A stretch of 64,000 nt of DNA, taken from assembly GCA_020846025.1 (NCBI GenBank), contig JADLER010000029.1:1-64000 (forward strand), read 5' to 3'. A program made the position numbers and the translations under genes. This document shows, piece by piece, positions 1 through 64,000 of this stretch (position 1 is the first letter of the stretch; every line of letters begins with the position of its first letter). The notes under the pieces were generated by a model. It was not told the DNA's origin. It saw only the letters and a list, made by a program, of their open reading frames with translations, and did not search any database. This stretch comes from Bacteroidia bacterium (lineage in GTDB: Bacteria > Bacteroidota > Bacteroidia > B-17B0 > Aurantibacillaceae).

Positions 1-3000
1 CCTCTAACAACGGTAGCGCAACCATACAATGGTTTAATAATGCTGCTGGTGGAAATGCAATTAGCACAGGTACAACTTATGTAACAACTTATACGGCTAC
101 TGGTACATATACTGTATATGCTGGTTCATTCCCTGGTATTTACAGGCTTCCTATCATTATTACCGTTACACCAGGTGCAAGTATAACAGTGAACAGTGCC
201 ACTATTTGTGCTGGCCAAAGTGTTGTACTTACAGCAAGCGGAGCAACTACTTATACGTGGAATACAGGAGCCACAACAGCTTCTATATCGGTATCACCTA
301 CTGTTGCTACCGTATATACTGTAAACGGAACTCAAGGTTCTTGTTCGGGAGTTCAAACTTCTACGGTAAATGTCAATTCATCTACCGTTGTAAACGTAGC
401 AAATGCAAATATCTGCTCAGGGAATTCAGCTACATTAACAGCGAGTGGCGCCACCAATTATACTTGGATGCCAGGCGGACAAACAACTACAAGTATTGTA
501 GTGAGCCCTACTATTAATACAACTTATACCATCACTGGTTCTACGGGTGCCTGTAGTGGAACTACAACTGCAAACGTTAATGTTAGCTCTACACCAACAT
601 TAACGGCAAATTCACAAACAATTTGTGCTGGTCAGGTTGCAACATTTACAGTAAGTGGAGCAAGCACTTACACTTGGATGCCAGGCAATATAACTGGCAG
701 CACCTACACAACAAGTCCTTCAAGTTCAGGAACTATTTCAATACTTGGCGCAAATGGTTCTTGTACAACCCAAGTTACTAGATCAATTACAGTTACACCA
801 AATCCAACAGTTGCTGTAAGTAATCAAACAATTTGTTCATCGCAAAACGCTATCATAACAGCAAGTGGTGCTAATACTTATTCATGGAGTACAGGAGCAA
901 CAACCTCAAGTATTTCTGTTTCACCAACTACAACTACTGTATATACAGTTACTGGTACAAGCAGTTCTTGTTCAGATATAAAAACGGTAACTATAACGGT
1001 AACTTCACAACCAACAGTCAATGTAAACAACGCCTCTATTTGTTCGGGTAATTCTACTATTTTAACGGCAAGTGGTGCAACTAATTATACTTGGATGCCA
1101 GGCGGACAAACAACATCTACCATATCTGTAAGTCCTAGCAACACTACTACATACACCATTACAGGAGCAACTGGTACATGTACAAACTCTACCACATCTA
1201 CAGTTAGTGTTACTCCTACTCCTACTTTGGTAGCAAGTTCAAGTACTATTTGTGCTGGACAAACAGCTACTCTATCAGCAAGTGGCGCAACTAATTATAC
1301 TTGGACACCTGGAAATACCAACGGAAGCACATACACCATTGCGCCAAGTTCTAATACCGTGGTTACTGTGTTAGGTGCCAATGGTACTTGTACAACACAA
1401 ACAACTATATCGGTTACTATTGGCTCAGGAATTTCAATTGCGGTAAATAATGCTACAATTTGTACAGGCCAAACAGCTACACTAACCGCAAGCGGAGCAA
1501 CTAATTATACTTGGAGCACTGGTTCAACTTCTAATAGTATTACTGACAACCCTACCAACACAACCACTTATACAGTGAGTGGAAATAACGGTGGCTGCTC
1601 AGGTGTAAATACAGCAACCATATTTGTTAATGCTATTCCAACCTTAACAGCCAATGCAACAGCCAACATTTGTAGTGGCGAAACGGCTACTCTATCAGTT
1701 AGTGGCGCTTCAACCTACACGTGGTCTAACGGAAATACGAGTTCAACACAAACTGTTAACCCAACCACTAATACTGTTTATACTGTAAGCGGTACAAGTA
1801 GTGCAGGTTGTTTAAATTCAAGTTTAACAACTGTTACCGTAAATGTAACTTCAACTCCTACTTTGGTGGCAAGTTCAAGTACTATTTGTGCTGGACAAAC
1901 AGCTACTTTAACAGTAATTGGCGCAACTAATTATACTTGGACACCTGGAAATACCAACGGAACTACATATACCATTGCGCCAAGTTCTAACACCGTGGTT
2001 ACTATATTGGGTGCCAATGGTACTTGTACAACACAAACAACTTTATCGGTTACTATTGGCTCAGGAATTTCAATTGCTGTAAATAATGCTACTATCTGTA
2101 CAGGACAAACTGCAACACTAACAGCAAGTGGAGCAACCAGTTATACATGGAGTAACAATTCAAATTCTAGTTCAATTTCTGATAACCCAAGCAGCACCAC
2201 TGTATATACAGTATCTGGAAATAATGGCTCGTGCGCAGGCGTTTCAACGGCTACTATTTTTGTAAATCCAGTACCTACACTTACAGCAAGCGCAAGTAAT
2301 ATTTGTAGCGGAGGTACTGCAACTTTAAATGTTAGTGGAGCAAATACCTACACGTGGTCTAATGGAAATAGTAGTTCCACACAAACCGTAAATCCAAATG
2401 CAACCACCGTTTATACCGTAACAGGAACAAACACCTTTGGTTGCAATAATATAGGTATTACCACAGTTACTGTAAATGTAGCTACTACACCTACGCTCTC
2501 TGTCAACTCTACATCGGTGTGTAACGGACAAACTGTTACATTAACAGCATCAGGCGCTACAAGCTACACTTGGAACACTGGAGAAAACACTAGCACCATA
2601 AACGTTAGCCCTACTAATACTAGTACATTCTCGGTTATTGGCGATAATTCAGGTTGCCTATCATCAGCTGTAACAAGCACTGTTATTGTTGATCCTACTA
2701 CACTTAGCACATTTACTAACGCATACAATAGTTGTCCTAATCAATCAGTAACCATTCAAGCTACTGGTTCAAATAGCACTACCACAACTTATACTTGGAG
2801 TAACGGTAGCAATGCGTTTTCTCAAACAGTTTCGCCAAGCACTACAAGTACTTTTACCGTAATTGGAACTTCATTAAGTGGATGTCCAGCATTATCGGGT
2901 ACAGTTACAGTCAATGTTAATGCTATTTCTGCTGATTTCACAGGTATTACAACTACAACACTAACTGTTGGCGAGACCTTAAATTTAACCGATGCAAGTA

Positions 3001-3437
3001 CCAATGCTAATAATATAAGTTGGCAATACTGCGGAGGCACATCTACATCAAGCGTTATTACAATTCCATTAAGCGATACTGGAACATGCTGTATAAAATT
3101 AGTAGCAACAAATACCTCTTGTAGCGATAGCATTACTAGATGTGTTACTGTTATTAAAGAAATGACGATTACTATACCAAATGTATTTACACCTAATGGA
3201 GATGGAGTGAATGAAGTATTTAAAATAACTAGCAATGGCTTAAAATCACTTCATTGTGCAATTTATGATAGATGGGGTTTAAAACTATATGAATGGGATG
3301 GCGTAAATGGTTATTGGGACGGAAATACTAAAACGGGCCCAGCGCCAGATGGCACTTATTTTTACATCATCACTTATTCGGATTACTTAGATAAAACAAC
3401 AACTGAAAAAGGTTTCTTAAATTTGTTCCAAAAATAA
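1..3437 (+). CDS. T9SS-secreted Ig-like repeat adhesin with CHU_C C-terminal domain (5' end outside window)
   Basis: The reading frame is open from base 3, so the protein begins upstream. The GTG at 189 is only an internal Val codon and should not be taken as a start. The visible part has about 13 copies of a roughly 70-80 residue Ig/PKD-like module. Each has a Cys near the start (T-I-C-x-G-Q), then L-T-A-S-G-A-T-x-Y-T-W and a closing Y-T-V-x-G. A degenerate module follows, then a C-terminal domain beginning ITIPNVFTPNGDGVNEVF and containing YDRWG and DGTYFY. That is the gliding-motility-associated (CHU_C, type B) T9SS sorting domain. The protein is Thr/Ser/Asn-rich and almost free of charged residues until the C-terminus. 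The expected role is a cell-surface or released adhesin exported by T9SS. Modules 6-8 and 9-11 form a recent tandem duplication. The exact ligand cannot be inferred. Confidence 0.9.
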   Translation, partial: SNNGSATIQWFNNAAGGNAISTGTTYVTTYTATGTYTVYAGSFPGIYRLPIIITVTPGASITVNSATICAGQSVVLTASGATTYTWNTGATTASISVSPTVATVYTVNGTQGSCSGVQTSTVNVNSSTVVNVANANICSGNSATLTASGATNYTWMPGGQTTTSIVVSPTINTTYTITGSTGACSGTTTANVNVSSTPTLTANSQTICAGQVATFTVSGASTYTWMPGNITGSTYTTSPSSSGTISILGANGSCTTQVTRSITVTPNPTVAVSNQTICSSQNAIITASGANTYSWSTGATTSSISVSPTTTTVYTVTGTSSSCSDIKTVTITVTSQPTVNVNNASICSGNSTILTASGATNYTWMPGGQTTSTISVSPSNTTTYTITGATGTCTNSTTSTVSVTPTPTLVASSSTICAGQTATLSASGATNYTWTPGNTNGSTYTIAPSSNTVVTVLGANGTCTTQTTISVTIGSGISIAVNNATICTGQTATLTASGATNYTWSTGSTSNSITDNPTNTTTYTVSGNNGGCSGVNTATIFVNAIPTLTANATANICSGETATLSVSGASTYTWSNGNTSSTQTVNPTTNTVYTVSGTSSAGCLNSSLTTVTVNVTSTPTLVASSSTICAGQTATLTVIGATNYTWTPGNTNGTTYTIAPSSNTVVTILGANGTCTTQTTLSVTIGSGISIAVNNATICTGQTATLTASGATSYTWSNNSNSSSISDNPSSTTVYTVSGNNGSCAGVSTATIFVNPVPTLTASASNICSGGTATLNVSGANTYTWSNGNSSSTQTVNPNATTVYTVTGTNTFGCNNIGITTVTVNVATTPTLSVNSTSVCNGQTVTLTASGATSYTWNTGENTSTINVSPTNTSTFSVIGDNSGCLSSAVTSTVIVDPTTLSTFTNAYNSCPNQSVTIQATGSNSTTTTYTWSNGSNAFSQTVSPSTTSTFTVIGTSLSGCPALSGTVTVNVNAISADFTGITTTTLTVGETLNLTDASTNANNISWQYCGGTSTSSVITIPLSDTGTCCIKLVATNTSCSDSITRCVTVIKEMTITIPNVFTPNGDGVNEVFKITSNGLKSLHCAIYDRWGLKLYEWDGVNGYWDGNTKTGPAPDGTYFYIITYSDYLDKTTTEKGFLNLFQK
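1220..2491 (+). repeat. Tandem duplication of a three-module block inside the Ig-like adhesin
   Basis: Two consecutive blocks of 636 bp (212 codons), about 1220-1855 and 1856-2491, encode the same order of three distinguishable modules: one with the IAPSSNTVV signature, one with GSGISIAVNNATIC, one ending in TVTVNV. The shared phrase beginning aagttcaagtactatttgtg occurs at 1235 and again at 1871, which gives the period. Boundaries are approximate. Confidence 0.8.
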
Positions 3438-3449
3438 TTTAGAACTATA

Positions 3450-4346
3450 ATGAATGAATTTAGAGAAGAGTTACTTATTAAACTTTCTATTCCGATTTAT
3501 GCCTTAGTTATTGGTATTGAAATACTCTATAGTTGGTGGCATCATAAAAAATATTATTCTACAAAAGGCATCTTAGCCAATTTATACCTCTCTGCCTTAA
3601 ATTTCACTTTAGATATTTTAGTGAGAGGTTTATGCTTATTTATACTTGGTTTTTTTTACCAATTCAAATTAATAGAAATTAATAAAGAAGTACACCCCTT
3701 TTTATATTGGAGTGTTTTATTAATTGCACAAGACTTTATGTTTTACTGGCTACATCGCATAGATCACTATTGCCGATTGTTTTGGGCCGTACATGTTACA
3801 CATCATTCTTCCGAAGAGTTTAATCTTACCGTAGGTTTTCGTTCATCTGTATTTCAGCCATTATATCGTTTTATTTATTTTATTCCGTTATCACTTTTAG
3901 GTTTCGACCCATTAGATGTGATGTTTATTTATGCAGCTACACAAATTTATGGCATCTTAATACATACCAAAACAGTAGGTAAATTAGGATTTTTAGAGTG
4001 GTTTTTATCAACTCCTTCTCATCATCGGGTGCATCATGCTAGTAATATAAAATACCTTGATAAAAACATGGGCATGGTATTTATTATTTGGGACAGACTA
4101 TTTGGTACATTTGAAGAAGAGAATGAAGAAGTTACTTATGGATTAACTTCCAATATAAAAACATATAACCCAATTACCCTTGTGTTTCACGAATGGCAAG
4201 CCATTTGGAATGATTTAAAAAAACCATCATCATTTAAAGATAAGTTCATGTATATTTTTGGTCCTCCAGGTTGGAGTCATGATGGTAGTAAAAAAACCTC
4301 TACGCAATTAAGACGAGAGTTGGCTTTAAAAAGAATTAAACCTTAA
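3450..4346 (+). CDS. Sterol desaturase / fatty acid hydroxylase superfamily protein
   Basis: This 298-residue integral membrane protein has the histidine boxes that bind the di-iron centre of the fatty acid hydroxylase superfamily: HRIDH (102-106), HVTHH (115-119) and HHRVHH (191-196), with a further His at 172. Hydrophobic segments lie at about 10-30, 45-72, 85-101 and 138-165. Members hydroxylate or desaturate lipid chains, sterols or carotenoids using O2. The substrate here is unknown, although related Bacteroidetes enzymes act on membrane lipids or carotenoid rings. It starts 13 nt after the adhesin stop and 13 nt before the next gene, so the genes may be co-transcribed. Family assignment is secure; the substrate is not. 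Confidence 0.85.
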   Translation: MNEFREELLIKLSIPIYALVIGIEILYSWWHHKKYYSTKGILANLYLSALNFTLDILVRGLCLFILGFFYQFKLIEINKEVHPFLYWSVLLIAQDFMFYWLHRIDHYCRLFWAVHVTHHSSEEFNLTVGFRSSVFQPLYRFIYFIPLSLLGFDPLDVMFIYAATQIYGILIHTKTVGKLGFLEWFLSTPSHHRVHHASNIKYLDKNMGMVFIIWDRLFGTFEEENEEVTYGLTSNIKTYNPITLVFHEWQAIWNDLKKPSSFKDKFMYIFGPPGWSHDGSKKTSTQLRRELALKRIKP

Positions 4347-4358
4347 TCATTTTATGAT

Positions 4359-5690
4359 ATGCCTAATATTGTAACTGTTTTCAAAAAAATTACCGACTTT
4401 ATTAATAACAAGTTGTGGAGGCTTCGCTTAGACAAGCTGGAAAAGAAACAAGGTTTTTTATTAAAACAGTTACGCATTTTTATTTTAGCAATTAAAGGAT
4501 TTAATGAAGATAAATGTTTACTTAAAGCCTCTGCCCTCACTTATTATTCATTGTTTTCTATAGTACCAGTTATTGCTTTAGCATTTGCTATTGCCAAAGG
4601 ATTTGGCTACCAAGAAGAAATGAAAAAACAAATTCTTTTAAAATTTGATGACCAACAAGCCATATTATTACAAGCTTTTGAATATGCCGATAAAATGTTA
4701 GCCAATACGCATGGAGGTTTAATAGCAGGTATTGGTGTTGTACTCTTGCTGTGGTCGATTATGAAACTGCTTGGTAATATTGAAAATAGTTTCAACGAGA
4801 TTTGGGAAATTCATAAAGACCGTTCGTTGGTTAGAAAAATTACAGATTATATGTCTATTATGTTACTAGCGCCCATTGTATTTATCTTATCTGGAACAAT
4901 TACCGTAGGCTTAAAAACAAGTGTGGAAGCTGTTACCTCTGATTTATATTATTTTAGTCCCATTACAACAACTTTCTTTCATATCCTTGCCTTTACGCTT
5001 ATCTGGGCTATTTTTGTTTTTATTTATATTGCATTACCAAATACCAAAGTAACCTTCCTAGCAGCTGGAAAAGCAGCATTGGTAGCTGCAGGATTATTTG
5101 AATTATTACAATGGGCTTATGTTGCTTCGCAAGTAGGCGTTGCACAATACAATGCTATTTATGGTAGTTTTGCTGCCTTACCTTTATTTTTAATTTGGTT
5201 ACAATATTCGTGGTATATTGTCTTATTTGGTTCAGAGCTAGCTTTTGCAAATCAAAATGTAGAACATTATGAATTAGAAAATGATATTGTAAACATCAGT
5301 CATCGTTATAAAAGCGTTATTGCACTAATGATTGCCAATTGTGTGGTGAAAAATTTTAACGAAGGCAAAGAAGCATTAACTTCAAAAGAAATTGCCACTC
5401 GACTAGATTTACCAATACGATTAGCTAGAACTATTATAAATGAATTTATAGAAGTAGGAATTTTTAACGAGGTAAAGATGTCAAATGATAAAGAAACAGG
5501 ATACCAACCAGGTATTTCTGATACTAAACTTACGGTAAAATTTATTATTGATAAATTAGACGAAAAAGGCGTGAATAATTTACCAATTGGTGATTCTAAC
5601 GAGTTAGCAACCGTTAATCGTTTAATGAAAGACTTAGACGATGTATTAAACAACAATAAAGGAAATACATTGGTAAAAGACCTTGTTTAA
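4359..5690 (+). CDS. YihY/BrkB family inner-membrane protein
   Basis: The 443-residue protein has a BrkB/YihY core at about residues 45-300. It includes the typical LTYYSLFSIVPVIALAFAIA segment, a W-E-I motif after the third helix, and the late block with AQYNAIYGSFAALPLFLIW. About six membrane helices are visible. The C-terminal 140 residues are soluble and look like a winged-helix-type extension (TSKEIATRLDLPIRLARTII), which is usual for the longer members of this family. Old labels such as ribonuclease BN are wrong for this family. The real function is unknown; transport or envelope roles are proposed. It starts 12 nt after the hydroxylase stop and ends 12 nt before the acetyltransferase. 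Confidence 0.85.
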   Translation: MPNIVTVFKKITDFINNKLWRLRLDKLEKKQGFLLKQLRIFILAIKGFNEDKCLLKASALTYYSLFSIVPVIALAFAIAKGFGYQEEMKKQILLKFDDQQAILLQAFEYADKMLANTHGGLIAGIGVVLLLWSIMKLLGNIENSFNEIWEIHKDRSLVRKITDYMSIMLLAPIVFILSGTITVGLKTSVEAVTSDLYYFSPITTTFFHILAFTLIWAIFVFIYIALPNTKVTFLAAGKAALVAAGLFELLQWAYVASQVGVAQYNAIYGSFAALPLFLIWLQYSWYIVLFGSELAFANQNVEHYELENDIVNISHRYKSVIALMIANCVVKNFNEGKEALTSKEIATRLDLPIRLARTIINEFIEVGIFNEVKMSNDKETGYQPGISDTKLTVKFIIDKLDEKGVNNLPIGDSNELATVNRLMKDLDDVLNNNKGNTLVKDLV

Positions 5691-5702
5691 ACCATTCATC
5701 TC

Positions 5703-6191
5703 ATGACGCCAAAGCTAATTCCAGCAACTGAAAAAGATTTAGAACTTATTCATAACCTAGCTTATGAAATTTGGAATCAGCATTATGTGAGTATTATTGG
5801 GCAAGAACAAGTAAATTATATGCTTCAAAAAATGTATGACATTGAAAGTTTAAAGGAGCAAATAAACACTAAGAAACATCAATTTTATTTAATAGAATTT
5901 AACTCCAAGGTAATTGGCTTCCTTTCTATCAGTAGCGATAAAAATTCATATTATTTTCTACATAAGTTTTATATACTTTCACAGTCTTCTAACCTAAATA
6001 TTGGCTCCACAGTTCTACAAATTTTAGTTGATATAATCCATCCCAAAAGCATCACGCTTACAGTTAATCGTCAAAACTACAAATCCATTAATTTTTACTT
6101 TAAAAACGGCTTTAAAATCAAAAAAGTTGAGGATTTTGACATCGGAAATGGCTATCAAATGAATGATTTTATCATGCAAAGAGATTTTTAA
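5703..6191 (+). CDS. GNAT family N-acetyltransferase
   Basis: This 162-residue single-domain protein opens with LIPATEKDLELIHNLAYEIW, the usual first strand and helix of a GNAT fold. It has a central I-G-F-L-S-I strand and a C-terminal block where a residue pair (N, F) precedes Y-F-K-N-G-F-K, the motif that closes the acetyl-CoA acetyltransferase core. The canonical Q/R-x-x-G-x-G/A loop is poor, here N-I-G-S-T-V-L-Q. The acceptor substrate cannot be read from sequence. It follows the BrkB-like gene by 12 nt and may be the last gene of that run, since a 71-nt gap follows. Confidence 0.75.
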   Translation: MTPKLIPATEKDLELIHNLAYEIWNQHYVSIIGQEQVNYMLQKMYDIESLKEQINTKKHQFYLIEFNSKVIGFLSISSDKNSYYFLHKFYILSQSSNLNIGSTVLQILVDIIHPKSITLTVNRQNYKSINFYFKNGFKIKKVEDFDIGNGYQMNDFIMQRDF

Positions 6192-6262
6192 CATTTTAAG
6201 GCAAAAAATCGTATATTTAAACCTTAAAATAACGTAACATCTACGTTTATTAAAAGCACAAC

Positions 6263-6934
6263 ATGAAATATAATACACAACTTCCAAAACTGGAAATTCC
6301 TGAATATGGTCGAAACATTCAGGTAATGATTGAACATTGTACAACTATCGAAGATAGAGAAGAACGAAATAAATGCGCTAAAGCTATTATTCAAATAATG
6401 GGGCAACTCAATCCTCATCTTAGAGACATCTCCGATTTTAATCATAAACTCTGGGATCATTTATTTGTCATCTCTAAGTTTAAGTTAGATGTTGATTCTC
6501 CCTATCCAAAGCCAAGTCCCGAATCTTTTGCTACCAAGCCCAAATCGGTTCCTTATCCAGCTACCAAAATGAAATACAAACACTATGGTAAAACCATCGA
6601 ACGTATCATTGATGCTGCTAAGAAATACGAAGATGGTCCAGAGAAAAAAGAATTATCTCGTTTAATTGCTACACACCTTAAAAAGTCTTATGTTAATTGG
6701 AACAAAGATTCCGTTACTGATGATGTCATCTTTAAGCAATTTAAAGAAATGACGAATAATGAGTTAGATATTGACGAAACAACAGCGCTAACACATGCTA
6801 ACGAACTAAGAAATAAAAACCATAACAACCAAGCACACATTAACTTAAATGCCGCTACTAATAATAGCGGAGGCGGAAAAAACCGTCATAAGAAAAATAA
6901 AAGATTTAAACATCGCAATAATAACAACCGATAG
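6263..6934 (+). CDS. DUF4290 domain protein
   Basis: The 223-residue protein is a member of DUF4290, a Bacteroidetes-restricted family usually found just upstream of murA, as here (11-nt gap). Residues 1-165 form the conserved domain: LEIPEYGRNIQVMIEHC near the start, then LNPHLRDISDFNHKLWDHLF. The last 40 residues are a low-complexity Asn/Lys/Arg tail (NNSGGGKNRHKKNK), very basic, possibly binding nucleic acid. There is no signal peptide, so it is cytoplasmic. The function is unknown. Its linkage to murA suggests a role tied to the cell wall or cell cycle, but that is only inference from neighbourhood. TATATTTA at 6212-6219 resembles a -7 element. Confidence 0.85.
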   Translation: MKYNTQLPKLEIPEYGRNIQVMIEHCTTIEDREERNKCAKAIIQIMGQLNPHLRDISDFNHKLWDHLFVISKFKLDVDSPYPKPSPESFATKPKSVPYPATKMKYKHYGKTIERIIDAAKKYEDGPEKKELSRLIATHLKKSYVNWNKDSVTDDVIFKQFKEMTNNELDIDETTALTHANELRNKNHNNQAHINLNAATNNSGGGKNRHKKNKRFKHRNNNNR

Positions 6935-6945
6935 TAGAAAAATTT

Positions 6946-8253
6946 ATGGCTGTATTTGAAGTAACAGGAGGCAAACAACTAAAAGGAGATATTATTCCAC
7001 AAGGTGCAAAAAACGAAGCACTACAAATTATTTGTGCTGTATTACTTACACCCGAAAAAGTAACCATTAGTAATATTCCAGATATTGTTGACATCAATAA
7101 ACTGATTGATTTATTAAGAGATTTGGGTGTAAAAGTTGAAAAAACAGGGCACGAAGAATACACCTTTCAGGCAGATGATATAAAAGTAGATTATTTGGTA
7201 TCGCCCGAATTTAAAAAGAAAGGTGGAGGGCTAAGAGGCTCTACCATGATAATTGGTCCTATGCTTGCCCGATTTGGCGTAGCCTATATGCCAAAACCAG
7301 GTGGAGACAAAATTGGTCGTAGAAGAATGGATACGCATTTTATTGGTTTTGAAAATTTGGGTGCCAATTTTGAATACGATTCTGAGAACGAAACCTTTAA
7401 GGTAACTGCCAAGAAATTAAAAGGTACTTACATGTTACTCGACGAAGCTTCGGTAACAGGTACTGCTAATATTGTAATGGCTGCTGTACTTGCAGAAGGT
7501 ACAACCACCATCTATAATGCAGCTTGTGAACCCTATTTACAACAACTATGTAAAATGTTGATTCGTATGGGTGCAAAAATTTCGGGTGTTGGTTCTAACT
7601 TACTTACTATTGAGGGTGTTACTTCTTTAAAAGGCACTACACACCGCTTGTTACCCGATATGATTGAGATTGGTTCATTTATTGGCTTAGCAGCAATGAC
7701 TCAATCTGAAATTACTATTAAAGATGTATCGTATGATAATTTGGGTTGTATCCCAAAAGTATTTTCAAGGCTCGGCATACAAATGGAAAGACGTGGTGAT
7801 GATATTTATATTCCATCACAATCACATTATGAAATAGAATCGTTTATTGACGGCTCTATGCTAACCATTGCCGATGCTATTTGGCCAGGTTTTACACCCG
7901 ATTTGTTAAGTATTGTATTAGTTACTGCCATTCAAGCACGAGGCAATATCTTAATTCATCAAAAAATGTTTGAAAGCCGCTTATTTTTTGTAGATAAACT
8001 CATTGATATGGGGGCTCAAATTATTTTATGCGATCCGCATCGTGCAACCGTTATGGGGCTTGATCGCAAGGTTCAATTAAGAGCCATTCAAATGGCATCA
8101 CCAGATATTAGAGCAGGTGTTGCGTTGCTTATTGCAGCGATGAGCGCTAAAGGAAAAAGTACCATTTTTAATATCAATCAAATTGATAGAGGATATCAAA
8201 ATATTGATGGACGATTAAATGCCATTGGGGCAGAAATTATTAGGAAAAGTTAA
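6946..8253 (+). CDS. murA: UDP-N-acetylglucosamine 1-carboxyvinyltransferase MurA (Asp active-site variant)
   Basis: This enzyme performs the first committed step of peptidoglycan synthesis, transferring enolpyruvate from PEP to UDP-GlcNAc in the cytoplasm. The 435-residue length fits the family. Visible motifs are the N-terminal GAKNEALQIICAVLL (conserved Lys-Asn pair that binds substrate), GLRGSTMIIGPMLARFG, and the catalytic loop PGGDKIGRRRMDTHF. In E. coli MurA the loop reads PGGC with Cys115, the residue alkylated by fosfomycin. Here the equivalent is Asp121 (codon GAC at 7306-7308). Asp variants are known from mycobacteria, chlamydiae and Borrelia and remain active but do not react with fosfomycin. 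The gene is 11 nt behind DUF4290 and 1 nt ahead of the next start. Confidence 0.95.
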   Translation: MAVFEVTGGKQLKGDIIPQGAKNEALQIICAVLLTPEKVTISNIPDIVDINKLIDLLRDLGVKVEKTGHEEYTFQADDIKVDYLVSPEFKKKGGGLRGSTMIIGPMLARFGVAYMPKPGGDKIGRRRMDTHFIGFENLGANFEYDSENETFKVTAKKLKGTYMLLDEASVTGTANIVMAAVLAEGTTTIYNAACEPYLQQLCKMLIRMGAKISGVGSNLLTIEGVTSLKGTTHRLLPDMIEIGSFIGLAAMTQSEITIKDVSYDNLGCIPKVFSRLGIQMERRGDDIYIPSQSHYEIESFIDGSMLTIADAIWPGFTPDLLSIVLVTAIQARGNILIHQKMFESRLFFVDKLIDMGAQIILCDPHRATVMGLDRKVQLRAIQMASPDIRAGVALLIAAMSAKGKSTIFNINQIDRGYQNIDGRLNAIGAEIIRKS

Positions 8254-8254
8254 A

Positions 8255-8830
8255 ATGAAAAGCATAGTTCCATCGCTCATTGTATCTATCATTTTATTAG
8301 CCTGTGCTAGTAAAAAAGACACAATTTCTTCTAATCAAAGTTCTAACCAAACAAGCAACACTAATTCAAGTCAGGTAGTGGTAGAGGGATTAAACTTGGG
8401 AAACAAAGCACCCGAGATTATGCAAGCTACACCAACAGGTAATGTTCTTACACTTAGTAATTACAAAGGTAAAATGTTACTTATTGATTTTTGGGCAAGT
8501 TGGTGCGCACCATGCCGGGCAGAGAATCCAACAGTTGTTTCAGCCTATAAAAAATTTAAAGACAAGAATTTTAAATCAGGTAACGGATTTGAGATACTTA
8601 GTGTCTCCCTCGATCAAAATGCCGCAGCTTGGGCAAAAGCAATACAAAAAGATAGCCTAATTTGGAAAGGACACGTGAGCGACTTGCAAGGTTGGAATAA
8701 TGCCGCTGCTATAAAATATGGAGTAAGAAGCATTCCAACCAATTATTTAATAAATGGCGATGGTATTATTGTAGCCAAAGGATTAAGAGGAAGCGACTTA
8801 GAAAAAGCGTTAAATGACCAGTTAAAATAA
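8255..8830 (+). CDS. TlpA/ResA-type thioredoxin lipoprotein
   Basis: The start at 8255 is chosen over an in-frame ATG at 8219 inside murA. It gives a proper lipoprotein signal (MKSIVPSLIVSIILLAC, lipobox L-L-A-C, Cys17) of a 191-residue protein. After a Ser/Asn-rich linker comes a thioredoxin fold (about 47-190). It has WCAPC (Cys84-Cys87) preceded by LLIDFWAS, and the cis-Pro loop GVRSIPTNYLI. TlpA/ResA proteins reduce or exchange disulfides in the periplasm, often for cytochrome c maturation or envelope proteins. Here the partner is unknown, but the next two genes encode OmpA proteins with thioredoxin-like N-termini, so an envelope redox role is plausible. It begins 1 nt after the murA stop and ends 10 nt before the next gene. 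Confidence 0.88.
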   Translation: MKSIVPSLIVSIILLACASKKDTISSNQSSNQTSNTNSSQVVVEGLNLGNKAPEIMQATPTGNVLTLSNYKGKMLLIDFWASWCAPCRAENPTVVSAYKKFKDKNFKSGNGFEILSVSLDQNAAAWAKAIQKDSLIWKGHVSDLQGWNNAAAIKYGVRSIPTNYLINGDGIIVAKGLRGSDLEKALNDQLK

Positions 8831-8840
8831 CCTTGTACTT

Positions 8841-10058
8841 ATGAGATCTAAATTTCTGAATATTCTTTTTGTATTTGTTACTACTATTACAATTGCTCAA
8901 CCAAAGTTCCCCGACAAATTTCCTTTTGACACTTTAGCATACATAGATAAAGAAGGTGTGAAATGTTATTTTGATGTTGCTAAGACAACTAAAAAAATAT
9001 TTTTATTTTTTGATATAAGTACCGAAGCTCAGGCAGAAGCCATGTATGGCGGGGCTAATTTTGTATTTGGTGAAAGAAGAACAGTTATCTTCCCTATTTA
9101 TTTTTCAGGACAATTAATAAAGAAACCCAATATGGAAGTGCGATCGAAAATTGCCGTGCAATTATTTCGAACTCCCGAAACTTCTATTTTTAAAGAATTT
9201 GGTATTACTAAAAATGATTTACCTCTCATAGTTGTTTATAACGAAAAAAACAAATTGTGTGGTATTACCGATGAGGTGGAAAACATCACTAAAATAGCTT
9301 GTGGTGCAGATGCCGCACAAATAAAACTATTACGCTTAAAATTAATGACCGAGAACCCTAATAAAGAATTATTACCTTATGCTGGAAAAGAAGTGGCTAT
9401 TATTGGTGAAAAAACTAAAGATACCGTTGCTAAGGTTATTACCAATAAATATGGCGACTTTAATGTAGAACTAACGGATATTCAACAGGATTATTTAATT
9501 ACGGTTAATGAAAAAAACAAAGCCACTAAATTTGTAATACTTGCTAAACAATCTGGCGAAGTGGTAGGTAGCTTTAAAGCCACAGATAAAGGTTTTGTTT
9601 ATAGATTATTAGCAACTGACCTTGTAAACCTTCCAGAAATATCAGAAGAGGAAGATGATTTGAATTTTACGATGTCTCAAAAAAATATTTCCAACACCAA
9701 TCAATTTGTAATTACCGAAAATTTATATTATCAACTCAAAAACTTTTCATTAAGTCAAAGCTCCAAAGAAACTTTAGAGAACATTTATTCCTTATTAGTA
9801 AACTATCCACAATTCCAATTAGAGATTATTTCTCATACCGATTCACAAGGAGATGATAAAAGTAACTTAACCCTTTCAACCAAGCGCTCTGAATCAGTTG
9901 TAGATTATTTAATAAAATTAGGAGTAGATTCAAGCCGTTTAAAGGCCGTTGGGAAAGGTGAAAAAGAAATTAGAAATAGATGTAAAAATGGAGTTGACTG
10001 TTCCGATAAAGAACACGAATACAACAGAAGAACCGAATTCAAATTTACAAGAAAATGA
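8841..10058 (+). CDS. OmpA-family envelope protein with degenerate thioredoxin-like N-terminus (paralogue 1)
   Basis: This 405-residue exported protein has a signal peptide at 1-19 (cut near TIAQ). Residues 20-155 look like a thioredoxin-type fold without CxxC (strand KKIFLFFDIS, then NDLPLIVVYNE, which resembles a cis-Pro loop). A short beta-rich segment (165-240) has the GDFNVELTDI pattern of carboxypeptidase-regulatory or CNA-B-like domains. The C-terminal OmpA domain (about 285-405) binds peptidoglycan: EIISHTDSQGDD, KRSESVVDYLI and NRRTEFKF. A Cys pair (RNRCKNGVDCSDKEHE) near the end is a common Bacteroidetes variant and probably forms a disulfide. It overlaps the next, paralogous gene by 4 nt (ATGA). 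Confidence 0.8.
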   Translation: MRSKFLNILFVFVTTITIAQPKFPDKFPFDTLAYIDKEGVKCYFDVAKTTKKIFLFFDISTEAQAEAMYGGANFVFGERRTVIFPIYFSGQLIKKPNMEVRSKIAVQLFRTPETSIFKEFGITKNDLPLIVVYNEKNKLCGITDEVENITKIACGADAAQIKLLRLKLMTENPNKELLPYAGKEVAIIGEKTKDTVAKVITNKYGDFNVELTDIQQDYLITVNEKNKATKFVILAKQSGEVVGSFKATDKGFVYRLLATDLVNLPEISEEEDDLNFTMSQKNISNTNQFVITENLYYQLKNFSLSQSSKETLENIYSLLVNYPQFQLEIISHTDSQGDDKSNLTLSTKRSESVVDYLIKLGVDSSRLKAVGKGEKEIRNRCKNGVDCSDKEHEYNRRTEFKFTRK

Positions 10059-11356
10059 AAAAATTATTACTCATCGTATTCTTGCTGTCGGTAGGAATTG
10101 CCAAATCACAAAAAGTTGAAAAACTAAGAGTTGGTGAAAAAATTGCATTCTCAAAAATAACCGTTATTAATCAAAACCATAAGGACACACACATTGAACT
10201 ACCCAATGGTAAAACAATGATTGACCGTTTTGTACTTATTTATTTTTATTCTCCAGATAAACCCATTAAAGAATTAATGGCTTTTAATAATGAAGTAGAG
10301 CGCATTTTAAATAAATTTCAAAACAACAGCTGTAAAGGCGCTAGTGAAATTGAGTACGTTACTATTTGTGCAAGCAAGGATTTTAAGACATGGGAAAATA
10401 TTTTAAATGAAACTGGTTACAACAAACCTAAATTTACAGGAAAGAAAACAAACGGCTTAGCAGAAAAGGGGTTAAAAGATAAATTACTAGAAATTTTTAA
10501 GGTAACTGATATGCCCAGTTTGTTTTTAGTAAACCCTAAAGGACGATTATACCTCGAAACAAATAATGTAGAAGAGCTTAATAAAACTTTTTTAAACATT
10601 TGTAGAAACTCAAGTAACGCCACTGCCGATTTAACGGGAAAAATATTAGGAGGCGAAAAAGGAAGAACACCGCTTGCAGAACAAAAAGTATATTTAATTA
10701 AAGGCGAAAATGATACCATTAACAAAACACTCACCGATAATTTTGGTGATTTTGTATTTAAGCAAGTAGATACAACACAAAAATTAAGCATCAGATTAGA
10801 AGCCAGTGCTATAAATTTAAAAAGTCAAAAAGTATATTTAGCTAAACAAAGCGGCGAAGTGGTGTCCGAATTTAAAAAATCAAGTTCAGGAACATTTGAG
10901 TATAAACTTTTAACAGTAGATGTAGCCACATTATCAGAAATTGAAGATGAAGAAGATATAACCATGAAGTATAAAAAATTCAGCAGTTCTAATAAAAAAG
11001 ATTTTACCATTGCTGAAAATATTTATTATGACTTAGGTAAATACAATATCGTTACTCAAAGCGAAATTATATTAGACAAAGTGATTGGTATTATGAATGC
11101 CTCTCCAAACGTAAAATTGGAAGTGATTTCACATACAGATGCCCAAGGCGATGATGCCGCTAACTTAAAGCTATCCGAACAACGATCGGAAGCTGTTATC
11201 AATTATTTAATAAGCAAAGGAATTAGCACATCAAGATTAAAAGGTATTGGAAAAGGCGAACATGAAATTAGAAATAGATGTACCAATGGCGTGTCTTGTT
11301 CGGATAAAGAACATGAATACAACCGAAGAACCGAATTCAAATTTATTAAGAACTGA
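10055..11356 (+). CDS. OmpA-family envelope protein with degenerate thioredoxin-like N-terminus (paralogue 2)
   Basis: This is the 433-residue tandem paralogue of the preceding gene, sharing architecture and near-identical endings (GKGEHEIRNRC, CSDKEHEYNRRTEFKF). The signal peptide is at 1-18. Residues 20-180 read like a thioredoxin/AhpC-type fold: FVLIYFYSPDKPIKEL where the redox motif would be, without CxxC, and TDMPSLFLVNPKGRLYL as the cis-Pro loop. Residues 190-265 form a carboxypeptidase-regulatory-like domain (DNFGDFVFKQVD), and about 320-433 an OmpA peptidoglycan-binding domain. The ATG overlaps the previous stop by 4 nt, so translation is likely coupled. A duplication followed by divergence of the N-terminal half is the simplest origin. 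The function is unknown beyond anchoring to peptidoglycan. Confidence 0.8.
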   Translation: MKKLLLIVFLLSVGIAKSQKVEKLRVGEKIAFSKITVINQNHKDTHIELPNGKTMIDRFVLIYFYSPDKPIKELMAFNNEVERILNKFQNNSCKGASEIEYVTICASKDFKTWENILNETGYNKPKFTGKKTNGLAEKGLKDKLLEIFKVTDMPSLFLVNPKGRLYLETNNVEELNKTFLNICRNSSNATADLTGKILGGEKGRTPLAEQKVYLIKGENDTINKTLTDNFGDFVFKQVDTTQKLSIRLEASAINLKSQKVYLAKQSGEVVSEFKKSSSGTFEYKLLTVDVATLSEIEDEEDITMKYKKFSSSNKKDFTIAENIYYDLGKYNIVTQSEIILDKVIGIMNASPNVKLEVISHTDAQGDDAANLKLSEQRSEAVINYLISKGISTSRLKGIGKGEHEIRNRCTNGVSCSDKEHEYNRRTEFKFIKN

Positions 11357-11370
11357 CAAAATTTCGGGAA

Positions 11371-11401
11371 TTTGCAATTGGCAAACATATTGATATCTAG
11401 A
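11371..11401 (+). promoter_or_regulatory. Candidate promoter for grpE-dnaJ
   Basis: TTTG (11371-11374), 19 nt, then TATCTAGA (11394-11401) roughly fits the Bacteroidetes -33/-7 pattern, 20 nt before the grpE start. The -7 box matches TAnnTTTG only partly. The -33 element is also the left half of a small inverted repeat, TTTGC-AATTG-GCAAA. No CIRCE element is present. Confidence 0.3.
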
Positions 11402-11420
11402 GAGTATAAATACTATAATT

Positions 11421-11978
11421 ATGGAACAGAACGAGAAAGAACCGATTAATTCAGCGGAAGATACGCAAGCAAACCATATTGAAACAGAAAACAACGAAAA
11501 AGTTGAGGAAAATGTGGCAGAAAACGAAGTGAAAAACACCGATACTGACGCCAAAATAGCAGAACTCAACGATAAGTATATTCGTTTATATTCAGAGTTT
11601 GATAACTATAGAAAACGCACTATAAAAGAAAAAGCAGATATTATTCGCTCGGCTGGCGAAGAGGTTTTTAAAGCCATATTACCTGTTATTGATGATTTTG
11701 AAAGAGCTATTAAGGCAAATGAATTAGTAACCGATGCTGAACCAATAAAAGAAGGCGTTACTTTAATTTATAATAAACTTAAAACATCTATAACCTCTAA
11801 AGGCTTAGAAGTACTTGAATCAATTGGTAAACCATTTGATGATTCGTATATGGAAGCCATCACCTCTATTCCAGCACCAAGCGAAGATATGAAAGGAAAA
11901 ATAATAGATGAGGTAGAAAAAGGGTATAAAGTAGGCGATAAAGTGATTCGTTTTGCAAAGGTAGTTGTAGCAAGTTAA
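11421..11978 (+). CDS. grpE: Nucleotide exchange factor GrpE
   Basis: GrpE releases ADP from DnaK and so drives the Hsp70 cycle in the cytoplasm. The 185-residue length is normal. There is an acidic, low-complexity N-terminus (1-45), then a long coiled-coil helix with DKYIRLYSEFDNYRKRT, and the C-terminal beta domain with the signature around HP/EAI: here ESIGKPFDDSYMEAIT and VEKGYKVGDKVIRFAKVVV. The usual His of the LHEA-type motif is replaced, which is common in Bacteroidetes. dnaJ follows after 11 nt, so the two form a heat-shock operon. dnaK is not in the window. Confidence 0.93.
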   Translation: MEQNEKEPINSAEDTQANHIETENNEKVEENVAENEVKNTDTDAKIAELNDKYIRLYSEFDNYRKRTIKEKADIIRSAGEEVFKAILPVIDDFERAIKANELVTDAEPIKEGVTLIYNKLKTSITSKGLEVLESIGKPFDDSYMEAITSIPAPSEDMKGKIIDEVEKGYKVGDKVIRFAKVVVAS

Positions 11979-11989
11979 TTTAAAAACAC

Positions 11990-13138
11990 ATGTCAAAAAG
12001 AGATTATTACGAGATACTAGGTGTAGCAAAAGGTGCTAGTGATGATGATATCAAAAAAGCATATCGTAAACTAGCTATTAAATATCACCCTGATAAAAAC
12101 CCAGATGATAAAGCGGCTGAAGAAAAATTTAAAGAAGCTGCTGAAGCGTATGAGGTATTGAGTAATGCCGAAAAACGTCAGCGCTACGACCAATTTGGAC
12201 ATGCTGGTGTTGGCGGTGCTGCAGGAGGTGGCGGATTTGGTGGTGGCATGAACATGGAAGATATTTTTAGCCATTTTGGCGACATCTTTGGTGGTCATTT
12301 TGGAGGTGGCGGATTTGGTGGTGGGCGTTCTAGTGGCGGAAGACGTGTGATGAGAGGTTCTAACTTAAGAATTAAAGTAAAACTAAATCTGCAAGAAATT
12401 GCCAAGGGCGTAGAGAAAAAATTAAAAGTAAATAAATTTGTTTCTTGTAACACCTGTCATGGTAGTGGCGCTAAAAACGGACAAGTAGATACTTGCAAAC
12501 AATGTAATGGTAGCGGTACACAAGTAAAAGTACAACAAACATTTTTGGGAGCTATGCAAACCCAAACCACTTGTAGTGCATGTAATGGCGAAGGAAAAGT
12601 AGTAAAAGATAAATGTAACACTTGCCACGGCGATGGCATTGTGCGTGCAGAAGAAGTTATTTCGGTAAATATTCCGGCAGGTGTTGCAGAGGGTATGCAA
12701 TTATCTGTGAGTGGTAAAGGAAACGCTGCACCTCGTGGTGGTATTAATGGTGATTTATTAGTATTGATTGAAGAGGAAGAACATGAATTACTAAAAAGAG
12801 ATGGCGGTAATTTATTCTATGATTGCTACATCAACTTTGTAGATGCCGCACTTGGCACGAGTGTTGAAATTCCAACAGTAGATGGTAAAGTAAAAATAAA
12901 AGTTGATGCAGGTACACAGAGTGGTAAAGTATTGCGTTTAAAAAACAAAGGATTACCTGATGTAAACTCTTATGGACATGGTGATTTACTGGTAAATATC
13001 AATATTTGGACACCACAAAATTTAAGTTCCGAAGAAAAGAAAATATTAGAAGGCTTACGTCAATCTAAAAACTTTACTCCAAATCCTAATCGAAAAGAAA
13101 AAGGTTTCTTTGATCGTATGAAAGAATACTTTGAGTAA
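11990..13138 (+). CDS. dnaJ: Chaperone DnaJ
   Basis: This co-chaperone stimulates DnaK ATPase activity and delivers unfolded clients. All type I DnaJ domains are visible in the 382 residues. The J-domain is at 3-68 with the catalytic HPD (YHPDKNPDD). A Gly/Phe-rich linker spans about 72-115. Four CxxCxGxG zinc motifs lie at about 148-225 ([32 protein letters not shown]). The C-terminal substrate-binding beta domains follow. It is 11 nt downstream of grpE. Its stop is one base from the stop of the convergent bioA gene, with no terminator hairpin between them. Confidence 0.97.
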
Positions 13139-13139
13139 A

Positions 13140-14426
13140 CTAATTCAGTTGCTCCAAGAATTTTAAAGTTATTGCGTATAAGGTATCTAATTCGGTTTTA
13201 GTTACACAGTAAGGTGTTATAAAATACAATACATTACCAAGTGGTCTTACAATAACACCTTGTTTTAAAAAGTAGTTGGCAATATTCTCTGAGGCATTAT
13301 TCAAATAATGTGTATGCTCCTCAGTATTTATTTCAAGGGCTAAAATAGTGCCTGTTTGCCTGACATCTTGCAACTTCGAGTGGTTCTTAATTTGACTTAA
13401 AAACGTATGATGACTTTTAGCAATCATTTCAATCTGCGACCATGTTTCTGGTTTTTCCATTAAATCTAAACTTGCCAACGAAGCCGCACACGCTGTAGGA
13501 TTAGCCGTATAACTATGTCCATGAAAAAAGGTTTTAGTTTTGTCTTCACTAACACAGGCATCATAAATAAATTGAGCACAACTTGTAACACCCAATGGCA
13601 TATAACCTCCCGTTAATCCTTTTGAAAGACAAAAAATATCGGGTTGTTGGTTTAAATAATCACTCGCAAAAAACTGACCTGTGCGTCCAAATCCTGTCAT
13701 TACCTCATCGGCTATACAAATCACTTGATTCTCATGGCACAACTTAATTAATCGATCTAAATAGTGTGGCTCGTACATCAACATACCAGCCGCTCCTTGC
13801 ACTAGAGGTTCAAAAATAAAACCAGCAATATCTTTATGGTTTTCAAACCAATTTAGCATCACTTGTTCTATCTCCTCAATATTATCTTGGTTTGGTAAAG
13901 GAATATGAATAACATCAAACAACAAATTCTCAAAGGCATTATTAAACACATTGCGCGCGCCCACACTCATTCCACCAAAGGTATCACCGTGATAAGCGTT
14001 TTCAAAGGCAATAAATTTTCGCTTTGGAATATCTTGATTATGCCAGTATTGTAAAACCATTTTTAGAGCCACCTCTACTGAGGTAGAACCATTGTCGGAA
14101 TAAAATATCTTAGTTTGATTGTTTGGTAAATGTTTTAATAAACGCTCAGCTAAGGTAACCGCAGGCTGATGTGTAAATGCACTAAAAATAGCGTGCTCTA
14201 AAGTATGTAATTGTTCAGTTACCTTTTGTGTTATATACGGATGACAATGGCCATGAAGATTAACCCACCAACTCGAAATGGCATCTAATAATTTTTGATT
14301 TTGATCATCGTAAAAATAAGCCCCTTCGCCTTTTACAATGGGTATAGCATTATTGGCAAATTTTAAATGTGTAAACGGATGCCACACATATTGTTTGTCT
14401 TTTTCAACTATACCATCTAAATTCAT
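13140..14426 (-). CDS. bioA: Adenosylmethionine-8-amino-7-oxononanoate aminotransferase BioA
   Basis: This PLP enzyme makes 7,8-diaminononanoate (DAPA) from KAPA with S-adenosylmethionine as amino donor, in biotin synthesis. The 428-residue length fits. Diagnostic blocks are YVWHPFTHL at the N-terminus (the WHPF motif separates BioA from other class III transaminases), AISSWWVNLHGH, the PLP-phosphate loop NGSTSVEVALKM, the Asp of ADEVMTGFGRTG, and the Schiff-base Lys in CLSKGLTGGYMPLG. No other bio genes are in the window. It lies 26 nt downstream of parC and may be co-transcribed with it. Confidence 0.95.
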   Translation of the reverse strand: MNLDGIVEKDKQYVWHPFTHLKFANNAIPIVKGEGAYFYDDQNQKLLDAISSWWVNLHGHCHPYITQKVTEQLHTLEHAIFSAFTHQPAVTLAERLLKHLPNNQTKIFYSDNGSTSVEVALKMVLQYWHNQDIPKRKFIAFENAYHGDTFGGMSVGARNVFNNAFENLLFDVIHIPLPNQDNIEEIEQVMLNWFENHKDIAGFIFEPLVQGAAGMLMYEPHYLDRLIKLCHENQVICIADEVMTGFGRTGQFFASDYLNQQPDIFCLSKGLTGGYMPLGVTSCAQFIYDACVSEDKTKTFFHGHSYTANPTACAASLASLDLMEKPETWSQIEMIAKSHHTFLSQIKNHSKLQDVRQTGTILALEINTEEHTHYLNNASENIANYFLKQGVIVRPLGNVLYFITPYCVTKTELDTLYAITLKFLEQLN

Positions 14427-14452
14427 TATTTTCTAGTGTGTGAGTAACATCT

Positions 14453-17083
14453 TTAAAAGTCAAAATTAATTTGCCCGTCTTTTCCTTTAAAATTATTTGG
14501 GTCTAATTTTTCCATTGCCCTACGGTGTAATTCCATAGGCGATAAGCCATTTCCACCGATGCTTTCATCTTCTTCCGAAAAATCTTCTAATTCAATTTCT
14601 TGTGATTCTCTTAAATTAATTTCTTTTACTTTATAAGAAGTTAATTTTTTACCCTTTGCTTTCATATTTGTAACAGGCGAAAACTCTACCAAATTAACGG
14701 TTTCATCTGGAATGTCTTTATCTTTTTGTTTTCCAAATTTCACATCAATAACTGGTTGAATTTGAGAAGTAATTAATTCAATTCTTGAATCATCGTGCTC
14801 GGTTATAATTAATGTTTTAGAAGTGGTGTTTTCAGGTAAAAAACGTTTGGTAATATATGATTTGCTTTCGCCATCATAATACACACAAGTTAAAGTTTGC
14901 TGAGGATAAAATTTTTCAATTAAAACAATATCTTCATCAAAATGATTTAACACATCATACGTATAAAGTTTATAGTATCCTTTGCTGGTAACCGTTAAAA
15001 TTTTATCTTCTCCAGCAAATTTACCTAAATACGTTCCTTTACCTTCTTTATTTAAACGATGTACAGCATCATTAAACCAATAATCTTCGGCAGCTAAAGT
15101 TGAAGCACCTTTTGTTTTTAATAATACTTTTTTTACTGCATACTTAGTAACAATATTTCCTGTAGAAGCTCTTCCTTTTACTGGAATCTCAGAAAAATCT
15201 ACATCTAACTCAAACTTGCGTAAACCCGACACTGGTTTTAAGATAACTTGAACCGTTTCTGCTTCGCCATTGGGATTAATTGTAAACCAATGTACAGTTG
15301 AATTTGGAGTACCTTTAGTTAAGTTATATTCTTTATCACGCGTAACACCTGTTACATTAAATCGTTTAATAAATGTAATTCCTTTTGGTCCATCAGTATA
15401 AATCATATTATACGTGGTGCGTTCATCATTTTTCTTAAAGATGGCAATGTGTATAATATCTTTTCCAATAAATACTTTATCAGATACTTTAAATACTTTC
15501 ATAATACCTTCTTTGGTAAAGGCAATAATATCATCTAAGTCAGAGCAATCGCAAACAAACTCATCTTTCTTTAAACTCTTACCCGCAAAGCCTTCGGCAC
15601 GATTCACATATAATTTTTCGCTAGCAATAATTACCTGTGTGGCGTTAATGGTTTCTAATTCTTTAGTTTCTGTTTTACGCTCTCTGCCGGCTCCATATTT
15701 CTTTTTTAAATTTTTGAAATACTCTACTGCATAATCTACTAAATTAGCTAAATGACCTTTTACAGCTTCAATTTTTGCTTCCAATTCTTTCATGTGTTCC
15801 TCTGCTTTAATAGTATCAAAGCGAGTAATACGAATCATTGGTATTTGAGTAAGGCGTTGTAAATCTTCATCTACAATTTCTCTTAATAATTTTTTACGAT
15901 GCGGCTTAAATCGTTCGTATAAGTATTCATATAACGACTCTCTGGTAGAATATTTTTTAAAGTCGATATACATTTCTTCTTTAATAAATATTTTTTCGAG
16001 TGAAGAAAAATGCCATTTTTCTTCAAGTTCATTTTTTTCAATTTCTAATTCGCGACGCAACAACTCTAAAGTTTGTTGAGTTGAAATTTTTAAAATTTCA
16101 CTAACGCCTAAAAAACGAGGTTTTTCATTTTCGATAATACACGCATTGGGCGAAATACTTACCTCACAATTGGTAAAGGCATATAAGGCATCAATGGTTT
16201 TATCGGGAGAAATGCCTGGTTGCAAGTGAATTAAAATCTCAACATTTTCTGCGGTATTATCCTCTACTTTTTTAATCTTTATCTTTCCCTTATCGTTTGC
16301 AGCAATAATTGAATCAATTAAAGTGCCTGTAGTAGTACTAAATGGAATCTCAGAAATAACTAAGGTTTTAGAGTTTAGTTCTTTAATACGTGCCCTAATT
16401 TTTATCTTTCCACCACGCATTCCATCTTTATAGTCGCTAAAATCGGCAATACCACCTGTTATAAAATCAGGGAAAATTTGTGCCTTGCGCCCACGAAGAA
16501 TTTGAATAGAGGCATCTATCAATTCGTTGAAATTGTGTGGTAATATTTTGGTGGCTAATCCAACGGCAATACCTTCAACACCATGCGCTAATACTAATGG
16601 AAATTTTACAGGTAAAGTTAATGGCTCTTTGTTACGACCATCATAACTCAATCCCCAATTGGTAGTTTTAGGATTAAATAAAACCTCTTGTCCAAATTTT
16701 GATAAACGAGCCTCAATGTAACGTGGTGCAGCTGCGCTATCGCCAGTTAAAATATTTCCCCAGTTACCTTGGCAATCAATTAATAAATCTTTTTGCCCCA
16801 TGGTAACTAAAGCATCGCCAATACTGGCATCGCCATGCGGATGATACTTCATTGTATTACCAATTAAATTGGCTACTTTGTTATATCTACCATCTTCTAA
16901 TTCCCACATGCTATGTAAAATACGGCGTTGTACCGGTTTTAAACCGTCCTCCATAGCTGGTACCGCACGTTCTAATATAACATAACTGGCGTAATCTATA
17001 AACCAATTTTTAAACATGCCCGATACATGTTTAACTCCACTTAATTCTTTGTGTTCTTGTTCGTTATTTGTATTCTCTTCCAT
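14453..17083 (-). CDS. parC: DNA topoisomerase IV subunit A (gyrase A-like)
   Basis: This is the DNA-cleaving subunit of a type IIA topoisomerase, 876 residues. The catalytic Tyr122 sits in AAAPRYIEARLS, preceded by Arg121. The winged-helix core begins with FIDYASYVILERAVPAMEDGLKPVQ (two motifs). The C-terminal beta-pinwheel is divergent and has no clear QRRGGRG gyrase box, which favours topoisomerase IV. In the quinolone region the sequence is HPHGDASIGD, so the Ser of E. coli GyrA83/ParC80 is Ala86 here. ParE is encoded 88 nt upstream on the same strand, as is usual in Bacteroidetes. The C-terminal 60 residues are acidic and low complexity. Confidence 0.92.
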   Translation of the reverse strand: MEENTNNEQEHKELSGVKHVSGMFKNWFIDYASYVILERAVPAMEDGLKPVQRRILHSMWELEDGRYNKVANLIGNTMKYHPHGDASIGDALVTMGQKDLLIDCQGNWGNILTGDSAAAPRYIEARLSKFGQEVLFNPKTTNWGLSYDGRNKEPLTLPVKFPLVLAHGVEGIAVGLATKILPHNFNELIDASIQILRGRKAQIFPDFITGGIADFSDYKDGMRGGKIKIRARIKELNSKTLVISEIPFSTTTGTLIDSIIAANDKGKIKIKKVEDNTAENVEILIHLQPGISPDKTIDALYAFTNCEVSISPNACIIENEKPRFLGVSEILKISTQQTLELLRRELEIEKNELEEKWHFSSLEKIFIKEEMYIDFKKYSTRESLYEYLYERFKPHRKKLLREIVDEDLQRLTQIPMIRITRFDTIKAEEHMKELEAKIEAVKGHLANLVDYAVEYFKNLKKKYGAGRERKTETKELETINATQVIIASEKLYVNRAEGFAGKSLKKDEFVCDCSDLDDIIAFTKEGIMKVFKVSDKVFIGKDIIHIAIFKKNDERTTYNMIYTDGPKGITFIKRFNVTGVTRDKEYNLTKGTPNSTVHWFTINPNGEAETVQVILKPVSGLRKFELDVDFSEIPVKGRASTGNIVTKYAVKKVLLKTKGASTLAAEDYWFNDAVHRLNKEGKGTYLGKFAGEDKILTVTSKGYYKLYTYDVLNHFDEDIVLIEKFYPQQTLTCVYYDGESKSYITKRFLPENTTSKTLIITEHDDSRIELITSQIQPVIDVKFGKQKDKDIPDETVNLVEFSPVTNMKAKGKKLTSYKVKEINLRESQEIELEDFSEEDESIGGNGLSPMELHRRAMEKLDPNNFKGKDGQINFDF

Positions 17084-17171
17084 TATTCTTAAATCAATTT
17101 TTAAACAATTTACAACTTTAATAGGCTTAGTGAGTTGCTTTATTAATTACAGGCCTATCCAAATTGAAAAT

Positions 17172-19034
17172 TTATTTCACTAACTCCTCTTCTAAATCTT
17201 TCTCAATAACAAGGTTATCAATTATAAATTCCTGACGCTCTTGTGTATTTTTTCCCATGTAATAATTTAATAACTGCTGAATAGAGGCTTGTTGATCAAT
17301 TAACACAGGCTCTAAACGAATATCTTTTCCAATAAATAATTTAAACTCATCGGGCGATATTTCTCCTAAACCTTTAAATCGAGTAATTTCGGGCTTAGGG
17401 CCAAGTTTTGCAATAGCCGCTTTGCGTTCTTCATCGCTATAACAATAAATGGTTTCTTTTTTATTTCTCACTCTAAACAATGGTGTTTGCAATATATATA
17501 CATGACCATTTTTCACTAAATCTGGAAAAAATTGCAAAAAGAAAGTTAATAGTAACAAACGAATATGCATACCATCTACATCAGCATCAGTAGCAATTAC
17601 TACGTTGTTATATCTTAAATCTTCTAAAGAATCTTCGATGTTTAATGCTGCTTGTAATAAATTAAACTCTTCGTTTTCATACACTACTTTTTTCCCAAGG
17701 CCAAAACAGTTTAATGGTTTTCCTTTTAAGCTAAATACGGCTTGCGTGTTTACATCACGTGTTTTAGTAATAGAACCACTAGCCGAGTCTCCCTCGCAAA
17801 TAAAAATAGTTGTTTCGTGGGCACGTGGATTTTTAGAATCATCTAAGTGTACTCGGCAATCGCGTAATTTACGATTGTGTAGTGATGATTTTTTAGCACG
17901 CTCGCGGGCTAGTTTTTGAATCCCAGAAAGTTCTTTTCGTTCACGCTCATTCGCAATTATTTTTGCCTCAATGGCTTTAGCAATTTCAGGATTTTTATGT
18001 AAGTAATTATCTAATTGTTGCTTAATAAAATCGCCTACAAATGAGCGCATGGATTGTCCGCCTGGTGCAATTTCTTGCGAACCAAGTTTAGTTTTAGTTT
18101 GCGATTCAAAAACGGGTTCTTGCACTTTTACCGAAATAGCCGCCACAATAGATTTACGGACATCTGTTGGATCAAAATCTTTTTTATAAAACTCACGCAC
18201 CGTTTTTACAACCGCCTCTCTAAATGCTGCTTGATGTGTACCGCCCTGAGTAGTGTATTGCCCATTAACATACGAATAATACTCTTCCGAAAAATGTTCG
18301 TTGCTATGCGTCATTGCTAACTCAATATCATCGCCTTTTAAATGAATGATGGGATATAAAATTTCACCAGTAATATTTTTTTCTAATAAATCTTTTAATC
18401 CATTATCCGATTTATAAACGGCCTCATTAAAATAAAGCGTAAGCCCTGTATTTAAAAAGGCATAATTCCACAACATTCTATCAATGTACTCGTGTACAAA
18501 ATGATACTTTTTAAAAATAGTATCATCGGGTTTAAACTCCACATAAGTACCATTGGCTTCGGTAGTAGATTGCACCTTGCTTTCTTTTAATAATTCGCCT
18601 TTCGAAAACTCAGCGGTTTTGCATTGTCCATCGCGGTAAGCAATTACTTTAAAATGAGTGGATAAAGCATTTACAGCCTTAGTACCTACTCCATTTAAAC
18701 CAATAGATTTTTTAAAGGCATCGCTATCGTATTTTCCACCTGTATTAATTTTAGAAACCACATCTACTAATTTGCCTAATGGAATACCACGCCCGTAATC
18801 TCTAATGGACACCATACCTTCTTTAACTGTTACTTCAATTTTTTTTCCGGCACCCATCATAAACTCATCAATAGAGTTATCCATTACCTCTTTTATCAAT
18901 ACATAAATACCATCATCAAAAGCCGAACCGTCGCCCAACTTACCAATGTACATACCTGGGCGCATACGAATATGCTCTTTCCAATCTAACGACTTAATGC
19001 TATCCTCATTATAATTTCCTACTTGTTTTGCCAT
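17172..19034 (-). CDS. parE: DNA topoisomerase IV subunit B
   Basis: This is the ATPase subunit partnering ParC, 620 residues. The GHKL ATP-binding motifs are [10 protein letters not shown] (Mg-binding Asn), DYGRGIPLG and [15 protein letters not shown] transducer domain follows, with the ATP-contacting QTKTKLGS loop. The TOPRIM domain has CEGDSASGS (catalytic Glu) and [14 protein letters not shown] (Asp cluster). The C-terminus has [13 protein letters not shown]. It lacks the long insertion of some gyrase B proteins. An inverted repeat (19058-19099) just upstream probably ends the transcript of the gene before it. Confidence 0.93.
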
Positions 19035-19057
19035 ATCTTTTTAATTTAAAAATTAAG

Positions 19058-19099
19058 AAGTCAAAATTTAAAAGAGAACGTACTTTTAAATTTTGACTT
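19058..19099 (-). terminator. 17-bp perfect inverted repeat, likely terminator after the AIM24-family gene
   Basis: AAGTCAAAATTTAAAAG (19058-19074) and its exact reverse complement (19083-19099) flank an 8-nt loop. It lies in the 69-nt gap between the minus-strand gene ending at 19104 and the parE start. On the minus strand it is followed by CTTAATTTTT. The stem is AT-rich, so termination strength is uncertain. Confidence 0.55.
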
Positions 19100-19103
19100 A
19101 TTT

Positions 19104-19880
19104 TTAGTCACCATCTAATAAATTTCCTAAGCCACCTAAAATACTTCCTTCTTCTTTACGACTACCAGTGCCATAAGATAAAATTCTACCAGCTAATCGA
19201 CTAATAGGTAAAGTTTGAATCCACACTTTTCCTGGCCCTCTTAACACTGCATAGAAAATTCCTTCGCCACCAAAAATCGTATTTTTAATTCCGCCTACAA
19301 ATTGTATATCGTATTGCACGTTAGCTGTAAAAGCTACAATACAACCAGTATCTATTTTTAAAATTTCGCCAGCTTGTAAATCCTTTTCAATTACATGACC
19401 TCCACTATGCACAAAGGCTAAACCATCGCCTTCTAACTTTTGCATAATAAAGCCCTCGCCACCAAATAAGCCTGTACCCAATTTCTTTTGAAACTCAATA
19501 CCTACCGAAACGCCTTTGGCAGCACACAAAAAAGAATCTTTTTGGCAAATAATTTTATTACCTAATTGTTGCAAATTCATAGGAATAATTTTACCAGAGT
19601 AAGGCGCTGCAAAGGTTACTTGCCTTTTGCCTTGCCCCACATTGGTGTAAATGGTCATAAATAAATTTTCGCCAGTAAGTAAGCGTTTACCTGCTGTAAA
19701 TAATTTATTCATAAACCCTTTATGATTGCCATCGCCAAACATGGTTTCCATTTGCACGCCATCAGTCATCATCATAAAACTGCCTGGCTCAGCAATCACC
19801 GATTCTTGAGGGTCTAACTCAATTTCTACGCACTGCATTTCCTCGCCATGCAATTTGTAATCTATTTCGTGATTATTCAT
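19104..19880 (-). CDS. AIM24 / TIGR00266 family protein
   Basis: The 258-residue soluble protein is recognised as TIGR00266 (AIM24 family): VIAEPGSFMMMTDGVQMET near the start, the repeated Gly-rich turns GTGLFGGEGFIMQKLEGDG and NTIFGGEGIFYAVLRGPG, and the closing GSILGGLGNLLDGD. It is predicted to be an all-beta double-stranded sandwich. The molecular function is not established in bacteria; the mitochondrial homologue Aim24 is needed for inner-membrane organisation. A TAAATTTG box (-7 type) and a leader hairpin lie upstream. It is separated from the restriction island by 312 nt. Confidence 0.85.
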   Translation of the reverse strand: MNNHEIDYKLHGEEMQCVEIELDPQESVIAEPGSFMMMTDGVQMETMFGDGNHKGFMNKLFTAGKRLLTGENLFMTIYTNVGQGKRQVTFAAPYSGKIIPMNLQQLGNKIICQKDSFLCAAKGVSVGIEFQKKLGTGLFGGEGFIMQKLEGDGLAFVHSGGHVIEKDLQAGEILKIDTGCIVAFTANVQYDIQFVGGIKNTIFGGEGIFYAVLRGPGKVWIQTLPISRLAGRILSYGTGSRKEEGSILGGLGNLLDGD

Positions 19881-19913
19881 AGTTATTTATTATTTAAAAA
19901 ATAAAAACTCTAA

Positions 19914-19930
19914 AAAAGGCGAAAGCCTTT
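19914..19930 (-). terminator. Small terminator-like hairpin in the leader of the AIM24-family gene
   Basis: On the minus strand AAAGGC-TTTC-GCCTTT is followed directly by more T residues. It sits 34 nt upstream of the 19880 start codon and about 260 nt after the end of the restriction gene. It may terminate read-through from the island or act within the AIM24 leader. Confidence 0.45.
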
Positions 19931-19952
19931 ATAGATTTGATTTTTAACCCTC

Positions 19953-19960
19953 CAAATTTA
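19953..19960 (-). promoter_or_regulatory. Candidate -7 promoter box of the AIM24-family gene
   Basis: CAAATTTA on the plus strand reads TAAATTTG on the minus strand, an exact TAnnTTTG. No convincing -33 TTG lies at the right distance. If it is used, the leader is about 65 nt and contains the hairpin at 19914-19930. Confidence 0.35.
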
Positions 19961-20192
19961 GAAAAATTACACTTAACGTATGGCTATATTTATTCACAAT
20001 ACAGTTGTTGTAAACTATTACTAAACCCTAGCAATAGCAAGTGTTTAGAGGAATAAAAATAATGTATTAACAATCTAACTCAAATTACTCAATAGCAATT
20101 CTATTACAAGCTAAAACTAACTGATTATTGTTTTAAAAATTCTAATATATTTATAGTATTACGTCCTCCAAGTAAAATGTAGAAGTTACATA

Positions 20193-20816
20193 TCATCTGA
20201 GTAATTTTACTTTTTCTGTGGTAATTACTTGATTACTTTCAATCACTTTCACTGTGGGTGGGTCAGAGAACTCAAATGTTTTTAGTTCTTTAATTAAATC
20301 GTCAAATTCAGATGATGTGGCTACAATAACATTATCTAATCCAATAACATCACCACTCTTTATTTTTGCTTTTACACTTTTAGCTTCGTTTTCTTCGAGA
20401 GTTATTAAATAACTTAATGCTTTTCTGTGTACATATTTTAGAGCAATAGCTTCCAAATCTGCTTGTTTATAACGCTCACGTAGGCTCGTCTTCACGCTCC
20501 AGCAAATCGGTCCCCTTTCGCTTGTATAAAACATGAGGTCATAAATTACGTTAGGTACAAATGCTACTTTTGCACTCATATAAATTGGTAAAATGTTTTC
20601 ACGAACGCAAAGCGTTGCTAAAATATATTCAAAAACTTTACCATTTAAGTTATTATTTCTATCTGAATGTTTAGAATAAACGCTCCAATATTTTGCCACA
20701 TATTCAGATGGTTTTTTATACTCAACTTTTAAGAAATTGGGAAATAGACTATCAAAAACTTGCTCTGCCTTATTATCCTTACCAATAGTAATACTTAACT
20801 CATTTAATTTTCCCAT
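20193..20816 (-). CDS. Putative type II restriction endonuclease (PD-(D/E)XK-like)
   Basis: I do not recognise the family by sequence. The protein has 207 residues and no signal peptide or membrane segment. Its gene overlaps the stop of a cytosine-5 methyltransferase by one base (TAATG), the classic layout of a type II pair. A candidate nuclease core is Asp93 (NVIYDLMFY), then Ser107-Val-Lys109 (ICWSVKTS), then Glu122 (KQADLEAIAL), with Glu63 in the helix GKVFEYILA before it. The S-x-K-(x12)-E arrangement resembles the variant with a relocated Glu described for Cfr10I/NgoMIV and EcoRII/PspGI-type enzymes. The assignment rests on gene context plus this motif, so it is moderate. Specificity cannot be read from the sequence, but it should match that of the methyltransferase. 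Confidence 0.6.
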   Translation of the reverse strand: MGKLNELSITIGKDNKAEQVFDSLFPNFLKVEYKKPSEYVAKYWSVYSKHSDRNNNLNGKVFEYILATLCVRENILPIYMSAKVAFVPNVIYDLMFYTSERGPICWSVKTSLRERYKQADLEAIALKYVHRKALSYLITLEENEAKSVKAKIKSGDVIGLDNVIVATSSEFDDLIKELKTFEFSDPPTVKVIESNQVITTEKVKLLR

Positions 20817-22084
20817 TATTCAATCATATCTAATAATTTTATTATTTCTTTAGCTGTTGCTTGAATTGCAGGAACAGCAACAGAGTTTCCAAATTGTTTA
20901 TATGCAGAGGCGTCTGCAACTGGTATGATAAAATTATCTGGAAACCCTTGCAATCTTGCCCACTCTCTTGGCGTCATTTTTCGAATTCCTTCTTTATTAA
21001 CTTCACCTTTAATATGAGTGGTGGGTGTAAAATCTTTGAGGCGATGATCATAAACTAAATTTCGCTCTCTCCCCATTCCGCCAACTACAATTGCGTTTGC
21101 AATGCCTTTATCTGAAATTACCTCATATCCAAAACCGTTTCCTTTACTTTCATGTCTAGCCTTATGATTATGTAAAGTTTGTAAATATTGAGTAGAAAGA
21201 AAATATTTTGTTGCAGGAACCTTTTTTTCTTTAACATCAGCAAACTTTACTTTAATATTTGTTGATTTTGGATATTCAAAAGTTGTTATACCAATATCTT
21301 TTCTAAATCCAACTATAAAAATCCTTTCTCTATTTTGTGGTACTCCGAAATCTTTTGCATTAACAATTCGAGGTTCAGGAACGAAATACCCTAAATCATT
21401 GCGTAAAACATTTAAAATTGTTTCGAGTGTCTTACCTTTATCATGATTACGTAACCCCTTTACATTCTCAAGAAAAAATGCTTTGGGTTGTTTGCGCTTT
21501 ATAATTTCAGCCACATCAAAAAATAAAGTTCCTCGGGTATCTTCAAAACCACCTCTTCTTCCAGCAATTGAAAATGCTTGGCAAGGAAATCCAGCACATA
21601 AAATATCAAAACCGTTAGGTATATAAGATTTTGTTTTTTCATTTGTAATATCGCCAAAAGGTGTTTCTCCAAAATTCGCTTTATAAGTTCGTTTTGCTTC
21701 TCTGTCCCACTCGCTGGTAAATACACATTTTCCTCCTAAATTTTGCATTGCTAAGCGAAACCCCCCAATCCCTGCAAATAAATCTATAAAACTAAACTTA
21801 TGTTTTTTTACAGGCGGAAAAGGAACTTGAAAAGTATCAAATATTCCGTATTGCAAAGCTTCCTCGGCAGCCCTCAATGTAACGGCCTCATCAGGGAATT
21901 TATATTCCAGAATTTCTTTTGTAAGCTTAACGGCTTCTTTTTTATAAAATTTAGAAACTCCATTTGTGTTATTATGTAGATAATGAGTAAATGCTGCCTC
22001 GTTAAAATTTTCAGGCTCCTCTATACGCTTCCTAAACAACTTATCATTTAACGTATCTAGTGATATTTTCTCTTTTACTTTCAT
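20816..22084 (-). CDS. DNA (cytosine-5)-methyltransferase of a type II restriction-modification system
   Basis: The 422-residue protein has all main C5-methyltransferase motifs: I (FIDLFAGIGGFRLAM, about 99-113), IV with catalytic Cys168 (CAGFPCQAFSIAG), VI (FLENVKGL, 204-211), VIII (PQNRERIFIVGF), IX (KMTPREWARLQGFPDNF) and X (YKQFGNSVAVPAI). The roughly 97-residue N-terminal extension before motif I is longer than in minimal enzymes and could carry a regulatory or DNA-binding function. The target-recognition region lies between VIII and IX (about 275-370). It precedes the putative endonuclease and protects host DNA from it. An inverted repeat overlaps the candidate promoter upstream. The accessory position suggests horizontal acquisition. 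Confidence 0.93.
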   Translation of the reverse strand: MKVKEKISLDTLNDKLFRKRIEEPENFNEAAFTHYLHNNTNGVSKFYKKEAVKLTKEILEYKFPDEAVTLRAAEEALQYGIFDTFQVPFPPVKKHKFSFIDLFAGIGGFRLAMQNLGGKCVFTSEWDREAKRTYKANFGETPFGDITNEKTKSYIPNGFDILCAGFPCQAFSIAGRRGGFEDTRGTLFFDVAEIIKRKQPKAFFLENVKGLRNHDKGKTLETILNVLRNDLGYFVPEPRIVNAKDFGVPQNRERIFIVGFRKDIGITTFEYPKSTNIKVKFADVKEKKVPATKYFLSTQYLQTLHNHKARHESKGNGFGYEVISDKGIANAIVVGGMGRERNLVYDHRLKDFTPTTHIKGEVNKEGIRKMTPREWARLQGFPDNFIIPVADASAYKQFGNSVAVPAIQATAKEIIKLLDMIE

Positions 22085-22145
22085 TCTTACGACTATATTC
22101 TTTACTCAATTACTAAAATGCAACTTAATAAACATTTTGCTATTC

Positions 22146-22173
22146 TAATCTCTTCGAAGATATAAAGAGATTA
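22146..22173. repeat. 9-bp inverted repeat overlapping the restriction-modification promoter (possible operator)
   Basis: TAATCTCTT (22146-22154), 10-nt spacer, AAGAGATTA (22165-22173): perfect arms. The -7-like box lies inside the spacer. A dimeric repressor, or the methyltransferase itself, binding here would block the promoter. It could also be a chance palindrome in AT-rich DNA. Confidence 0.4.
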
Positions 22174-22186
22174 TTAACTCTACAAA
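22157..22186 (-). promoter_or_regulatory. Candidate promoter of the restriction-modification operon
   Basis: On the minus strand TTTG (22186-22183), 18 nt, then TATATCTT (22164-22157) partly matches the Bacteroidetes -33/-7 consensus, about 73 nt before the methyltransferase start. It overlaps the inverted repeat 22146-22173. Confidence 0.35.
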
Positions 22187-22231
22187 AAAACTTAGGTCTT
22201 TATTTATGCACAAATCTCAGTAAATCGCCAC

Positions 22232-22339
22232 TTATTTAAAATCAATATTGCCAATTATTTCGGTTGTATCAAATGGTTTAAACCAATCGGCACCCACTTT
22301 GTTTTTTAGTTCTTCTTCTCTTATGTTTTTATACTTCAT
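22232..22339 (-). pseudogene. Remnant of the N-terminus of a larger restriction/methylase gene
   Basis: A 35-codon ORF begins MKYKNIREEELKNKVG, continues DWFKPFDTTEIIGNIDF, then stops. From memory, the D-W-F...F-D-T-T-x-I-I-G-N-I-D-F pattern is what opens large restriction-modification methylases of type IIG/Eco57I-like kind, where it continues for hundreds of residues. No continuation is found in any frame toward 22085. It is therefore best explained as a truncated leftover beside the intact type II pair, though a real small protein is possible. Confidence 0.45.
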
Positions 22340-22450
22340 TTTTAAAAGTAATGATACTGTTCTTAAAAAAATATACTTGCAATTTACAGTGTAGCGATGT
22401 TTTTTACTAGTATAAAAGTGGTAATTATTAACAATAAAATTAAAAAAAAA

Positions 22451-22978
22451 CTAGAACTTCAAAAAGCCATCTACTTGAAGGCTAATTACACGTTGAGTTT
22501 CTGCATCGTTTATTAATCCATTAACATCCATTAAAGTATCTACTTTGCTAATGGGTAATTTGTTATGATATACATTTATTTTTAAGTAATTTAAAATATT
22601 GGTTAAATGTTCCATGCCTCTTAAATTTCCAGCTCTACCTGTTGAAACACCCACCAAACAAGCTTTTTTATCCCACCAAGTTTTTGGAGGAATGGCATCT
22701 AAAAATACTTTTAAAATACCTGCAAAACTGCCGTTGTACTCGGGCAACACAAAAATAAATTTTTGCTGAGGTTCAATGTGTAAATCTATTAATTTTTGAA
22801 AATCAACCGAACGTTTACCAAACAAATCACTATGTAAAAAAGACTCTGGAAGATTTTTTAAACTCAATAAATCAACCTTTATTCCTTTGTTGGTTAATTC
22901 AGAAATATAGTATTTTGCTACTTTTTCGGTATTGCTATCGGGCCTATGGGTGGCAGATATAACTGTAATTGAGTGCAT
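22451..22978 (-). CDS. NADPH-dependent FMN reductase family protein
   Basis: The 175-residue flavodoxin-like protein is of the NADPH-dependent FMN reductase (SsuE/azoreductase-like) family. The N-terminal strand and phosphate loop are ISATHRPDSNTEKVAKYY, which binds the FMN phosphate. The second conserved block is FVLPEYNGSFAGILKVFLDAI, matching the P-E-Y-N-x-S-x-P/A-G motif. A third is GVSTGRAGNLRGMEHL. It probably reduces flavin or quinone-like substrates with NAD(P)H in the cytoplasm; the physiological substrate is unknown. It stands alone, divergent from the gene at 23098. Confidence 0.88.
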   Translation of the reverse strand: MHSITVISATHRPDSNTEKVAKYYISELTNKGIKVDLLSLKNLPESFLHSDLFGKRSVDFQKLIDLHIEPQQKFIFVLPEYNGSFAGILKVFLDAIPPKTWWDKKACLVGVSTGRAGNLRGMEHLTNILNYLKINVYHNKLPISKVDTLMDVNGLINDAETQRVISLQVDGFLKF

Positions 22979-23097
22979 TATATTATTAACATTTTAGCAA
23001 AGTTATGAATTTTACTGTTAAAAACTAAAATCTAAAAAACACTAAGAATACCTTAAATTTACTGGATTAGATTATTAACGTTATTAGGGACTTTGTT

Positions 23098-23778
23098 ATG
23101 AAAATTACGTATTATGGTCATTCTTGTTTTGGTGTTGAAATAAATGGTAAACAGGTTTTATTTGATCCATTTATCTCGCCCAACGAACTGGCTTCGCATA
23201 TTGATAAAGATACAATTAAGGCTGATTATATTTTAATCTCGCATGGACACGAAGATCATATTGCCGATGCCGTATCAATAGCCAAACGTACTAATGCCAC
23301 AGTGGTATGTAATTTCGAAATTTATGTTTGGTTACAAAAACAAGGCGTTCAAAACATTCACCCAATGAATACTGGTGGCAAAAAGCAATTTGATTTTGGC
23401 TCGGTTAAATGCGTTATGGCTGTACACAGTAGTAGCTTACCAGATGGAAGCTATGGCGGAAATCCTATGGGATTTGTAATTGAAAGCAATGATAAAAACT
23501 TTTATTACGCTGGCGATACGGCACTAACGTATGACATGAAACTAATAGGCGACTACCGTCATATTGATTTTGCTTTTTTACCCATTGGCGATAATTTTAC
23601 AATGAGTGTAGATAATGCTATTATTGCTTGCGATTTCATTAAGTGCAATGATATAATAGGTATGCACTACGATACATTTGGATACATAAAAATAAATAAA
23701 CCCGAAGCTATTGAGAAATTTGCAAATCAAGGAAAACAATTAACCTTAATAGAAATAGGAAGCACCATCACTAAATAA
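23098..23778 (+). CDS. UPF0173-family metal-dependent hydrolase (metallo-beta-lactamase fold)
   Basis: This 226-residue metallo-beta-lactamase-fold enzyme is of the UPF0173 type, which is shorter than most MBL enzymes. It shows the opening MKITYYGHSCFGVEINGK, the zinc-binding ISHGHEDHIADAV (H-x-H-x-D-H), FYYAGDTALTYDM with the metal-bridging Asp, and a late His in GMHYDTFGYI. The substrate is unknown for this family. It stands 37 nt upstream of parA. The same order (MBL hydrolase before parA) is not one I can claim as general. Confidence 0.88.
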   Translation: MKITYYGHSCFGVEINGKQVLFDPFISPNELASHIDKDTIKADYILISHGHEDHIADAVSIAKRTNATVVCNFEIYVWLQKQGVQNIHPMNTGGKKQFDFGSVKCVMAVHSSSLPDGSYGGNPMGFVIESNDKNFYYAGDTALTYDMKLIGDYRHIDFAFLPIGDNFTMSVDNAIIACDFIKCNDIIGMHYDTFGYIKINKPEAIEKFANQGKQLTLIEIGSTITK

Positions 23779-23815
23779 AATTTTAACACAATACTCTTAA
23801 ATAAAAAAATTAAAC

Positions 23816-24649
23816 ATGGGAAAAATAATTGCAATAGCTAATCAAAAAGGAGGAGTAGGAAAAACTACCACAGCTATCAACTTAGCAGCATCATTAGCTG
23901 TATTAGAGTATAAAACATTATTAGTAGATGCCGACCCTCAGGCAAATGCCACCTCTGGTGTTGGCGTTAATTCTCAAGAGGTTTCTCAAGGCTTATACGA
24001 ATGTATTGTAAAAGACATTCATCCTAAAGATGTAATTAAAGAAACGGATACGCCTAACTTATACTTACTACCCACAACACCCGATTTAGTAGCACTTGAA
24101 CTTGAAATTGTGGATTTGCCAAACAGAAATCACATGATGAAAGAGGCACTTGATAAGGTAAAAAATGATTATGATTTTATAATTATAGATTGTTGTCCGT
24201 CGTTAGGCCTTACTGTTATTAACTCATTAGCGGCAGCAGATAGCGTTATCATTACCCTACAAAGTGAATACTTTGCTTTAGAAGGTATGGGTAAATTACT
24301 ACAAACCATAAAATTGATACAAGAAAATATTAATACCAATTTAGATATTGAAGGCGTACTTTTAACCATGTACGACCCTCGTTTAAAATTAGCCAACATG
24401 GTCGTGGAAGAAGTAAAGATGCATTTCCAAAATATGATGTTTAATACCATTATACAACGAAACACTAAACTTGCCGAAGCACCAAGTCATGGAAAAACCA
24501 TTATTATGCACGATGCCGTTGGAAAAGGTTCACTCAATTATTTAAACTTAGCTCGCGAAATTTTACAAAGAAACGGACTAACAAAAATGACCGAAGAAGA
24601 ACGTAATATTAATCCAATGGAATTTGAATCAGAATTTAACGAAGAATAA
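23816..24649 (+). CDS. parA: Chromosome-partitioning ATPase ParA (Soj)
   Basis: This cytoplasmic Walker-type ATPase moves ParB-parS complexes during chromosome segregation. The 277-residue length is typical for the chromosomal Soj type, without the DNA-binding N-terminal extension of plasmid type Ia ParA. The deviant Walker A is QKGGVGKTTT with signature Lys11 and Lys16. The Walker A' region is LLVDADPQANATSGVG, and Walker B is DFIIIDCCPSLG. It also contains ITLQSEYFALEGM. parB follows after 14 nt. No parS site with the usual TGTTTCACGTGAAACA pattern is visible in the window. Confidence 0.95.
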   Translation: MGKIIAIANQKGGVGKTTTAINLAASLAVLEYKTLLVDADPQANATSGVGVNSQEVSQGLYECIVKDIHPKDVIKETDTPNLYLLPTTPDLVALELEIVDLPNRNHMMKEALDKVKNDYDFIIIDCCPSLGLTVINSLAAADSVIITLQSEYFALEGMGKLLQTIKLIQENINTNLDIEGVLLTMYDPRLKLANMVVEEVKMHFQNMMFNTIIQRNTKLAEAPSHGKTIIMHDAVGKGSLNYLNLAREILQRNGLTKMTEEERNINPMEFESEFNEE

Positions 24650-24663
24650 ATACAGAAGAAAAG

Positions 24664-25560
24664 ATGAGTAGCAGTAAAAAACCAGCATTAGGAAGAGGAT
24701 TAAGCGCTTTATTACAAAATGCCAAAACAGATATTACCACAAAACAATCTGGAGAAGGAACTCCAGTTGTTGGTTCGATAGCTGTTATAAAAATAAAAGA
24801 TATTGAGGCAAATCCATTTCAGCCACGTACTAATTTTGAAGAAATTGCTTTACAAGAATTAGCCGATTCTATTAAATTACATGGCATTATCCAGCCAATT
24901 ACCGTTCGTAAATTAGGATATGATAAATACCAACTCATTTCGGGTGAGCGACGTTTTAGAGCATCACAATTAGCAGAACTAACGGAAATTCCAGCATACA
25001 TAAGAGTAGCAAACGACCAAGCAATGCTGGAAATGGGTTTAATTGAAAACATTCAACGCGAAGACTTAGATCCTATGGAAATTGCCTTAAGCTACAAACG
25101 ATTGATAGATGAATGTAATTTAACTCAAGAACAATTAGGAGAAAAAGTAAGTAAACAACGTAGTACAGTTACTAATTTTTTACGTTTACTGAAATTACCC
25201 GTAGTTATTCAAAAATCATTGCGCGACAAAGAAATATCGATGGGACACGCTCGTGCACTATTAAGTATTGAAAATGAAGATAAGCAATTAGCTATTTTTG
25301 CAATGGCTGTTGAAAATGATTTATCAGTTAGACAGATTGAAGAATTAGCTCGAGGCGAAAAGATGCAGTTTAAACCTAAAGTAAGTCGTGTAGAAAAACC
25401 ACTCACTATTGAAGACAAACAAATTGCCAAAAAATTAGAGAAACTATTTAATAAGTCTTATAAATTTAAACGTAATGCTAAAGGCGTTGGTTCGGTAACA
25501 CTTAATTTTAGTAACGATACCGAGCTTCAACATATTTTATCTTTTTTTGACATAAATTAA
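24664..25560 (+). CDS. parB: Chromosome-partitioning protein ParB (Spo0J)
   Basis: This 298-residue CTP-dependent DNA-sliding clamp loads at parS. The N-terminal motif KKPALGRGLSALL is the segment that stimulates ParA ATPase. The nucleotide-binding domain has IEANPFQPRTNFEE and SGERRFRASQLA (GERRxRA, CTP binding). The helix-turn-helix is around LTQEQLGEKVSKQRSTVTNF, and the C-terminal dimerisation domain is short. It lies 14 nt after parA and 18 nt before DUF5683, in a four-gene run ending with dapB. Confidence 0.95.
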   Translation: MSSSKKPALGRGLSALLQNAKTDITTKQSGEGTPVVGSIAVIKIKDIEANPFQPRTNFEEIALQELADSIKLHGIIQPITVRKLGYDKYQLISGERRFRASQLAELTEIPAYIRVANDQAMLEMGLIENIQREDLDPMEIALSYKRLIDECNLTQEQLGEKVSKQRSTVTNFLRLLKLPVVIQKSLRDKEISMGHARALLSIENEDKQLAIFAMAVENDLSVRQIEELARGEKMQFKPKVSRVEKPLTIEDKQIAKKLEKLFNKSYKFKRNAKGVGSVTLNFSNDTELQHILSFFDIN

Positions 25561-25578
25561 CCACACTGTATTGGCTTA

Positions 25579-26190
25579 ATGAATAGTATGCTTACTATTT
25601 TTGATGAGGTGAAAAAAAATATTTACATATTACTATTGTTCTTTTTCGCCTCATCATTTTGTGTTGCTCAACAATCCGACTCACTTCGTTTGTCGTATCA
25701 ACACGATTCTATTCAAAAAAAACGAGCTGTAAAAAAAGCTATTTATTCCACTGCCCGAAAAGCCACTATTATGAGTGCTTGCCTACCAGGCTTAGGGCAA
25801 ATTTATAATAAGAAATATTGGAAAGCACCTGTTATTTACGTTGCATTAGGCGGCTTGGCGTATTGGGGAATAAGTAATCACACTAAATATAAATACTATA
25901 GTAACAACTTACGAGCTATTTATGATGATGATCCTAATACAAACAATAATACATTATATTCGAGCGATCAACTTATAACGCAAAAAAAATATTATGAAAA
26001 ATATCGTAATATGGCCATACTCGCAGGTGCACTTGTTTATGCCCTTAATATCATAGATGCCAATGTTGATGCTCATTTAAAAACATTTGACGTAAGTGAT
26101 GATTTAAGTCTTCAATTAAAGCCTTATTATCATCTTAATTATAATCACAATTGGCAAACTGGCGTTTCTATAAAACTAACGTTTAAATAA
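25579..26190 (+). CDS. DUF5683 domain protein, exported/membrane
   Basis: The 203-residue protein has a hydrophobic N-terminus (about 15-31, FFFASSFCVAQ; probable signal peptide). A DUF5683 core follows with SACLPGLGQIYNKKYWKAPVIY, in which G-L-G-Q-I-Y-N is the family hallmark. It has a membrane-spanning VALGGLAYWGI and a second one near MAILAGALVYALNIIDANVDAHL. The latter D-A-N-V-D-A-H-L motif is also typical. The function is unknown. Its constant position between parB and dapB in Bacteroidetes is the only lead. An internal ATG four codons in (25588) would also give a functional signal. Confidence 0.85.
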   Translation: MNSMLTIFDEVKKNIYILLLFFFASSFCVAQQSDSLRLSYQHDSIQKKRAVKKAIYSTARKATIMSACLPGLGQIYNKKYWKAPVIYVALGGLAYWGISNHTKYKYYSNNLRAIYDDDPNTNNNTLYSSDQLITQKKYYEKYRNMAILAGALVYALNIIDANVDAHLKTFDVSDDLSLQLKPYYHLNYNHNWQTGVSIKLTFK

Positions 26191-26211
26191 ATAAACATAA
26201 CTCTTATAAAT

Positions 26212-26919
26212 ATGAAAATAGCATTACTAGGATACGGTAAAATGGGAAAAGAAATTGAAGCCATTGCCATTCAAAGAGGTCATCAAATTGTATTAAAAGT
26301 AACCGATGAAAACGCTTCAACTATTACCGACCAAGATCTATTACAAGCCGATGTTGCTATTGAATTTAGTACGCCACATACTGTAATTGAAAATATTAAA
26401 CGATGTGTAAAATTAAAACTACCAGTTGTGGTTGGCACTACAGGTTGGTATGATGAATTTAACGAAATTGAGCGCTTGTGTTTAGAAAATAAATCCGCTT
26501 TATTTCATGCCACCAATTTTAGTCTTGGTGTTAATTTATTTTTTAAAGTAAACTCTTACTTAGCCGAATTAATGAATAAATACTCTCATTACGAGGTGGA
26601 AATGGAAGAAATTCATCACATTCATAAATTAGATAAGCCAAGCGGGACAGCCATTTCGTTAGCTAATCAAATTATTGATAAGATAGATAGAAAAAATAAT
26701 TGGAGCATTAGCAATAAAGAAACCGATACTGTTTTTATAAAAGATGTAAGAGAAGGAGAAGTGCCAGGTACACATATCGTTAAATATTTTTCCCCTATTG
26801 ATGATATTGAAATTATGCACAAAGCGCATAACCGAAAAGGATTTGCCATGGGAGCCGTCATTGCTGCGGAGTTCTTAAAAAACAAGCACGGAGTTTATTC
26901 TATGAAAGATTTAATTTAA
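26212..26919 (+). CDS. dapB: 4-hydroxy-tetrahydrodipicolinate reductase DapB
   Basis: This NAD(P)H enzyme of the diaminopimelate/lysine pathway supplies both lysine and the peptidoglycan cross-link. The 235-residue form is shorter than E. coli DapB (273) but normal for Bacteroidetes. The Rossmann motif is IALLGYGKMGKEIEAIA. It has VVGTTGW in the nucleotide site and the signature EEIHHIHKLDKPSGTAISLA containing the catalytic His and Lys. It ends the parA-parB-DUF5683-dapB run. A hairpin at 27123-27146 may terminate this transcript. lepB, which often follows in flavobacteria, is absent. Confidence 0.93.
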   Translation: MKIALLGYGKMGKEIEAIAIQRGHQIVLKVTDENASTITDQDLLQADVAIEFSTPHTVIENIKRCVKLKLPVVVGTTGWYDEFNEIERLCLENKSALFHATNFSLGVNLFFKVNSYLAELMNKYSHYEVEMEEIHHIHKLDKPSGTAISLANQIIDKIDRKNNWSISNKETDTVFIKDVREGEVPGTHIVKYFSPIDDIEIMHKAHNRKGFAMGAVIAAEFLKNKHGVYSMKDLI

Positions 26920-26950
26920 TTAAAATCATCCTGCGATATAAAGTGCATTT

Positions 26951-27123
26951 TAACCCAGATTGTGCATTAGAAATTAGTAATGAGAGTTAAAAGCCCAATA
27001 AAATATGAACTTTTGCGAATGAAGCGTAGCCACTGCTACGGTGATTGAGAAAAAGTTGCGAAGCTTCATATTTTGCAGGGATTTTAGCTCGTAATAGAAT
27101 TGCTAATGCATAATCTGGGTTTA
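26951..27123. repeat. 173-bp nested palindromic element (MITE- or REP-like)
   Basis: Arms of about 59 nt, 26951-27009 and 27065-27123, are largely complementary (shared cores CCCAGATT-TGCATTAG and AAAATATGAA). The centre holds a second hairpin, CGTAGC-CACT-GCTACG (27025-27040). The whole can fold into one long imperfect hairpin. It lies in the 295-bp gap between dapB and a lipoprotein gene. I see no second copy in this window and no clear target-site duplication. Confidence 0.65.
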
Positions 27124-27146
27124 ATAGGATAAAATTATCCTATTTT
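27123..27146 (+). terminator. Hairpin with T-run, likely terminator of the dapB operon
   Basis: AATAGGATAA (27123-27132) and TTATCCTATT (27135-27144) are exact complements, followed by TT and preceded by the palindromic element. It is AT-rich, so strength is uncertain. It is roughly symmetric and could work in both directions. Confidence 0.4.
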
Positions 27147-27188
27147 CAAAAATAAAAACTAAACCCTTATAAATTTCAAACAATTTAT

Positions 27189-27196
27189 TATATTTG
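27189..27196 (+). promoter_or_regulatory. Candidate -7 promoter box for the lipoprotein gene
   Basis: TATATTTG matches TAnnTTTG exactly, 18 nt before the start codon at 27215. No clear TTG at the -33 distance. Confidence 0.3.
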
Positions 27197-27214
27197 ATAT
27201 AATATATTAAAACA

Positions 27215-28129
27215 ATGCCTATGCCTATTAAACGTATATTAGCTAGTTGTTTGCTTATTTCGTTGTTCTTATCTGCTTGTCAAAGTAACTCTGAACAAAC
27301 AACGGCTAACGACTCTCAAGAAAATTTAGATTCTATAGCCCAAACAAATGATTCGAATGCAGTAACTGAAGAAGAAGTGAGTTTTAACTTGCCTTCTGCC
27401 TTACAAATTGCTTATGTACTCCGAAAATCAGGTGTTGAGTACGATCAAAGCTTGATGAATAACCCGAAAAACGCTTCAAAATATACTACTACTAATTACA
27501 AAAAGGCACTAAACTTTGGGGTGTATAGTACCGATTTAGCATATTGTATATTTAACAAACGCTTCCAGGAATCTAAAGAAAGTTTAAAAGCTTGCAAAGA
27601 AATTGGTTCTTCATTAGGCTTAAATCAAGCATTTGAGTCTGATAATATGGCGCAACGTTTTGATAAAAATATTTCGAATGAAGATTCAGTTGTAAAAATT
27701 GTTTCAAGTTTACAATTAAAATCTGATGCCATTTTTGAAGAAAACAAACAGGAACATATAACTGTTTTAGCCTTTACTGGAGCATGGACAGAAAGTTTAC
27801 AAATTGCTATGAGTATGTACGGAAAAGAAAACGAACAATACACGAAAGAAACTGGTAGTAGAAAAATTTTAGGAAATATTTTAGAACAATTATTAATGTC
27901 TGAAACCATCATTAGAGCATTAAAGAGTGTACAAAATTCCGAAACTGAAATTCCAGAACTGATAAGGAAAATTGAAGAAATCAACTCTAAAACTGTTACT
28001 ATATCAGCCATAGAAAAAGCGATGGAAAGAGATGAAGATATAGATTTTAGTACATTATCAATTTCCGCTAACGAATTAAAACCAATTAATGATTTAGTAA
28101 GTAACCTAAGAAATCAAATTATCAACTAA
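27215..28129 (+). CDS. Hypothetical lipoprotein
   Basis: I do not recognise a domain. The 304-residue protein has a lipoprotein signal (RILASCLLISLFLSAC, lipobox L-S-A-C, Cys22 from the first ATG; a second ATG two codons later is equally possible). It then has an acidic Ser/Asn/Gln linker to about residue 55. The rest is alpha-helical with few Cys: SALQIAYVLRKSGVEYD, VYSTDLAYCIFNKRFQESK and VLAFTGAWTESLQIAMSMYG. It should sit in a periplasmic-facing or surface membrane leaflet. A small exported protein gene follows after 11 nt, so the two are probably one operon. The function is unknown. Confidence 0.75.
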   Translation: MPMPIKRILASCLLISLFLSACQSNSEQTTANDSQENLDSIAQTNDSNAVTEEEVSFNLPSALQIAYVLRKSGVEYDQSLMNNPKNASKYTTTNYKKALNFGVYSTDLAYCIFNKRFQESKESLKACKEIGSSLGLNQAFESDNMAQRFDKNISNEDSVVKIVSSLQLKSDAIFEENKQEHITVLAFTGAWTESLQIAMSMYGKENEQYTKETGSRKILGNILEQLLMSETIIRALKSVQNSETEIPELIRKIEEINSKTVTISAIEKAMERDEDIDFSTLSISANELKPINDLVSNLRNQIIN

Positions 28130-28140
28130 AATTAAAGACT

Positions 28141-28584
28141 ATGAGATTACTTATCTTAATTTCAATTTCTGTTATTTTAACAGCTTTTCAATCGGGAGAT
28201 ATATTATGCAACCCAAAGGCATTAAAAGAAAAGGCGAAGAATACTTTAGAGGCTTATAAGTATGATAGTTCTGAGCTAACCCACATCATGTATAAAAACA
28301 AAGAAACTATTAAAGAGGTAGAAGTACCATTATTTATTGGCGAAAAATATAAAATGGTATTTGAATTGGAGGCTTTGCCAAAACCAGTTGAAGTTCAGAT
28401 TTATAATAAGAGTAAAGATTCTAAGAATAGAAAATTACTTTTTACTTCAAAAGAAATTGGAGACAAAAAAGAATTTACTTATGAAGTTTCTAAAACACGT
28501 CATGTTTATGTAAACTACATTATTCCTCCTTCAGATAATGCGTCCTATACGGGTTGCGCCTTATTTATGGTTGGTTATAAATAA
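28141..28584 (+). CDS. Hypothetical exported protein
   Basis: I recognise no family. The 147 residues begin with a hydrophobic signal (MRLLILISISVILTAFQSG). The mature part carries two Cys (about 22 and 140) that could pair, a beta-rich middle (VEVPLFIGEKYKMVFELEAL) and a C-terminal Y-V-N-Y-I-I-P-P-S. It is 11 nt behind the lipoprotein gene. The two may act together in the envelope, but nothing in the sequence says how. Confidence 0.65.
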   Translation: MRLLILISISVILTAFQSGDILCNPKALKEKAKNTLEAYKYDSSELTHIMYKNKETIKEVEVPLFIGEKYKMVFELEALPKPVEVQIYNKSKDSKNRKLLFTSKEIGDKKEFTYEVSKTRHVYVNYIIPPSDNASYTGCALFMVGYK

Positions 28585-28694
28585 TTTGTGTTGATATAAT
28601 ACAATTATTGAAAAACTTGTATATATAAAACAGTTTTGTATCCTAGAATGAACCCTTACAACTAATATCGAGTAAGTTGTTTGAAACTTTTTAC

Positions 28695-28702
28695 TATATT
28701 TG
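28695..28702 (+). promoter_or_regulatory. Candidate -7 promoter box upstream of kdtA
   Basis: TATATTTG, an exact TAnnTTTG, 113 nt before the kdtA start. TTG occurs at 28677-28679 but only 15 nt upstream, shorter than usual. Confidence 0.3.
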
Positions 28703-28815
28703 AGTTTTAGTTCTTTGATTAAAATCAATTTCTAAGAATCCACTATTTCACCAAGTTTACAATCATTTATATGATTATTCACTTTAAAAACTACAGTTCC
28801 AAATAATTATAAAAA

Positions 28816-30066
28816 ATGTTTTTATACAATTTAGGCATACATTTATTTAATATTGCTATACGCATTGCTTCATTGTTTAATCCAAAAGCAAAACAATGGA
28901 TAAAAGGAAGAAAAAAATGGAAACCAAAATTAATCGAACAAGTAAAAACTTTACAACTTGAAAACGCTATATGGTTACACGCCGCATCATTAGGTGAATT
29001 TGAACAAGGCAAACCTGTTATTGAAGAAATAAAAAAACAATTTCCTCATCAAAAACTAATTCTCACTTTTTTCTCACCTTCTGGGTACGAAATTCAAAAA
29101 CATTATCCATTAGCTGATTTGGTATTGTATCTACCTATTGATACAGCACCTAATGCCAAAAAATTTCTAGATATTATTAAACCAAGTTTAGCAATATTTG
29201 TTAAGTACGAGTTTTGGTTAAATTATTTAGCAGAGTTAAAACAACAAGAAATCCCCACTTTTTTAATTTCAACAGTTATTAAGCGTCACCAGCCCTTTTT
29301 CAAATGGTATGGTTGGAATTTTCGTAAGTCCATTCACACGTATCATTCTATTTACACGCAAGATGTTTATTCCTTACGTTTACTTAAGTTATTAAATTAT
29401 CACAAAGGCATATTAGCAGGCGATACACGATTTGACAGGGTGTTACAAATTTGTTCTTCACCAAAACAACTAACTGAAATTGAGCAGTTCACTAAAAACA
29501 GTTTTGTGATTGTAGCAGGTAGTTCTTGGGCTAAAGATGAAGAAATTTTAATTGAAACTTATCTAAGACTAAAAGATAAATACACCTCTTTAAAATTAAT
29601 TATTGCGCCACACGAAATAGAAAAGAAAAACATAGATAGACTCACTAATTTATTACATAAGTACCGTTTAGCCTTTCATTTATTTTCAAGAAATGAACCT
29701 CAAATTAATGACTCCATCCTAATTATAAATGCTATTGGTTTTTTATCATCTATTTATCAATACGGAACTATTGCATTAATAGGAGGAGGATTTAATAATG
29801 GCATTCATAACATTTTAGAACCTACTGTATATGGATTGCCTGTATTATTTGGCCCTAATTATCATAAGTTTAATGAAGCACATCAAATTTTAGATTTGAA
29901 AGCAGGATTTGTTTTCCAAAACGCATACGACTTAGAAATACAAATACAACAATTTATATCAAATAAAGAATACCTAAGCGAGGCATCGGTTCTGGCTAAA
30001 AATTATGTGCAAAAAAACTCGGGTGCTACACAAAAAATTATGGAAGGTATTAGAGTTTATCTTTAA
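28816..30066 (+). CDS. kdtA: 3-deoxy-D-manno-octulosonic acid transferase KdtA/WaaA
   Basis: This GT30 glycosyltransferase adds Kdo to the lipid A precursor at the inner membrane. The 416-residue length fits. An N-terminal membrane anchor lies at about 5-20. Then comes WLHAASLGEFEQGKPVIEEI with the acceptor-site Glu of the GEF motif, LTFFSPSGYEIQKHY, FVKYEFWLNYLAEL, the second-domain start IVAGSSWAKDEEILIETY, and IGGGFNNGIHNILEPTVYGLP with the CMP-Kdo-binding N-I-L-E. kdsC (55196) in this window serves the same pathway. Its stop overlaps the convergent polA stop by 4 nt. Confidence 0.93.
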   Translation: MFLYNLGIHLFNIAIRIASLFNPKAKQWIKGRKKWKPKLIEQVKTLQLENAIWLHAASLGEFEQGKPVIEEIKKQFPHQKLILTFFSPSGYEIQKHYPLADLVLYLPIDTAPNAKKFLDIIKPSLAIFVKYEFWLNYLAELKQQEIPTFLISTVIKRHQPFFKWYGWNFRKSIHTYHSIYTQDVYSLRLLKLLNYHKGILAGDTRFDRVLQICSSPKQLTEIEQFTKNSFVIVAGSSWAKDEEILIETYLRLKDKYTSLKLIIAPHEIEKKNIDRLTNLLHKYRLAFHLFSRNEPQINDSILIINAIGFLSSIYQYGTIALIGGGFNNGIHNILEPTVYGLPVLFGPNYHKFNEAHQILDLKAGFVFQNAYDLEIQIQQFISNKEYLSEASVLAKNYVQKNSGATQKIMEGIRVYL

Positions 30067-32909
30067 TGCGCCTCTAACCAATTTTGTCCAACACCCATTC
30101 CTACTTCAATAGGCACATTTAGTGGGAGTGCTTCTTTCATGTGTTTTTCAATAACTGGTTTAATGAGTTCTAACTCTGGTTTATACACATCAAACACTAA
30201 TTCATCATGTATTTGTAAAATCATTTTTGATTTTACTTTCATTTGATTTAAAGAATGATGAATCTTAATCATAGCTACTTTTATCATATCAGCTGCCGAA
30301 CCTTGTATAGGTGCATTAATGGCATTTCGTTCCGCAAATGAACGCACCGTTGCATTAGCCGAGTTTATATCTTTTAGCCAACGCTTACGTCCTAATAATG
30401 TTTGCACATAACCATGTTCTTTAGCGAAAGCAATTTCATTTTCCATATACGATTTAATACCCGTATATTGCTTAAAGTAATTATCAATTAACTCTTTGGC
30501 TTCTGCACGTGGTATATTTAAGTTATCGGCTAATCCAAAAGCACCTTGTCCATAAATAATTCCAAAGTTCACACTTTTGGCTTTATAACGCATTTCTTTT
30601 GTTACATCTTCTTCATTAACACCATAAACCTTTGCGGCGGTAGCTGTGTGAATGTCTTTGCCTAAATTAAAGGCTTCGCACATGCCAGGGTCTTTGCTAA
30701 TAGATGCCACAATTCTCAGTTCTATTTGTGAGTAATCGGCGCTTAATAAAATATGATTTTCATCTCTTGGTATAAATGCTTTTCTAATTTGTCTGCCTCT
30801 CTCAGTTCTAATAGGAATATTTTGCAAATTAGGACTATCGCTACTCAAGCGCCCTGTAGATGCTACCACCTGATTAAATGTGGTATGAATGCGATTGGTT
30901 TTTTCATTCACTAATAAAGGTAAAGCATCTACATAAGTTGATTTTAATTTTACGAGTTCGCGATAATCTAAAATCTTAGCAACTATGGGATGTTTTCCTT
31001 CTAATTTTGATAAAACATCTTCGCTTGTAGCGTATTGACCTGTTTTAGTTTTCTTTGGTTTTTCAATGATTTTCAAATAATCAAATAATATCTCACCTAC
31101 TTGTTTTGGTGAAGAGATATTAAATTTAGTACCTGCCAATTCCTGAATCTCTTTATCTACTTTCGAAATATCTTCTTGTAGCTGCTGCGAAAAATCAGTT
31201 AGTCCCTTCACATCTAAATTAATTCCCTCACGCTCCATGCCTGATAACACTTCTATTAAAGGTACTTCTACCTCATTAAACAGTTTTTCAATCTGTAATT
31301 CTTTTAGTTTAGGTTCAAAAACTTGTTTGAGTTGTATAGTAACATCAGCATCTTCGGCTGCATAATCTTTTATTTGTTCGAGTGGTACATCGCTCATGTT
31401 ACTTTGTCCCTTACCTTTTTTCCCAATTAACTCTTCAATATTTATGGGCGAATAATCTAAATACGTTTCTGCTAATACATTCATGTTATGACGCATATCG
31501 GGCATAAATAAAAAATGGGCAATCATCGTATCCCATAATTTATTTTTTATTTGGATTCCATAATTATTAAGAATTTGAAAATCGTATTTTATATTTTGAC
31601 CAATTAACGTTTTAGATGTATCGTTAAATATTGGAATAAAAGGTTGAATGAATTGTAGTGCTTTTTCTTTCTCAATAGGAAAAGGCACATAATAGGCTTC
31701 CCCTACTTTTACAGAGAATGACATACCAACGATATCAGCCAAAATAGTATCTAATCCCGTAGTTTCTGTATCAAAACAAAATTCGGAATGAGATTGTAAT
31801 ACAGACAACAATTGTTGTATTTTCTCATCTGTATCACACAATATATAATTGGGTTGCGTATCTTTTATGGTTTTAAAAACCTTTGCATCAACTTCGGCTA
31901 CTGCTTCAATATGTGCTTCGCTGAATAAATCATCTCCAATACTAAACAAATCAGCCTTTGTTTCTTTTTTGGGTTTTATACTAGCTTCACTAACCGTATT
32001 AGCTTCTTTCACTGCACCAATATCTTCTCCTAATACCTTTTGAGCAATATTTCTGAATTCTAACTCAGTAAAAAGTTCTCTTAATATATCTTTATTTACA
32101 GCCGATACTTTTAACTCTTCTTCATTAAATTCTACGGGCACATCTAAGATAATTGTAGCTAGCCACTTTGACTGAATGGCTTTCTCTTTATTTAATTCTA
32201 CTTTTTCTTTTAATTTTCCTTTTAACTTATCGGTATTATCTAATAAGTTTTCAATACTTCCAAAATCTTTAATGAGTTGAATAGCTGTTTTTTCACCTAC
32301 ACCTGGAATGCCTGGAATATTATCCACTTTATCCCCCATTAATCCTAAAATATCAATGAGTTGTTTTACATGTTCAATTTCCCATTTCTTACAAATCTCT
32401 TCTACACCTAAAACCTCTGCTCCATTTCCAAATCTAGCCGGTTTATAAATAAATGTATTGGTATCTACTAACTGTCCATAATCTTTATCGGGTGTCATCA
32501 TGTAGGTTGTAAACCCTTTTTCTTCGGCTATTTTAGCTAACGTACCAATGGCATCATCCGCTTCATATCCAGGAGTTTTAATAATAGGAATATTAAATCC
32601 TTCTATTAATTGAAATATATACGGAATACATGTTCTTAAATCTTCTGGCATTTCCTCTCTATTTGCTTTGTACTCCACAAACTCTGTATGACGAACTGTT
32701 TCTTCGGGTGTATCAAAAACAACAGCAATGTGTGTTGGTTTTTCTTTATTTAAAATTTCTAATAAAGTATTGGTAAACCCAAATATGGCTGAGGTATTCA
32801 TGCCTTTAGAATTAATACGTGGATTAGTACTAAAAGCAAAATAGGCTCTATAGATTAATGCATAAGCATCTAATAAAAATAATTTCTTAGGCGTGTCTTT
32901 TGTAATCAT
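30063..32909 (-). CDS. polA: DNA polymerase I
   Basis: The 948-residue repair and Okazaki-fragment polymerase has three domains. The 5'-3' exonuclease is at about 8-295 (FLLDAYALIYRAYFAF, GYEADDAIGTLA, GDKVDNIPGIPGVGEKTA). The 3'-5' proofreading domain spans about 350-545, with DTETTGLD, NIKYD and YAAEDAD all keeping the metal-binding Asp/Glu, so proofreading looks intact. The polymerase domain is at about 560-945, with ADYSQIELRIVA (motif A), RYKAKSVNFGIIYGQ (motif B) and QIHDELVFD (motif C). It is the last gene of cysS-QC-polA (30-nt gap) and overlaps kdtA tail to tail. Confidence 0.97.
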   Translation of the reverse strand: MITKDTPKKLFLLDAYALIYRAYFAFSTNPRINSKGMNTSAIFGFTNTLLEILNKEKPTHIAVVFDTPEETVRHTEFVEYKANREEMPEDLRTCIPYIFQLIEGFNIPIIKTPGYEADDAIGTLAKIAEEKGFTTYMMTPDKDYGQLVDTNTFIYKPARFGNGAEVLGVEEICKKWEIEHVKQLIDILGLMGDKVDNIPGIPGVGEKTAIQLIKDFGSIENLLDNTDKLKGKLKEKVELNKEKAIQSKWLATIILDVPVEFNEEELKVSAVNKDILRELFTELEFRNIAQKVLGEDIGAVKEANTVSEASIKPKKETKADLFSIGDDLFSEAHIEAVAEVDAKVFKTIKDTQPNYILCDTDEKIQQLLSVLQSHSEFCFDTETTGLDTILADIVGMSFSVKVGEAYYVPFPIEKEKALQFIQPFIPIFNDTSKTLIGQNIKYDFQILNNYGIQIKNKLWDTMIAHFLFMPDMRHNMNVLAETYLDYSPINIEELIGKKGKGQSNMSDVPLEQIKDYAAEDADVTIQLKQVFEPKLKELQIEKLFNEVEVPLIEVLSGMEREGINLDVKGLTDFSQQLQEDISKVDKEIQELAGTKFNISSPKQVGEILFDYLKIIEKPKKTKTGQYATSEDVLSKLEGKHPIVAKILDYRELVKLKSTYVDALPLLVNEKTNRIHTTFNQVVASTGRLSSDSPNLQNIPIRTERGRQIRKAFIPRDENHILLSADYSQIELRIVASISKDPGMCEAFNLGKDIHTATAAKVYGVNEEDVTKEMRYKAKSVNFGIIYGQGAFGLADNLNIPRAEAKELIDNYFKQYTGIKSYMENEIAFAKEHGYVQTLLGRKRWLKDINSANATVRSFAERNAINAPIQGSAADMIKVAMIKIHHSLNQMKVKSKMILQIHDELVFDVYKPELELIKPVIEKHMKEALPLNVPIEVGMGVGQNWLEAH

Positions 32910-32939
32910 GTAGTGTAATTTTATTTTGAATTATAGAAT

Positions 32940-33788
32940 CTATAAATCAAATCTAATTTCATAAATAGTTGGCCACATTTTACCAGTAACCAATATTTTT
33001 TTATTGATTGAGTCGTAAGCAATACCGTTCATCTCTAGCGAGTTAGGATTTTGAGTTTTGGCTTCTTGCATTAATCCACTTAAATCTAATTTTGCAACAA
33101 CATTTCCAGTATTAGGATCAATTTTTACAATAGTATTGGTTGTCCAAATATTCGCATAAATAAAACCATTTATAAATTCTAGTTCATTAAGATGTTCTAC
33201 TACATAATTATTTTCAGCAACATCCAATACTTTTGTTACTGCATAACTCGTAGGGTCGAAATACGTAAGATAACTTGTTCCATCGCTCATAATGATGCTT
33301 TTACCATCGGTTGTTAATCCCCATCCTTCTCGATTAGTATAATTAAATGTACCAATTTGTTTATAGTTTTTTGCGTCATAGATGAAACCTAATTGGTTTT
33401 TATAAGTTACTTGAAAAATTTTATCGTTCAAGAAAACAATACCTTCACCAAAATAAATATTTCTATCTAATTCAACTTTTACATTTATTTTTCCAGTTTT
33501 TAAATCCACATCCCCAAATACTGACTTAGTTTGAGGTAGATTATCAGGAGAGCCTGTACTTTCAAATAACTTGTTATCGTGAAATAAAAAACCTTCGGTA
33601 AATGAATTAATATCGTGTGGAAATTTATTTTCGATAGTATATTTAAGTTGTGGAGTTTTTGGAATAACTGTTTCTACCGTAGTTGTTTGAATTACTTTAT
33701 TCTCAGAATTATCTTTAGTACCACATGAATATAAAAATAAGATAGAGATGGATGCACAGATATAAATGATGCTTCTATATTTTTTCAT
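32940..33788 (-). CDS. Glutaminyl-peptide cyclotransferase (plant/bacterial-type), lipoprotein
   Basis: This enzyme converts N-terminal Gln of peptides to pyroglutamate. The 282-residue protein has a lipoprotein signal (SIIYICASISILFLYSC, lipobox L-Y-S-C) and then a five-bladed beta-propeller of the bacterial/plant QC type. Recognisable blocks are FPHDINSFTEGFLFHDNKLFESTG, GEGIVFLNDKIFQVTYK, EGWGLTTDGKSIIMSDGTSYL, ELEFINGFIYANIW and the final EMNGIAYDSINKKILVTGKMWP. It lies 30 nt upstream of polA and 15 nt after cysS, so it is likely co-transcribed. Many T9SS-exported proteins begin with Gln after signal cleavage, so they are a plausible but unproven substrate set. Confidence 0.9.
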   Translation of the reverse strand: MKKYRSIIYICASISILFLYSCGTKDNSENKVIQTTTVETVIPKTPQLKYTIENKFPHDINSFTEGFLFHDNKLFESTGSPDNLPQTKSVFGDVDLKTGKINVKVELDRNIYFGEGIVFLNDKIFQVTYKNQLGFIYDAKNYKQIGTFNYTNREGWGLTTDGKSIIMSDGTSYLTYFDPTSYAVTKVLDVAENNYVVEHLNELEFINGFIYANIWTTNTIVKIDPNTGNVVAKLDLSGLMQEAKTQNPNSLEMNGIAYDSINKKILVTGKMWPTIYEIRFDL

Positions 33789-33803
33789 AACGTTTACTGG
33801 ATA

Positions 33804-35267
33804 TTAAATACTCCAATTTGTTCCTTCTTTAGTATCTTTAATTTGGATATTTACTTCGGTTAGTTTATCTCTTATCGCATCAGAAGTAACATAATCCTTA
33901 TTAGTTTTTGCTTTATTTCTCAACTCTATCACAAGTTCCATAACTCCTGCAAGTGCTTGATTTGCTTTACCTGTTTCTTCTTCTTTTCTCAAACCCATAA
34001 CATCAAACACAAAGTGTTGGTAGATGTTTTTTAATTGATCTATATCTGTTTGAGTTAAAGTTGCTTTTTTATCATTGGTAGAATTTACAATGCGTATAGC
34101 ATCAAATAGATGCGCAATAAGAACAGGTGTATTAAAATCGTCGTTCATGGCCTCATAACATTTTTTTTCTAACTCATTAATATTTTCGGAGCTGGTATTG
34201 GAAGGTTTTAAATTTTGTAAAGTTTTATAACTTTCCATTAATCGAGTGTAAGCCTTTTCAGCCGCATTTAAAGCATCGTTACTAAAATCTAACGTACTAC
34301 GATAATGTGTTTGCATCATAAAAAACCTAACTGCCATAGGCGAATAGCCTTTTTCCAATAATGGATGCTGTCCAGTAAATAGTTCCATTGGTAGAAAGCT
34401 ATTTCCTAACGATTTACTCATTTTTTGTCCATTCACCGTCAGCATATTTGTATGCATCCAATAATTAGCAGGACTTTTACCACAATAAGCAATGTTTTGG
34501 GCAATCTCGTTGGTATGGTGGGTGGCTTGTAAATCCATTCCTCCGCCGTGTATATCAAATTGCTCACCCAAATATTTTGTACTCATGGCTGAACACTCAA
34601 TATGCCACCCTGGAAAACCAACTCCCCAAGGACTAGGCCATTTCATTAAATGTTCTGGTTTTGCTTTTATCCACAAAGCAAAATCTAGTCGGCCACGTTT
34701 ATCATCTTGTCCGTCTAATTCCCTCGTGTTTTCAAGTAGTTCCTCTAATTTACGATTAGTAAGTACAGTATAGTTATTATCCTTTGCAAATTTCTCAACA
34801 TCAAAATATACTGTACCATTACTTTCATAAGCTAAACCATTCTTTATAATTTGCTTGGCTATTTCTTGTTGTTCAATAATGTGTCCCGTAGCTGTAGGCT
34901 CAATACTTGGTGGTAGTGCATTAAAAAGACTCATTACATCTCTAAAACCAACAGTATATTTTTGTACTATTTCCATTGGTTCGAGTTGAGATAACTTCGC
35001 TTTTTTAGAGATTTTATCTTCACCCACATCTGCATCACTTTCTAGATGACCTGCATCGGTTACATTTCTTACGTATCTCACCTTATACCCTATATGCGTA
35101 AGATAACGGTATATCATATCAAACGACATAAATGTGCGACAATTTCCTAAATGCACATCACTATAAACGGTAGGGCCACACACATATAAACCAACAAATG
35201 GAGCATTAATAGCTTTAAACTCTTGCTTAGTACGAGTGAGTGTGTTGTATATATATAACTTTTCCAT
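33804..35267 (-). CDS. cysS: Cysteinyl-tRNA synthetase
   Basis: This class I aminoacyl-tRNA synthetase is 487 residues. The HIGH-type motif is CGPTVYSDVHLGNCR (the Cys is a zinc ligand). Further zinc-site residues lie in HIECSAMSTKYLG and GGGMDLQATHHTNEIAQ. KMSKS is intact (NGQKMSKSLGNSF). The anticodon-binding helical domain follows from about residue 330. The C-terminus reads ELRNKAKTNKDYVTSDAIRDKL, typical. It heads the cysS-QC-polA run and is isolated from the gene behind it by a terminator at 35293-35320. Confidence 0.97.
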   Translation of the reverse strand: MEKLYIYNTLTRTKQEFKAINAPFVGLYVCGPTVYSDVHLGNCRTFMSFDMIYRYLTHIGYKVRYVRNVTDAGHLESDADVGEDKISKKAKLSQLEPMEIVQKYTVGFRDVMSLFNALPPSIEPTATGHIIEQQEIAKQIIKNGLAYESNGTVYFDVEKFAKDNNYTVLTNRKLEELLENTRELDGQDDKRGRLDFALWIKAKPEHLMKWPSPWGVGFPGWHIECSAMSTKYLGEQFDIHGGGMDLQATHHTNEIAQNIAYCGKSPANYWMHTNMLTVNGQKMSKSLGNSFLPMELFTGQHPLLEKGYSPMAVRFFMMQTHYRSTLDFSNDALNAAEKAYTRLMESYKTLQNLKPSNTSSENINELEKKCYEAMNDDFNTPVLIAHLFDAIRIVNSTNDKKATLTQTDIDQLKNIYQHFVFDVMGLRKEEETGKANQALAGVMELVIELRNKAKTNKDYVTSDAIRDKLTEVNIQIKDTKEGTNWSI

Positions 35268-35292
35268 AAATGAGATTTTAAATTTAGCAAAA

Positions 35293-35320
35293 AAAAAGAC
35301 GGTAAAACCACCGTCTTTTT
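35293..35320 (-). terminator. Rho-independent terminator of the MORN-repeat gene
   Basis: AAAAAGACGGT (35293-35303), loop AAAACC, ACCGTCTTTTT (35310-35320): an 11-bp stem whose ends are A- and T-runs, so it can work in both directions. It lies between the stop of the minus-strand gene at 35343 and the start of cysS. Confidence 0.85.
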
Positions 35321-35342
35321 TAAAATTGATAATTTTTAAGGT

Positions 35343-36236
35343 TTAATTTTCAATCGGTGCATCACCAATATAAATACCATTTCTATATTTTGCAATACGC
35401 TGTAAGATACCATTCTCATCATAAATATAGGCTTTGCCATCCATCAAACGATTATCTTTAAATACGCCATCTTTAGTGATTTGCTTGTTTTTATTATATG
35501 TAATATGTTGTCCATTTAACACCATGGGACCTTTTGATGTTGCTCCATTTGGTTTTTCATCTTCTTTTAATACAACTTTAGGCGCATTGTCTAATGGTGC
35601 ATCTTTAATTTTTACGATTGGTTTCTTAGGTTCGTATTCTTTTATCGAAGCTACATCTACAGCACCATCATTATAAGTTTTCTCAGCTTTTAAATCCCCG
35701 TTTTCATGGTACTCTTTAATTACTCCAGATTCTTTACCATTTACAAAACTGCCCTCAATTGCTAATTGACCATTTTCGTAAAAATACTTTACTGGCCCTT
35801 CACGTTTTCCTGTAGCATTAAAATTAAATTCGTGTTGAGGTGTGCCATTTTCATAAAATAATTTATAAGGACCAACCCAACGATTATTTTTCCAATTTCC
35901 TTCTTCTGATATTTTACCATTCTCGTGGTACATAATCGCATGCCCATCGGGACGACCATTTTGAAAAGTCAATTGATTTTTCATGTTACCATTACAATAA
36001 TATTCTACCCACTTTCCTATCTTTTTATTATCAGTATATTTTCCTTCTTCAATTTTTTGATCGGCTGAATAACAAGTCCCCGGCCTGTGTTTACCTTTTA
36101 CAATCCACTTACCTTGTTTTTTTCCTTGAAAATCAATTAAATTGATTGTATCCTTGCCATTCATCTCAAAAGACTGTGACTGCCCTTGACTTACCTGATA
36201 AATGAAGAAAATTAAGAATATATAAACTTTTTTCAT
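35343..36236 (-). CDS. Exported MORN-repeat (YwqK-type) protein
   Basis: The start at 36236 (MKKVYIFLIFFIYQVSQGQS) is preferred to the longer frame start at 36281 because it gives a clean signal peptide cut at GQS. The protein has 297 residues. The mature protein is a chain of MORN_2/YwqK repeats: GKWIVKG, GKWVEYYCNG, GHAIMYHENGK, GPYKLFYENGT, GPVKYFYENGQ, GVIKEYHENGD, then after a linker KAYIYDENG. Each repeat has G-x-x-x-x-Y-x-x-N-G. The family is often labelled an antitoxin, but no toxin partner is present, and Bacteroidetes have many such exported copies of unknown role. It is transcribed alone and ends at a strong terminator. Confidence 0.8.
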   Translation of the reverse strand: MKKVYIFLIFFIYQVSQGQSQSFEMNGKDTINLIDFQGKKQGKWIVKGKHRPGTCYSADQKIEEGKYTDNKKIGKWVEYYCNGNMKNQLTFQNGRPDGHAIMYHENGKISEEGNWKNNRWVGPYKLFYENGTPQHEFNFNATGKREGPVKYFYENGQLAIEGSFVNGKESGVIKEYHENGDLKAEKTYNDGAVDVASIKEYEPKKPIVKIKDAPLDNAPKVVLKEDEKPNGATSKGPMVLNGQHITYNKNKQITKDGVFKDNRLMDGKAYIYDENGILQRIAKYRNGIYIGDAPIEN

Positions 36237-36382
36237 AATACTATCGCTTTTACTAAAATACACATTATTGTTTAGTTTCATATAAAAAATTAGACCAAAC
36301 CCTCAAAAAAACCGACCATTTTCTAATTTGTTTATAATTGTACGTTATTCAAGGCACAATTGTTACAAATATTTAGCATTTT

Positions 36383-37324
36383 TTATGCCAAATTTTCAAT
36401 CATATTCTGAGTTAGCGACGAAATATCATATTTTGCCGACCAATTCCAATCATTTTTAGCCCTATCTTCTAAAATACTTTGAGGCCAACTATCGGCAATT
36501 TGTTGTCTAAAGTCTGGTTTATAGGAAATAGTGAATTCTGGGATATGTTTTTTGATTTCAGCGGCAATTTGAGCGGGTGTAAAGCTAATGCCAGCCAGGT
36601 TATAAGAACCTCTAATTTTAATATTTTCGAATGGAGCGTGCATAATTTCAATGGTAGCTCTTATTGCATCTTCCATGTGCATCATTGGCAATGCAGTGTT
36701 TTCACTCAAAAAACACTCGTATCTCTTATGTTTTAAAGCCTCATGAAAAATATGTACAGCATAGTCTGTTGTTCCACCGCCAGGTGCTGATTTCCAACCA
36801 ATTAGCCCAGGATAACGTAAACTTCTCACATCTACCCCATGTTTATTAAAATACCACTCGCACCAACGCTCACCAGCCTGCTTACTTATGCCATAAACAG
36901 TAGTTGGTTCCATTATTGTAAATTGTGGGGTATTAACTCTTGGCGTTGTAGGTCCAAATACGGCAATTGAACTCGGCCAATATACACGCTTTATATGCTT
37001 TTCTTTAGCTAAATCTAACACATTAAACAAGCCTTCCATGTTTAGTTTCCATGCTAAATCGGGTTTTTGTTCGCCAGTAGCCGATAATAAGGCAGCCAAT
37101 AAATATACGTGGGCTATATCATGTTTTTTTACAATATTTAATAAAGCATTTTTATCTAATACATCTAAAGTCTCAAATGCATTATTACTAAGTGCAGAAA
37201 TTGGTTTTAAATCGGCCGCAATTACATTGCTTGAACCGTATAGTAAACTTAGTTCTTGGGTTAATTCTATTCCTATTTGCCCTCCTGCACCTATAATTAA
37301 AATTTTATCTTCTTTATTATACAT
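36383..37324 (-). CDS. tdh: SDR-type L-threonine 3-dehydrogenase / NAD-dependent epimerase
   Basis: The start at 37324 (MYNKEDKILIIGAGGQIG) is chosen over 37396, because a full promoter on this strand lies at 37366-37396. The protein has 313 residues. The extended SDR fold shows GAGGQIG (NAD binding), the Ser of WPSSIAVFGP, the catalytic pair in TVYGISKQAGERWCEWY (Tyr-x-x-x-Lys), and RYPGLIGWKSAPGGGTTDYAV. The last block and length match the UDP-GalE-like threonine dehydrogenases of Flavobacterium and Cytophaga, which oxidise L-Thr to 2-amino-3-oxobutyrate. The divergent partner gene is trhO. Confidence 0.85.
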   Translation of the reverse strand: MYNKEDKILIIGAGGQIGIELTQELSLLYGSSNVIAADLKPISALSNNAFETLDVLDKNALLNIVKKHDIAHVYLLAALLSATGEQKPDLAWKLNMEGLFNVLDLAKEKHIKRVYWPSSIAVFGPTTPRVNTPQFTIMEPTTVYGISKQAGERWCEWYFNKHGVDVRSLRYPGLIGWKSAPGGGTTDYAVHIFHEALKHKRYECFLSENTALPMMHMEDAIRATIEIMHAPFENIKIRGSYNLAGISFTPAQIAAEIKKHIPEFTISYKPDFRQQIADSWPQSILEDRAKNDWNWSAKYDISSLTQNMIENLA

Positions 37325-37365
37325 ACGAGTAGATGTTTTGATATTTTGAAAATTTAGTACCTTTG

Positions 37366-37396
37366 CAAACGTAAGAATATTTAGGCAATTAGGCAA
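37366..37396 (-). promoter_or_regulatory. Promoter of tdh
   Basis: Minus strand: TTG (37396-37394), 20-nt spacer, TACGTTTG (37373-37366), a full match to the Bacteroidetes TTG-N20-TAnnTTTG layout that is also seen for the tRNA-Leu gene. The expected transcription start near 37358 gives a leader of about 35 nt before the start at 37324. Confidence 0.65.
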
Positions 37397-37467
37397 TTTA
37401 GCTTTAATTAATTAAAATCATTCTTTATTTTATTAACTCAATAGTATAACCTGCAATTATATCTATT

Positions 37468-38556
37468 ATGAACAAAAAGAAACCTGATTTAAGAAATCGG
37501 ATTAATAAAGACGAATTAAAACGTCGTTTAGCTCAGGAGGAGATTGAGCGAGTAACTGTATCTTTTTATAAGTATGTAAAAATCGAGAATCCTCAGGAAT
37601 TAAGAGATTCCTTATTCATACAATGGACTCAATGGAATTGCTTTGGACGAATTTACATAGCTCGTGAAGGAATTAATGCTCAAATGAGTGTTCCCCAACA
37701 TAATTGGGAATCCTTTGTGAATAAATTGTATAGCGATTCACGATTTAAAGATGTGCCTTTTAAAATAGCAGTAGATGGTAATGGAAAATCTTTCTATAAA
37801 CTAGTTATTAAAGTAAAAGAAAAAATAGTAGCTGATGGTATTGAAGATAAAATGTTTGACGCTACTAACACTGGGACTTATTTAAATGCCAAACAATTTA
37901 ATGAAGCAATTGAACAGCCCGATACCATTGTAGTTGATATGCGTAATCATTACGAAAGCGAGGTAGGGCGTTTTGATAAAGCTTTTTGTCCTGATGCGGA
38001 TACGTTTAGAGAAGAATTGCCTTTGGTAGTAGAACATTTAAAAGGACAAGAAGATAAAAAAGTAATTATGTATTACACAGGCGGCATACGTTGCGAAAAA
38101 GCCAGTGCATATTTAAAACATAAAGGCTTTAAAGATGTTAACCATTTACATGGTGGAATCATAAAATATGCACAAGAAGTAAAAGAACAGAATTTAGAAA
38201 GTAAATTTCGTGGTATTAACTTTGTGTTCGACGAGCGCATAGGCGAACGCATAACTGATGATGTTTTATCTAAATGTCACCAATGTGGTGAGCCATGTGA
38301 TACTCATGTTAATTGCAAAAACGACGATTGCCACTTGTTATTTATTCAATGTCAATCCTGTGCCGATAAAATGCAAGGATGCTGCACACCTAAATGCCAA
38401 GAAATAGCAGCTTTACCTATTGAAGAACAAAAGAAATTAAGAAAAGGCAGAATCAAAAAAGGCGATGAAAGTTTATCGGTTTATAAAAGTAGATTACGCC
38501 CTAATCTAGCCGAACTCATCAAATTACAAATGACGAGTACTCAGAGTTCCGATTAA
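37468..38556 (+). CDS. trhO: tRNA uridine(34) hydroxylase TrhO (rhodanese-like, YceA)
   Basis: TrhO makes 5-hydroxyuridine at tRNA position 34 using O2. The 362-residue protein has an N-terminal acylphosphatase-like domain (VSFYKYVKIENPQELRDS; IYIAREGINAQMS), a rhodanese domain (about 135-235) with catalytic Cys209 in YYTGGIRCEKAS, and a Cys-rich C-terminal part (CHQCGEPCDTHVNC, CQSCADKMQGCCTPKC) that probably binds zinc. The long N-terminal and C-terminal extensions match the Bacteroidetes form. It is divergent from tdh and followed by 93 nt before the tyrosine-degradation genes. Confidence 0.93.
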   Translation: MNKKKPDLRNRINKDELKRRLAQEEIERVTVSFYKYVKIENPQELRDSLFIQWTQWNCFGRIYIAREGINAQMSVPQHNWESFVNKLYSDSRFKDVPFKIAVDGNGKSFYKLVIKVKEKIVADGIEDKMFDATNTGTYLNAKQFNEAIEQPDTIVVDMRNHYESEVGRFDKAFCPDADTFREELPLVVEHLKGQEDKKVIMYYTGGIRCEKASAYLKHKGFKDVNHLHGGIIKYAQEVKEQNLESKFRGINFVFDERIGERITDDVLSKCHQCGEPCDTHVNCKNDDCHLLFIQCQSCADKMQGCCTPKCQEIAALPIEEQKKLRKGRIKKGDESLSVYKSRLRPNLAELIKLQMTSTQSSD

Positions 38557-38649
38557 AGTCATCATTTTGATGGGATAAAATATCATTTAATTTTTGTATT
38601 ATTGTATAATTATTTTTTTGAATTGCTAACACAATTATAATTTAAACCA

Positions 38650-39807
38650 ATGCCTATTTATCATAAACTAGGAAACTTTCCACAAAAACGCCACACTGTT
38701 TTTCAGTCGCCCAAAGGGAGTCACTACTATGAACAATTATTTGGAACCGAAGGTTTTAGTGGTTTTTCCTCGTTACTTTACCACACCCACCGCCCCACAC
38801 AGGTTAAAGAGGTTTTAAAAAGTTATGATGTATCTCCTAAGGTAGCCATTGAAAAAAATATAAAAGCGCTGTTACTTAAAGGTTTTGAAATAAAACCCTG
38901 CGATGATTTTTTAGAGAGTAGAAAAACAGTTCTATTTAATAGCGATTGTCATATTGGTTTGGCGGCACCTACGCAAAGCACCACTACTTATTTTTATAAG
39001 AATGCTGATGCTGATGAGCTTTTGTTTATACATAAAGGAAAAGGAATTCTTAAAACATTGATGGGAAATATTCCTTTTGAATATGGCGATTACTTAGTAA
39101 TTCCTCGAGGAATGATTTATCAACTGCATTTTGAAACTACTGATAATCGTATTTTTTATGTAGAAACGCCGCACCCACTTTATACACCTAAACGTTATAA
39201 AAACCAAAGTGGTCAGCATTTAGAACATTCTCCTTTTTGCGAACGCGATTTTAAATTACCTACACAGCTAGAAACTTATGATGAAAAAGGTGATTTTTTA
39301 ATTAAGATAAAAAAAGAAGGCATGATGCATGATGTGGTGTATGCTACACATCCTTTTGATGTAATAGGTTGGGATGGTTATAATTTCCCTTGGGCCTTTT
39401 CTATTCACAACTTTGAGCCTATAACCGGCAGAGTACATCAGCCACCTCCTGTTCATCAAACATTTGAAACTTCGGCATTTGTGGTGTGTTCGTTTTGCCC
39501 ACGCTTATACGATTATCATCCTCAAGCAATTCCTGCACCATACAATCATAGCAATATTGATAGTGACGAGGTATTATATTATGTAGATGGTGATTTTATG
39601 AGTAGAAATAATATCAAACAAGGTCATATTACTTTGCATCCTAAAGGTATTCCACACGGTCCAGCACCTGGCGCTATGGAAAGAAGTATTGGGCAAAAAG
39701 AAACTCAAGAACTAGCTGTGATGGTTGATACCTTTCGACCGCTTAAAGTTACTGAAGAAGCAATGACTATAGATGATGGTAAATATTATAAAAGCTGGGT
39801 TGAATAA
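38650..39807 (+). CDS. hmgA: Homogentisate 1,2-dioxygenase
   Basis: HmgA cleaves the ring of homogentisate to maleylacetoacetate with Fe(II) and O2, in phenylalanine/tyrosine breakdown. The 385-residue length is slightly below the proteobacterial 430 but usual in Bacteroidetes. The family blocks are the N-terminal YHKLGNFPQKRHTVFQSPKG, YEQLFGTEGFSGFSSLLYH, the cupin segment LLFIHKGKGILKTLMG and YGDYLVIPRGMIYQL, and the iron-ligand region HQTFETSAFVVCSFCPR. The last motif is followed by FMSRNNIKQGHITLHPKGIPHGP. hppD follows 168 nt later on the same strand, making the substrate of this enzyme. Confidence 0.92.
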   Translation: MPIYHKLGNFPQKRHTVFQSPKGSHYYEQLFGTEGFSGFSSLLYHTHRPTQVKEVLKSYDVSPKVAIEKNIKALLLKGFEIKPCDDFLESRKTVLFNSDCHIGLAAPTQSTTTYFYKNADADELLFIHKGKGILKTLMGNIPFEYGDYLVIPRGMIYQLHFETTDNRIFYVETPHPLYTPKRYKNQSGQHLEHSPFCERDFKLPTQLETYDEKGDFLIKIKKEGMMHDVVYATHPFDVIGWDGYNFPWAFSIHNFEPITGRVHQPPPVHQTFETSAFVVCSFCPRLYDYHPQAIPAPYNHSNIDSDEVLYYVDGDFMSRNNIKQGHITLHPKGIPHGPAPGAMERSIGQKETQELAVMVDTFRPLKVTEEAMTIDDGKYYKSWVE

Positions 39808-39833
39808 ATAACTTTAAAATCAAATTGAATTAA

Positions 39834-39841
39834 TATTTTTG
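39834..39841 (+). promoter_or_regulatory. Candidate -7 box upstream of hppD
   Basis: TATTTTTG fits TAnnTTTG but lacks a good TTG at the proper distance. It lies 134 nt before hppD. Confidence 0.2.
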
Positions 39842-39850
39842 AATGTAGGT

Positions 39851-39931
39851 ATGGAATCGAAACTCTTAAAAAATAAATTAGAACTTAAAGCCATGTGTAT
39901 GGCTATGTGGTCGAATGACATTCATTTTTAA
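39851..39931 (+). other. Possible 26-codon micro-ORF between hmgA and hppD
   Basis: Starts ATGGAATCGAAACTC and reads M-E-S-K-L-L-K-N-K-L-E-L-K then A-M-C-M-A-M-W-S-N-D-I-H-F, stop. Its 3' half includes a small hairpin, AGCCAT-GTGT-ATGGCT (39889-39904). It has an AGGT just before the ATG but no strong ribosome-binding site. It is not rich in Phe or Tyr, which argues against a classic attenuator. It could be chance. Confidence 0.2.
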
Positions 39932-39975
39932 AAACTACCTATTAAATAAATTATTAAACTTTTAAAAAAAATATC

Positions 39976-41136
39976 ATGTCAAAAGAATTAAAAAATGTAG
40001 AATACGGATTAGAAAAAATATTTGAAGGTGCTCAAGATTTTTTACCGTTATTGGGAACAGATTATGTAGAGTTTTATGTAGGTAATGCCAAGCAAGCAGC
40101 TCATTACTATAAAACAGCTTTTGGTTTTCAATCCTTTGCGTATGCTGGTTTAGAAACCGGGTTAAAGGATAGAACATCTTATGTATTAAAACAAGATAAA
40201 ATTAAATTAGTACTCACTACAGCTCTAAACAGTCAATCGCCAATAGGCGAACATGTAAAAAAACATGGTGATGGCGTAAAAGTAATTGCATTGTGGGTTG
40301 AAGATGCTCGTAAAGCTTATGAAGAAACAACAAAGCGTGGTGCTAAATCTTTTATGGAACCAACAGTAGAAAAAGATGAGCATGGAGAAGTGGTTCGTTC
40401 AGGTATTTACACCTATGTTGAAACAGTACATATATTTGTAGAGCGTAAAAACTATAATGGTACTTTCTTACCTGGATTTAAACCTTGGGTAAGCGAATAC
40501 AATCCTGCACCTGTTGGGTTTAAATACATTGACCACATGGTGGGTAATGTAGGTTGGAATCAAATGAATGCCACTGTGAAATGGTATGAAGATGTGATGG
40601 GCTTTGTAAATTTTTTAAGTTTTGATGACAAACAAATTACTACCGAATACTCTGCTTTAATGAGTAAAGTAATGAGTAACGGAAATGGACGTATTAAATT
40701 TCCAATTAATGAACCAGCTGAAGGAAAGAAAAAATCTCAAATTGAAGAATATATTGATTTTTATGAAGGATCGGGAGTACAGCATTTAGCCTTAGCTACT
40801 GATGATATTATAAAAACTGTAGCCGATTTAAAAGCTCGTGGTGTAGAATTTTTACCGCCACCACCTCAAGCTTATTACGACGATATTCCTAGAAGACTTG
40901 GTGTACACATGGATATTATGAAAGAAGACATTAAAGAGCTTCAAAAATTATCCATATTAGTAGATGCTGATGAAGAAGGGTATTTATTGCAAATATTTAC
41001 CAAACCTGTAGAAGACCGCCCAACTTTGTTTTATGAAATTATACAACGCATGGGTGCAAAAGGTTTTGGCGCCGGTAATTTTAAAGCTTTATTTGAATCT
41101 ATAGAAAGGGAACAAGAAAGAAGAGGTACTTTATAG
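39976..41136 (+). CDS. hppD: 4-Hydroxyphenylpyruvate dioxygenase
   Basis: This enzyme converts 4-hydroxyphenylpyruvate to homogentisate. The 386 residues fold as two VOC domains. The C-terminal one carries the 2-His-1-Glu iron triad: His187 (YIDHMVGNV), His270 (VQHLALATDDI) and Glu354 (TLFYEIIQRMG). The closing GAGNFKALFESIEREQERRG is a family signature. Together with hmgA it makes two consecutive steps of tyrosine catabolism. Fumarylacetoacetase is not in the window. A strong bidirectional terminator follows. Confidence 0.96.
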   Translation: MSKELKNVEYGLEKIFEGAQDFLPLLGTDYVEFYVGNAKQAAHYYKTAFGFQSFAYAGLETGLKDRTSYVLKQDKIKLVLTTALNSQSPIGEHVKKHGDGVKVIALWVEDARKAYEETTKRGAKSFMEPTVEKDEHGEVVRSGIYTYVETVHIFVERKNYNGTFLPGFKPWVSEYNPAPVGFKYIDHMVGNVGWNQMNATVKWYEDVMGFVNFLSFDDKQITTEYSALMSKVMSNGNGRIKFPINEPAEGKKKSQIEEYIDFYEGSGVQHLALATDDIIKTVADLKARGVEFLPPPPQAYYDDIPRRLGVHMDIMKEDIKELQKLSILVDADEEGYLLQIFTKPVEDRPTLFYEIIQRMGAKGFGAGNFKALFESIEREQERRGTL

Positions 41137-41152
41137 TTCTTATTTATCTAAT

Positions 41153-41192
41153 GCATAAAAAACCGTAGCTATTCACTACGGTTTTTTTATGC
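41153..41192. terminator. Bidirectional rho-independent terminator between hppD and a convergent gene
   Basis: GCATAAAAAACCGTAG (41153-41168), 7-nt loop, CTACGGTTTTTTTATGC (41176-41192). The near-perfect stem has the run of T on either strand, and it serves hppD (plus) and the T9SS protein gene ending at 41240 (minus). Confidence 0.9.
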
Positions 41193-41239
41193 TTGATTTA
41201 ATACCTATTACAATTCTGCACAACTAGATAAATAACATG

Positions 41240-42223
41240 TTATCTTATTAACTGAATATGTCCTTTATAATTTTTCTCTTCTGTTTGTATAACATAAAAG
41301 TAAACACCATCTCCGCAATTACTTCCTGATGTTGTTCTGCCATCCCAATTTATTAACTGTTTAGTAGTTTCATATTCTTTTATACCCCAACGATTATATA
41401 TTACACAATGTACTTCGTTAAATTCACTTAAATCCACTTTCCATAAATCATTAACACCATCATTGTTTGGTGTAAATATATTAGGAAATTGTGGTTCTTG
41501 AAATGGCAATTCTGTTAGAGATACGTCATCAATAAAAAAATATCCACCAGCCATATGATAAATTCCCCAAAATGACGTATCGCATGGAAAAGTGTAGCTT
41601 AATCTTATGCTATCCTCAAAGTTCCCTATTATTACAAATTTTTCACTTCCATTTGCTTTAAATGGAATTGTAACTAATTGCCAATTTAATGTGTCAAATT
41701 TAATAAGCGTAGTGTCATTTGTTGCATCAGGCATAATATCTGTTAGCCATAATCTTGTTGTATCTCTATATTTACTATTATAGAATTTTATACCGAAACT
41801 AGTAGGTGAACAATCTACAGCTTGTAATGCTATGTAAAAACTTAATTGGTAGGATTTGCCTAATTGTAATGGTTGTTGTAGTTCATTTTGAATATATTCT
41901 CTATAATTTTGTGTAATACCAGAGTTTACTAAAAATGCTGCCATATTATAACCAGTCTTTGGATATTGAAAACCCACTCCTACATTTGGTGGTGAACTCA
42001 TGCCATATTTAGGGTCTTTACACCATAAATCACTGCTACTTCCAATAGGGTTGCTCCATCCTTTGCAACCGCTCCATTCAAATACATCAAAACCAATACC
42101 TGCAGGATAACCATAACAAGTATCAATATCTTCAAAACTACCATTAGTTATATACTCGGTTTGTGTTTTAGCATCGCAGCAAAACAGTATTATAAAAAGA
42201 AAAATATATAAAGGTTTATTCAA
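41240..42223 (-). CDS. T9SS cargo protein with CHU_C C-terminal domain
   Basis: The 327-residue secreted protein has a signal peptide (about 1-20, PLYIFLFIILFCCDAKTQ; the two Cys could also make a weak lipobox). It then carries an NGSFEDID-starting jelly-roll-like domain of the carbohydrate-binding type (to about 235): G-Y-N-M-A-A-F-L-V, then SYQLSFYIALQ, then HMAGGYFFIDDVSL. The C-terminal CHU_C domain begins PNIFTPNNDGVNDLW and includes YNRWG and NCGDGVYFYVIQ. Type B sorting domains direct release or surface attachment by T9SS. It is a stand-alone gene with 363 nt upstream. Confidence 0.88.
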   Translation of the reverse strand: MNKPLYIFLFIILFCCDAKTQTEYITNGSFEDIDTCYGYPAGIGFDVFEWSGCKGWSNPIGSSSDLWCKDPKYGMSSPPNVGVGFQYPKTGYNMAAFLVNSGITQNYREYIQNELQQPLQLGKSYQLSFYIALQAVDCSPTSFGIKFYNSKYRDTTRLWLTDIMPDATNDTTLIKFDTLNWQLVTIPFKANGSEKFVIIGNFEDSIRLSYTFPCDTSFWGIYHMAGGYFFIDDVSLTELPFQEPQFPNIFTPNNDGVNDLWKVDLSEFNEVHCVIYNRWGIKEYETTKQLINWDGRTTSGSNCGDGVYFYVIQTEEKNYKGHIQLIR

Positions 42224-42586
42224 TTAATAAAGTTTGTTTATTAAATAATAGTTCTCGAATTCGCTCAAACTGACATTGTTTTGGAACAAGAAAGCTACAC
42301 TTAGCTTACAAAACCTTATACCATTATTTTGCATTGGTTTAGTTACATGTATTATTTATGAGTGTAAACTTTTATACATAAATTATGGTAAATAGAGCTA
42401 AGCTTTATTATAACTAAGATATTACAATTTTTTTACATAACAAATATTTAAGAAAATTTCTTTTACGATACTATTGTTACCAAAAGCATCCAAAACCGTT
42501 TTATTTTTCTGAAGAATATTTTTGTTTGCAACTCAGATTTCTTCTGAGAGTGAAGTATCAAAATAGTAATTTTTTTGCCTAACTTC
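42224..42586. other. Intergenic region upstream of the T9SS cargo gene
   Basis: This 363-bp AT-rich gap lies between the start of the cargo gene (42223) and the end of psd (42587). I see no ORF, no RNA gene, no exact TAnnTTTG box and no strong hairpin. Its length may be due to a promoter I cannot identify. Confidence 0.5.
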
Positions 42587-43243
42587 TTAAAATTCTGCTA
42601 TAATAGTTTGAGAACCTTTTACTACCTCCCCCATTTTCACTTTTAGTTTGGCATCTAAGGGTAAGTATAAATCAACACGAGAACCAAATTTAATAAATCC
42701 CATTTCTCCGCATTGCGCTGCTTTATCTCCCTCTTTGCAATACATCACAATTCTACGCGCTAATGCTCCTGCTACTTGTCTAAATAATACTGCTTTACCA
42801 TTGCTATGTTTTACAACAACACTTGTTCGTTCATTTTCGGTACTAGCCTTTGGCAAGGATGCGACTAAAAATTTACCAGGATGATATTTGGCATAGGTTA
42901 CATCTCCTGCAATTGGGAAGCGATTCACGTGCACATTTATAGGCGACATAAAAATAGATACCTGAATACGTTTGTCTTTAAAAAACTCTGTCTCCTCTGT
43001 TTCTTCTATTACTACTACTTTACCATCGGCAGGTGCTATAATAGCATTATCGTTGATGGTGTGCGCGCGGCTTGGATGACGAAAAAATTGTAACACTACA
43101 ATTAATAAAAACGTAGATAGAATGTATGCAAACCAATGTGCGATGATAAATTCGGGAAAAATTAATTTAGCTATGGTAATAATAATGGTGCTAAATAAAA
43201 TAGTAAGTAATAATGTTGGATAACCTTCTTTATGAAATTTCAT
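42587..43243 (-). CDS. psd: Phosphatidylserine decarboxylase proenzyme
   Basis: This enzyme makes phosphatidylethanolamine at the inner membrane. It is the short 218-residue form common in Bacteroidetes and archaea-like PSDs. Two hydrophobic segments occupy residues 8-28 and 33-53. The motif APADGKVVVIEE (71-81) and SIFMSPINVHVNRFP (97-111) follow. The self-cleavage and pyruvoyl site is Gly187-Ser188 in IKFGSRVDLYLP, giving a long beta chain and a short alpha chain. The neighbouring genes on the same strand are the T9SS cargo gene downstream and porP/sprF upstream (45-nt gap). Confidence 0.93.
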   Translation of the reverse strand: MKFHKEGYPTLLLTILFSTIIITIAKLIFPEFIIAHWFAYILSTFLLIVVLQFFRHPSRAHTINDNAIIAPADGKVVVIEETEETEFFKDKRIQVSIFMSPINVHVNRFPIAGDVTYAKYHPGKFLVASLPKASTENERTSVVVKHSNGKAVLFRQVAGALARRIVMYCKEGDKAAQCGEMGFIKFGSRVDLYLPLDAKLKVKMGEVVKGSQTIIAEF

Positions 43244-43288
43244 GTATAATGTTTTAGAGGCGTAAATATACGTAAGTATTATAAAAAG

Positions 43289-44212
43289 TTAATATTGAGC
43301 GTCTTCTTTCCAATGTTTACTTTGTTGTTTAGAGAAACGTAACCCTAACATAAGTTCGTGCGTTCCAGAAGAATATTTACGAAGATTAGTGGTTGTAAAA
43401 TCATACGAATACCCAATCATTAAATAATTTTTATACATAAATCCTACTAAAGCCGTAACAGCATCATGATGGCGATACCCAACACCTAACCATACTTGTT
43501 CTTGATAAATAGCTCTAGCTCCCAAATCTATTTCAACAGGAGCTGGCTTAGCATATTTAACTAAGAACGAAGGTTCAACTTTAAAATCATCATTCAGTTT
43601 AATTTTATAAGCACCATGTAATATAAAGTGCGTTACTAAAGTTCCTCTATCATCTCCGTTAGGATATAACTTGATAGGGCTTTGATACAACTGTGGCGCA
43701 CTAAATCCAATATACCAGTCCTCGCGGTGCACCATAATACCTGCACCAAAATCAGGAACTATTTTAGTTTGATATTGCGTTAATAAATTATCATCACCCG
43801 CATCATGTAAATGTAACTTATGACCATCAATACCCCATTGTTGAATACCAGCCGTAAGTCCTAATGAAATTCTAACTTTTTTGGTAAGATTAATATGATA
43901 AGCGTAAGAAGCATTAATGCCTATTCTTCGTGTAGGACCAACAATATCTGTATAAATATGCGTACCCCAGCCCATGTGTCTGTTTTTAAAAGGGCTATGA
44001 AGTGTAAGCATATAGGTTCGTGGAGCGTCGGTCAGTCCTACCCATTGGTAACGGTTATTAGAACGAACATCACCAAATTCATTTTTTCCTGAAACAGCAG
44101 GATTAATAGCTAAGTCGTTTAACATATACTGTGTATATTGTGGCAATTGTTGCGCCATTACCTGCATACTTAGCATCAGTATTAAAACCGTTATGTATTT
44201 TATTTTTATCAT
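43289..44212 (-). CDS. PorP/SprF-family type IX secretion outer-membrane protein
   Basis: The 307-residue protein has a signal peptide (1-20, cut at VMAQ) and an outer-membrane beta-barrel of the PorP/SprF type. The N-terminal signature is LPQYTQYMLNDLAINPAVSG, followed by the strand-turn pattern seen in this family, for example YIGFSAPQLYQSPI, FILHGAYKI and LMIGYSYDFTTTNL near the C-terminus. In Flavobacterium johnsoniae SprF is needed for secretion of the SprB adhesin and is encoded just behind it. Here the gene begins 1 nt after the stop of a giant SprB-like gene, so it most likely helps export that protein. Confidence 0.93.
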   Translation of the reverse strand: MIKIKYITVLILMLSMQVMAQQLPQYTQYMLNDLAINPAVSGKNEFGDVRSNNRYQWVGLTDAPRTYMLTLHSPFKNRHMGWGTHIYTDIVGPTRRIGINASYAYHINLTKKVRISLGLTAGIQQWGIDGHKLHLHDAGDDNLLTQYQTKIVPDFGAGIMVHREDWYIGFSAPQLYQSPIKLYPNGDDRGTLVTHFILHGAYKIKLNDDFKVEPSFLVKYAKPAPVEIDLGARAIYQEQVWLGVGYRHHDAVTALVGFMYKNYLMIGYSYDFTTTNLRKYSSGTHELMLGLRFSKQQSKHWKEDAQY

Positions 44213-44213
44213 T

Positions 44214-47200
44214 TTATCTAAATATCGTTATCGGACTTGTAAATGGTTTTGGATATGATGGATGATTTAACTTAACCACATAATAATAAGTTCCAACTGG
44301 TAAATCTTTACCTTTATATTTTCCATTAAATGGTACTGCATATCCTTTTGAGTAAAATAATTGTTCTCCCCAACGGTTATACACTTCCACCTCACAATCT
44401 GGGAATTGATAAATAAAATCAATTTGCCATACATCATTTTTACCATCACCATTAGGTGAGAATCCGTTAGGGATTGTGATTTCAGGATATACATACACGG
44501 TAACTGTATCCGAATTTGTACAACCATTCGCATCTACTAAAGTAACTGTATAAATAGTTGTAACCGTTGTACTAGTAGTAGGGTTTGAATTTGTAGGATT
44601 ATCCAATCCTGAGATTGGCAACCAAGTAATGGTGCCTCCACCTGGAGCTGTTGGATTTCCACCTATGGTACCTGTACCAAAAATTGGAATACTCACCATA
44701 GGTCCTGCATCTACACTCGGCAATGGTAAAGAATTTACAACAATAGTATCTTGATCTATACACAGCCCATTAGTAGCTGTTAATACATAAGTACTTGTTC
44801 CAGTAGCAGGTGTTACTGTTGTTATTAAAGTATTAGATATTACCGTACCCGAAGGAATTTCAGACCATTGATAAGTAACACCACCATTTGAGTTAGAACC
44901 ATCTAATTGTAAAGTTCCATTTTGGCAGAAGATAGTATCGTTACCTGCAATTGCATTTACTGTAAGTGTAGAGTTGATAATGAACGTAGAATCAATCACA
45001 CAACCGCCATTATCGGTTAACACTAAAGTGTGTGTACCAGATAATACATTCGTCAAATCTTCTGTAGTAGAACCAGTTGGAGTCCATGAATATGAATAAG
45101 GTGTTACGCCACCCGATACACTTACATCAATAGCACCATCAGGCGCTGTGTTACAACTTGCATCAGTAATAGTAGCTGTAAGTGTTAAAGTTGGTGGATT
45201 AGATAATGAATAACTGTCGGTAGCTGAACAACCATTGGCATCTTGCATGGTAATCGTGTAATTTCCAGTACACAAACTATTGGTAGTAGCAGTATTCACA
45301 TTGTTTGGAGTCCAAGTAAATGTATAAGGCATGGTTCCTCCAACTGGAATTGCTGTTAAAGTACCATTACAATCATCATGGCATTTTGGATTATGTAAAT
45401 CAGGTGCACTGAACGCAATAGGGCTTACTATATTAAGCGAATAATTTCTCACTGCTTTACAACCAGCAGCATCAGTTACCTCTACCGAATACACACCAGC
45501 ACACAATGAGCTAATGGTATTTGTAGTTGCTCCATTCGACCAAGCTGTTGTATAAGATGGTGTTCCACCCGAAATAGTAATAGAAATAGTTCCGTCACAT
45601 AATCCACTACAAGAAATATCCTCTTCTACAGATGCAATAGACGGAGCATTAAGCGATTGAATGGTATAAATTTCAGTTTTAGAACAATTACCATCACTTA
45701 CTGTTAAAGTATAAACTCCAGGTGCTAAATTGGTTAGTGTGGCTGTATTACCAGCTGGCAGCCAAGCATAAGTATAAGTTCCAGTTCCACCACTAACATT
45801 CACGGTAATGGAGCCAGTTGATGAAGTACAAGACGATTGGCTAACCTGCGAGGTAACAGTTAAGTCGGTAACTGCATTAATAACCACACTCGCCGTTCTT
45901 GAACAACCATTCGCATCAATCATATTACAATAATAAACACCTGCACATAAGCCTGTTAAACTAGGTGTAGTAGAATTATCGTGCACCCAATGATAAGAAA
46001 TTGGTGCAGTACCACCTACAGCTGTTACACTAGCTGTACCATCACAACTACCCGAACAAGTTACATCAGTTGTTGTAACTGTTTCACCTGTAATACTAGA
46101 GGAACTATTAATAACAACACTCGTTGTATTTACACAACCATTAGCATCTGTAATTTGAACAGCATATAATCCTGCACACAAATTCGAAGCCGTGTTAGAG
46201 GTTTGATTGTTGGTCCATAAGTAAGTATATCCCGGTGTTCCTCCAACTGGATTTATTACTGCCGAGCCATTACATTGACCACAGCTAGGTTGAGTAATAT
46301 TTGGCGTGAAGGTAACTTGAGATGTAGAACCTACATGAGCAGGAATTTGATTATAACACCCATTAGCATCGGTAATAGTAACCGAATAATCTCCAGTACA
46401 TAAACCAAATGCCGAGTTTCCAATTTGGCCTAATGGATCATTCCACTGTAAAGTATATGGCGCTACACCACCCGCAATATTGGTAGCAGTTAGCACACCG
46501 TTACAATCGTTAAAACAAACATTATCGATAGCTAAAGTTGTACTTGTTATAGTAGTAATACTCGGAATGTTATATGTAAATACAATTGAACAATTATTGG
46601 CATCTGTTATTGTGGCAGTTAATGGTCCAGGACAAAGATTAATTAATGTTCCAGTACTCGCGCTTGGTGTCCAAGAATAAGTATAAGGAGCCAGACCACC
46701 AGATGGAGTTAAAGCAATAGAACCATTACAATTTCCAAAACACGCAGCGCTTGTAATGATTTCATTATCATCAATAGCTGCTGGCTCAGTTACTACAAAA
46801 CTAGTATCTACACTACAACCATTAGCATCTTCTAAGTGTAAACTATAAGTACCTGCACCAATATTTTGTAAATCTTCAGTTGTTATACTTCCAGTTGGCG
46901 TCCACGTATAAGAATATCCTGGTACACCACCCGAAACGGTAATATCTATGGTTCCATTTGTTGCAGCATTACAAGTAACATGAGAAATATTAGCGGTGAT
47001 ACTAATAGTTGGCGGCCCTGTTAAAGTATAGGTTTGAGTAGAAGGACAAGAATTTGCATCAGCTACAGTTACAGAATAATTTCCTGCACATAATCCATTT
47101 GCTATATTGGTTGTAGAGGTTGAAGTTGTCCAAGTATAAGTATAAGGCAAAATACCTCCGCTTGCAATCGTAGTTACTACACCATTACAATTATTATTAC

Positions 47201-50200
47201 ATAAAGGATTATCAACGTCTGCTACACTAAATACAATTGGTGGAGGCGTAGCAATGGAGAAATTTTTAACAGCCGAACATCCAGCAGCATCAGTTACCAA
47301 AACCGAATAATTTCCTGCACATAAATTATTAATTGAATTTGTGCTAGCTCCATTCGACCAAGCAATGGTATAGGCAGGCGTTCCTCCCGTGATGCTCATA
47401 TTTATACTACCATCACAAACTCCATTACAACTTACACTTTGCTGACTTGTACTTAGTAAAGGACCATTAATTGAATTAATTGCAAATGTTTGCGTTTGTG
47501 AACAATTACCATCATTCACCATTAAAGTATAAATTCCAGCAGGTAAGTTAGTAATTGACGGTGTGTTTCCAGAAGGTAACCACGCATAAGTGTAAGAACC
47601 ACTTCCTCCTGTTACATTTACTGAAATTGAGCCAGTGCTAACCGAACAAGATGTTTGAGCAACTTGAGAAGTAAGTGTTAAAGTTGGTGTACTATTTATT
47701 AATACAGTAGCTGTTCTTGTACAACCATTAGCATCGGTCATATTACAATAATAAGTCCCGGGACATAATCCAGTTACTGATTGCGAAGTAGAATTATCAT
47801 GCAACCAATGGTATGAAATAGGTGCTGTGCCTCCAATTGCTGTTACTGTGGCACTACCGTCACAGGTTGCAGAACAAGATTGATTGGCAATTAAAACTGT
47901 TTCGCTTGTGATACCAGAAGAATTATTAATAACAACATTTGAATTACTCACACAGCCATTTCCATCTGTTATTTGCACCATATAAACACCCGAACACAAT
48001 CCATTAGCCGTATTACCTGTTTGAGCATTGCTCCATAAATACGAATACGACGGTGTTCCACCTGTAGGATTTAAAACCACCGAACCATTACACATTCCAC
48101 AAGCCGGATCGGTAACAGTTGGATTAATAGTAATGGAAGAAGGAGAGGTAATTGTTGATTGATATTGATTCAAACAGCCATTTGCATCAGTAATAGTAAC
48201 AGAATATGTTCCATTACAAAGTCCGTTTGCCTGAGCGGTTGTTTGCCCTAAAGGATCAGTCCACACGAAACTATATGGTGGTAAGCCACCTGCTACATTT
48301 GTTGCAACAATACTACCATTACAATTTGAAAAACAAGCGTTATTCGTTGCAAAGGTATTAGCCGTTATATTCGTAATACCTGGCACAACATAAGTTGCTG
48401 TTAATGTACAATTTAATCCATCAGTAATTGTTAAAGATAGTGTTCCTGGACATAAAGCTGTAAGCGAAGAAGTTGTAGCACCTGTACTCCAAGAATAAGT
48501 GTAAGTTCCGTTACCTCCGGTTGGATTAACTGTTATACTTCCATCACAAATTCCTAAACAAGTCGCACTTGTAATAATTTCATTATCATCAATGGCTTGT
48601 GGTTCTGTAATAGTTACGCTTTGAAAAAATACACAATTATTAGCGTCTTCAACTTGTGCAGTATAAGTACCAGCACATAAACCAGTTACTAAGCTATTGG
48701 TAGAAACAGGATTAATCCAGCTAACTGTATAAGGTGCTAAACCACCTGTTACACCTGTAATATTAGCTGCACCATTACAACTACCCACACAAGTAACATT
48801 GGTTGAAGTAATTGTGGCACCACTTGGCCCGTTGGAACTACTTAATGGAATACTGACAGTAGTAGAACAAGATGCTGCATCGGTAACAACAACTGTATAA
48901 ACTCCTGCTGATAATCCAGTTACTAAAGTATTAGTAGATTGTGCGCCAGAAACTGGCGGTAGCCAATTATAGGTATATGGTGCTGTACCATTAACTGCTG
49001 TTGCATTAATAGAACCATTATTAGAGCCACAAGTTGCAGGTGTAATAGCAGGATTAACTGTAATAGCCGTAGGATCAGTTAATGTAACTGTTTGTGTAGC
49101 CTGACAGGCATTAGCATCAGATAACACTAATGTATAAGTTCCTGAACACAAGCCACTCACAGTTTGATTCGTATTCGTAGGGGCTGACCAAGCATAAGTA
49201 TAAGGTAATGTACCACCAATAGGGCTTGCGGTAACAATACCATTACAAGCACTCGCACATGTTGGATTAGTGAAGCTTGCATTCGCTAATAAAATAGCCG
49301 GATCAGTTAATGTTACAATTGTTTGCCCAGTACATAAACTATCATCTGTAACGGTAAGAGTATAATTTCCAGCACATAATCCTATTGGATTAGGAACAGA
49401 ACCACCAAATGGCACCCAACTATAAGAATATGGTGTATTTCCTCCACTTACCGAAGTAGCAACGCTACCATTACATGTGGCATTACAATTAGGATTTGTA
49501 ACATTAGCCGACACTATTATTGGCAATGGTTCATTGATTACAAAACTTTGAGTACTAACACAGCCATTAGCATCTGTTACATTACCCGTATAAGTTCCGG
49601 CACACAAGCCTCCCACAGTTTGGGTAAATACGATAGGTGTTGTATTATATGAATAGTTATAAGGCGATACACCTCCCGATACATTTATTGTCGCAGTACC
49701 ATTACATTGATTATTACATTTAACATCTTGTGTTACTATTGTAGAAGTTAATGCAGTTGGTTCATTAATATCAACAGTTGCAGTAGTTACACAACCATTT
49801 GCATCACCCACGGAAACGGTATAAATTCCAGAACATAAATTAACTACAGTATCTATATTTGCTCCAGTAAATGAACCAGTTGGTGACCACGTGTAAGAAT
49901 AAGGAGCTGTTCCGCCAGTTGCCATAACTTTAATTCCACCAGTACAATTAGCATTACATAAAACATCTTTTTTATTAAAACTTAAACTTAGGGCTAAAGG
50001 TTCTGTAATTACGAATGTATTGGTAACTACACAATTATTTGCATCTGTAATATTAACAGAATAAGTACCTGCACATAATGAAGTAGGGTCTTCTACAGAA
50101 CCTCCAGTAGGCAACCATGCATACGTATATCCAGGAGTTCCGCCAGTAGGTGTAATATTAATTGAACCATTACAAGCAGCATTACAAGATACATTTTGGA

Positions 50201-53200
50201 TAGTAGCAGTACTTGTCATTTGTGCTGGTTGAGCAATATTTACCGTTTGATTGGTTACGCAATTATTAGCATCTGTAATTTGAGGTATATATACACCTGC
50301 ACATAATCCAGTTACCACTGTATTAGTAGAAGGTATCGTTGGCCAATTAACACTAAATGGAGCTACACCTGAGATAGACAATGTAGCTGAACCAGTACAA
50401 GAACCAAAACAACTTATTGAATTGGAGGTTACTGTAACCGTTGGACCAGTTGGATTATTTAAGGTTGTAACTAATGTTTGCGTACAACCTGCAAAATCTT
50501 TAATTACAATAGAATAAGTACCTGCCCCAACATTAGTTAAAGGATTTGATGTAGATGAACCTGGACTCCAAGTAAAAGTGTATGGCGAGGTACCGCCACT
50601 TATCGAAACACCTATGCTACCATTTGTTGAGGTACAGGTAGCAGGATTAGTGAATGTAAACGTTGCGGTAATAGAACTTGATTCTGTAATTGAAATGACT
50701 TGAGTTTTAGAACATCCATTTGCATCACTTGCTGTTACAGTATAATCGCCTGCACATAATCCAGTTATAGAAGGAGTAGTTTGCCCACCTGGTTGCCATA
50801 AATAATTTATAGTACCTGTGCCACCTGTTACCGTAGCAGATGCAGTTCCATTACAAGAACCATTACAACTCACGTTCGTTTGGTTAACCGTTAAGGTAAT
50901 AGCAGGTGGATTTGCAAATGAAACCGTATTGGTACTAGAACAACCATTTACATCAGTTACTTGAACGGTGTGAACTCCTGAACATAAACCAGTTGCTGTT
51001 TGTGAATTTTGAGTAGGTGAAACTGGTGGCGATGTCCAGGTATAAGTGTAAGGCGCTAAACCTCCGGTAGGATTGGCTGTTGCAATACCAGTGCAAGCAT
51101 TATTACAAGCTAAAGTGGCTCCATTTGTAGTAATTAAGGTTATAACTGTTTGATTAATTTGAACGGTGCGTGTGGCTATACAACCTTTACTATCAGTAAC
51201 TGTAACTGTTTGAACACCCACGCAAAGATTGTTAGCAGTTGCAGTAGTTTGACCACCTGGCGACCAGGAATATGTGTAAGGGCCGGTTCCTCCAACTCCT
51301 TGAGCTGTAGCAGCACCAATACAAACATTACAACTTGGTTGCACATTACTAATAGATGCCGTAAGTGCTGTAGGTTGTGAGACATTAGCTGTTGCAGAAG
51401 CAATACAACCTTTTGAATCAGTTACAGTTGTTATATAATTCCCTGGACACAAGCCTGTGGCGGTTTGAGTGTTTTGAGTAGGTGTTGTTGGACTCCAAGT
51501 ATAAAAATATCCAGATGTTCCTCCTGTTGCCACTACAGAAACTGTTCCATCACAAGAACCAGCACAACTTACGGTTCCATTTAAAGGAGTTAATGTTAAA
51601 GCAGGAGGAGTTGTAATTGCGACTGTTTGTGTTTGAGTACAACCATTAAAATCTGTAACAGTAGCTGTATATACACCTTGACACAAACCATTTATTACAT
51701 TCCCCGAACTACCATTACTAAAATTAATAGTATAATTAGGAGTACCTCCAGTAACTGAAGTAGTTGCAATACCTGTACATTGAGAATTACAATTCGGATT
51801 AGTTGGTGTAATATTTACTGTAAGTGCAGGTGGTGCTATTACACTCACCGAGGCTGATGCTTTACATCCATTAGCATCTGTAACGGTTGCGGTATGTACA
51901 CCAACACATTGGTTATTAATAGAACTTCCAGTTCCACCCGAACTCCAAGTAAATGTGAAAACAGGTGTTCCTCCATTTACTACAGTAGAGATAGAAGCAT
52001 TACATTGATTAGCACAATTTATAGGTGTTGCATTTAAAGTTAAACTTATTGGGTTAGGTTGTGTTAGAGTTATTATTTGATTCTGCACACAACCTTTAGA
52101 ATCGCCAATCATTAGTGTATAAGTGCCCGCACAAAGATTACTGTATGGAGGAGGTGATGTAATAGTAGAAGATGAGGTTTGTAATGTAAATGAAAAGGGA
52201 GCGCTACCACCAGAAACTGATGCAGAAATTGAACCATTACACAAGCCATTACATGTTGGCGAAACAGTTGTAATATTAACGGTTATAGGACTAGGCTGGG
52301 TTATACTTATTGTTCTAGTAATTAAACATCCATTAGCATCTGTAACACGTAATGTATAAGTAGCAGGACAAAGGCTGTTATATGGAGGCAAAGTAGTTAC
52401 CGTAGATGAAGGTGATTGTAATGTAAAAGTATATGGAGCTGTACCGCCTGTTACAGTAGGCGTTATTGAACCATCACAAGCGCCATTACAAGTAACGCTT
52501 GTACTTGTAGCAGTTAATGTTAATGATGGCGGTTCTGTTATAGTAATTGTATTAGTAAAGCTACATCCTAAAGCATCACCTAAAGTAAACGTATAAGCAC
52601 CAGCACACAAGCTAGTTGCAGTTGAACCAGTAGAAACCGATGGCGACCATGAATACGAATAAGCTCCTGTTCCTCCCGATGGATTCAAATTGATAGCGCC
52701 AATACAAGCATTATTACAGATTAGATTTGTTTGAGTTGGAGTGGCTGTTAAAGTAGGAGGTGTAGCAATATTCACAGTAATTGTATTAATACAATTACCA
52801 TTATTTGTAACAGTACAGGTATAATTTCCAGCACACAAACCAGTAGCTTGAGCAGCAGTACCACCACTAGGCGACCAAGAATAGGTAAAAGGGCCTAATC
52901 CCCCAGAAGCCGATACAGAAGCTGTACCATTACAAACATTACCACAAGTTAAATCAGTTTTAGTAACAGTTAAAGTTACTGCAGGTGGCTGTGTAATATT
53001 AAATGAATAAGTTGCTGTACAAGTTTTGCTATCTGTAACAGTGGCTGTTACCACTCCAGGACATAAATTGGTAATGGAATTAGTAGATGAAGTAGAAGGT
53101 GTTGATGTAGGAGAACTCCACGAAAATGAATATGGTGCTGTACCACCAGTTGGTGCAACTGCTGCTGAACCATTACAAGCTGAATTACATGTTACACTTG

Positions 53201-54506
53201 CTGCAGTTCCATTAGCCGCCAATACCAAAGGCTGACTTAAATTAGTTGTAAATGTAGTAATACAGCCATTATTATTTGTTGCCGTTAATGAGTATGTTCC
53301 TGCGCATGCATTCTTCAAGGTATCTCTTGTAAATATATTTGTATGGTTAGTATTAGGCGGATTCCAATTTATTGTAAGAGGAACAACACCACTTACTACT
53401 AAAACTCTAATTTCTCCATTACAATCTCCATTACAATTTGGCAACACCTTTGAAAAAGATAGTAATGTTGCTGCTGGGTTAATAATAGACACCTGAACTG
53501 CCGACTGCTCGCCAAGAGAGTTTTCAAATAATACAATGTACTGAGTACCACAACCACATAAATTACCTACTGTATAAGTGGTACTTGTAAAATTATCCGA
53601 AAAATCAACAGCTGGTGGCAAAGTTTGACAAGGTGTAGAAGGATCAGTGTTTAACCATTGAATGGAATAAGGTGCATTAGTACAACCTGATAAATTAAAT
53701 GTAGCTGTTCCATCACAAGCTCCAGAACATGTTGGATTAGTAGAGTTTGTTAAAGTTACTACACAAGCTTGTGGCGTTATTTGAGATATTTTTAAATTTG
53801 GAACACTTGAAAAATGAGATAGAACAGGCGATGGTAAAGTATTTTTCTGACAAATTATATTGGATTTTACACCAGACGTATTTGTTATTTGAACATTATT
53901 TATTGTAATATTTTGAGCAATTTGAATTGTGTTATTTTGCAAATTCAAGTTAAGGTTATTCAAAACCAAATGTTTAGCAAAGATGATAGAATTTTGTAAT
54001 TTAAAATTACCACTTATGTTTAAGGACTTGGTAGTTGAAATCACTCCCATTGCCACGTCGTGATTAGCAACAAGATATATATCATTATTAAATTTATTGT
54101 GCGAGAACTGATACTTTGCTACTGTAGTTGGGTTTAAATTAATTTTACCATTTAATTTAAAATAAAAATTCTCATTTAATTCAACATCGCCTTTAATAGT
54201 TAAATCTACCGTAGGCGATCCTATAATGTCAATTTTAAATTGTGTGTTTAGTGCTGTAATATTCTTAAATCCAAAACTATGCAAGGCATGAATTGTGATT
54301 TGTGATTCAGAAGGAAGAGCTGAATTATTATCAAACTCAACTGATGTGTTTACAGACGGAAGAATGCCTGCAGGTGAACCACCACTTGTATAGGACCAAT
54401 GCAAAACGTCATTCCAGTAACCAGAACCTCCAACCCAATACATTTTTTGGGCACCTAAATGCCCTAAATAAAGTATCCCAAAAAATAGTAAAAGTTTTTT
54501 CAACAT
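44214..54506 (-). CDS. Giant SprB-like repeat adhesin with CHU_C domain (T9SS cargo)
   Basis: The 3,430-residue secreted protein has a signal peptide at 1-19 (cut at HLGAQ). An N-terminal domain (about 20-240, beta-helix-like ...NNLNLNLQNNTIQIAQNITI) is followed by 38 SprB-type repeats of about 76 residues by my count. Each opens C-x-x-x-C-x-G and has G-G-x-x-P-Y-x-Y-x-W, then L-C-A-G-x-Y-x-V-x-V-x-D-A-N-G-C. A PKD-like module and a CHU_C domain (ITIPNGFSPNGDGKNDVW...) end it. In F. johnsoniae SprB is the mobile surface adhesin that powers gliding. The partner porP/sprF gene follows after 1 nt. Repeats 23-30 and 31-38 are a tandem copy of one eight-repeat block. It is very poor in Lys/Arg except at the ends. 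Confidence 0.95.
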   Translation of the reverse strand: MLKKLLLFFGILYLGHLGAQKMYWVGGSGYWNDVLHWSYTSGGSPAGILPSVNTSVEFDNNSALPSESQITIHALHSFGFKNITALNTQFKIDIIGSPTVDLTIKGDVELNENFYFKLNGKINLNPTTVAKYQFSHNKFNNDIYLVANHDVAMGVISTTKSLNISGNFKLQNSIIFAKHLVLNNLNLNLQNNTIQIAQNITINNVQITNTSGVKSNIICQKNTLPSPVLSHFSSVPNLKISQITPQACVVTLTNSTNPTCSGACDGTATFNLSGCTNAPYSIQWLNTDPSTPCQTLPPAVDFSDNFTSTTYTVGNLCGCGTQYIVLFENSLGEQSAVQVSIINPAATLLSFSKVLPNCNGDCNGEIRVLVVSGVVPLTINWNPPNTNHTNIFTRDTLKNACAGTYSLTATNNNGCITTFTTNLSQPLVLAANGTAASVTCNSACNGSAAVAPTGGTAPYSFSWSSPTSTPSTSSTNSITNLCPGVVTATVTDSKTCTATYSFNITQPPAVTLTVTKTDLTCGNVCNGTASVSASGGLGPFTYSWSPSGGTAAQATGLCAGNYTCTVTNNGNCINTITVNIATPPTLTATPTQTNLICNNACIGAINLNPSGGTGAYSYSWSPSVSTGSTATSLCAGAYTFTLGDALGCSFTNTITITEPPSLTLTATSTSVTCNGACDGSITPTVTGGTAPYTFTLQSPSSTVTTLPPYNSLCPATYTLRVTDANGCLITRTISITQPSPITVNITTVSPTCNGLCNGSISASVSGGSAPFSFTLQTSSSTITSPPPYSNLCAGTYTLMIGDSKGCVQNQIITLTQPNPISLTLNATPINCANQCNASISTVVNGGTPVFTFTWSSGGTGSSINNQCVGVHTATVTDANGCKASASVSVIAPPALTVNITPTNPNCNSQCTGIATTSVTGGTPNYTINFSNGSSGNVINGLCQGVYTATVTDFNGCTQTQTVAITTPPALTLTPLNGTVSCAGSCDGTVSVVATGGTSGYFYTWSPTTPTQNTQTATGLCPGNYITTVTDSKGCIASATANVSQPTALTASISNVQPSCNVCIGAATAQGVGGTGPYTYSWSPGGQTTATANNLCVGVQTVTVTDSKGCIATRTVQINQTVITLITTNGATLACNNACTGIATANPTGGLAPYTYTWTSPPVSPTQNSQTATGLCSGVHTVQVTDVNGCSSTNTVSFANPPAITLTVNQTNVSCNGSCNGTASATVTGGTGTINYLWQPGGQTTPSITGLCAGDYTVTASDANGCSKTQVISITESSSITATFTFTNPATCTSTNGSIGVSISGGTSPYTFTWSPGSSTSNPLTNVGAGTYSIVIKDFAGCTQTLVTTLNNPTGPTVTVTSNSISCFGSCTGSATLSISGVAPFSVNWPTIPSTNTVVTGLCAGVYIPQITDANNCVTNQTVNIAQPAQMTSTATIQNVSCNAACNGSINITPTGGTPGYTYAWLPTGGSVEDPTSLCAGTYSVNITDANNCVVTNTFVITEPLALSLSFNKKDVLCNANCTGGIKVMATGGTAPYSYTWSPTGSFTGANIDTVVNLCSGIYTVSVGDANGCVTTATVDINEPTALTSTIVTQDVKCNNQCNGTATINVSGGVSPYNYSYNTTPIVFTQTVGGLCAGTYTGNVTDANGCVSTQSFVINEPLPIIVSANVTNPNCNATCNGSVATSVSGGNTPYSYSWVPFGGSVPNPIGLCAGNYTLTVTDDSLCTGQTIVTLTDPAILLANASFTNPTCASACNGIVTASPIGGTLPYTYAWSAPTNTNQTVSGLCSGTYTLVLSDANACQATQTVTLTDPTAITVNPAITPATCGSNNGSINATAVNGTAPYTYNWLPPVSGAQSTNTLVTGLSAGVYTVVVTDAASCSTTVSIPLSSSNGPSGATITSTNVTCVGSCNGAANITGVTGGLAPYTVSWINPVSTNSLVTGLCAGTYTAQVEDANNCVFFQSVTITEPQAIDDNEIITSATCLGICDGSITVNPTGGNGTYTYSWSTGATTSSLTALCPGTLSLTITDGLNCTLTATYVVPGITNITANTFATNNACFSNCNGSIVATNVAGGLPPYSFVWTDPLGQTTAQANGLCNGTYSVTITDANGCLNQYQSTITSPSSITINPTVTDPACGMCNGSVVLNPTGGTPSYSYLWSNAQTGNTANGLCSGVYMVQITDGNGCVSNSNVVINNSSGITSETVLIANQSCSATCDGSATVTAIGGTAPISYHWLHDNSTSQSVTGLCPGTYYCNMTDANGCTRTATVLINSTPTLTLTSQVAQTSCSVSTGSISVNVTGGSGSYTYAWLPSGNTPSITNLPAGIYTLMVNDGNCSQTQTFAINSINGPLLSTSQQSVSCNGVCDGSINMSITGGTPAYTIAWSNGASTNSINNLCAGNYSVLVTDAAGCSAVKNFSIATPPPIVFSVADVDNPLCNNNCNGVVTTIASGGILPYTYTWTTSTSTTNIANGLCAGNYSVTVADANSCPSTQTYTLTGPPTISITANISHVTCNAATNGTIDITVSGGVPGYSYTWTPTGSITTEDLQNIGAGTYSLHLEDANGCSVDTSFVVTEPAAIDDNEIITSAACFGNCNGSIALTPSGGLAPYTYSWTPSASTGTLINLCPGPLTATITDANNCSIVFTYNIPSITTITSTTLAIDNVCFNDCNGVLTATNIAGGVAPYTLQWNDPLGQIGNSAFGLCTGDYSVTITDANGCYNQIPAHVGSTSQVTFTPNITQPSCGQCNGSAVINPVGGTPGYTYLWTNNQTSNTASNLCAGLYAVQITDANGCVNTTSVVINSSSSITGETVTTTDVTCSGSCDGTASVTAVGGTAPISYHWVHDNSTTPSLTGLCAGVYYCNMIDANGCSRTASVVINAVTDLTVTSQVSQSSCTSSTGSITVNVSGGTGTYTYAWLPAGNTATLTNLAPGVYTLTVSDGNCSKTEIYTIQSLNAPSIASVEEDISCSGLCDGTISITISGGTPSYTTAWSNGATTNTISSLCAGVYSVEVTDAAGCKAVRNYSLNIVSPIAFSAPDLHNPKCHDDCNGTLTAIPVGGTMPYTFTWTPNNVNTATTNSLCTGNYTITMQDANGCSATDSYSLSNPPTLTLTATITDASCNTAPDGAIDVSVSGGVTPYSYSWTPTGSTTEDLTNVLSGTHTLVLTDNGGCVIDSTFIINSTLTVNAIAGNDTIFCQNGTLQLDGSNSNGGVTYQWSEIPSGTVISNTLITTVTPATGTSTYVLTATNGLCIDQDTIVVNSLPLPSVDAGPMVSIPIFGTGTIGGNPTAPGGGTITWLPISGLDNPTNSNPTTSTTVTTIYTVTLVDANGCTNSDTVTVYVYPEITIPNGFSPNGDGKNDVWQIDFIYQFPDCEVEVYNRWGEQLFYSKGYAVPFNGKYKGKDLPVGTYYYVVKLNHPSYPKPFTSPITIFR
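44967..48602 (-). repeat. Tandem 1,818-bp duplication (eight SprB repeats twice) in the giant adhesin
   Basis: Eight distinguishable repeats recur in the same order twice: block A about 46785-48602 and block B about 44967-46784. They are marked by IDDNEIITSA, NACF-x-x-C-N-G, DP/QP-x-C-G-x-C-N-G, ISYHW-x-HDNST, and the single-Cys variant T/S-S-C-x-x-S-T-G, ending with NxxCNxx. The phrase encoding IDDNEI occurs at 46761 and 48579 on the plus strand, giving an 1,818-bp period. Confidence 0.85.
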
Positions 54507-54625
54507 ATACCGTTTCTAACTTTTTACGAATTTATATCAGTTTCTGTTTCTAAATATAAGAAAATAAACCTAATATTAACATTTTAACTGTGTAAAATAT
54601 TAACTATAAACATTGAATAACACGA

Positions 54626-55195
54626 ATGGACACTCAAAACCCATTAAATTCATGGAAAACTTTAAAAAGTGAACTTGTTTATGAATCGCCTTGGATAGCT
54701 GTTCACAAGCATCAAACTATTAACCCTGCTGGTAAACCAGCCATGTATAGTGTTGTAAATTTTAAAAATCTAGCCATCGGGATAATTCCATTAAGCAAAG
54801 ATGGTTTTACATGGCTTGTAGGACAATGGCGTTATCCATTAAATGCTTACAGTTGGGAAATACCAGAAGGGGGAGGTCCATTAGGCGAAGAACCTATTGA
54901 AACTGCCCAACGAGAATTGAAAGAAGAAACAGGTATTGTGGCTAAAAGTTATAGTAAATTAATGGAATTACATTTAAGTAACTCAGCAACCGACGAAACA
55001 GCCCATGTTTTTTTGGCTACCGATCTAAGTTTTGAAGAAGCAGAACCTGAAGAAACAGAAGACTTAAAACTAAAAAAAGTTCATATTCATGAAGCTTTTA
55101 ATATGGTGCTAAATGGCGAAATTACCGATGCTATCAGTGTTTCTGCAATCTATAAGGTGAAATATATGTTGGATAAAGGTGAATTAATTTTATAG
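54626..55195 (+). CDS. NUDIX hydrolase, probable ADP-sugar pyrophosphatase
   Basis: The 189-residue protein carries the NUDIX box at about residues 92-114: GPLGEEPIETAQRELKEETG, with the R-E-L-x-E-E-T-G metal-binding core. It is preceded by LVGQWRYPLNAYSWEIPEGG, which is typical of ADP-ribose and nucleoside-diphosphosugar pyrophosphatases. It hydrolyses a nucleoside-diphosphate-linked substrate in the cytoplasm; ADP-ribose is likely but not proven. It is divergent from the giant adhesin (119-nt gap) and convergent with kdsC, whose end abuts it. Confidence 0.88.
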   Translation: MDTQNPLNSWKTLKSELVYESPWIAVHKHQTINPAGKPAMYSVVNFKNLAIGIIPLSKDGFTWLVGQWRYPLNAYSWEIPEGGGPLGEEPIETAQRELKEETGIVAKSYSKLMELHLSNSATDETAHVFLATDLSFEEAEPEETEDLKLKKVHIHEAFNMVLNGEITDAISVSAIYKVKYMLDKGELIL

Positions 55196-55708
55196 TTACC
55201 AACCAGCAATTTCCCAAGTGCCTTGCGAACGCATCACTTGTTCTATCATATCACGTACACAAGCTTCTCCGCCTTTTCGGCTTGAGATATATATACAAAT
55301 TTCTTTAATTTCATGTGCCGCATCATTAGGACAGCAAGCTATACCAACTCGTTTCATTACTTCCCAATCTGGTAAATCATCGCCCATGTATAAAATCTCT
55401 TCTTCATTTAAGTTATGCTCATTGATGTAATCTTTATAACATTGTAGTTTATCATGTTGTGATAAAAAAACATCTTCAACTCCTAAACCATTCATGGCAT
55501 TTTTAACTAATTTACTATTACCACCTGTAATAATCACAATACGATACCCTTTTTTACAAGCCAGTTGAATTGCATAACCATCTTTACTGTTTAAGTTTCT
55601 TAAAAACTCTCCACTTTCGGCTAATAGAATATGTCCATTTGTTAAAACTCCATCTACGTCAAACATGAGTGTTTTAATTCGAGTAAGTTTTTGTTTAAAA
55701 TTTTCCAT
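55196..55708 (-). CDS. KdsC-type 3-deoxy-D-manno-octulosonate-8-phosphate phosphatase
   Basis: This 170-residue cap-less HAD phosphatase has DVDGVLTNGHILLAESGEFLRN (motif I, nucleophile Asp), then SKDGYAIQLACKKGYRIVIITGG (motif II Thr), and YMGDDLPDWEVMKRVGIACCPNDA (motif III). The KdsC-specific features are the N-terminal T-N-G and the C-terminal RKGGEACVRDMIEQVM. The enzyme releases Kdo for lipid A, in line with kdtA in this window. Some family members act on related 8-phosphate sugars, so the exact substrate is inferred. The DUF2520 gene lies 5 nt upstream. Confidence 0.9.
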   Translation of the reverse strand: MENFKQKLTRIKTLMFDVDGVLTNGHILLAESGEFLRNLNSKDGYAIQLACKKGYRIVIITGGNSKLVKNAMNGLGVEDVFLSQHDKLQCYKDYINEHNLNEEEILYMGDDLPDWEVMKRVGIACCPNDAAHEIKEICIYISSRKGGEACVRDMIEQVMRSQGTWEIAGW

Positions 55709-55713
55709 AGTTA

Positions 55714-56511
55714 TTATTTATGTGCTTGTTGCTGAACTATTAAATCCGTCATTGTTTTATAAACCTTTAACAAGTTAGGTTTATGTTTAAGAAGATTAAT
55801 ATGTTTCTGTAAAGTTAGCTTATCGTGTCGTTTAGCTGGCCCCGTTTGTGCCTCTAAAGGGTGATGCTTTTGCAATTTTACCACCGATTGTTGTATAATT
55901 GGGTTAAGTAATTTAGCTTGTTTTTTAGTTAAATTACTCTCAATTATTTGATATGAGGCAGCATACAAAGCGTTAGTAAAATTATTTGCAAAAACAGCGG
56001 CTAAATGCAAAGTTAATCTCTTGGTTGAATCTACCGTGTGTACATGATGAGAAACTGTTTTGGCAATTGTTCGTAATAAACTTAGACCTTTAGTTTGGTT
56101 AGACTCAATTAAGATGGGGGTTCTCTTCCAATCAATTTCTGCTCCTTTATAAAACGTTTGTAAAGGATAATAAACACCAATGTGTGTAGATGCAGACTTC
56201 AATATGTTGATATCCATACTACCAGATGTGTGAGCTATTATACCTTTTAGTTTAAGTGATTCTAATTGTCGCGCAACTTCCAAAATAGCTTCATCTTTCA
56301 CTGCTATTAAATATACATCAGCAGAAGTATCTAGTTTTTTATAATCTGTAACTAAACTTAGATGAAAATGTTTTGCATACTGTTTTGCTTTTGGAGATAA
56401 GTGATGATTAAATACTTGAACTAGTTTTATATTTTGATGACAGGTAAAAGAATTAGCTATATGCCATGCCACATTTCCTGTACCAATTATAACTATGTTT
56501 TTAATATTCAA
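55714..56511 (-). CDS. Rossmann-like and DUF2520 domain protein
   Basis: The 265-residue protein has an N-terminal NAD(P)-binding Rossmann fold (IVIIGTGNVAWHIANSF) and a C-terminal DUF2520 helical domain (from about 135: TPILIESNQTKGLSLLRTIA, LHLAAVFANNFTNALYAAS, and the late HPLEAQTGPAKRHDKLTLQKH with the conserved G-P-A-x-R-x-D). The fold resembles ketopantoate- or pyrroline-5-carboxylate-reductase-like enzymes (F420/NADP oxidoreductase type). The reaction is unknown. It is 5 nt ahead of kdsC and 17 nt after the peptidase gene, in an operon-like run on the minus strand. Confidence 0.9.
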   Translation of the reverse strand: MNIKNIVIIGTGNVAWHIANSFTCHQNIKLVQVFNHHLSPKAKQYAKHFHLSLVTDYKKLDTSADVYLIAVKDEAILEVARQLESLKLKGIIAHTSGSMDINILKSASTHIGVYYPLQTFYKGAEIDWKRTPILIESNQTKGLSLLRTIAKTVSHHVHTVDSTKRLTLHLAAVFANNFTNALYAASYQIIESNLTKKQAKLLNPIIQQSVVKLQKHHPLEAQTGPAKRHDKLTLQKHINLLKHKPNLLKVYKTMTDLIVQQQAHK

Positions 56512-56528
56512 AATATACTGACGAAAAT

Positions 56529-58634
56529 TTAGAACGCTATTCCTAAATTATAAAACACAAAACTCCACATATCGGCAAATTCTTCAATTTGTTTATCGGT
56601 AGGTTTACCTGCTCCATGACCGGCATCTTTGTCAATTCTAATTAATTGAGGGTTTTTACCAGTATTATTTTTTTGAAGCATTGCTGCAAATTTGAATGAA
56701 TGTGCTGGCACTACTCTATCATCGTGATCGCCTGTTAAAACCATAGTAGCTGGATATTCAGTTTGTTTTAAATTATGTAATGGAGAATATTTATACAAAC
56801 ACTCAAATTCATCTTTGTTTTCACTACAACCATAATCTACTGTCCAAGCTCTACCAATTGTAAATAATTGAAACCTTAACATATCTAAAACTCCAACTGT
56901 AGGCAATGCTACTTTTGCAATGTCAGGACGTTGCGTCATAACAGCGCCAATTAATAACCCTCCATTACTTCTTCCATGAATAGCCATCTTTTGATGTGAA
57001 GTGTATTTGTTAGCTACTAAATATTCGCAAGCTGCAATAAAATCATCAAACACATTTTGCTTTTTACATTTTGTTCCATTCAAGTGCCATTCTTCACCAT
57101 ACTCACCTCCGCCACGAATATTTGGAACACAATAAATACCTCCAGCTTCTAAAAACACAGCCCTATCTATTCTAAACTCAGGTGCTATCGAAATATTAAA
57201 CCCTCCATAACCATACATAAAACAAGGATTATTACCATTTAACTCTATCCCTTTTTTATGAGTAATAAACATAGATATTTTAGTTCCATCTTTACTTTTA
57301 TAAAAAACTTGTTTCGTTTCATAGTCAGAAGATTTGAATGGAATAATTGGATTAAATATTCGTTTACTTGTCTTAGAGCGTGTATCAAAAAAATAAATAT
57401 CCTCTGGATGTGTAAATGAAACGGTAGAATACAATGCAATATCTTCTTCTCTACTTGAGTTCACATAGGTTACTTTACAAAGTTCTGGTAAAGTTATTTC
57501 GTTTTCTATCTTGCCATTTATTGCGTGTAAAAACAATTTGGAATTAACTTGATGTAAATAATTGGTAATTATTTTGTTTCCGCAAAAAGACACACCCATT
57601 AATAAATCATCGTGTTGAGGAATTATCTCCGACCAGTTATCTTGACTTGGGTTATTTAAGCTTATTCGGATTAAACGATAACGTGGAGCTTTATGATTTG
57701 TAAGTACATAAAACTGATTCCCGATATTATCAATGATACTATACTCATTATCAAAATTTGTTACAATAGGTATCAGTTTATTTTGTGGAGACGACAAATC
57801 TTTAATCATAACGCTTTGCCCACTGGTTGTTTCACTACCATAAATAATTAGGTAATTTTCGTCGTGTGTTGTTTGTGCCGAGAAATTACGATTTGGATTT
57901 AATTTATCTTCATATATCAGTTGGTCGTTTGATTGAGGCGTGCCTAATTGATGGTAATATATTTTATGAAACTGATTTTTGTCGGTAAAGTCTTTTCCTG
58001 CTTTTGGCGCATCATATCGACTGTAATAAAAACCATTTCCTTTCCAAGCAACACCCGAGAACTTAACCCATTTAATCACTTCTGGTAAATCTTGATTTGT
58101 AAGACAGTTTTTAATATGTATTTCAACCCAATCGCTTCCTGCTTTTGATATACCATAGGCTAAATGTGCTGCATCTTTACTTAAAGCAAAATTTGTTAAC
58201 GAAACGGTTCCATCTTTAGATAATTCATTTGGATCTAGTAACACTTTAGGTTTTGATAATAAAGCATCTTGAACGTATAAAACCGATTGATTTTGTAGGC
58301 CATTATTTCTTAACGAATAAAACTTATTGGCTTTCTTAAACATCATTGGGCGTTTTTCGTAGTTCCACAGCTCTGTGAGTCGAGCCTTTACTTTTTCTTT
58401 AAAAGGAATTGTTTGTAAGTATTGATTTGTAAGCGCATTTTCAGCATCAATCCACGTCTTGGTGTCGGCCGAGTTTTCATCTTCTAACCAGCGATAAGGG
58501 TCATCTACTTTGGTTCCATGATAGTCGTCTGTTTGCTTAACAATTTTTGTTTCAGGATATATCCATTGAGCTTGCATATATAAAGATGAAAAAACAAGTG
58601 TTATTAAGCCAATTATCAGGTTGTAAAATCTCAT
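56529..58634 (-). CDS. Prolyl oligopeptidase family serine peptidase
   Basis: The 701-residue exported peptidase has a signal peptide (1-22, cut at MQAQ) and a beta-propeller (about 80-420) over an alpha/beta-hydrolase domain. The N-terminal KVDDPYRWLEDENSADTKTW is the family hallmark. Catalytic residues are Ser556 in HGRSNGGLLIG, Asp in LTGDHDDRVVPAHS and His in DKDAGHGAGKP. It cleaves short peptides after Pro in the periplasm, since it is exported, unlike cytoplasmic mammalian POP. It is 17 nt upstream of the DUF2520 gene on the same strand. Confidence 0.95.
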   Translation of the reverse strand: MRFYNLIIGLITLVFSSLYMQAQWIYPETKIVKQTDDYHGTKVDDPYRWLEDENSADTKTWIDAENALTNQYLQTIPFKEKVKARLTELWNYEKRPMMFKKANKFYSLRNNGLQNQSVLYVQDALLSKPKVLLDPNELSKDGTVSLTNFALSKDAAHLAYGISKAGSDWVEIHIKNCLTNQDLPEVIKWVKFSGVAWKGNGFYYSRYDAPKAGKDFTDKNQFHKIYYHQLGTPQSNDQLIYEDKLNPNRNFSAQTTHDENYLIIYGSETTSGQSVMIKDLSSPQNKLIPIVTNFDNEYSIIDNIGNQFYVLTNHKAPRYRLIRISLNNPSQDNWSEIIPQHDDLLMGVSFCGNKIITNYLHQVNSKLFLHAINGKIENEITLPELCKVTYVNSSREEDIALYSTVSFTHPEDIYFFDTRSKTSKRIFNPIIPFKSSDYETKQVFYKSKDGTKISMFITHKKGIELNGNNPCFMYGYGGFNISIAPEFRIDRAVFLEAGGIYCVPNIRGGGEYGEEWHLNGTKCKKQNVFDDFIAACEYLVANKYTSHQKMAIHGRSNGGLLIGAVMTQRPDIAKVALPTVGVLDMLRFQLFTIGRAWTVDYGCSENKDEFECLYKYSPLHNLKQTEYPATMVLTGDHDDRVVPAHSFKFAAMLQKNNTGKNPQLIRIDKDAGHGAGKPTDKQIEEFADMWSFVFYNLGIAF

Positions 58635-58643
58635 TAAAAAACT

Positions 58644-60236
58644 TTATAATGGAATATTGCCATGTTTCTTTTTAGGCAACTTATCTACTTTGTTTTCGAG
58701 CATTTTAAATGCCTTAATTAATTTCTCTCGTGTTTGTTCTGGTTTTATAACCTCATCAATAAATCCTCTTTCGGCGGCACGATACGGATTAGCAAACATA
58801 GTTTGATATTCTGTTTCTTTTTCTTTCCACTTTTCTTCTTTATTAGCAGCTGCCGAGATTTCATTTTTAAAAATAATTTCGGCGGCGCCTTTTGCTCCCA
58901 TTACGGCAATTTCGGCACTTGGCCAAGCGTAATTCATATCAGCACCAATATGTTTACTATTCATCACATCATAAGCACCACCATAGGCTTTACGAGTAAT
59001 TACTGTAATACGAGGTACAGTGGCTTCGCTAAAAGCAAATAATAATTTTGCACCATTGGTAATAATTGCATTCCACTCTTGATCGGTTCCTGGTAAAAAT
59101 CCCGGTACATCTTCAAATACTAATAAAGGAATATTAAAGCAATCGCAAAAACGCACAAAACGAGCTGCTTTAGTTGACGAATGAATATCTAACACACCAG
59201 CCAAAACAGCAGGTTGATTTGCAACAATACCAATAGAACGTCCAGCTAATCGAGCAAAACCAACCACAATATTTTCAGCAAAGTGTTTATGTATTTCTAA
59301 AAAACTATTGTCATCAATTACTTTTTCAATCACCTCTCTAATGTCGTAAGGCTGATTAGCGTTATCCGGAATAATTGTATTTAACTCCGGACGAAGTTCT
59401 GATCCTTTAAAATCATAAGGAATAGAAGGTGCATCTTCTTCACAATTTTGAGGAATGTATCCTAAAATTTGTTTAATATTATTAATGGCCTCTATTTCAT
59501 TAGCACAAGCAAAATGTGTAACACCACTTTTAGAAGCATGAGTCATAGCTCCACCAAGCTCTTCAGACGTAACTTCTTCGTGAGTAACAGTTTTTACTAC
59601 ATTGGGTCCAGTAACAAACATGTAACTCGTATTTTCTACCATTAAAATAAAATCGGTCATAGCAGGACTATATACTGCACCACCCGCACATGGTCCCATA
59701 ATTCCAGATAACTGAGGAATTACACCACTAGCTCTTACATTTCTATAAAAAATATCGGCATAACCACCTAATGACACCACACCTTCTTGAATACGCGCTC
59801 CACCACTATCATTTAATCCAATAAATGGAGCGCCATTTTTCATAGCTAAATCCATTACCTTACAAATTTTTTCGGCATGAGTTTCAGATAACGAACCTCC
59901 AAATACAGTAAAATCTTGAGAAAACACATACACTAATCTTCCATTCACTGTTCCGTAACCCGTTACTACACCATCTCCTAAATATTGTTCTTTATCTAAT
60001 CCAAAATCTTTGCTTCGATGAGTAACCATCATTCCTATTTCTTCAAAACTTCCTTCATCTAATAAAAAGTGAATGCGCTCACGAGCTGTTAACTTTCCTT
60101 TTTTATGTTGGGAGTCTATACGTTTTTGTCCACCTCCCAATAAAGCTTCGGCTTGCTTTTTCTCTAGTAAAGTAATTTTAGCATTCATAGTATTTTCTTG
60201 TTCTTTGGTATGTTTAGTTAAAGTATCTTGTGCCAT
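58644..60236 (-). CDS. Acyl-CoA carboxylase carboxyltransferase (beta) subunit
   Basis: The 530-residue biotin-dependent carboxyltransferase is of the propionyl/methylcrotonyl-CoA carboxylase type. The N-terminal crotonase-like half has [36 protein letters not shown] and [20 protein letters not shown]. The C-terminal half has [30 protein letters not shown] and [17 protein letters not shown]. The acyl specificity (propionyl- versus acetyl- or methylcrotonyl-CoA) is not decided. Its biotin carboxylase/BCCP partner is not in the window. A second in-frame ATG at 60188 ([11 protein letters not shown]) is a credible alternative start; 60236 has an AA-rich leader but no strong Shine-Dalgarno. Confidence 0.92.
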
Positions 60237-60293
60237 TTTTCAAATTAGATTGCTTAGTTTTTAATGCTTTAAATATACTATTTTACAAGTATA

Positions 60294-61538
60294 TTATTCT
60301 TTTTTAGGGCGATGAAATGATTTTTTCTTAAAGCCCGATTTGTAATGTTTATTATTTGGCTTATGTCTTGGGTTTTGTTTCTTTTGCGCTTCTGGATTGT
60401 ATTCTGGGGCTTTTCCAAAGGCTTCAGGAACTGGTAGTTTTACCACATCTATTCCCATCAAGGCCTCAATTTGTGAAAAACGAACCTGATCTTTGTCATT
60501 TATAAACGTAATGGCCACCCCTTCTTTTGCTGCACGTGCTGTTCTGCCTATGCGATGTATGTAGTCTTCAGGATCGGGTGGTACATCATAATTTACTACT
60601 AAGCTAATACCTTCTACATCAATGCCTCGAGATAAAATATCGGTTCCAATCAATATGCGTAAATGTCGATTTTTAAAGTTACGCATAATTTCTTCTCGCT
60701 CTGTTTGCTCCAAATCTGATGAAAAACCCTTTACTGAGTAATTGAGTGCATGAAATGTTTTATATAATTCTTTTACTTTTTCTTTAGTTGATGAAAAAAT
60801 AATAACAGAAGAATAATCTTCATTCTTTAAAATTTCTTTTAAGATACTTTGTTTTTGGTTCTCAAATACCACATAAGCTTGCTGAACGATACCCGCAGCA
60901 GGTTTTGAAATGGCGATATTAATTTGTTCGGGTTCGTGTAATATTTGATGTGCCAGTGTTCTAATTTTTGGTGCCATGGTAGCTGAAAACATAATGTTTT
61001 GGCGATGCTGAGGCAAGTATTTAAAAATAAATTTTAAATCATCTATAAATCCCATATCCAACATTCTATCCGCCTCATCTAAAACCAAATGTTTTAAGGT
61101 TTCAAATTTTATATCACCCGATTGTAAAAGAGCTATTAATCTACCAGGTGTAGCTACAATAATATCAACTCCGTTTTCAATGGCTTTTGCTTGATTAGCC
61201 CAAGCTACACCATCGTTTCCTCCGTAAATAGGAATAGAACTTACATTACAAAAATAGGCCAAAGCTTCTATTTGTTGGTCAATTTGTAATACCAATTCAC
61301 GAGTAGGTGCTATAATTAATGTATTAATACCCTTACTTTGAGATTTTACAATTTTATCAATAATAGGTAAAACAAAAGCTGCTGTTTTACCAGTACCTGT
61401 TTGAGCACAAGCAATAAGGTCTTTATTATTTTGAATAACGGGAATTGCTTGTTGTTGAATAGGTGTAGGAGTTTTATAGCCAACCGTTAATAAGCCCTCC
61501 GTTAACGCCTCACCAAAATTAAAATCGTTGAAAGTCAA
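60294..61538 (-). CDS. DEAD-box ATP-dependent RNA helicase (RhlE-like)
   Basis: The 414-residue RNA helicase has the complete motif set: the Q motif (TPTPIQQQAIP), I (AQTGTGKT), Ia (PTRELVLQI), Ib (ATPGR), II (DEAD), III (SAT), IV (VIIFSSTKEKV), V (GTDILSRGIDVEG) and VI (HRIGRTARA). The C-terminal 45 residues are a basic, low-complexity tail (KKQNPRHKPNNKHYKSGFKKK), which usually helps RNA binding in RhlE/CsdA-type proteins. It is a cytoplasmic enzyme for RNA unwinding during ribosome assembly or cold adaptation. It is divergent from the tRNA-Leu gene. Confidence 0.95.
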   Translation of the reverse strand: MTFNDFNFGEALTEGLLTVGYKTPTPIQQQAIPVIQNNKDLIACAQTGTGKTAAFVLPIIDKIVKSQSKGINTLIIAPTRELVLQIDQQIEALAYFCNVSSIPIYGGNDGVAWANQAKAIENGVDIIVATPGRLIALLQSGDIKFETLKHLVLDEADRMLDMGFIDDLKFIFKYLPQHRQNIMFSATMAPKIRTLAHQILHEPEQINIAISKPAAGIVQQAYVVFENQKQSILKEILKNEDYSSVIIFSSTKEKVKELYKTFHALNYSVKGFSSDLEQTEREEIMRNFKNRHLRILIGTDILSRGIDVEGISLVVNYDVPPDPEDYIHRIGRTARAAKEGVAITFINDKDQVRFSQIEALMGIDVVKLPVPEAFGKAPEYNPEAQKKQNPRHKPNNKHYKSGFKKKSFHRPKKE

Positions 61539-61648
61539 TGTACAATAAATAAAAAAATTAAGAGTACTAATTTACAGTTTTTAAAGCGGAATAGCGATAA
61601 ATTAATGGAATTTGTAAGCATTTTAAAACAAAAGAAAGGGCATAAAAT

Positions 61649-61680
61649 ATTGTACAAATTCACAAAATAATGTATATTTG
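61649..61680 (+). promoter_or_regulatory. Promoter of tRNA-Leu
   Basis: ATTG (61649-61652), 20-nt spacer, TATATTTG (61673-61680): textbook Bacteroidetes -33/-7 layout, ending 11 nt before the mature tRNA starts at 61692. Confidence 0.75.
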
Positions 61681-61691
61681 CGCCTCACAAT

Positions 61692-61773
61692 GCGGATGTG
61701 GCGTAATTGGTAGCCGCACCAGACTTAGGATCTGGCGCCGCGAGGCGTGGGGGTTCGAGTCCCTTCATCCGCA
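61692..61773 (+). tRNA. tRNA-Leu (UAG anticodon)
   Basis: This 82-nt class II tRNA has acceptor stem GCGGATG/CATCCGC, the anticodon stem CCAGA/TCTGG around loop CTTAGGA (anticodon TAG, reading CUA and related Leu codons), a long variable arm (CGCCGCGAGGCG), T-loop GGTTCGAGTCC and discriminator A. The 3' CCA is not encoded (the sequence continues CA-AAAA), so it is added enzymatically. It is transcribed alone between a Bacteroidetes promoter and a strong terminator. Confidence 0.97.
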
Positions 61774-61775
61774 CA

Positions 61776-61805
61776 AAAAAGCAGAGATTTTGTCTCTGCT
61801 TTTTT
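61776..61805 (+). terminator. Rho-independent terminator of tRNA-Leu
   Basis: GCAGAGA (61781-61787), 5-nt loop, TCTCTGC (61793-61799), flanked by an A-run on the left and T6 on the right (61800-61805). Confidence 0.93.
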
Positions 61806-61912
61806 AATTTTAAATCCATAAGATTATACCAAACACAAGTATAATTTTAAGAAGTTGTTTAAAGTGTTTCTTTTTAATCAGCGTAACTCATCATCAAGTA
61901 GTAAACTGAAGA

Positions 61913-62878
61913 CTATTCAAATCTTAAATTGCTAATATCAATTTCATTCATACACTTAAAGTGTTTCTTGGGGCATTGATTATATCCAAGTTTAGAACAA
62001 GGACGACATTGTAAATTTTTCACTTCTAAAATTTGTGATTGATGTCCAGGAAAGTACGCGCTCATTCCAAATTCGGGAACTGTATTTCCCCATATAGAAA
62101 TGATATTTTTTTTATAAGCAGCCGCAATATGCATTAATCCAGTATCAGAAGTAATAACATAATGAGCTTGTCTTACAAGTGATGCTGATTGATTAATAGA
62201 AAAAATTCCACAAGCATTAAATGTCGTCTCTTTAAATATCTGATGTAATTCATTTGCAACTACATTGTCTTCCTTGCCCCCAAGTAAAACAAGTGGTAAG
62301 GGGCTTTTCTGACAAATCTCTTTTAATTTTTGAAGTGGAATTTTCTTAGTATAATATGAACCACCAACAACTAAAGCATGATATCCATTTAAAAACTGAG
62401 GCGGTAAAACCTCGGAAAGATTCACCTCATCCTTTGACGAAATAAAATAATCTAATCCCTTTCCATCATTTTTTACATTCCATGTTATAACTGTATCTAA
62501 GTATCTATCTACAATATGTACTGAAGGTAAAACATCTTTTTTTAATTTTACTTTAAGAAACTTCTCCCAATTAAGTTTATTAAATGAATACGATTTTGTT
62601 TTTAATGCCCATTTTAATTTTAAACTTCTTAAGTTATGATGCAAATCAATGATATAATCGTACTGCTCGGCTCGTAATTCGGTAATGATTTCGTTTAATG
62701 AATCTTGAAAGGTATGAATTTTATCTAAATAAGGATTATGCTCAATAAGGTTTAAAAACTTTTGTTTGGTTATATAATGTACTTCCGCCTCGTTTAGTTG
62801 TTTTTTCAAACATCTAATAACTGGTGTAGTTAATACAATGTCTCCTATAGAGCTAAATCTAACTATTAAGAATTTCAA
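61913..62878 (-). CDS. Glycosyltransferase family 9 (heptosyltransferase-like)
   Basis: The 321-residue GT9 protein has FLIVRFSSIGDIVLTTPVIRCL at the N-terminus (the S-x-I-G-D-I/V motif of heptosyltransferases), VHYITKQKFLNLIEHNPYLD, then DYIIDLHHNLRSLKLK. The nucleotide-sugar region is YVITSDTGLMHIAAAYKKNIISIWGNT. The C-terminus has a Cys-rich block (CRPCSKLGYNQCPKKHFKC) common in Bacteroidetes GT9 members. It likely adds a sugar to LPS core or another surface glycan; the donor sugar is not defined by sequence. It starts 7 nt after the small lipoprotein gene and is its probable operon partner. Confidence 0.9.
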   Translation of the reverse strand: MKFLIVRFSSIGDIVLTTPVIRCLKKQLNEAEVHYITKQKFLNLIEHNPYLDKIHTFQDSLNEIITELRAEQYDYIIDLHHNLRSLKLKWALKTKSYSFNKLNWEKFLKVKLKKDVLPSVHIVDRYLDTVITWNVKNDGKGLDYFISSKDEVNLSEVLPPQFLNGYHALVVGGSYYTKKIPLQKLKEICQKSPLPLVLLGGKEDNVVANELHQIFKETTFNACGIFSINQSASLVRQAHYVITSDTGLMHIAAAYKKNIISIWGNTVPEFGMSAYFPGHQSQILEVKNLQCRPCSKLGYNQCPKKHFKCMNEIDISNLRFE

Positions 62879-62885
62879 AGTGATG

Positions 62886-63350
62886 TTATTTAGGCAATAA
62901 ATGATACTCCGTTACTTTTCCATTACCATCTACCTTTCTTACCCACATCTCTTTCTCATATAATTTCAAGATTTGATAAGAACATGGGTTAGGCACATTA
63001 CCATAAGTAATTGATGTGGGAGTAAGGGTTATATCATCCTTATTAGAGGTAAAACTCCATGTTCCGCTTTCGGTATTGGTAACATTACCTACTAATGGAA
63101 TTGCAACATAATATGATATTGAATAGCTTCCACTTTTTGTGAAGTTAATAGTATAATCTTTATATATATTAGAAAAATAAGCGGCAGAATCAACATTATT
63201 AATTAACAATTTATCTATTTTCCAAGTATTAGCTACACGTTCTTTTTTTAATCGTAAACTTATCAAAGGTCCTTCTGGATATTTCTTACATTGCGAGAAA
63301 ACACCTATAAATAATACAGCTATTAGTGCAAATTTTATTAAATATTTCAT
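62886..63350 (-). CDS. Small lipocalin-like lipoprotein
   Basis: The 154-residue protein has a lipoprotein signal (LIKFALIAVLFIGVFSQC, lipobox F-S-Q-C, Cys at residue 22). The mature part begins K-K-Y-P-E-G-P. It contains VANTWKIDKLLINN, then YTINFTKSGSYSISYYVA and ESGTWSFTSNKDDITLTP, the pattern of strands seen in lipocalin-family proteins of Bacteroidetes. The ligand is unknown. Its position before the GT9 gene (7-nt gap) points to envelope biology, but the assignment to the lipocalin fold is from pattern only. Confidence 0.65.
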   Translation of the reverse strand: MKYLIKFALIAVLFIGVFSQCKKYPEGPLISLRLKKERVANTWKIDKLLINNVDSAAYFSNIYKDYTINFTKSGSYSISYYVAIPLVGNVTNTESGTWSFTSNKDDITLTPTSITYGNVPNPCSYQILKLYEKEMWVRKVDGNGKVTEYHLLPK

Positions 63351-63399
63351 TTAATAGATATTGATTAAATTTACCCACAAAAATAACGAAATTTGTTGA

Positions 63400-64000
63400 A
63401 TGTTTATAGATACCCATACACATCTTTATTCGGAGGAATATAATACGAATCGATATGAGTTAATACAAGATGCTCTCAATAATGGAGTAAGCCGTTTGTA
63501 TATGCCTAACATTGATAGTAGTAGTATAGATGAGATGTTGAAAGTAGAGGTGCATTTTCCTGAACAATGCTTTGCCATGATGGGTATTCACCCTTGTTCG
63601 GTTAAAGAAAATTATCGAGAGGAATTAAATATTGTAAAACAATGGCTGGAACTACGCCGATTTTCTGCAATTGGAGAAATTGGCATGGATTTATACTGGG
63701 ACAAAACATTTATAAAAGAACAAGAGCTGGTTTTTAAAGAACAATTGTATTGGGCTTTAGAATACAACTACCCTATAGTTATACATTGTCGCAATGCATT
63801 TGATGAGATATTTGAAATTTTAAAATCATTTGAAAAATTACCCAAAGGTATTTTCCATTGTTTTAGTGGTGATCTTGTTCAAGCACAAAAAATTTTATCG
63901 TTAGGAAATTTTAAGTTGGGGATAGGCGGGGTAGTAACTTTTAAAAATTCAGGACTAGATAAGGTAGTTGAACAATTAAGTCTACAAGATATAGTTTTGG
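63400..64000 (+). CDS. TatD-family metal-dependent hydrolase (3' end outside window)
   Basis: An open frame of 200 codons runs to the window edge without a stop. It starts MFIDTHTHLYSEEY with the metal-binding H-x-H of TatD, and continues with MMGIHPCSVKENY, IGEIGMDLYWDKTF (catalytic Glu), then YPIVIHCRNAFDEI and GIFHCFSGD with two more metal-ligand His. TatD enzymes are Mg2+-dependent nucleases or deacylases with DNA-repair or RNA-decay roles; the substrate here is unknown. The normal family length is about 260, so roughly 60 residues are missing. It is divergent from the lipoprotein gene. Confidence 0.93.
   Translation, partial: MFIDTHTHLYSEEYNTNRYELIQDALNNGVSRLYMPNIDSSSIDEMLKVEVHFPEQCFAMMGIHPCSVKENYREELNIVKQWLELRRFSAIGEIGMDLYWDKTFIKEQELVFKEQLYWALEYNYPIVIHCRNAFDEIFEILKSFEKLPKGIFHCFSGDLVQAQKILSLGNFKLGIGGVVTFKNSGLDKVVEQLSLQDIVL

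Follow-up and report, generated by a model that had tools for sequence, protein, structure and literature searches.

What is the nested palindrome that lies just past dapB in this contig, and what keeps it palindromic? Folded as RNA, the 213 bases 26931-27143 of the window (the whole stretch of 64,000 nucleotides analysed) reach -80.7 kcal/mol; 200 dinucleotide shuffles average -41.2 ± 3.75 (z -10.5), and not one is as stable. This confirms the nested palindrome noted in a preliminary description made from the letters alone. The length given there, 173 bp (26951-27123), has to be corrected: the palindrome stands, but the element proper measures 166 bp, and the remaining bases are parts of the TTTAA repeats on either side (Table 1). 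The TIRs are 17 bp long (CCCAGATTRTGCATTAG), and the two ends of the copy at the dapB locus (CCCAGATTGTGCATTAG / CTAATGCATAATCTGGG) differ at one base. With at most 3 mismatches, the TIR pattern occurs only twice in the 64-kb window, at the two ends of the element, for a chance expectation of 0.05. No ORF of at least 60 aa was found inside the 166 bp.

Table 1. Coordinates of the element and of related features in the window.
Feature	Position	Strand	Basis or remark
Full MITE copy, 166 bp, near-palindromic end to end	26954..27119	+	Borders from comparison of 46 copies; multi-copy
Left TIR, CCCAGATTGTGCATTAG	26954..26970	+	Also adjoins IS1380-family transposase genes (0-3 mismatches)
Right TIR (reverse complement CCCAGATTATGCATTAG)	27103..27119	-	TIR pattern scan and copy comparison
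Left 5-bp target duplication, TTTAA	26949..26953	.	Copy comparison
Right 5-bp target duplication, TTTAA	27120..27124	.	Copy comparison
Inner stems past the TIRs (alignment columns 31-63 with 97-139), paired changes	26984..27090	+	Helices 2/3/4: 5/5/6 double-change pairs
Central hairpin (alignment columns 70-90)	27023..27042	+	RNA folding and covariation
40 bp from one end of another, decayed copy (L015), 85% identity	20077..20116	-	Same 64-kb window

The element starts 35 bp past the stop codon of dapB (TIGR00036 match). The gene downstream (27215-28129) has no match in NCBIfam or Pfam, so that the initial remark on lepB often following dapB does not apply to it. Around the element, a tract of about 750 bp (26501-27250 of the window; 1051-1800 of L001, compared with L018) differs at a single base between two sister species, which diverge by roughly 10% outside it. 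Such near-identity suggests a recent inter-species recombination that carried the region of the element.

We then quantified the copies. Searching the genome of origin (G000) with the 173 bases returned 17 rows, 4 of which were dropped as the palindrome matching itself on the opposite strand. The 13 places left comprise 6 full-length copies, 2 partial ones (134 and 115 bases) and 5 short fragments. Copy number had been proposed as the check, a single copy favouring a local structure, and the element turns out to be multi-copy. At least 14 full copies were found in the sister species G014 (MAG KLAP24). At the family level, 14 of 87 genomes (own included), belonging to 2 of 10 genera, had a match at E≤1e-12; no more than 9 candidates per genome entered the scoring, which makes the copy numbers of this search lower bounds. 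Of 100 relatives (own included), 13 matched at E≤0.001, in some cases through the ends alone. When the genome collection was scanned for exact TIR-to-TIR stretches, 14 were recovered: 11 come from KLAP24, two from Cytophagales MAGs and one from a Maribacter MAG. The three from outside KLAP24 are of similar length (164-173 bp) but differ in their interiors. The TIR-to-TIR pattern was present in only 2 of 395 genomes across the class, so that the element is not common in this sample; the plasmid collection gave no match.

Other elements of 164-183 bp carry these TIRs around unrelated interiors (L035, L026 in G027, L166 in G035, L128, L134 and L137); at the centre of L166 and of those in G027 is a TIR-like palindrome, CTAATGC-ATTAG. 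At L033, L034 and L142, one insertion occupies the same place in three species of another genus, with flanks 79-86% identical; a copy can therefore persist through speciation. These three loci were considered as a case of paired change in place, and set aside: L033 resembles another subfamily, and gene conversion or replacement is possible.

Traces of insertion were sought at the boundaries of the copies. From 46 distinct copies we kept the 38 in which both ends match at 6 or more of 8 positions, the 8 poor-ended ones being dropped; L001 and L018, the same insertion in two species, were counted separately. A perfect 5-bp direct repeat flanks 28 of the 38, in line with the direct repeats that the preliminary description had proposed to look for, and is missing from 10, as expected from decay or rearrangement. 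Several of the repeats (TTTAC, TTTAT, TTCAA, TTGAA, ATTAT) are non-palindromic, and are therefore real duplications rather than the mere symmetry of a TTTAA target. All but one of the 38 copies lie outside ORFs of at least 90 aa. Where flanks were inspected (L090, L162 and L031, with L098, L012 and L129), some copies sit in the T run of apparent intrinsic terminators and others 1-2 bp from a stop codon; a TTTAA-like target may steer insertions toward gene ends.

Comparison of the two sister species provided empty sites. When eight G014 copies were set against the G000 loci, the dapB copy alone was common to both genomes. For three of the seven other G014 insertions (L104, L105 and L106), a search with the joined flanks across the junction recovered an element-free site in G000. 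Those of L105 and L106 are in the T runs of terminator-like hairpins, with the target present once; that of L104 is less clean, as the target bases themselves differ. At the site of L107/L109, about 505 bp of other DNA separates the flanks in G000, and the remaining three sites gave partial matches or none. At the dapB locus itself, no empty site was shown among 19 loci with an orthologue of the downstream gene (L054-L072, 1.5-kb flanks). Among these, dapB is upstream of the orthologue in the own genome and in G014 only, and G014 has the element as well.

The palindrome could instead be a single local RNA or regulatory structure of this locus. Its short distance to the dapB stop codon and its presence at the same place in G014 would fit, but copies in unrelated places, with target duplications, speak against it, the copy number refutes it, and the pair formed by dapB and the downstream gene is not kept at the other loci examined. 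We hold this explanation to be very improbable.

Which transposase could have moved these copies? An end-only match in G075 pointed to an IS1380-family transposase gene (NF033539, E 1.6e-69, above cut-off). Compared with 395 genomes of the class, its protein matched 11 at E≤1e-60, and in 7 of these 11 the 17-base TIR adjoins the IS1380-family gene with 0-3 mismatches: 2 in G000, 2 in G035, 0 in G027, 2 and 0 in G075, 3 and 1 in G158, 3 and 3 in G198, and 0 in G215 (the ends of L124 were left out of this tally). Related ends, CCCAAAT or CCCAGAT, were seen in three others of the 11 (L118, L121 and L122). The gene of G158 is intact (256 bits on NF033539). That of the own genome is truncated to 185 aa; it is 86% identical in DNA to the G035 gene, a DNA search found no other such place in G000, and its TIR differs at 2 of 17 bases. 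In G035, the MITE copies and the IS have in common the variant GCAATAG, as expected if the ends of element and transposase change together. Five IS-like elements had both flanks readable, and a perfect 5-bp repeat was present in L118 only. Beyond the TIR, no subterminal similarity between MITE and IS was apparent by eye.

The search for a transposase using the same ends, suggested at the outset for the Y1 and DDE types, thus succeeded for a DDE enzyme (IS1380), truncated in the own genome. The two genomes richest in copies, G000 and G014, whose assemblies are incomplete, yielded no intact IS1380 transposase with these ends. The transposase of G008 (L036) and the truncated one of G014 (L039), the only candidate in that genome, are not obvious partners, as their IS1380 subtype is another one and has different ends (CCGTAAATAGACAG). 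In G014 (contig C47, L039 and L093), the gene of this other subtype has a CCGTAAACAGACAG left end, and a MITE-type right end of some 25 bp truncates it; the locus is a chimeric remnant.

Because of its dispersed copies, the 5-bp repeats, the empty sites and TIRs matching those beside an IS1380 DDE transposase, we consider it highly likely that the palindrome behind dapB is a MITE moved in trans by an IS1380-family transposase, which upholds the MITE proposed in the preliminary description. An IS with the same 17-bp ends would make the IS1380-family DDE transposase, which would act at the TIRs of the MITE; insertion would occur into AT-rich, TTTAA-like 5-bp targets, mostly intergenic, with duplication of the target. 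Movement in trans is probable on the evidence of the ends, and we infer that the partner transposase of this genome is either no longer functional or missing from the assembly.

That the genomes richest in copies yielded no intact IS1380 transposase leaves some room for a transposase of another family that recognises similar ends by chance. Against such a coincidence stand the 17 of 17 TIR matches beside IS1380-type genes in G075, G215 and G027, the 15 of 17 beside the IS1380 fragment of the own genome, and the GCAATAG variant common to the MITEs and the IS of G035. We regard it as improbable.

The preliminary description had also envisaged a REP-type element. A REP/BIME-type repeat moved by a Y1 (TnpA-REP) transposase would likewise be a palindromic intergenic repeat, but the copies have 5-bp target duplications, their 17-bp TIRs are common to an IS with a DDE transposase, and Y1_Tnp gave no match in the own genome and two in G014. 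REP elements are not known to have target duplications or long TIRs. The REP-type part of the proposal has to be abandoned, and we give it next to no probability.

The MITE can be placed among known systems. It resembles the IS1380 family (NF033539; ISEcp1) in its 17-bp ends, the same as in members from other Bacteroidota, and in its AT-rich 5-bp target duplication, as reported for ISEcp1 (PMC2887853); it differs from an IS of that family in having no transposase gene and a palindrome across its whole 166 bp. MITECca01 of Cardinium and the MITEs and BrickBuilt elements of P. gingivalis are also short, gene-less and mostly intergenic, with IS-type ends (PMC9769881, PMC4596501), but they are tied to IS982 and IS5, not to IS1380, and MITECca01 is about 240 bp long. 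MITEPye1 of Paracoccus and QMITE2 of Coxiella are likewise short; both have TIRs and direct repeats and are predicted to fold stably as RNA (PMC11578231, PMC10969869). They have other hosts, MITEPye1 is of the IS1182 family, and no covariation test was seen for either in these sources. REP/BIME repeats with RAYT transposases are palindromic and intergenic too, but REPs are 20-40 bp long (PMC3733652), and the MITE differs from them by its target duplications and IS1380 ends. In the parts consulted of the open literature on IS1380, MITEs, Bacteroidetes and compensatory change, no report of this MITE family and no link between a MITE and IS1380 in Bacteroidota was found. The family is new; the kind of element is an ordinary one.

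We next examined the palindrome itself on an alignment of 36 of the 46 copies. Seven were dropped because their ends were poor or their borders wrong (L016, L025, L032, L038, L131, L144 and L155) and three for unrelated interiors (L128, L134 and L137); L024 and L150 were retained despite decayed ends or gaps. RNAalifold predicted 51 pairs, 26 of them with double changes. Over the 35 distinct rows, pairing holds in 97.1% of pair cells, against 89.4% in shuffles, with 27 double-change pairs against 12.3 and 125 double-change cells against 27.9, and none of 500 shuffles reached the observed value for any of the three. These counts are inflated by relatedness, and the structure was derived from the same sequences; the margin is large. 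When the register is slid by 1-3 columns, paired cells fall to 39-45%, and double changes are present in all six helices. Far beyond the TIRs, the palindrome is kept by paired changes across species. The initial claim that the fold is kept rather than the exact sequence thus holds through covariation, but not through the example then quoted, G versus A at one TIR position, which is only of the G.U type.

Two processes, alone or together, may account for these paired changes: selection on a folded strand, and homogenisation of the arms by template switching. Mutation by template switching is known to produce paired changes without selection (PMC8794818). Every row except L148, which is deleted at this point, keeps a 10-base bulge (columns 106-115), and the pairs on either side of the bulge show joint changes. 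Such a bulge amid paired changes would be hard to obtain by a single contiguous template switch.

The two strands are not equivalent. As RNA, the + strand folds more stably in 36 of 36 copies, by 13.7 kcal/mol on average, and the consensus fold energy is -46.8 on the + strand and -21.4 on the - strand. Over 61 register pairs, G.T cells outnumber A.C cells 122 to 34, or 24 to 14 by column. Among the 38 copies, the gene order >MITE> was seen 12 times and <MITE< 4 times.

A further reading, which adds to that of a MITE, is that the folded + strand transcript of the mobile element, made by read-through from neighbouring genes, is under selection; the hairpin may then serve in end protection, termination or regulation of transposition. 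It would agree with covariation across the whole stem, with the greater + strand stability of all aligned copies, with the G.T excess and with the gene order. The copies are of common descent, however, so that the counts are not independent and the excess shrinks by column; the structure itself came from + strand folding; five other same-ended elements have no common strand pattern; and template switching can yield paired changes as well. In Rfam, the 501 bases around the element matched no family, the only hit being a sub-threshold miRNA-family match (E 0.45; 17.6 bits, where the gathering score is 144). Constraint on the + strand transcript is possible, and such selection is, in our view, rather unlikely. 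A hairpin family spread by IS1380 transposition and then held at its sites, for example as a protector of mRNA ends or a regulator of its own transposition, would be an equally minor possibility.

The MITE after dapB thus offers a multi-species copy set of one bacterial MITE, tied by its ends to the IS1380 family. Its copies are divergent enough to ask whether the pairing of a MITE is kept by selection on the folded strand or by template-switch mutation. This is a general question for bacterial hairpin repeats, and the kept palindrome is the one point worth following.
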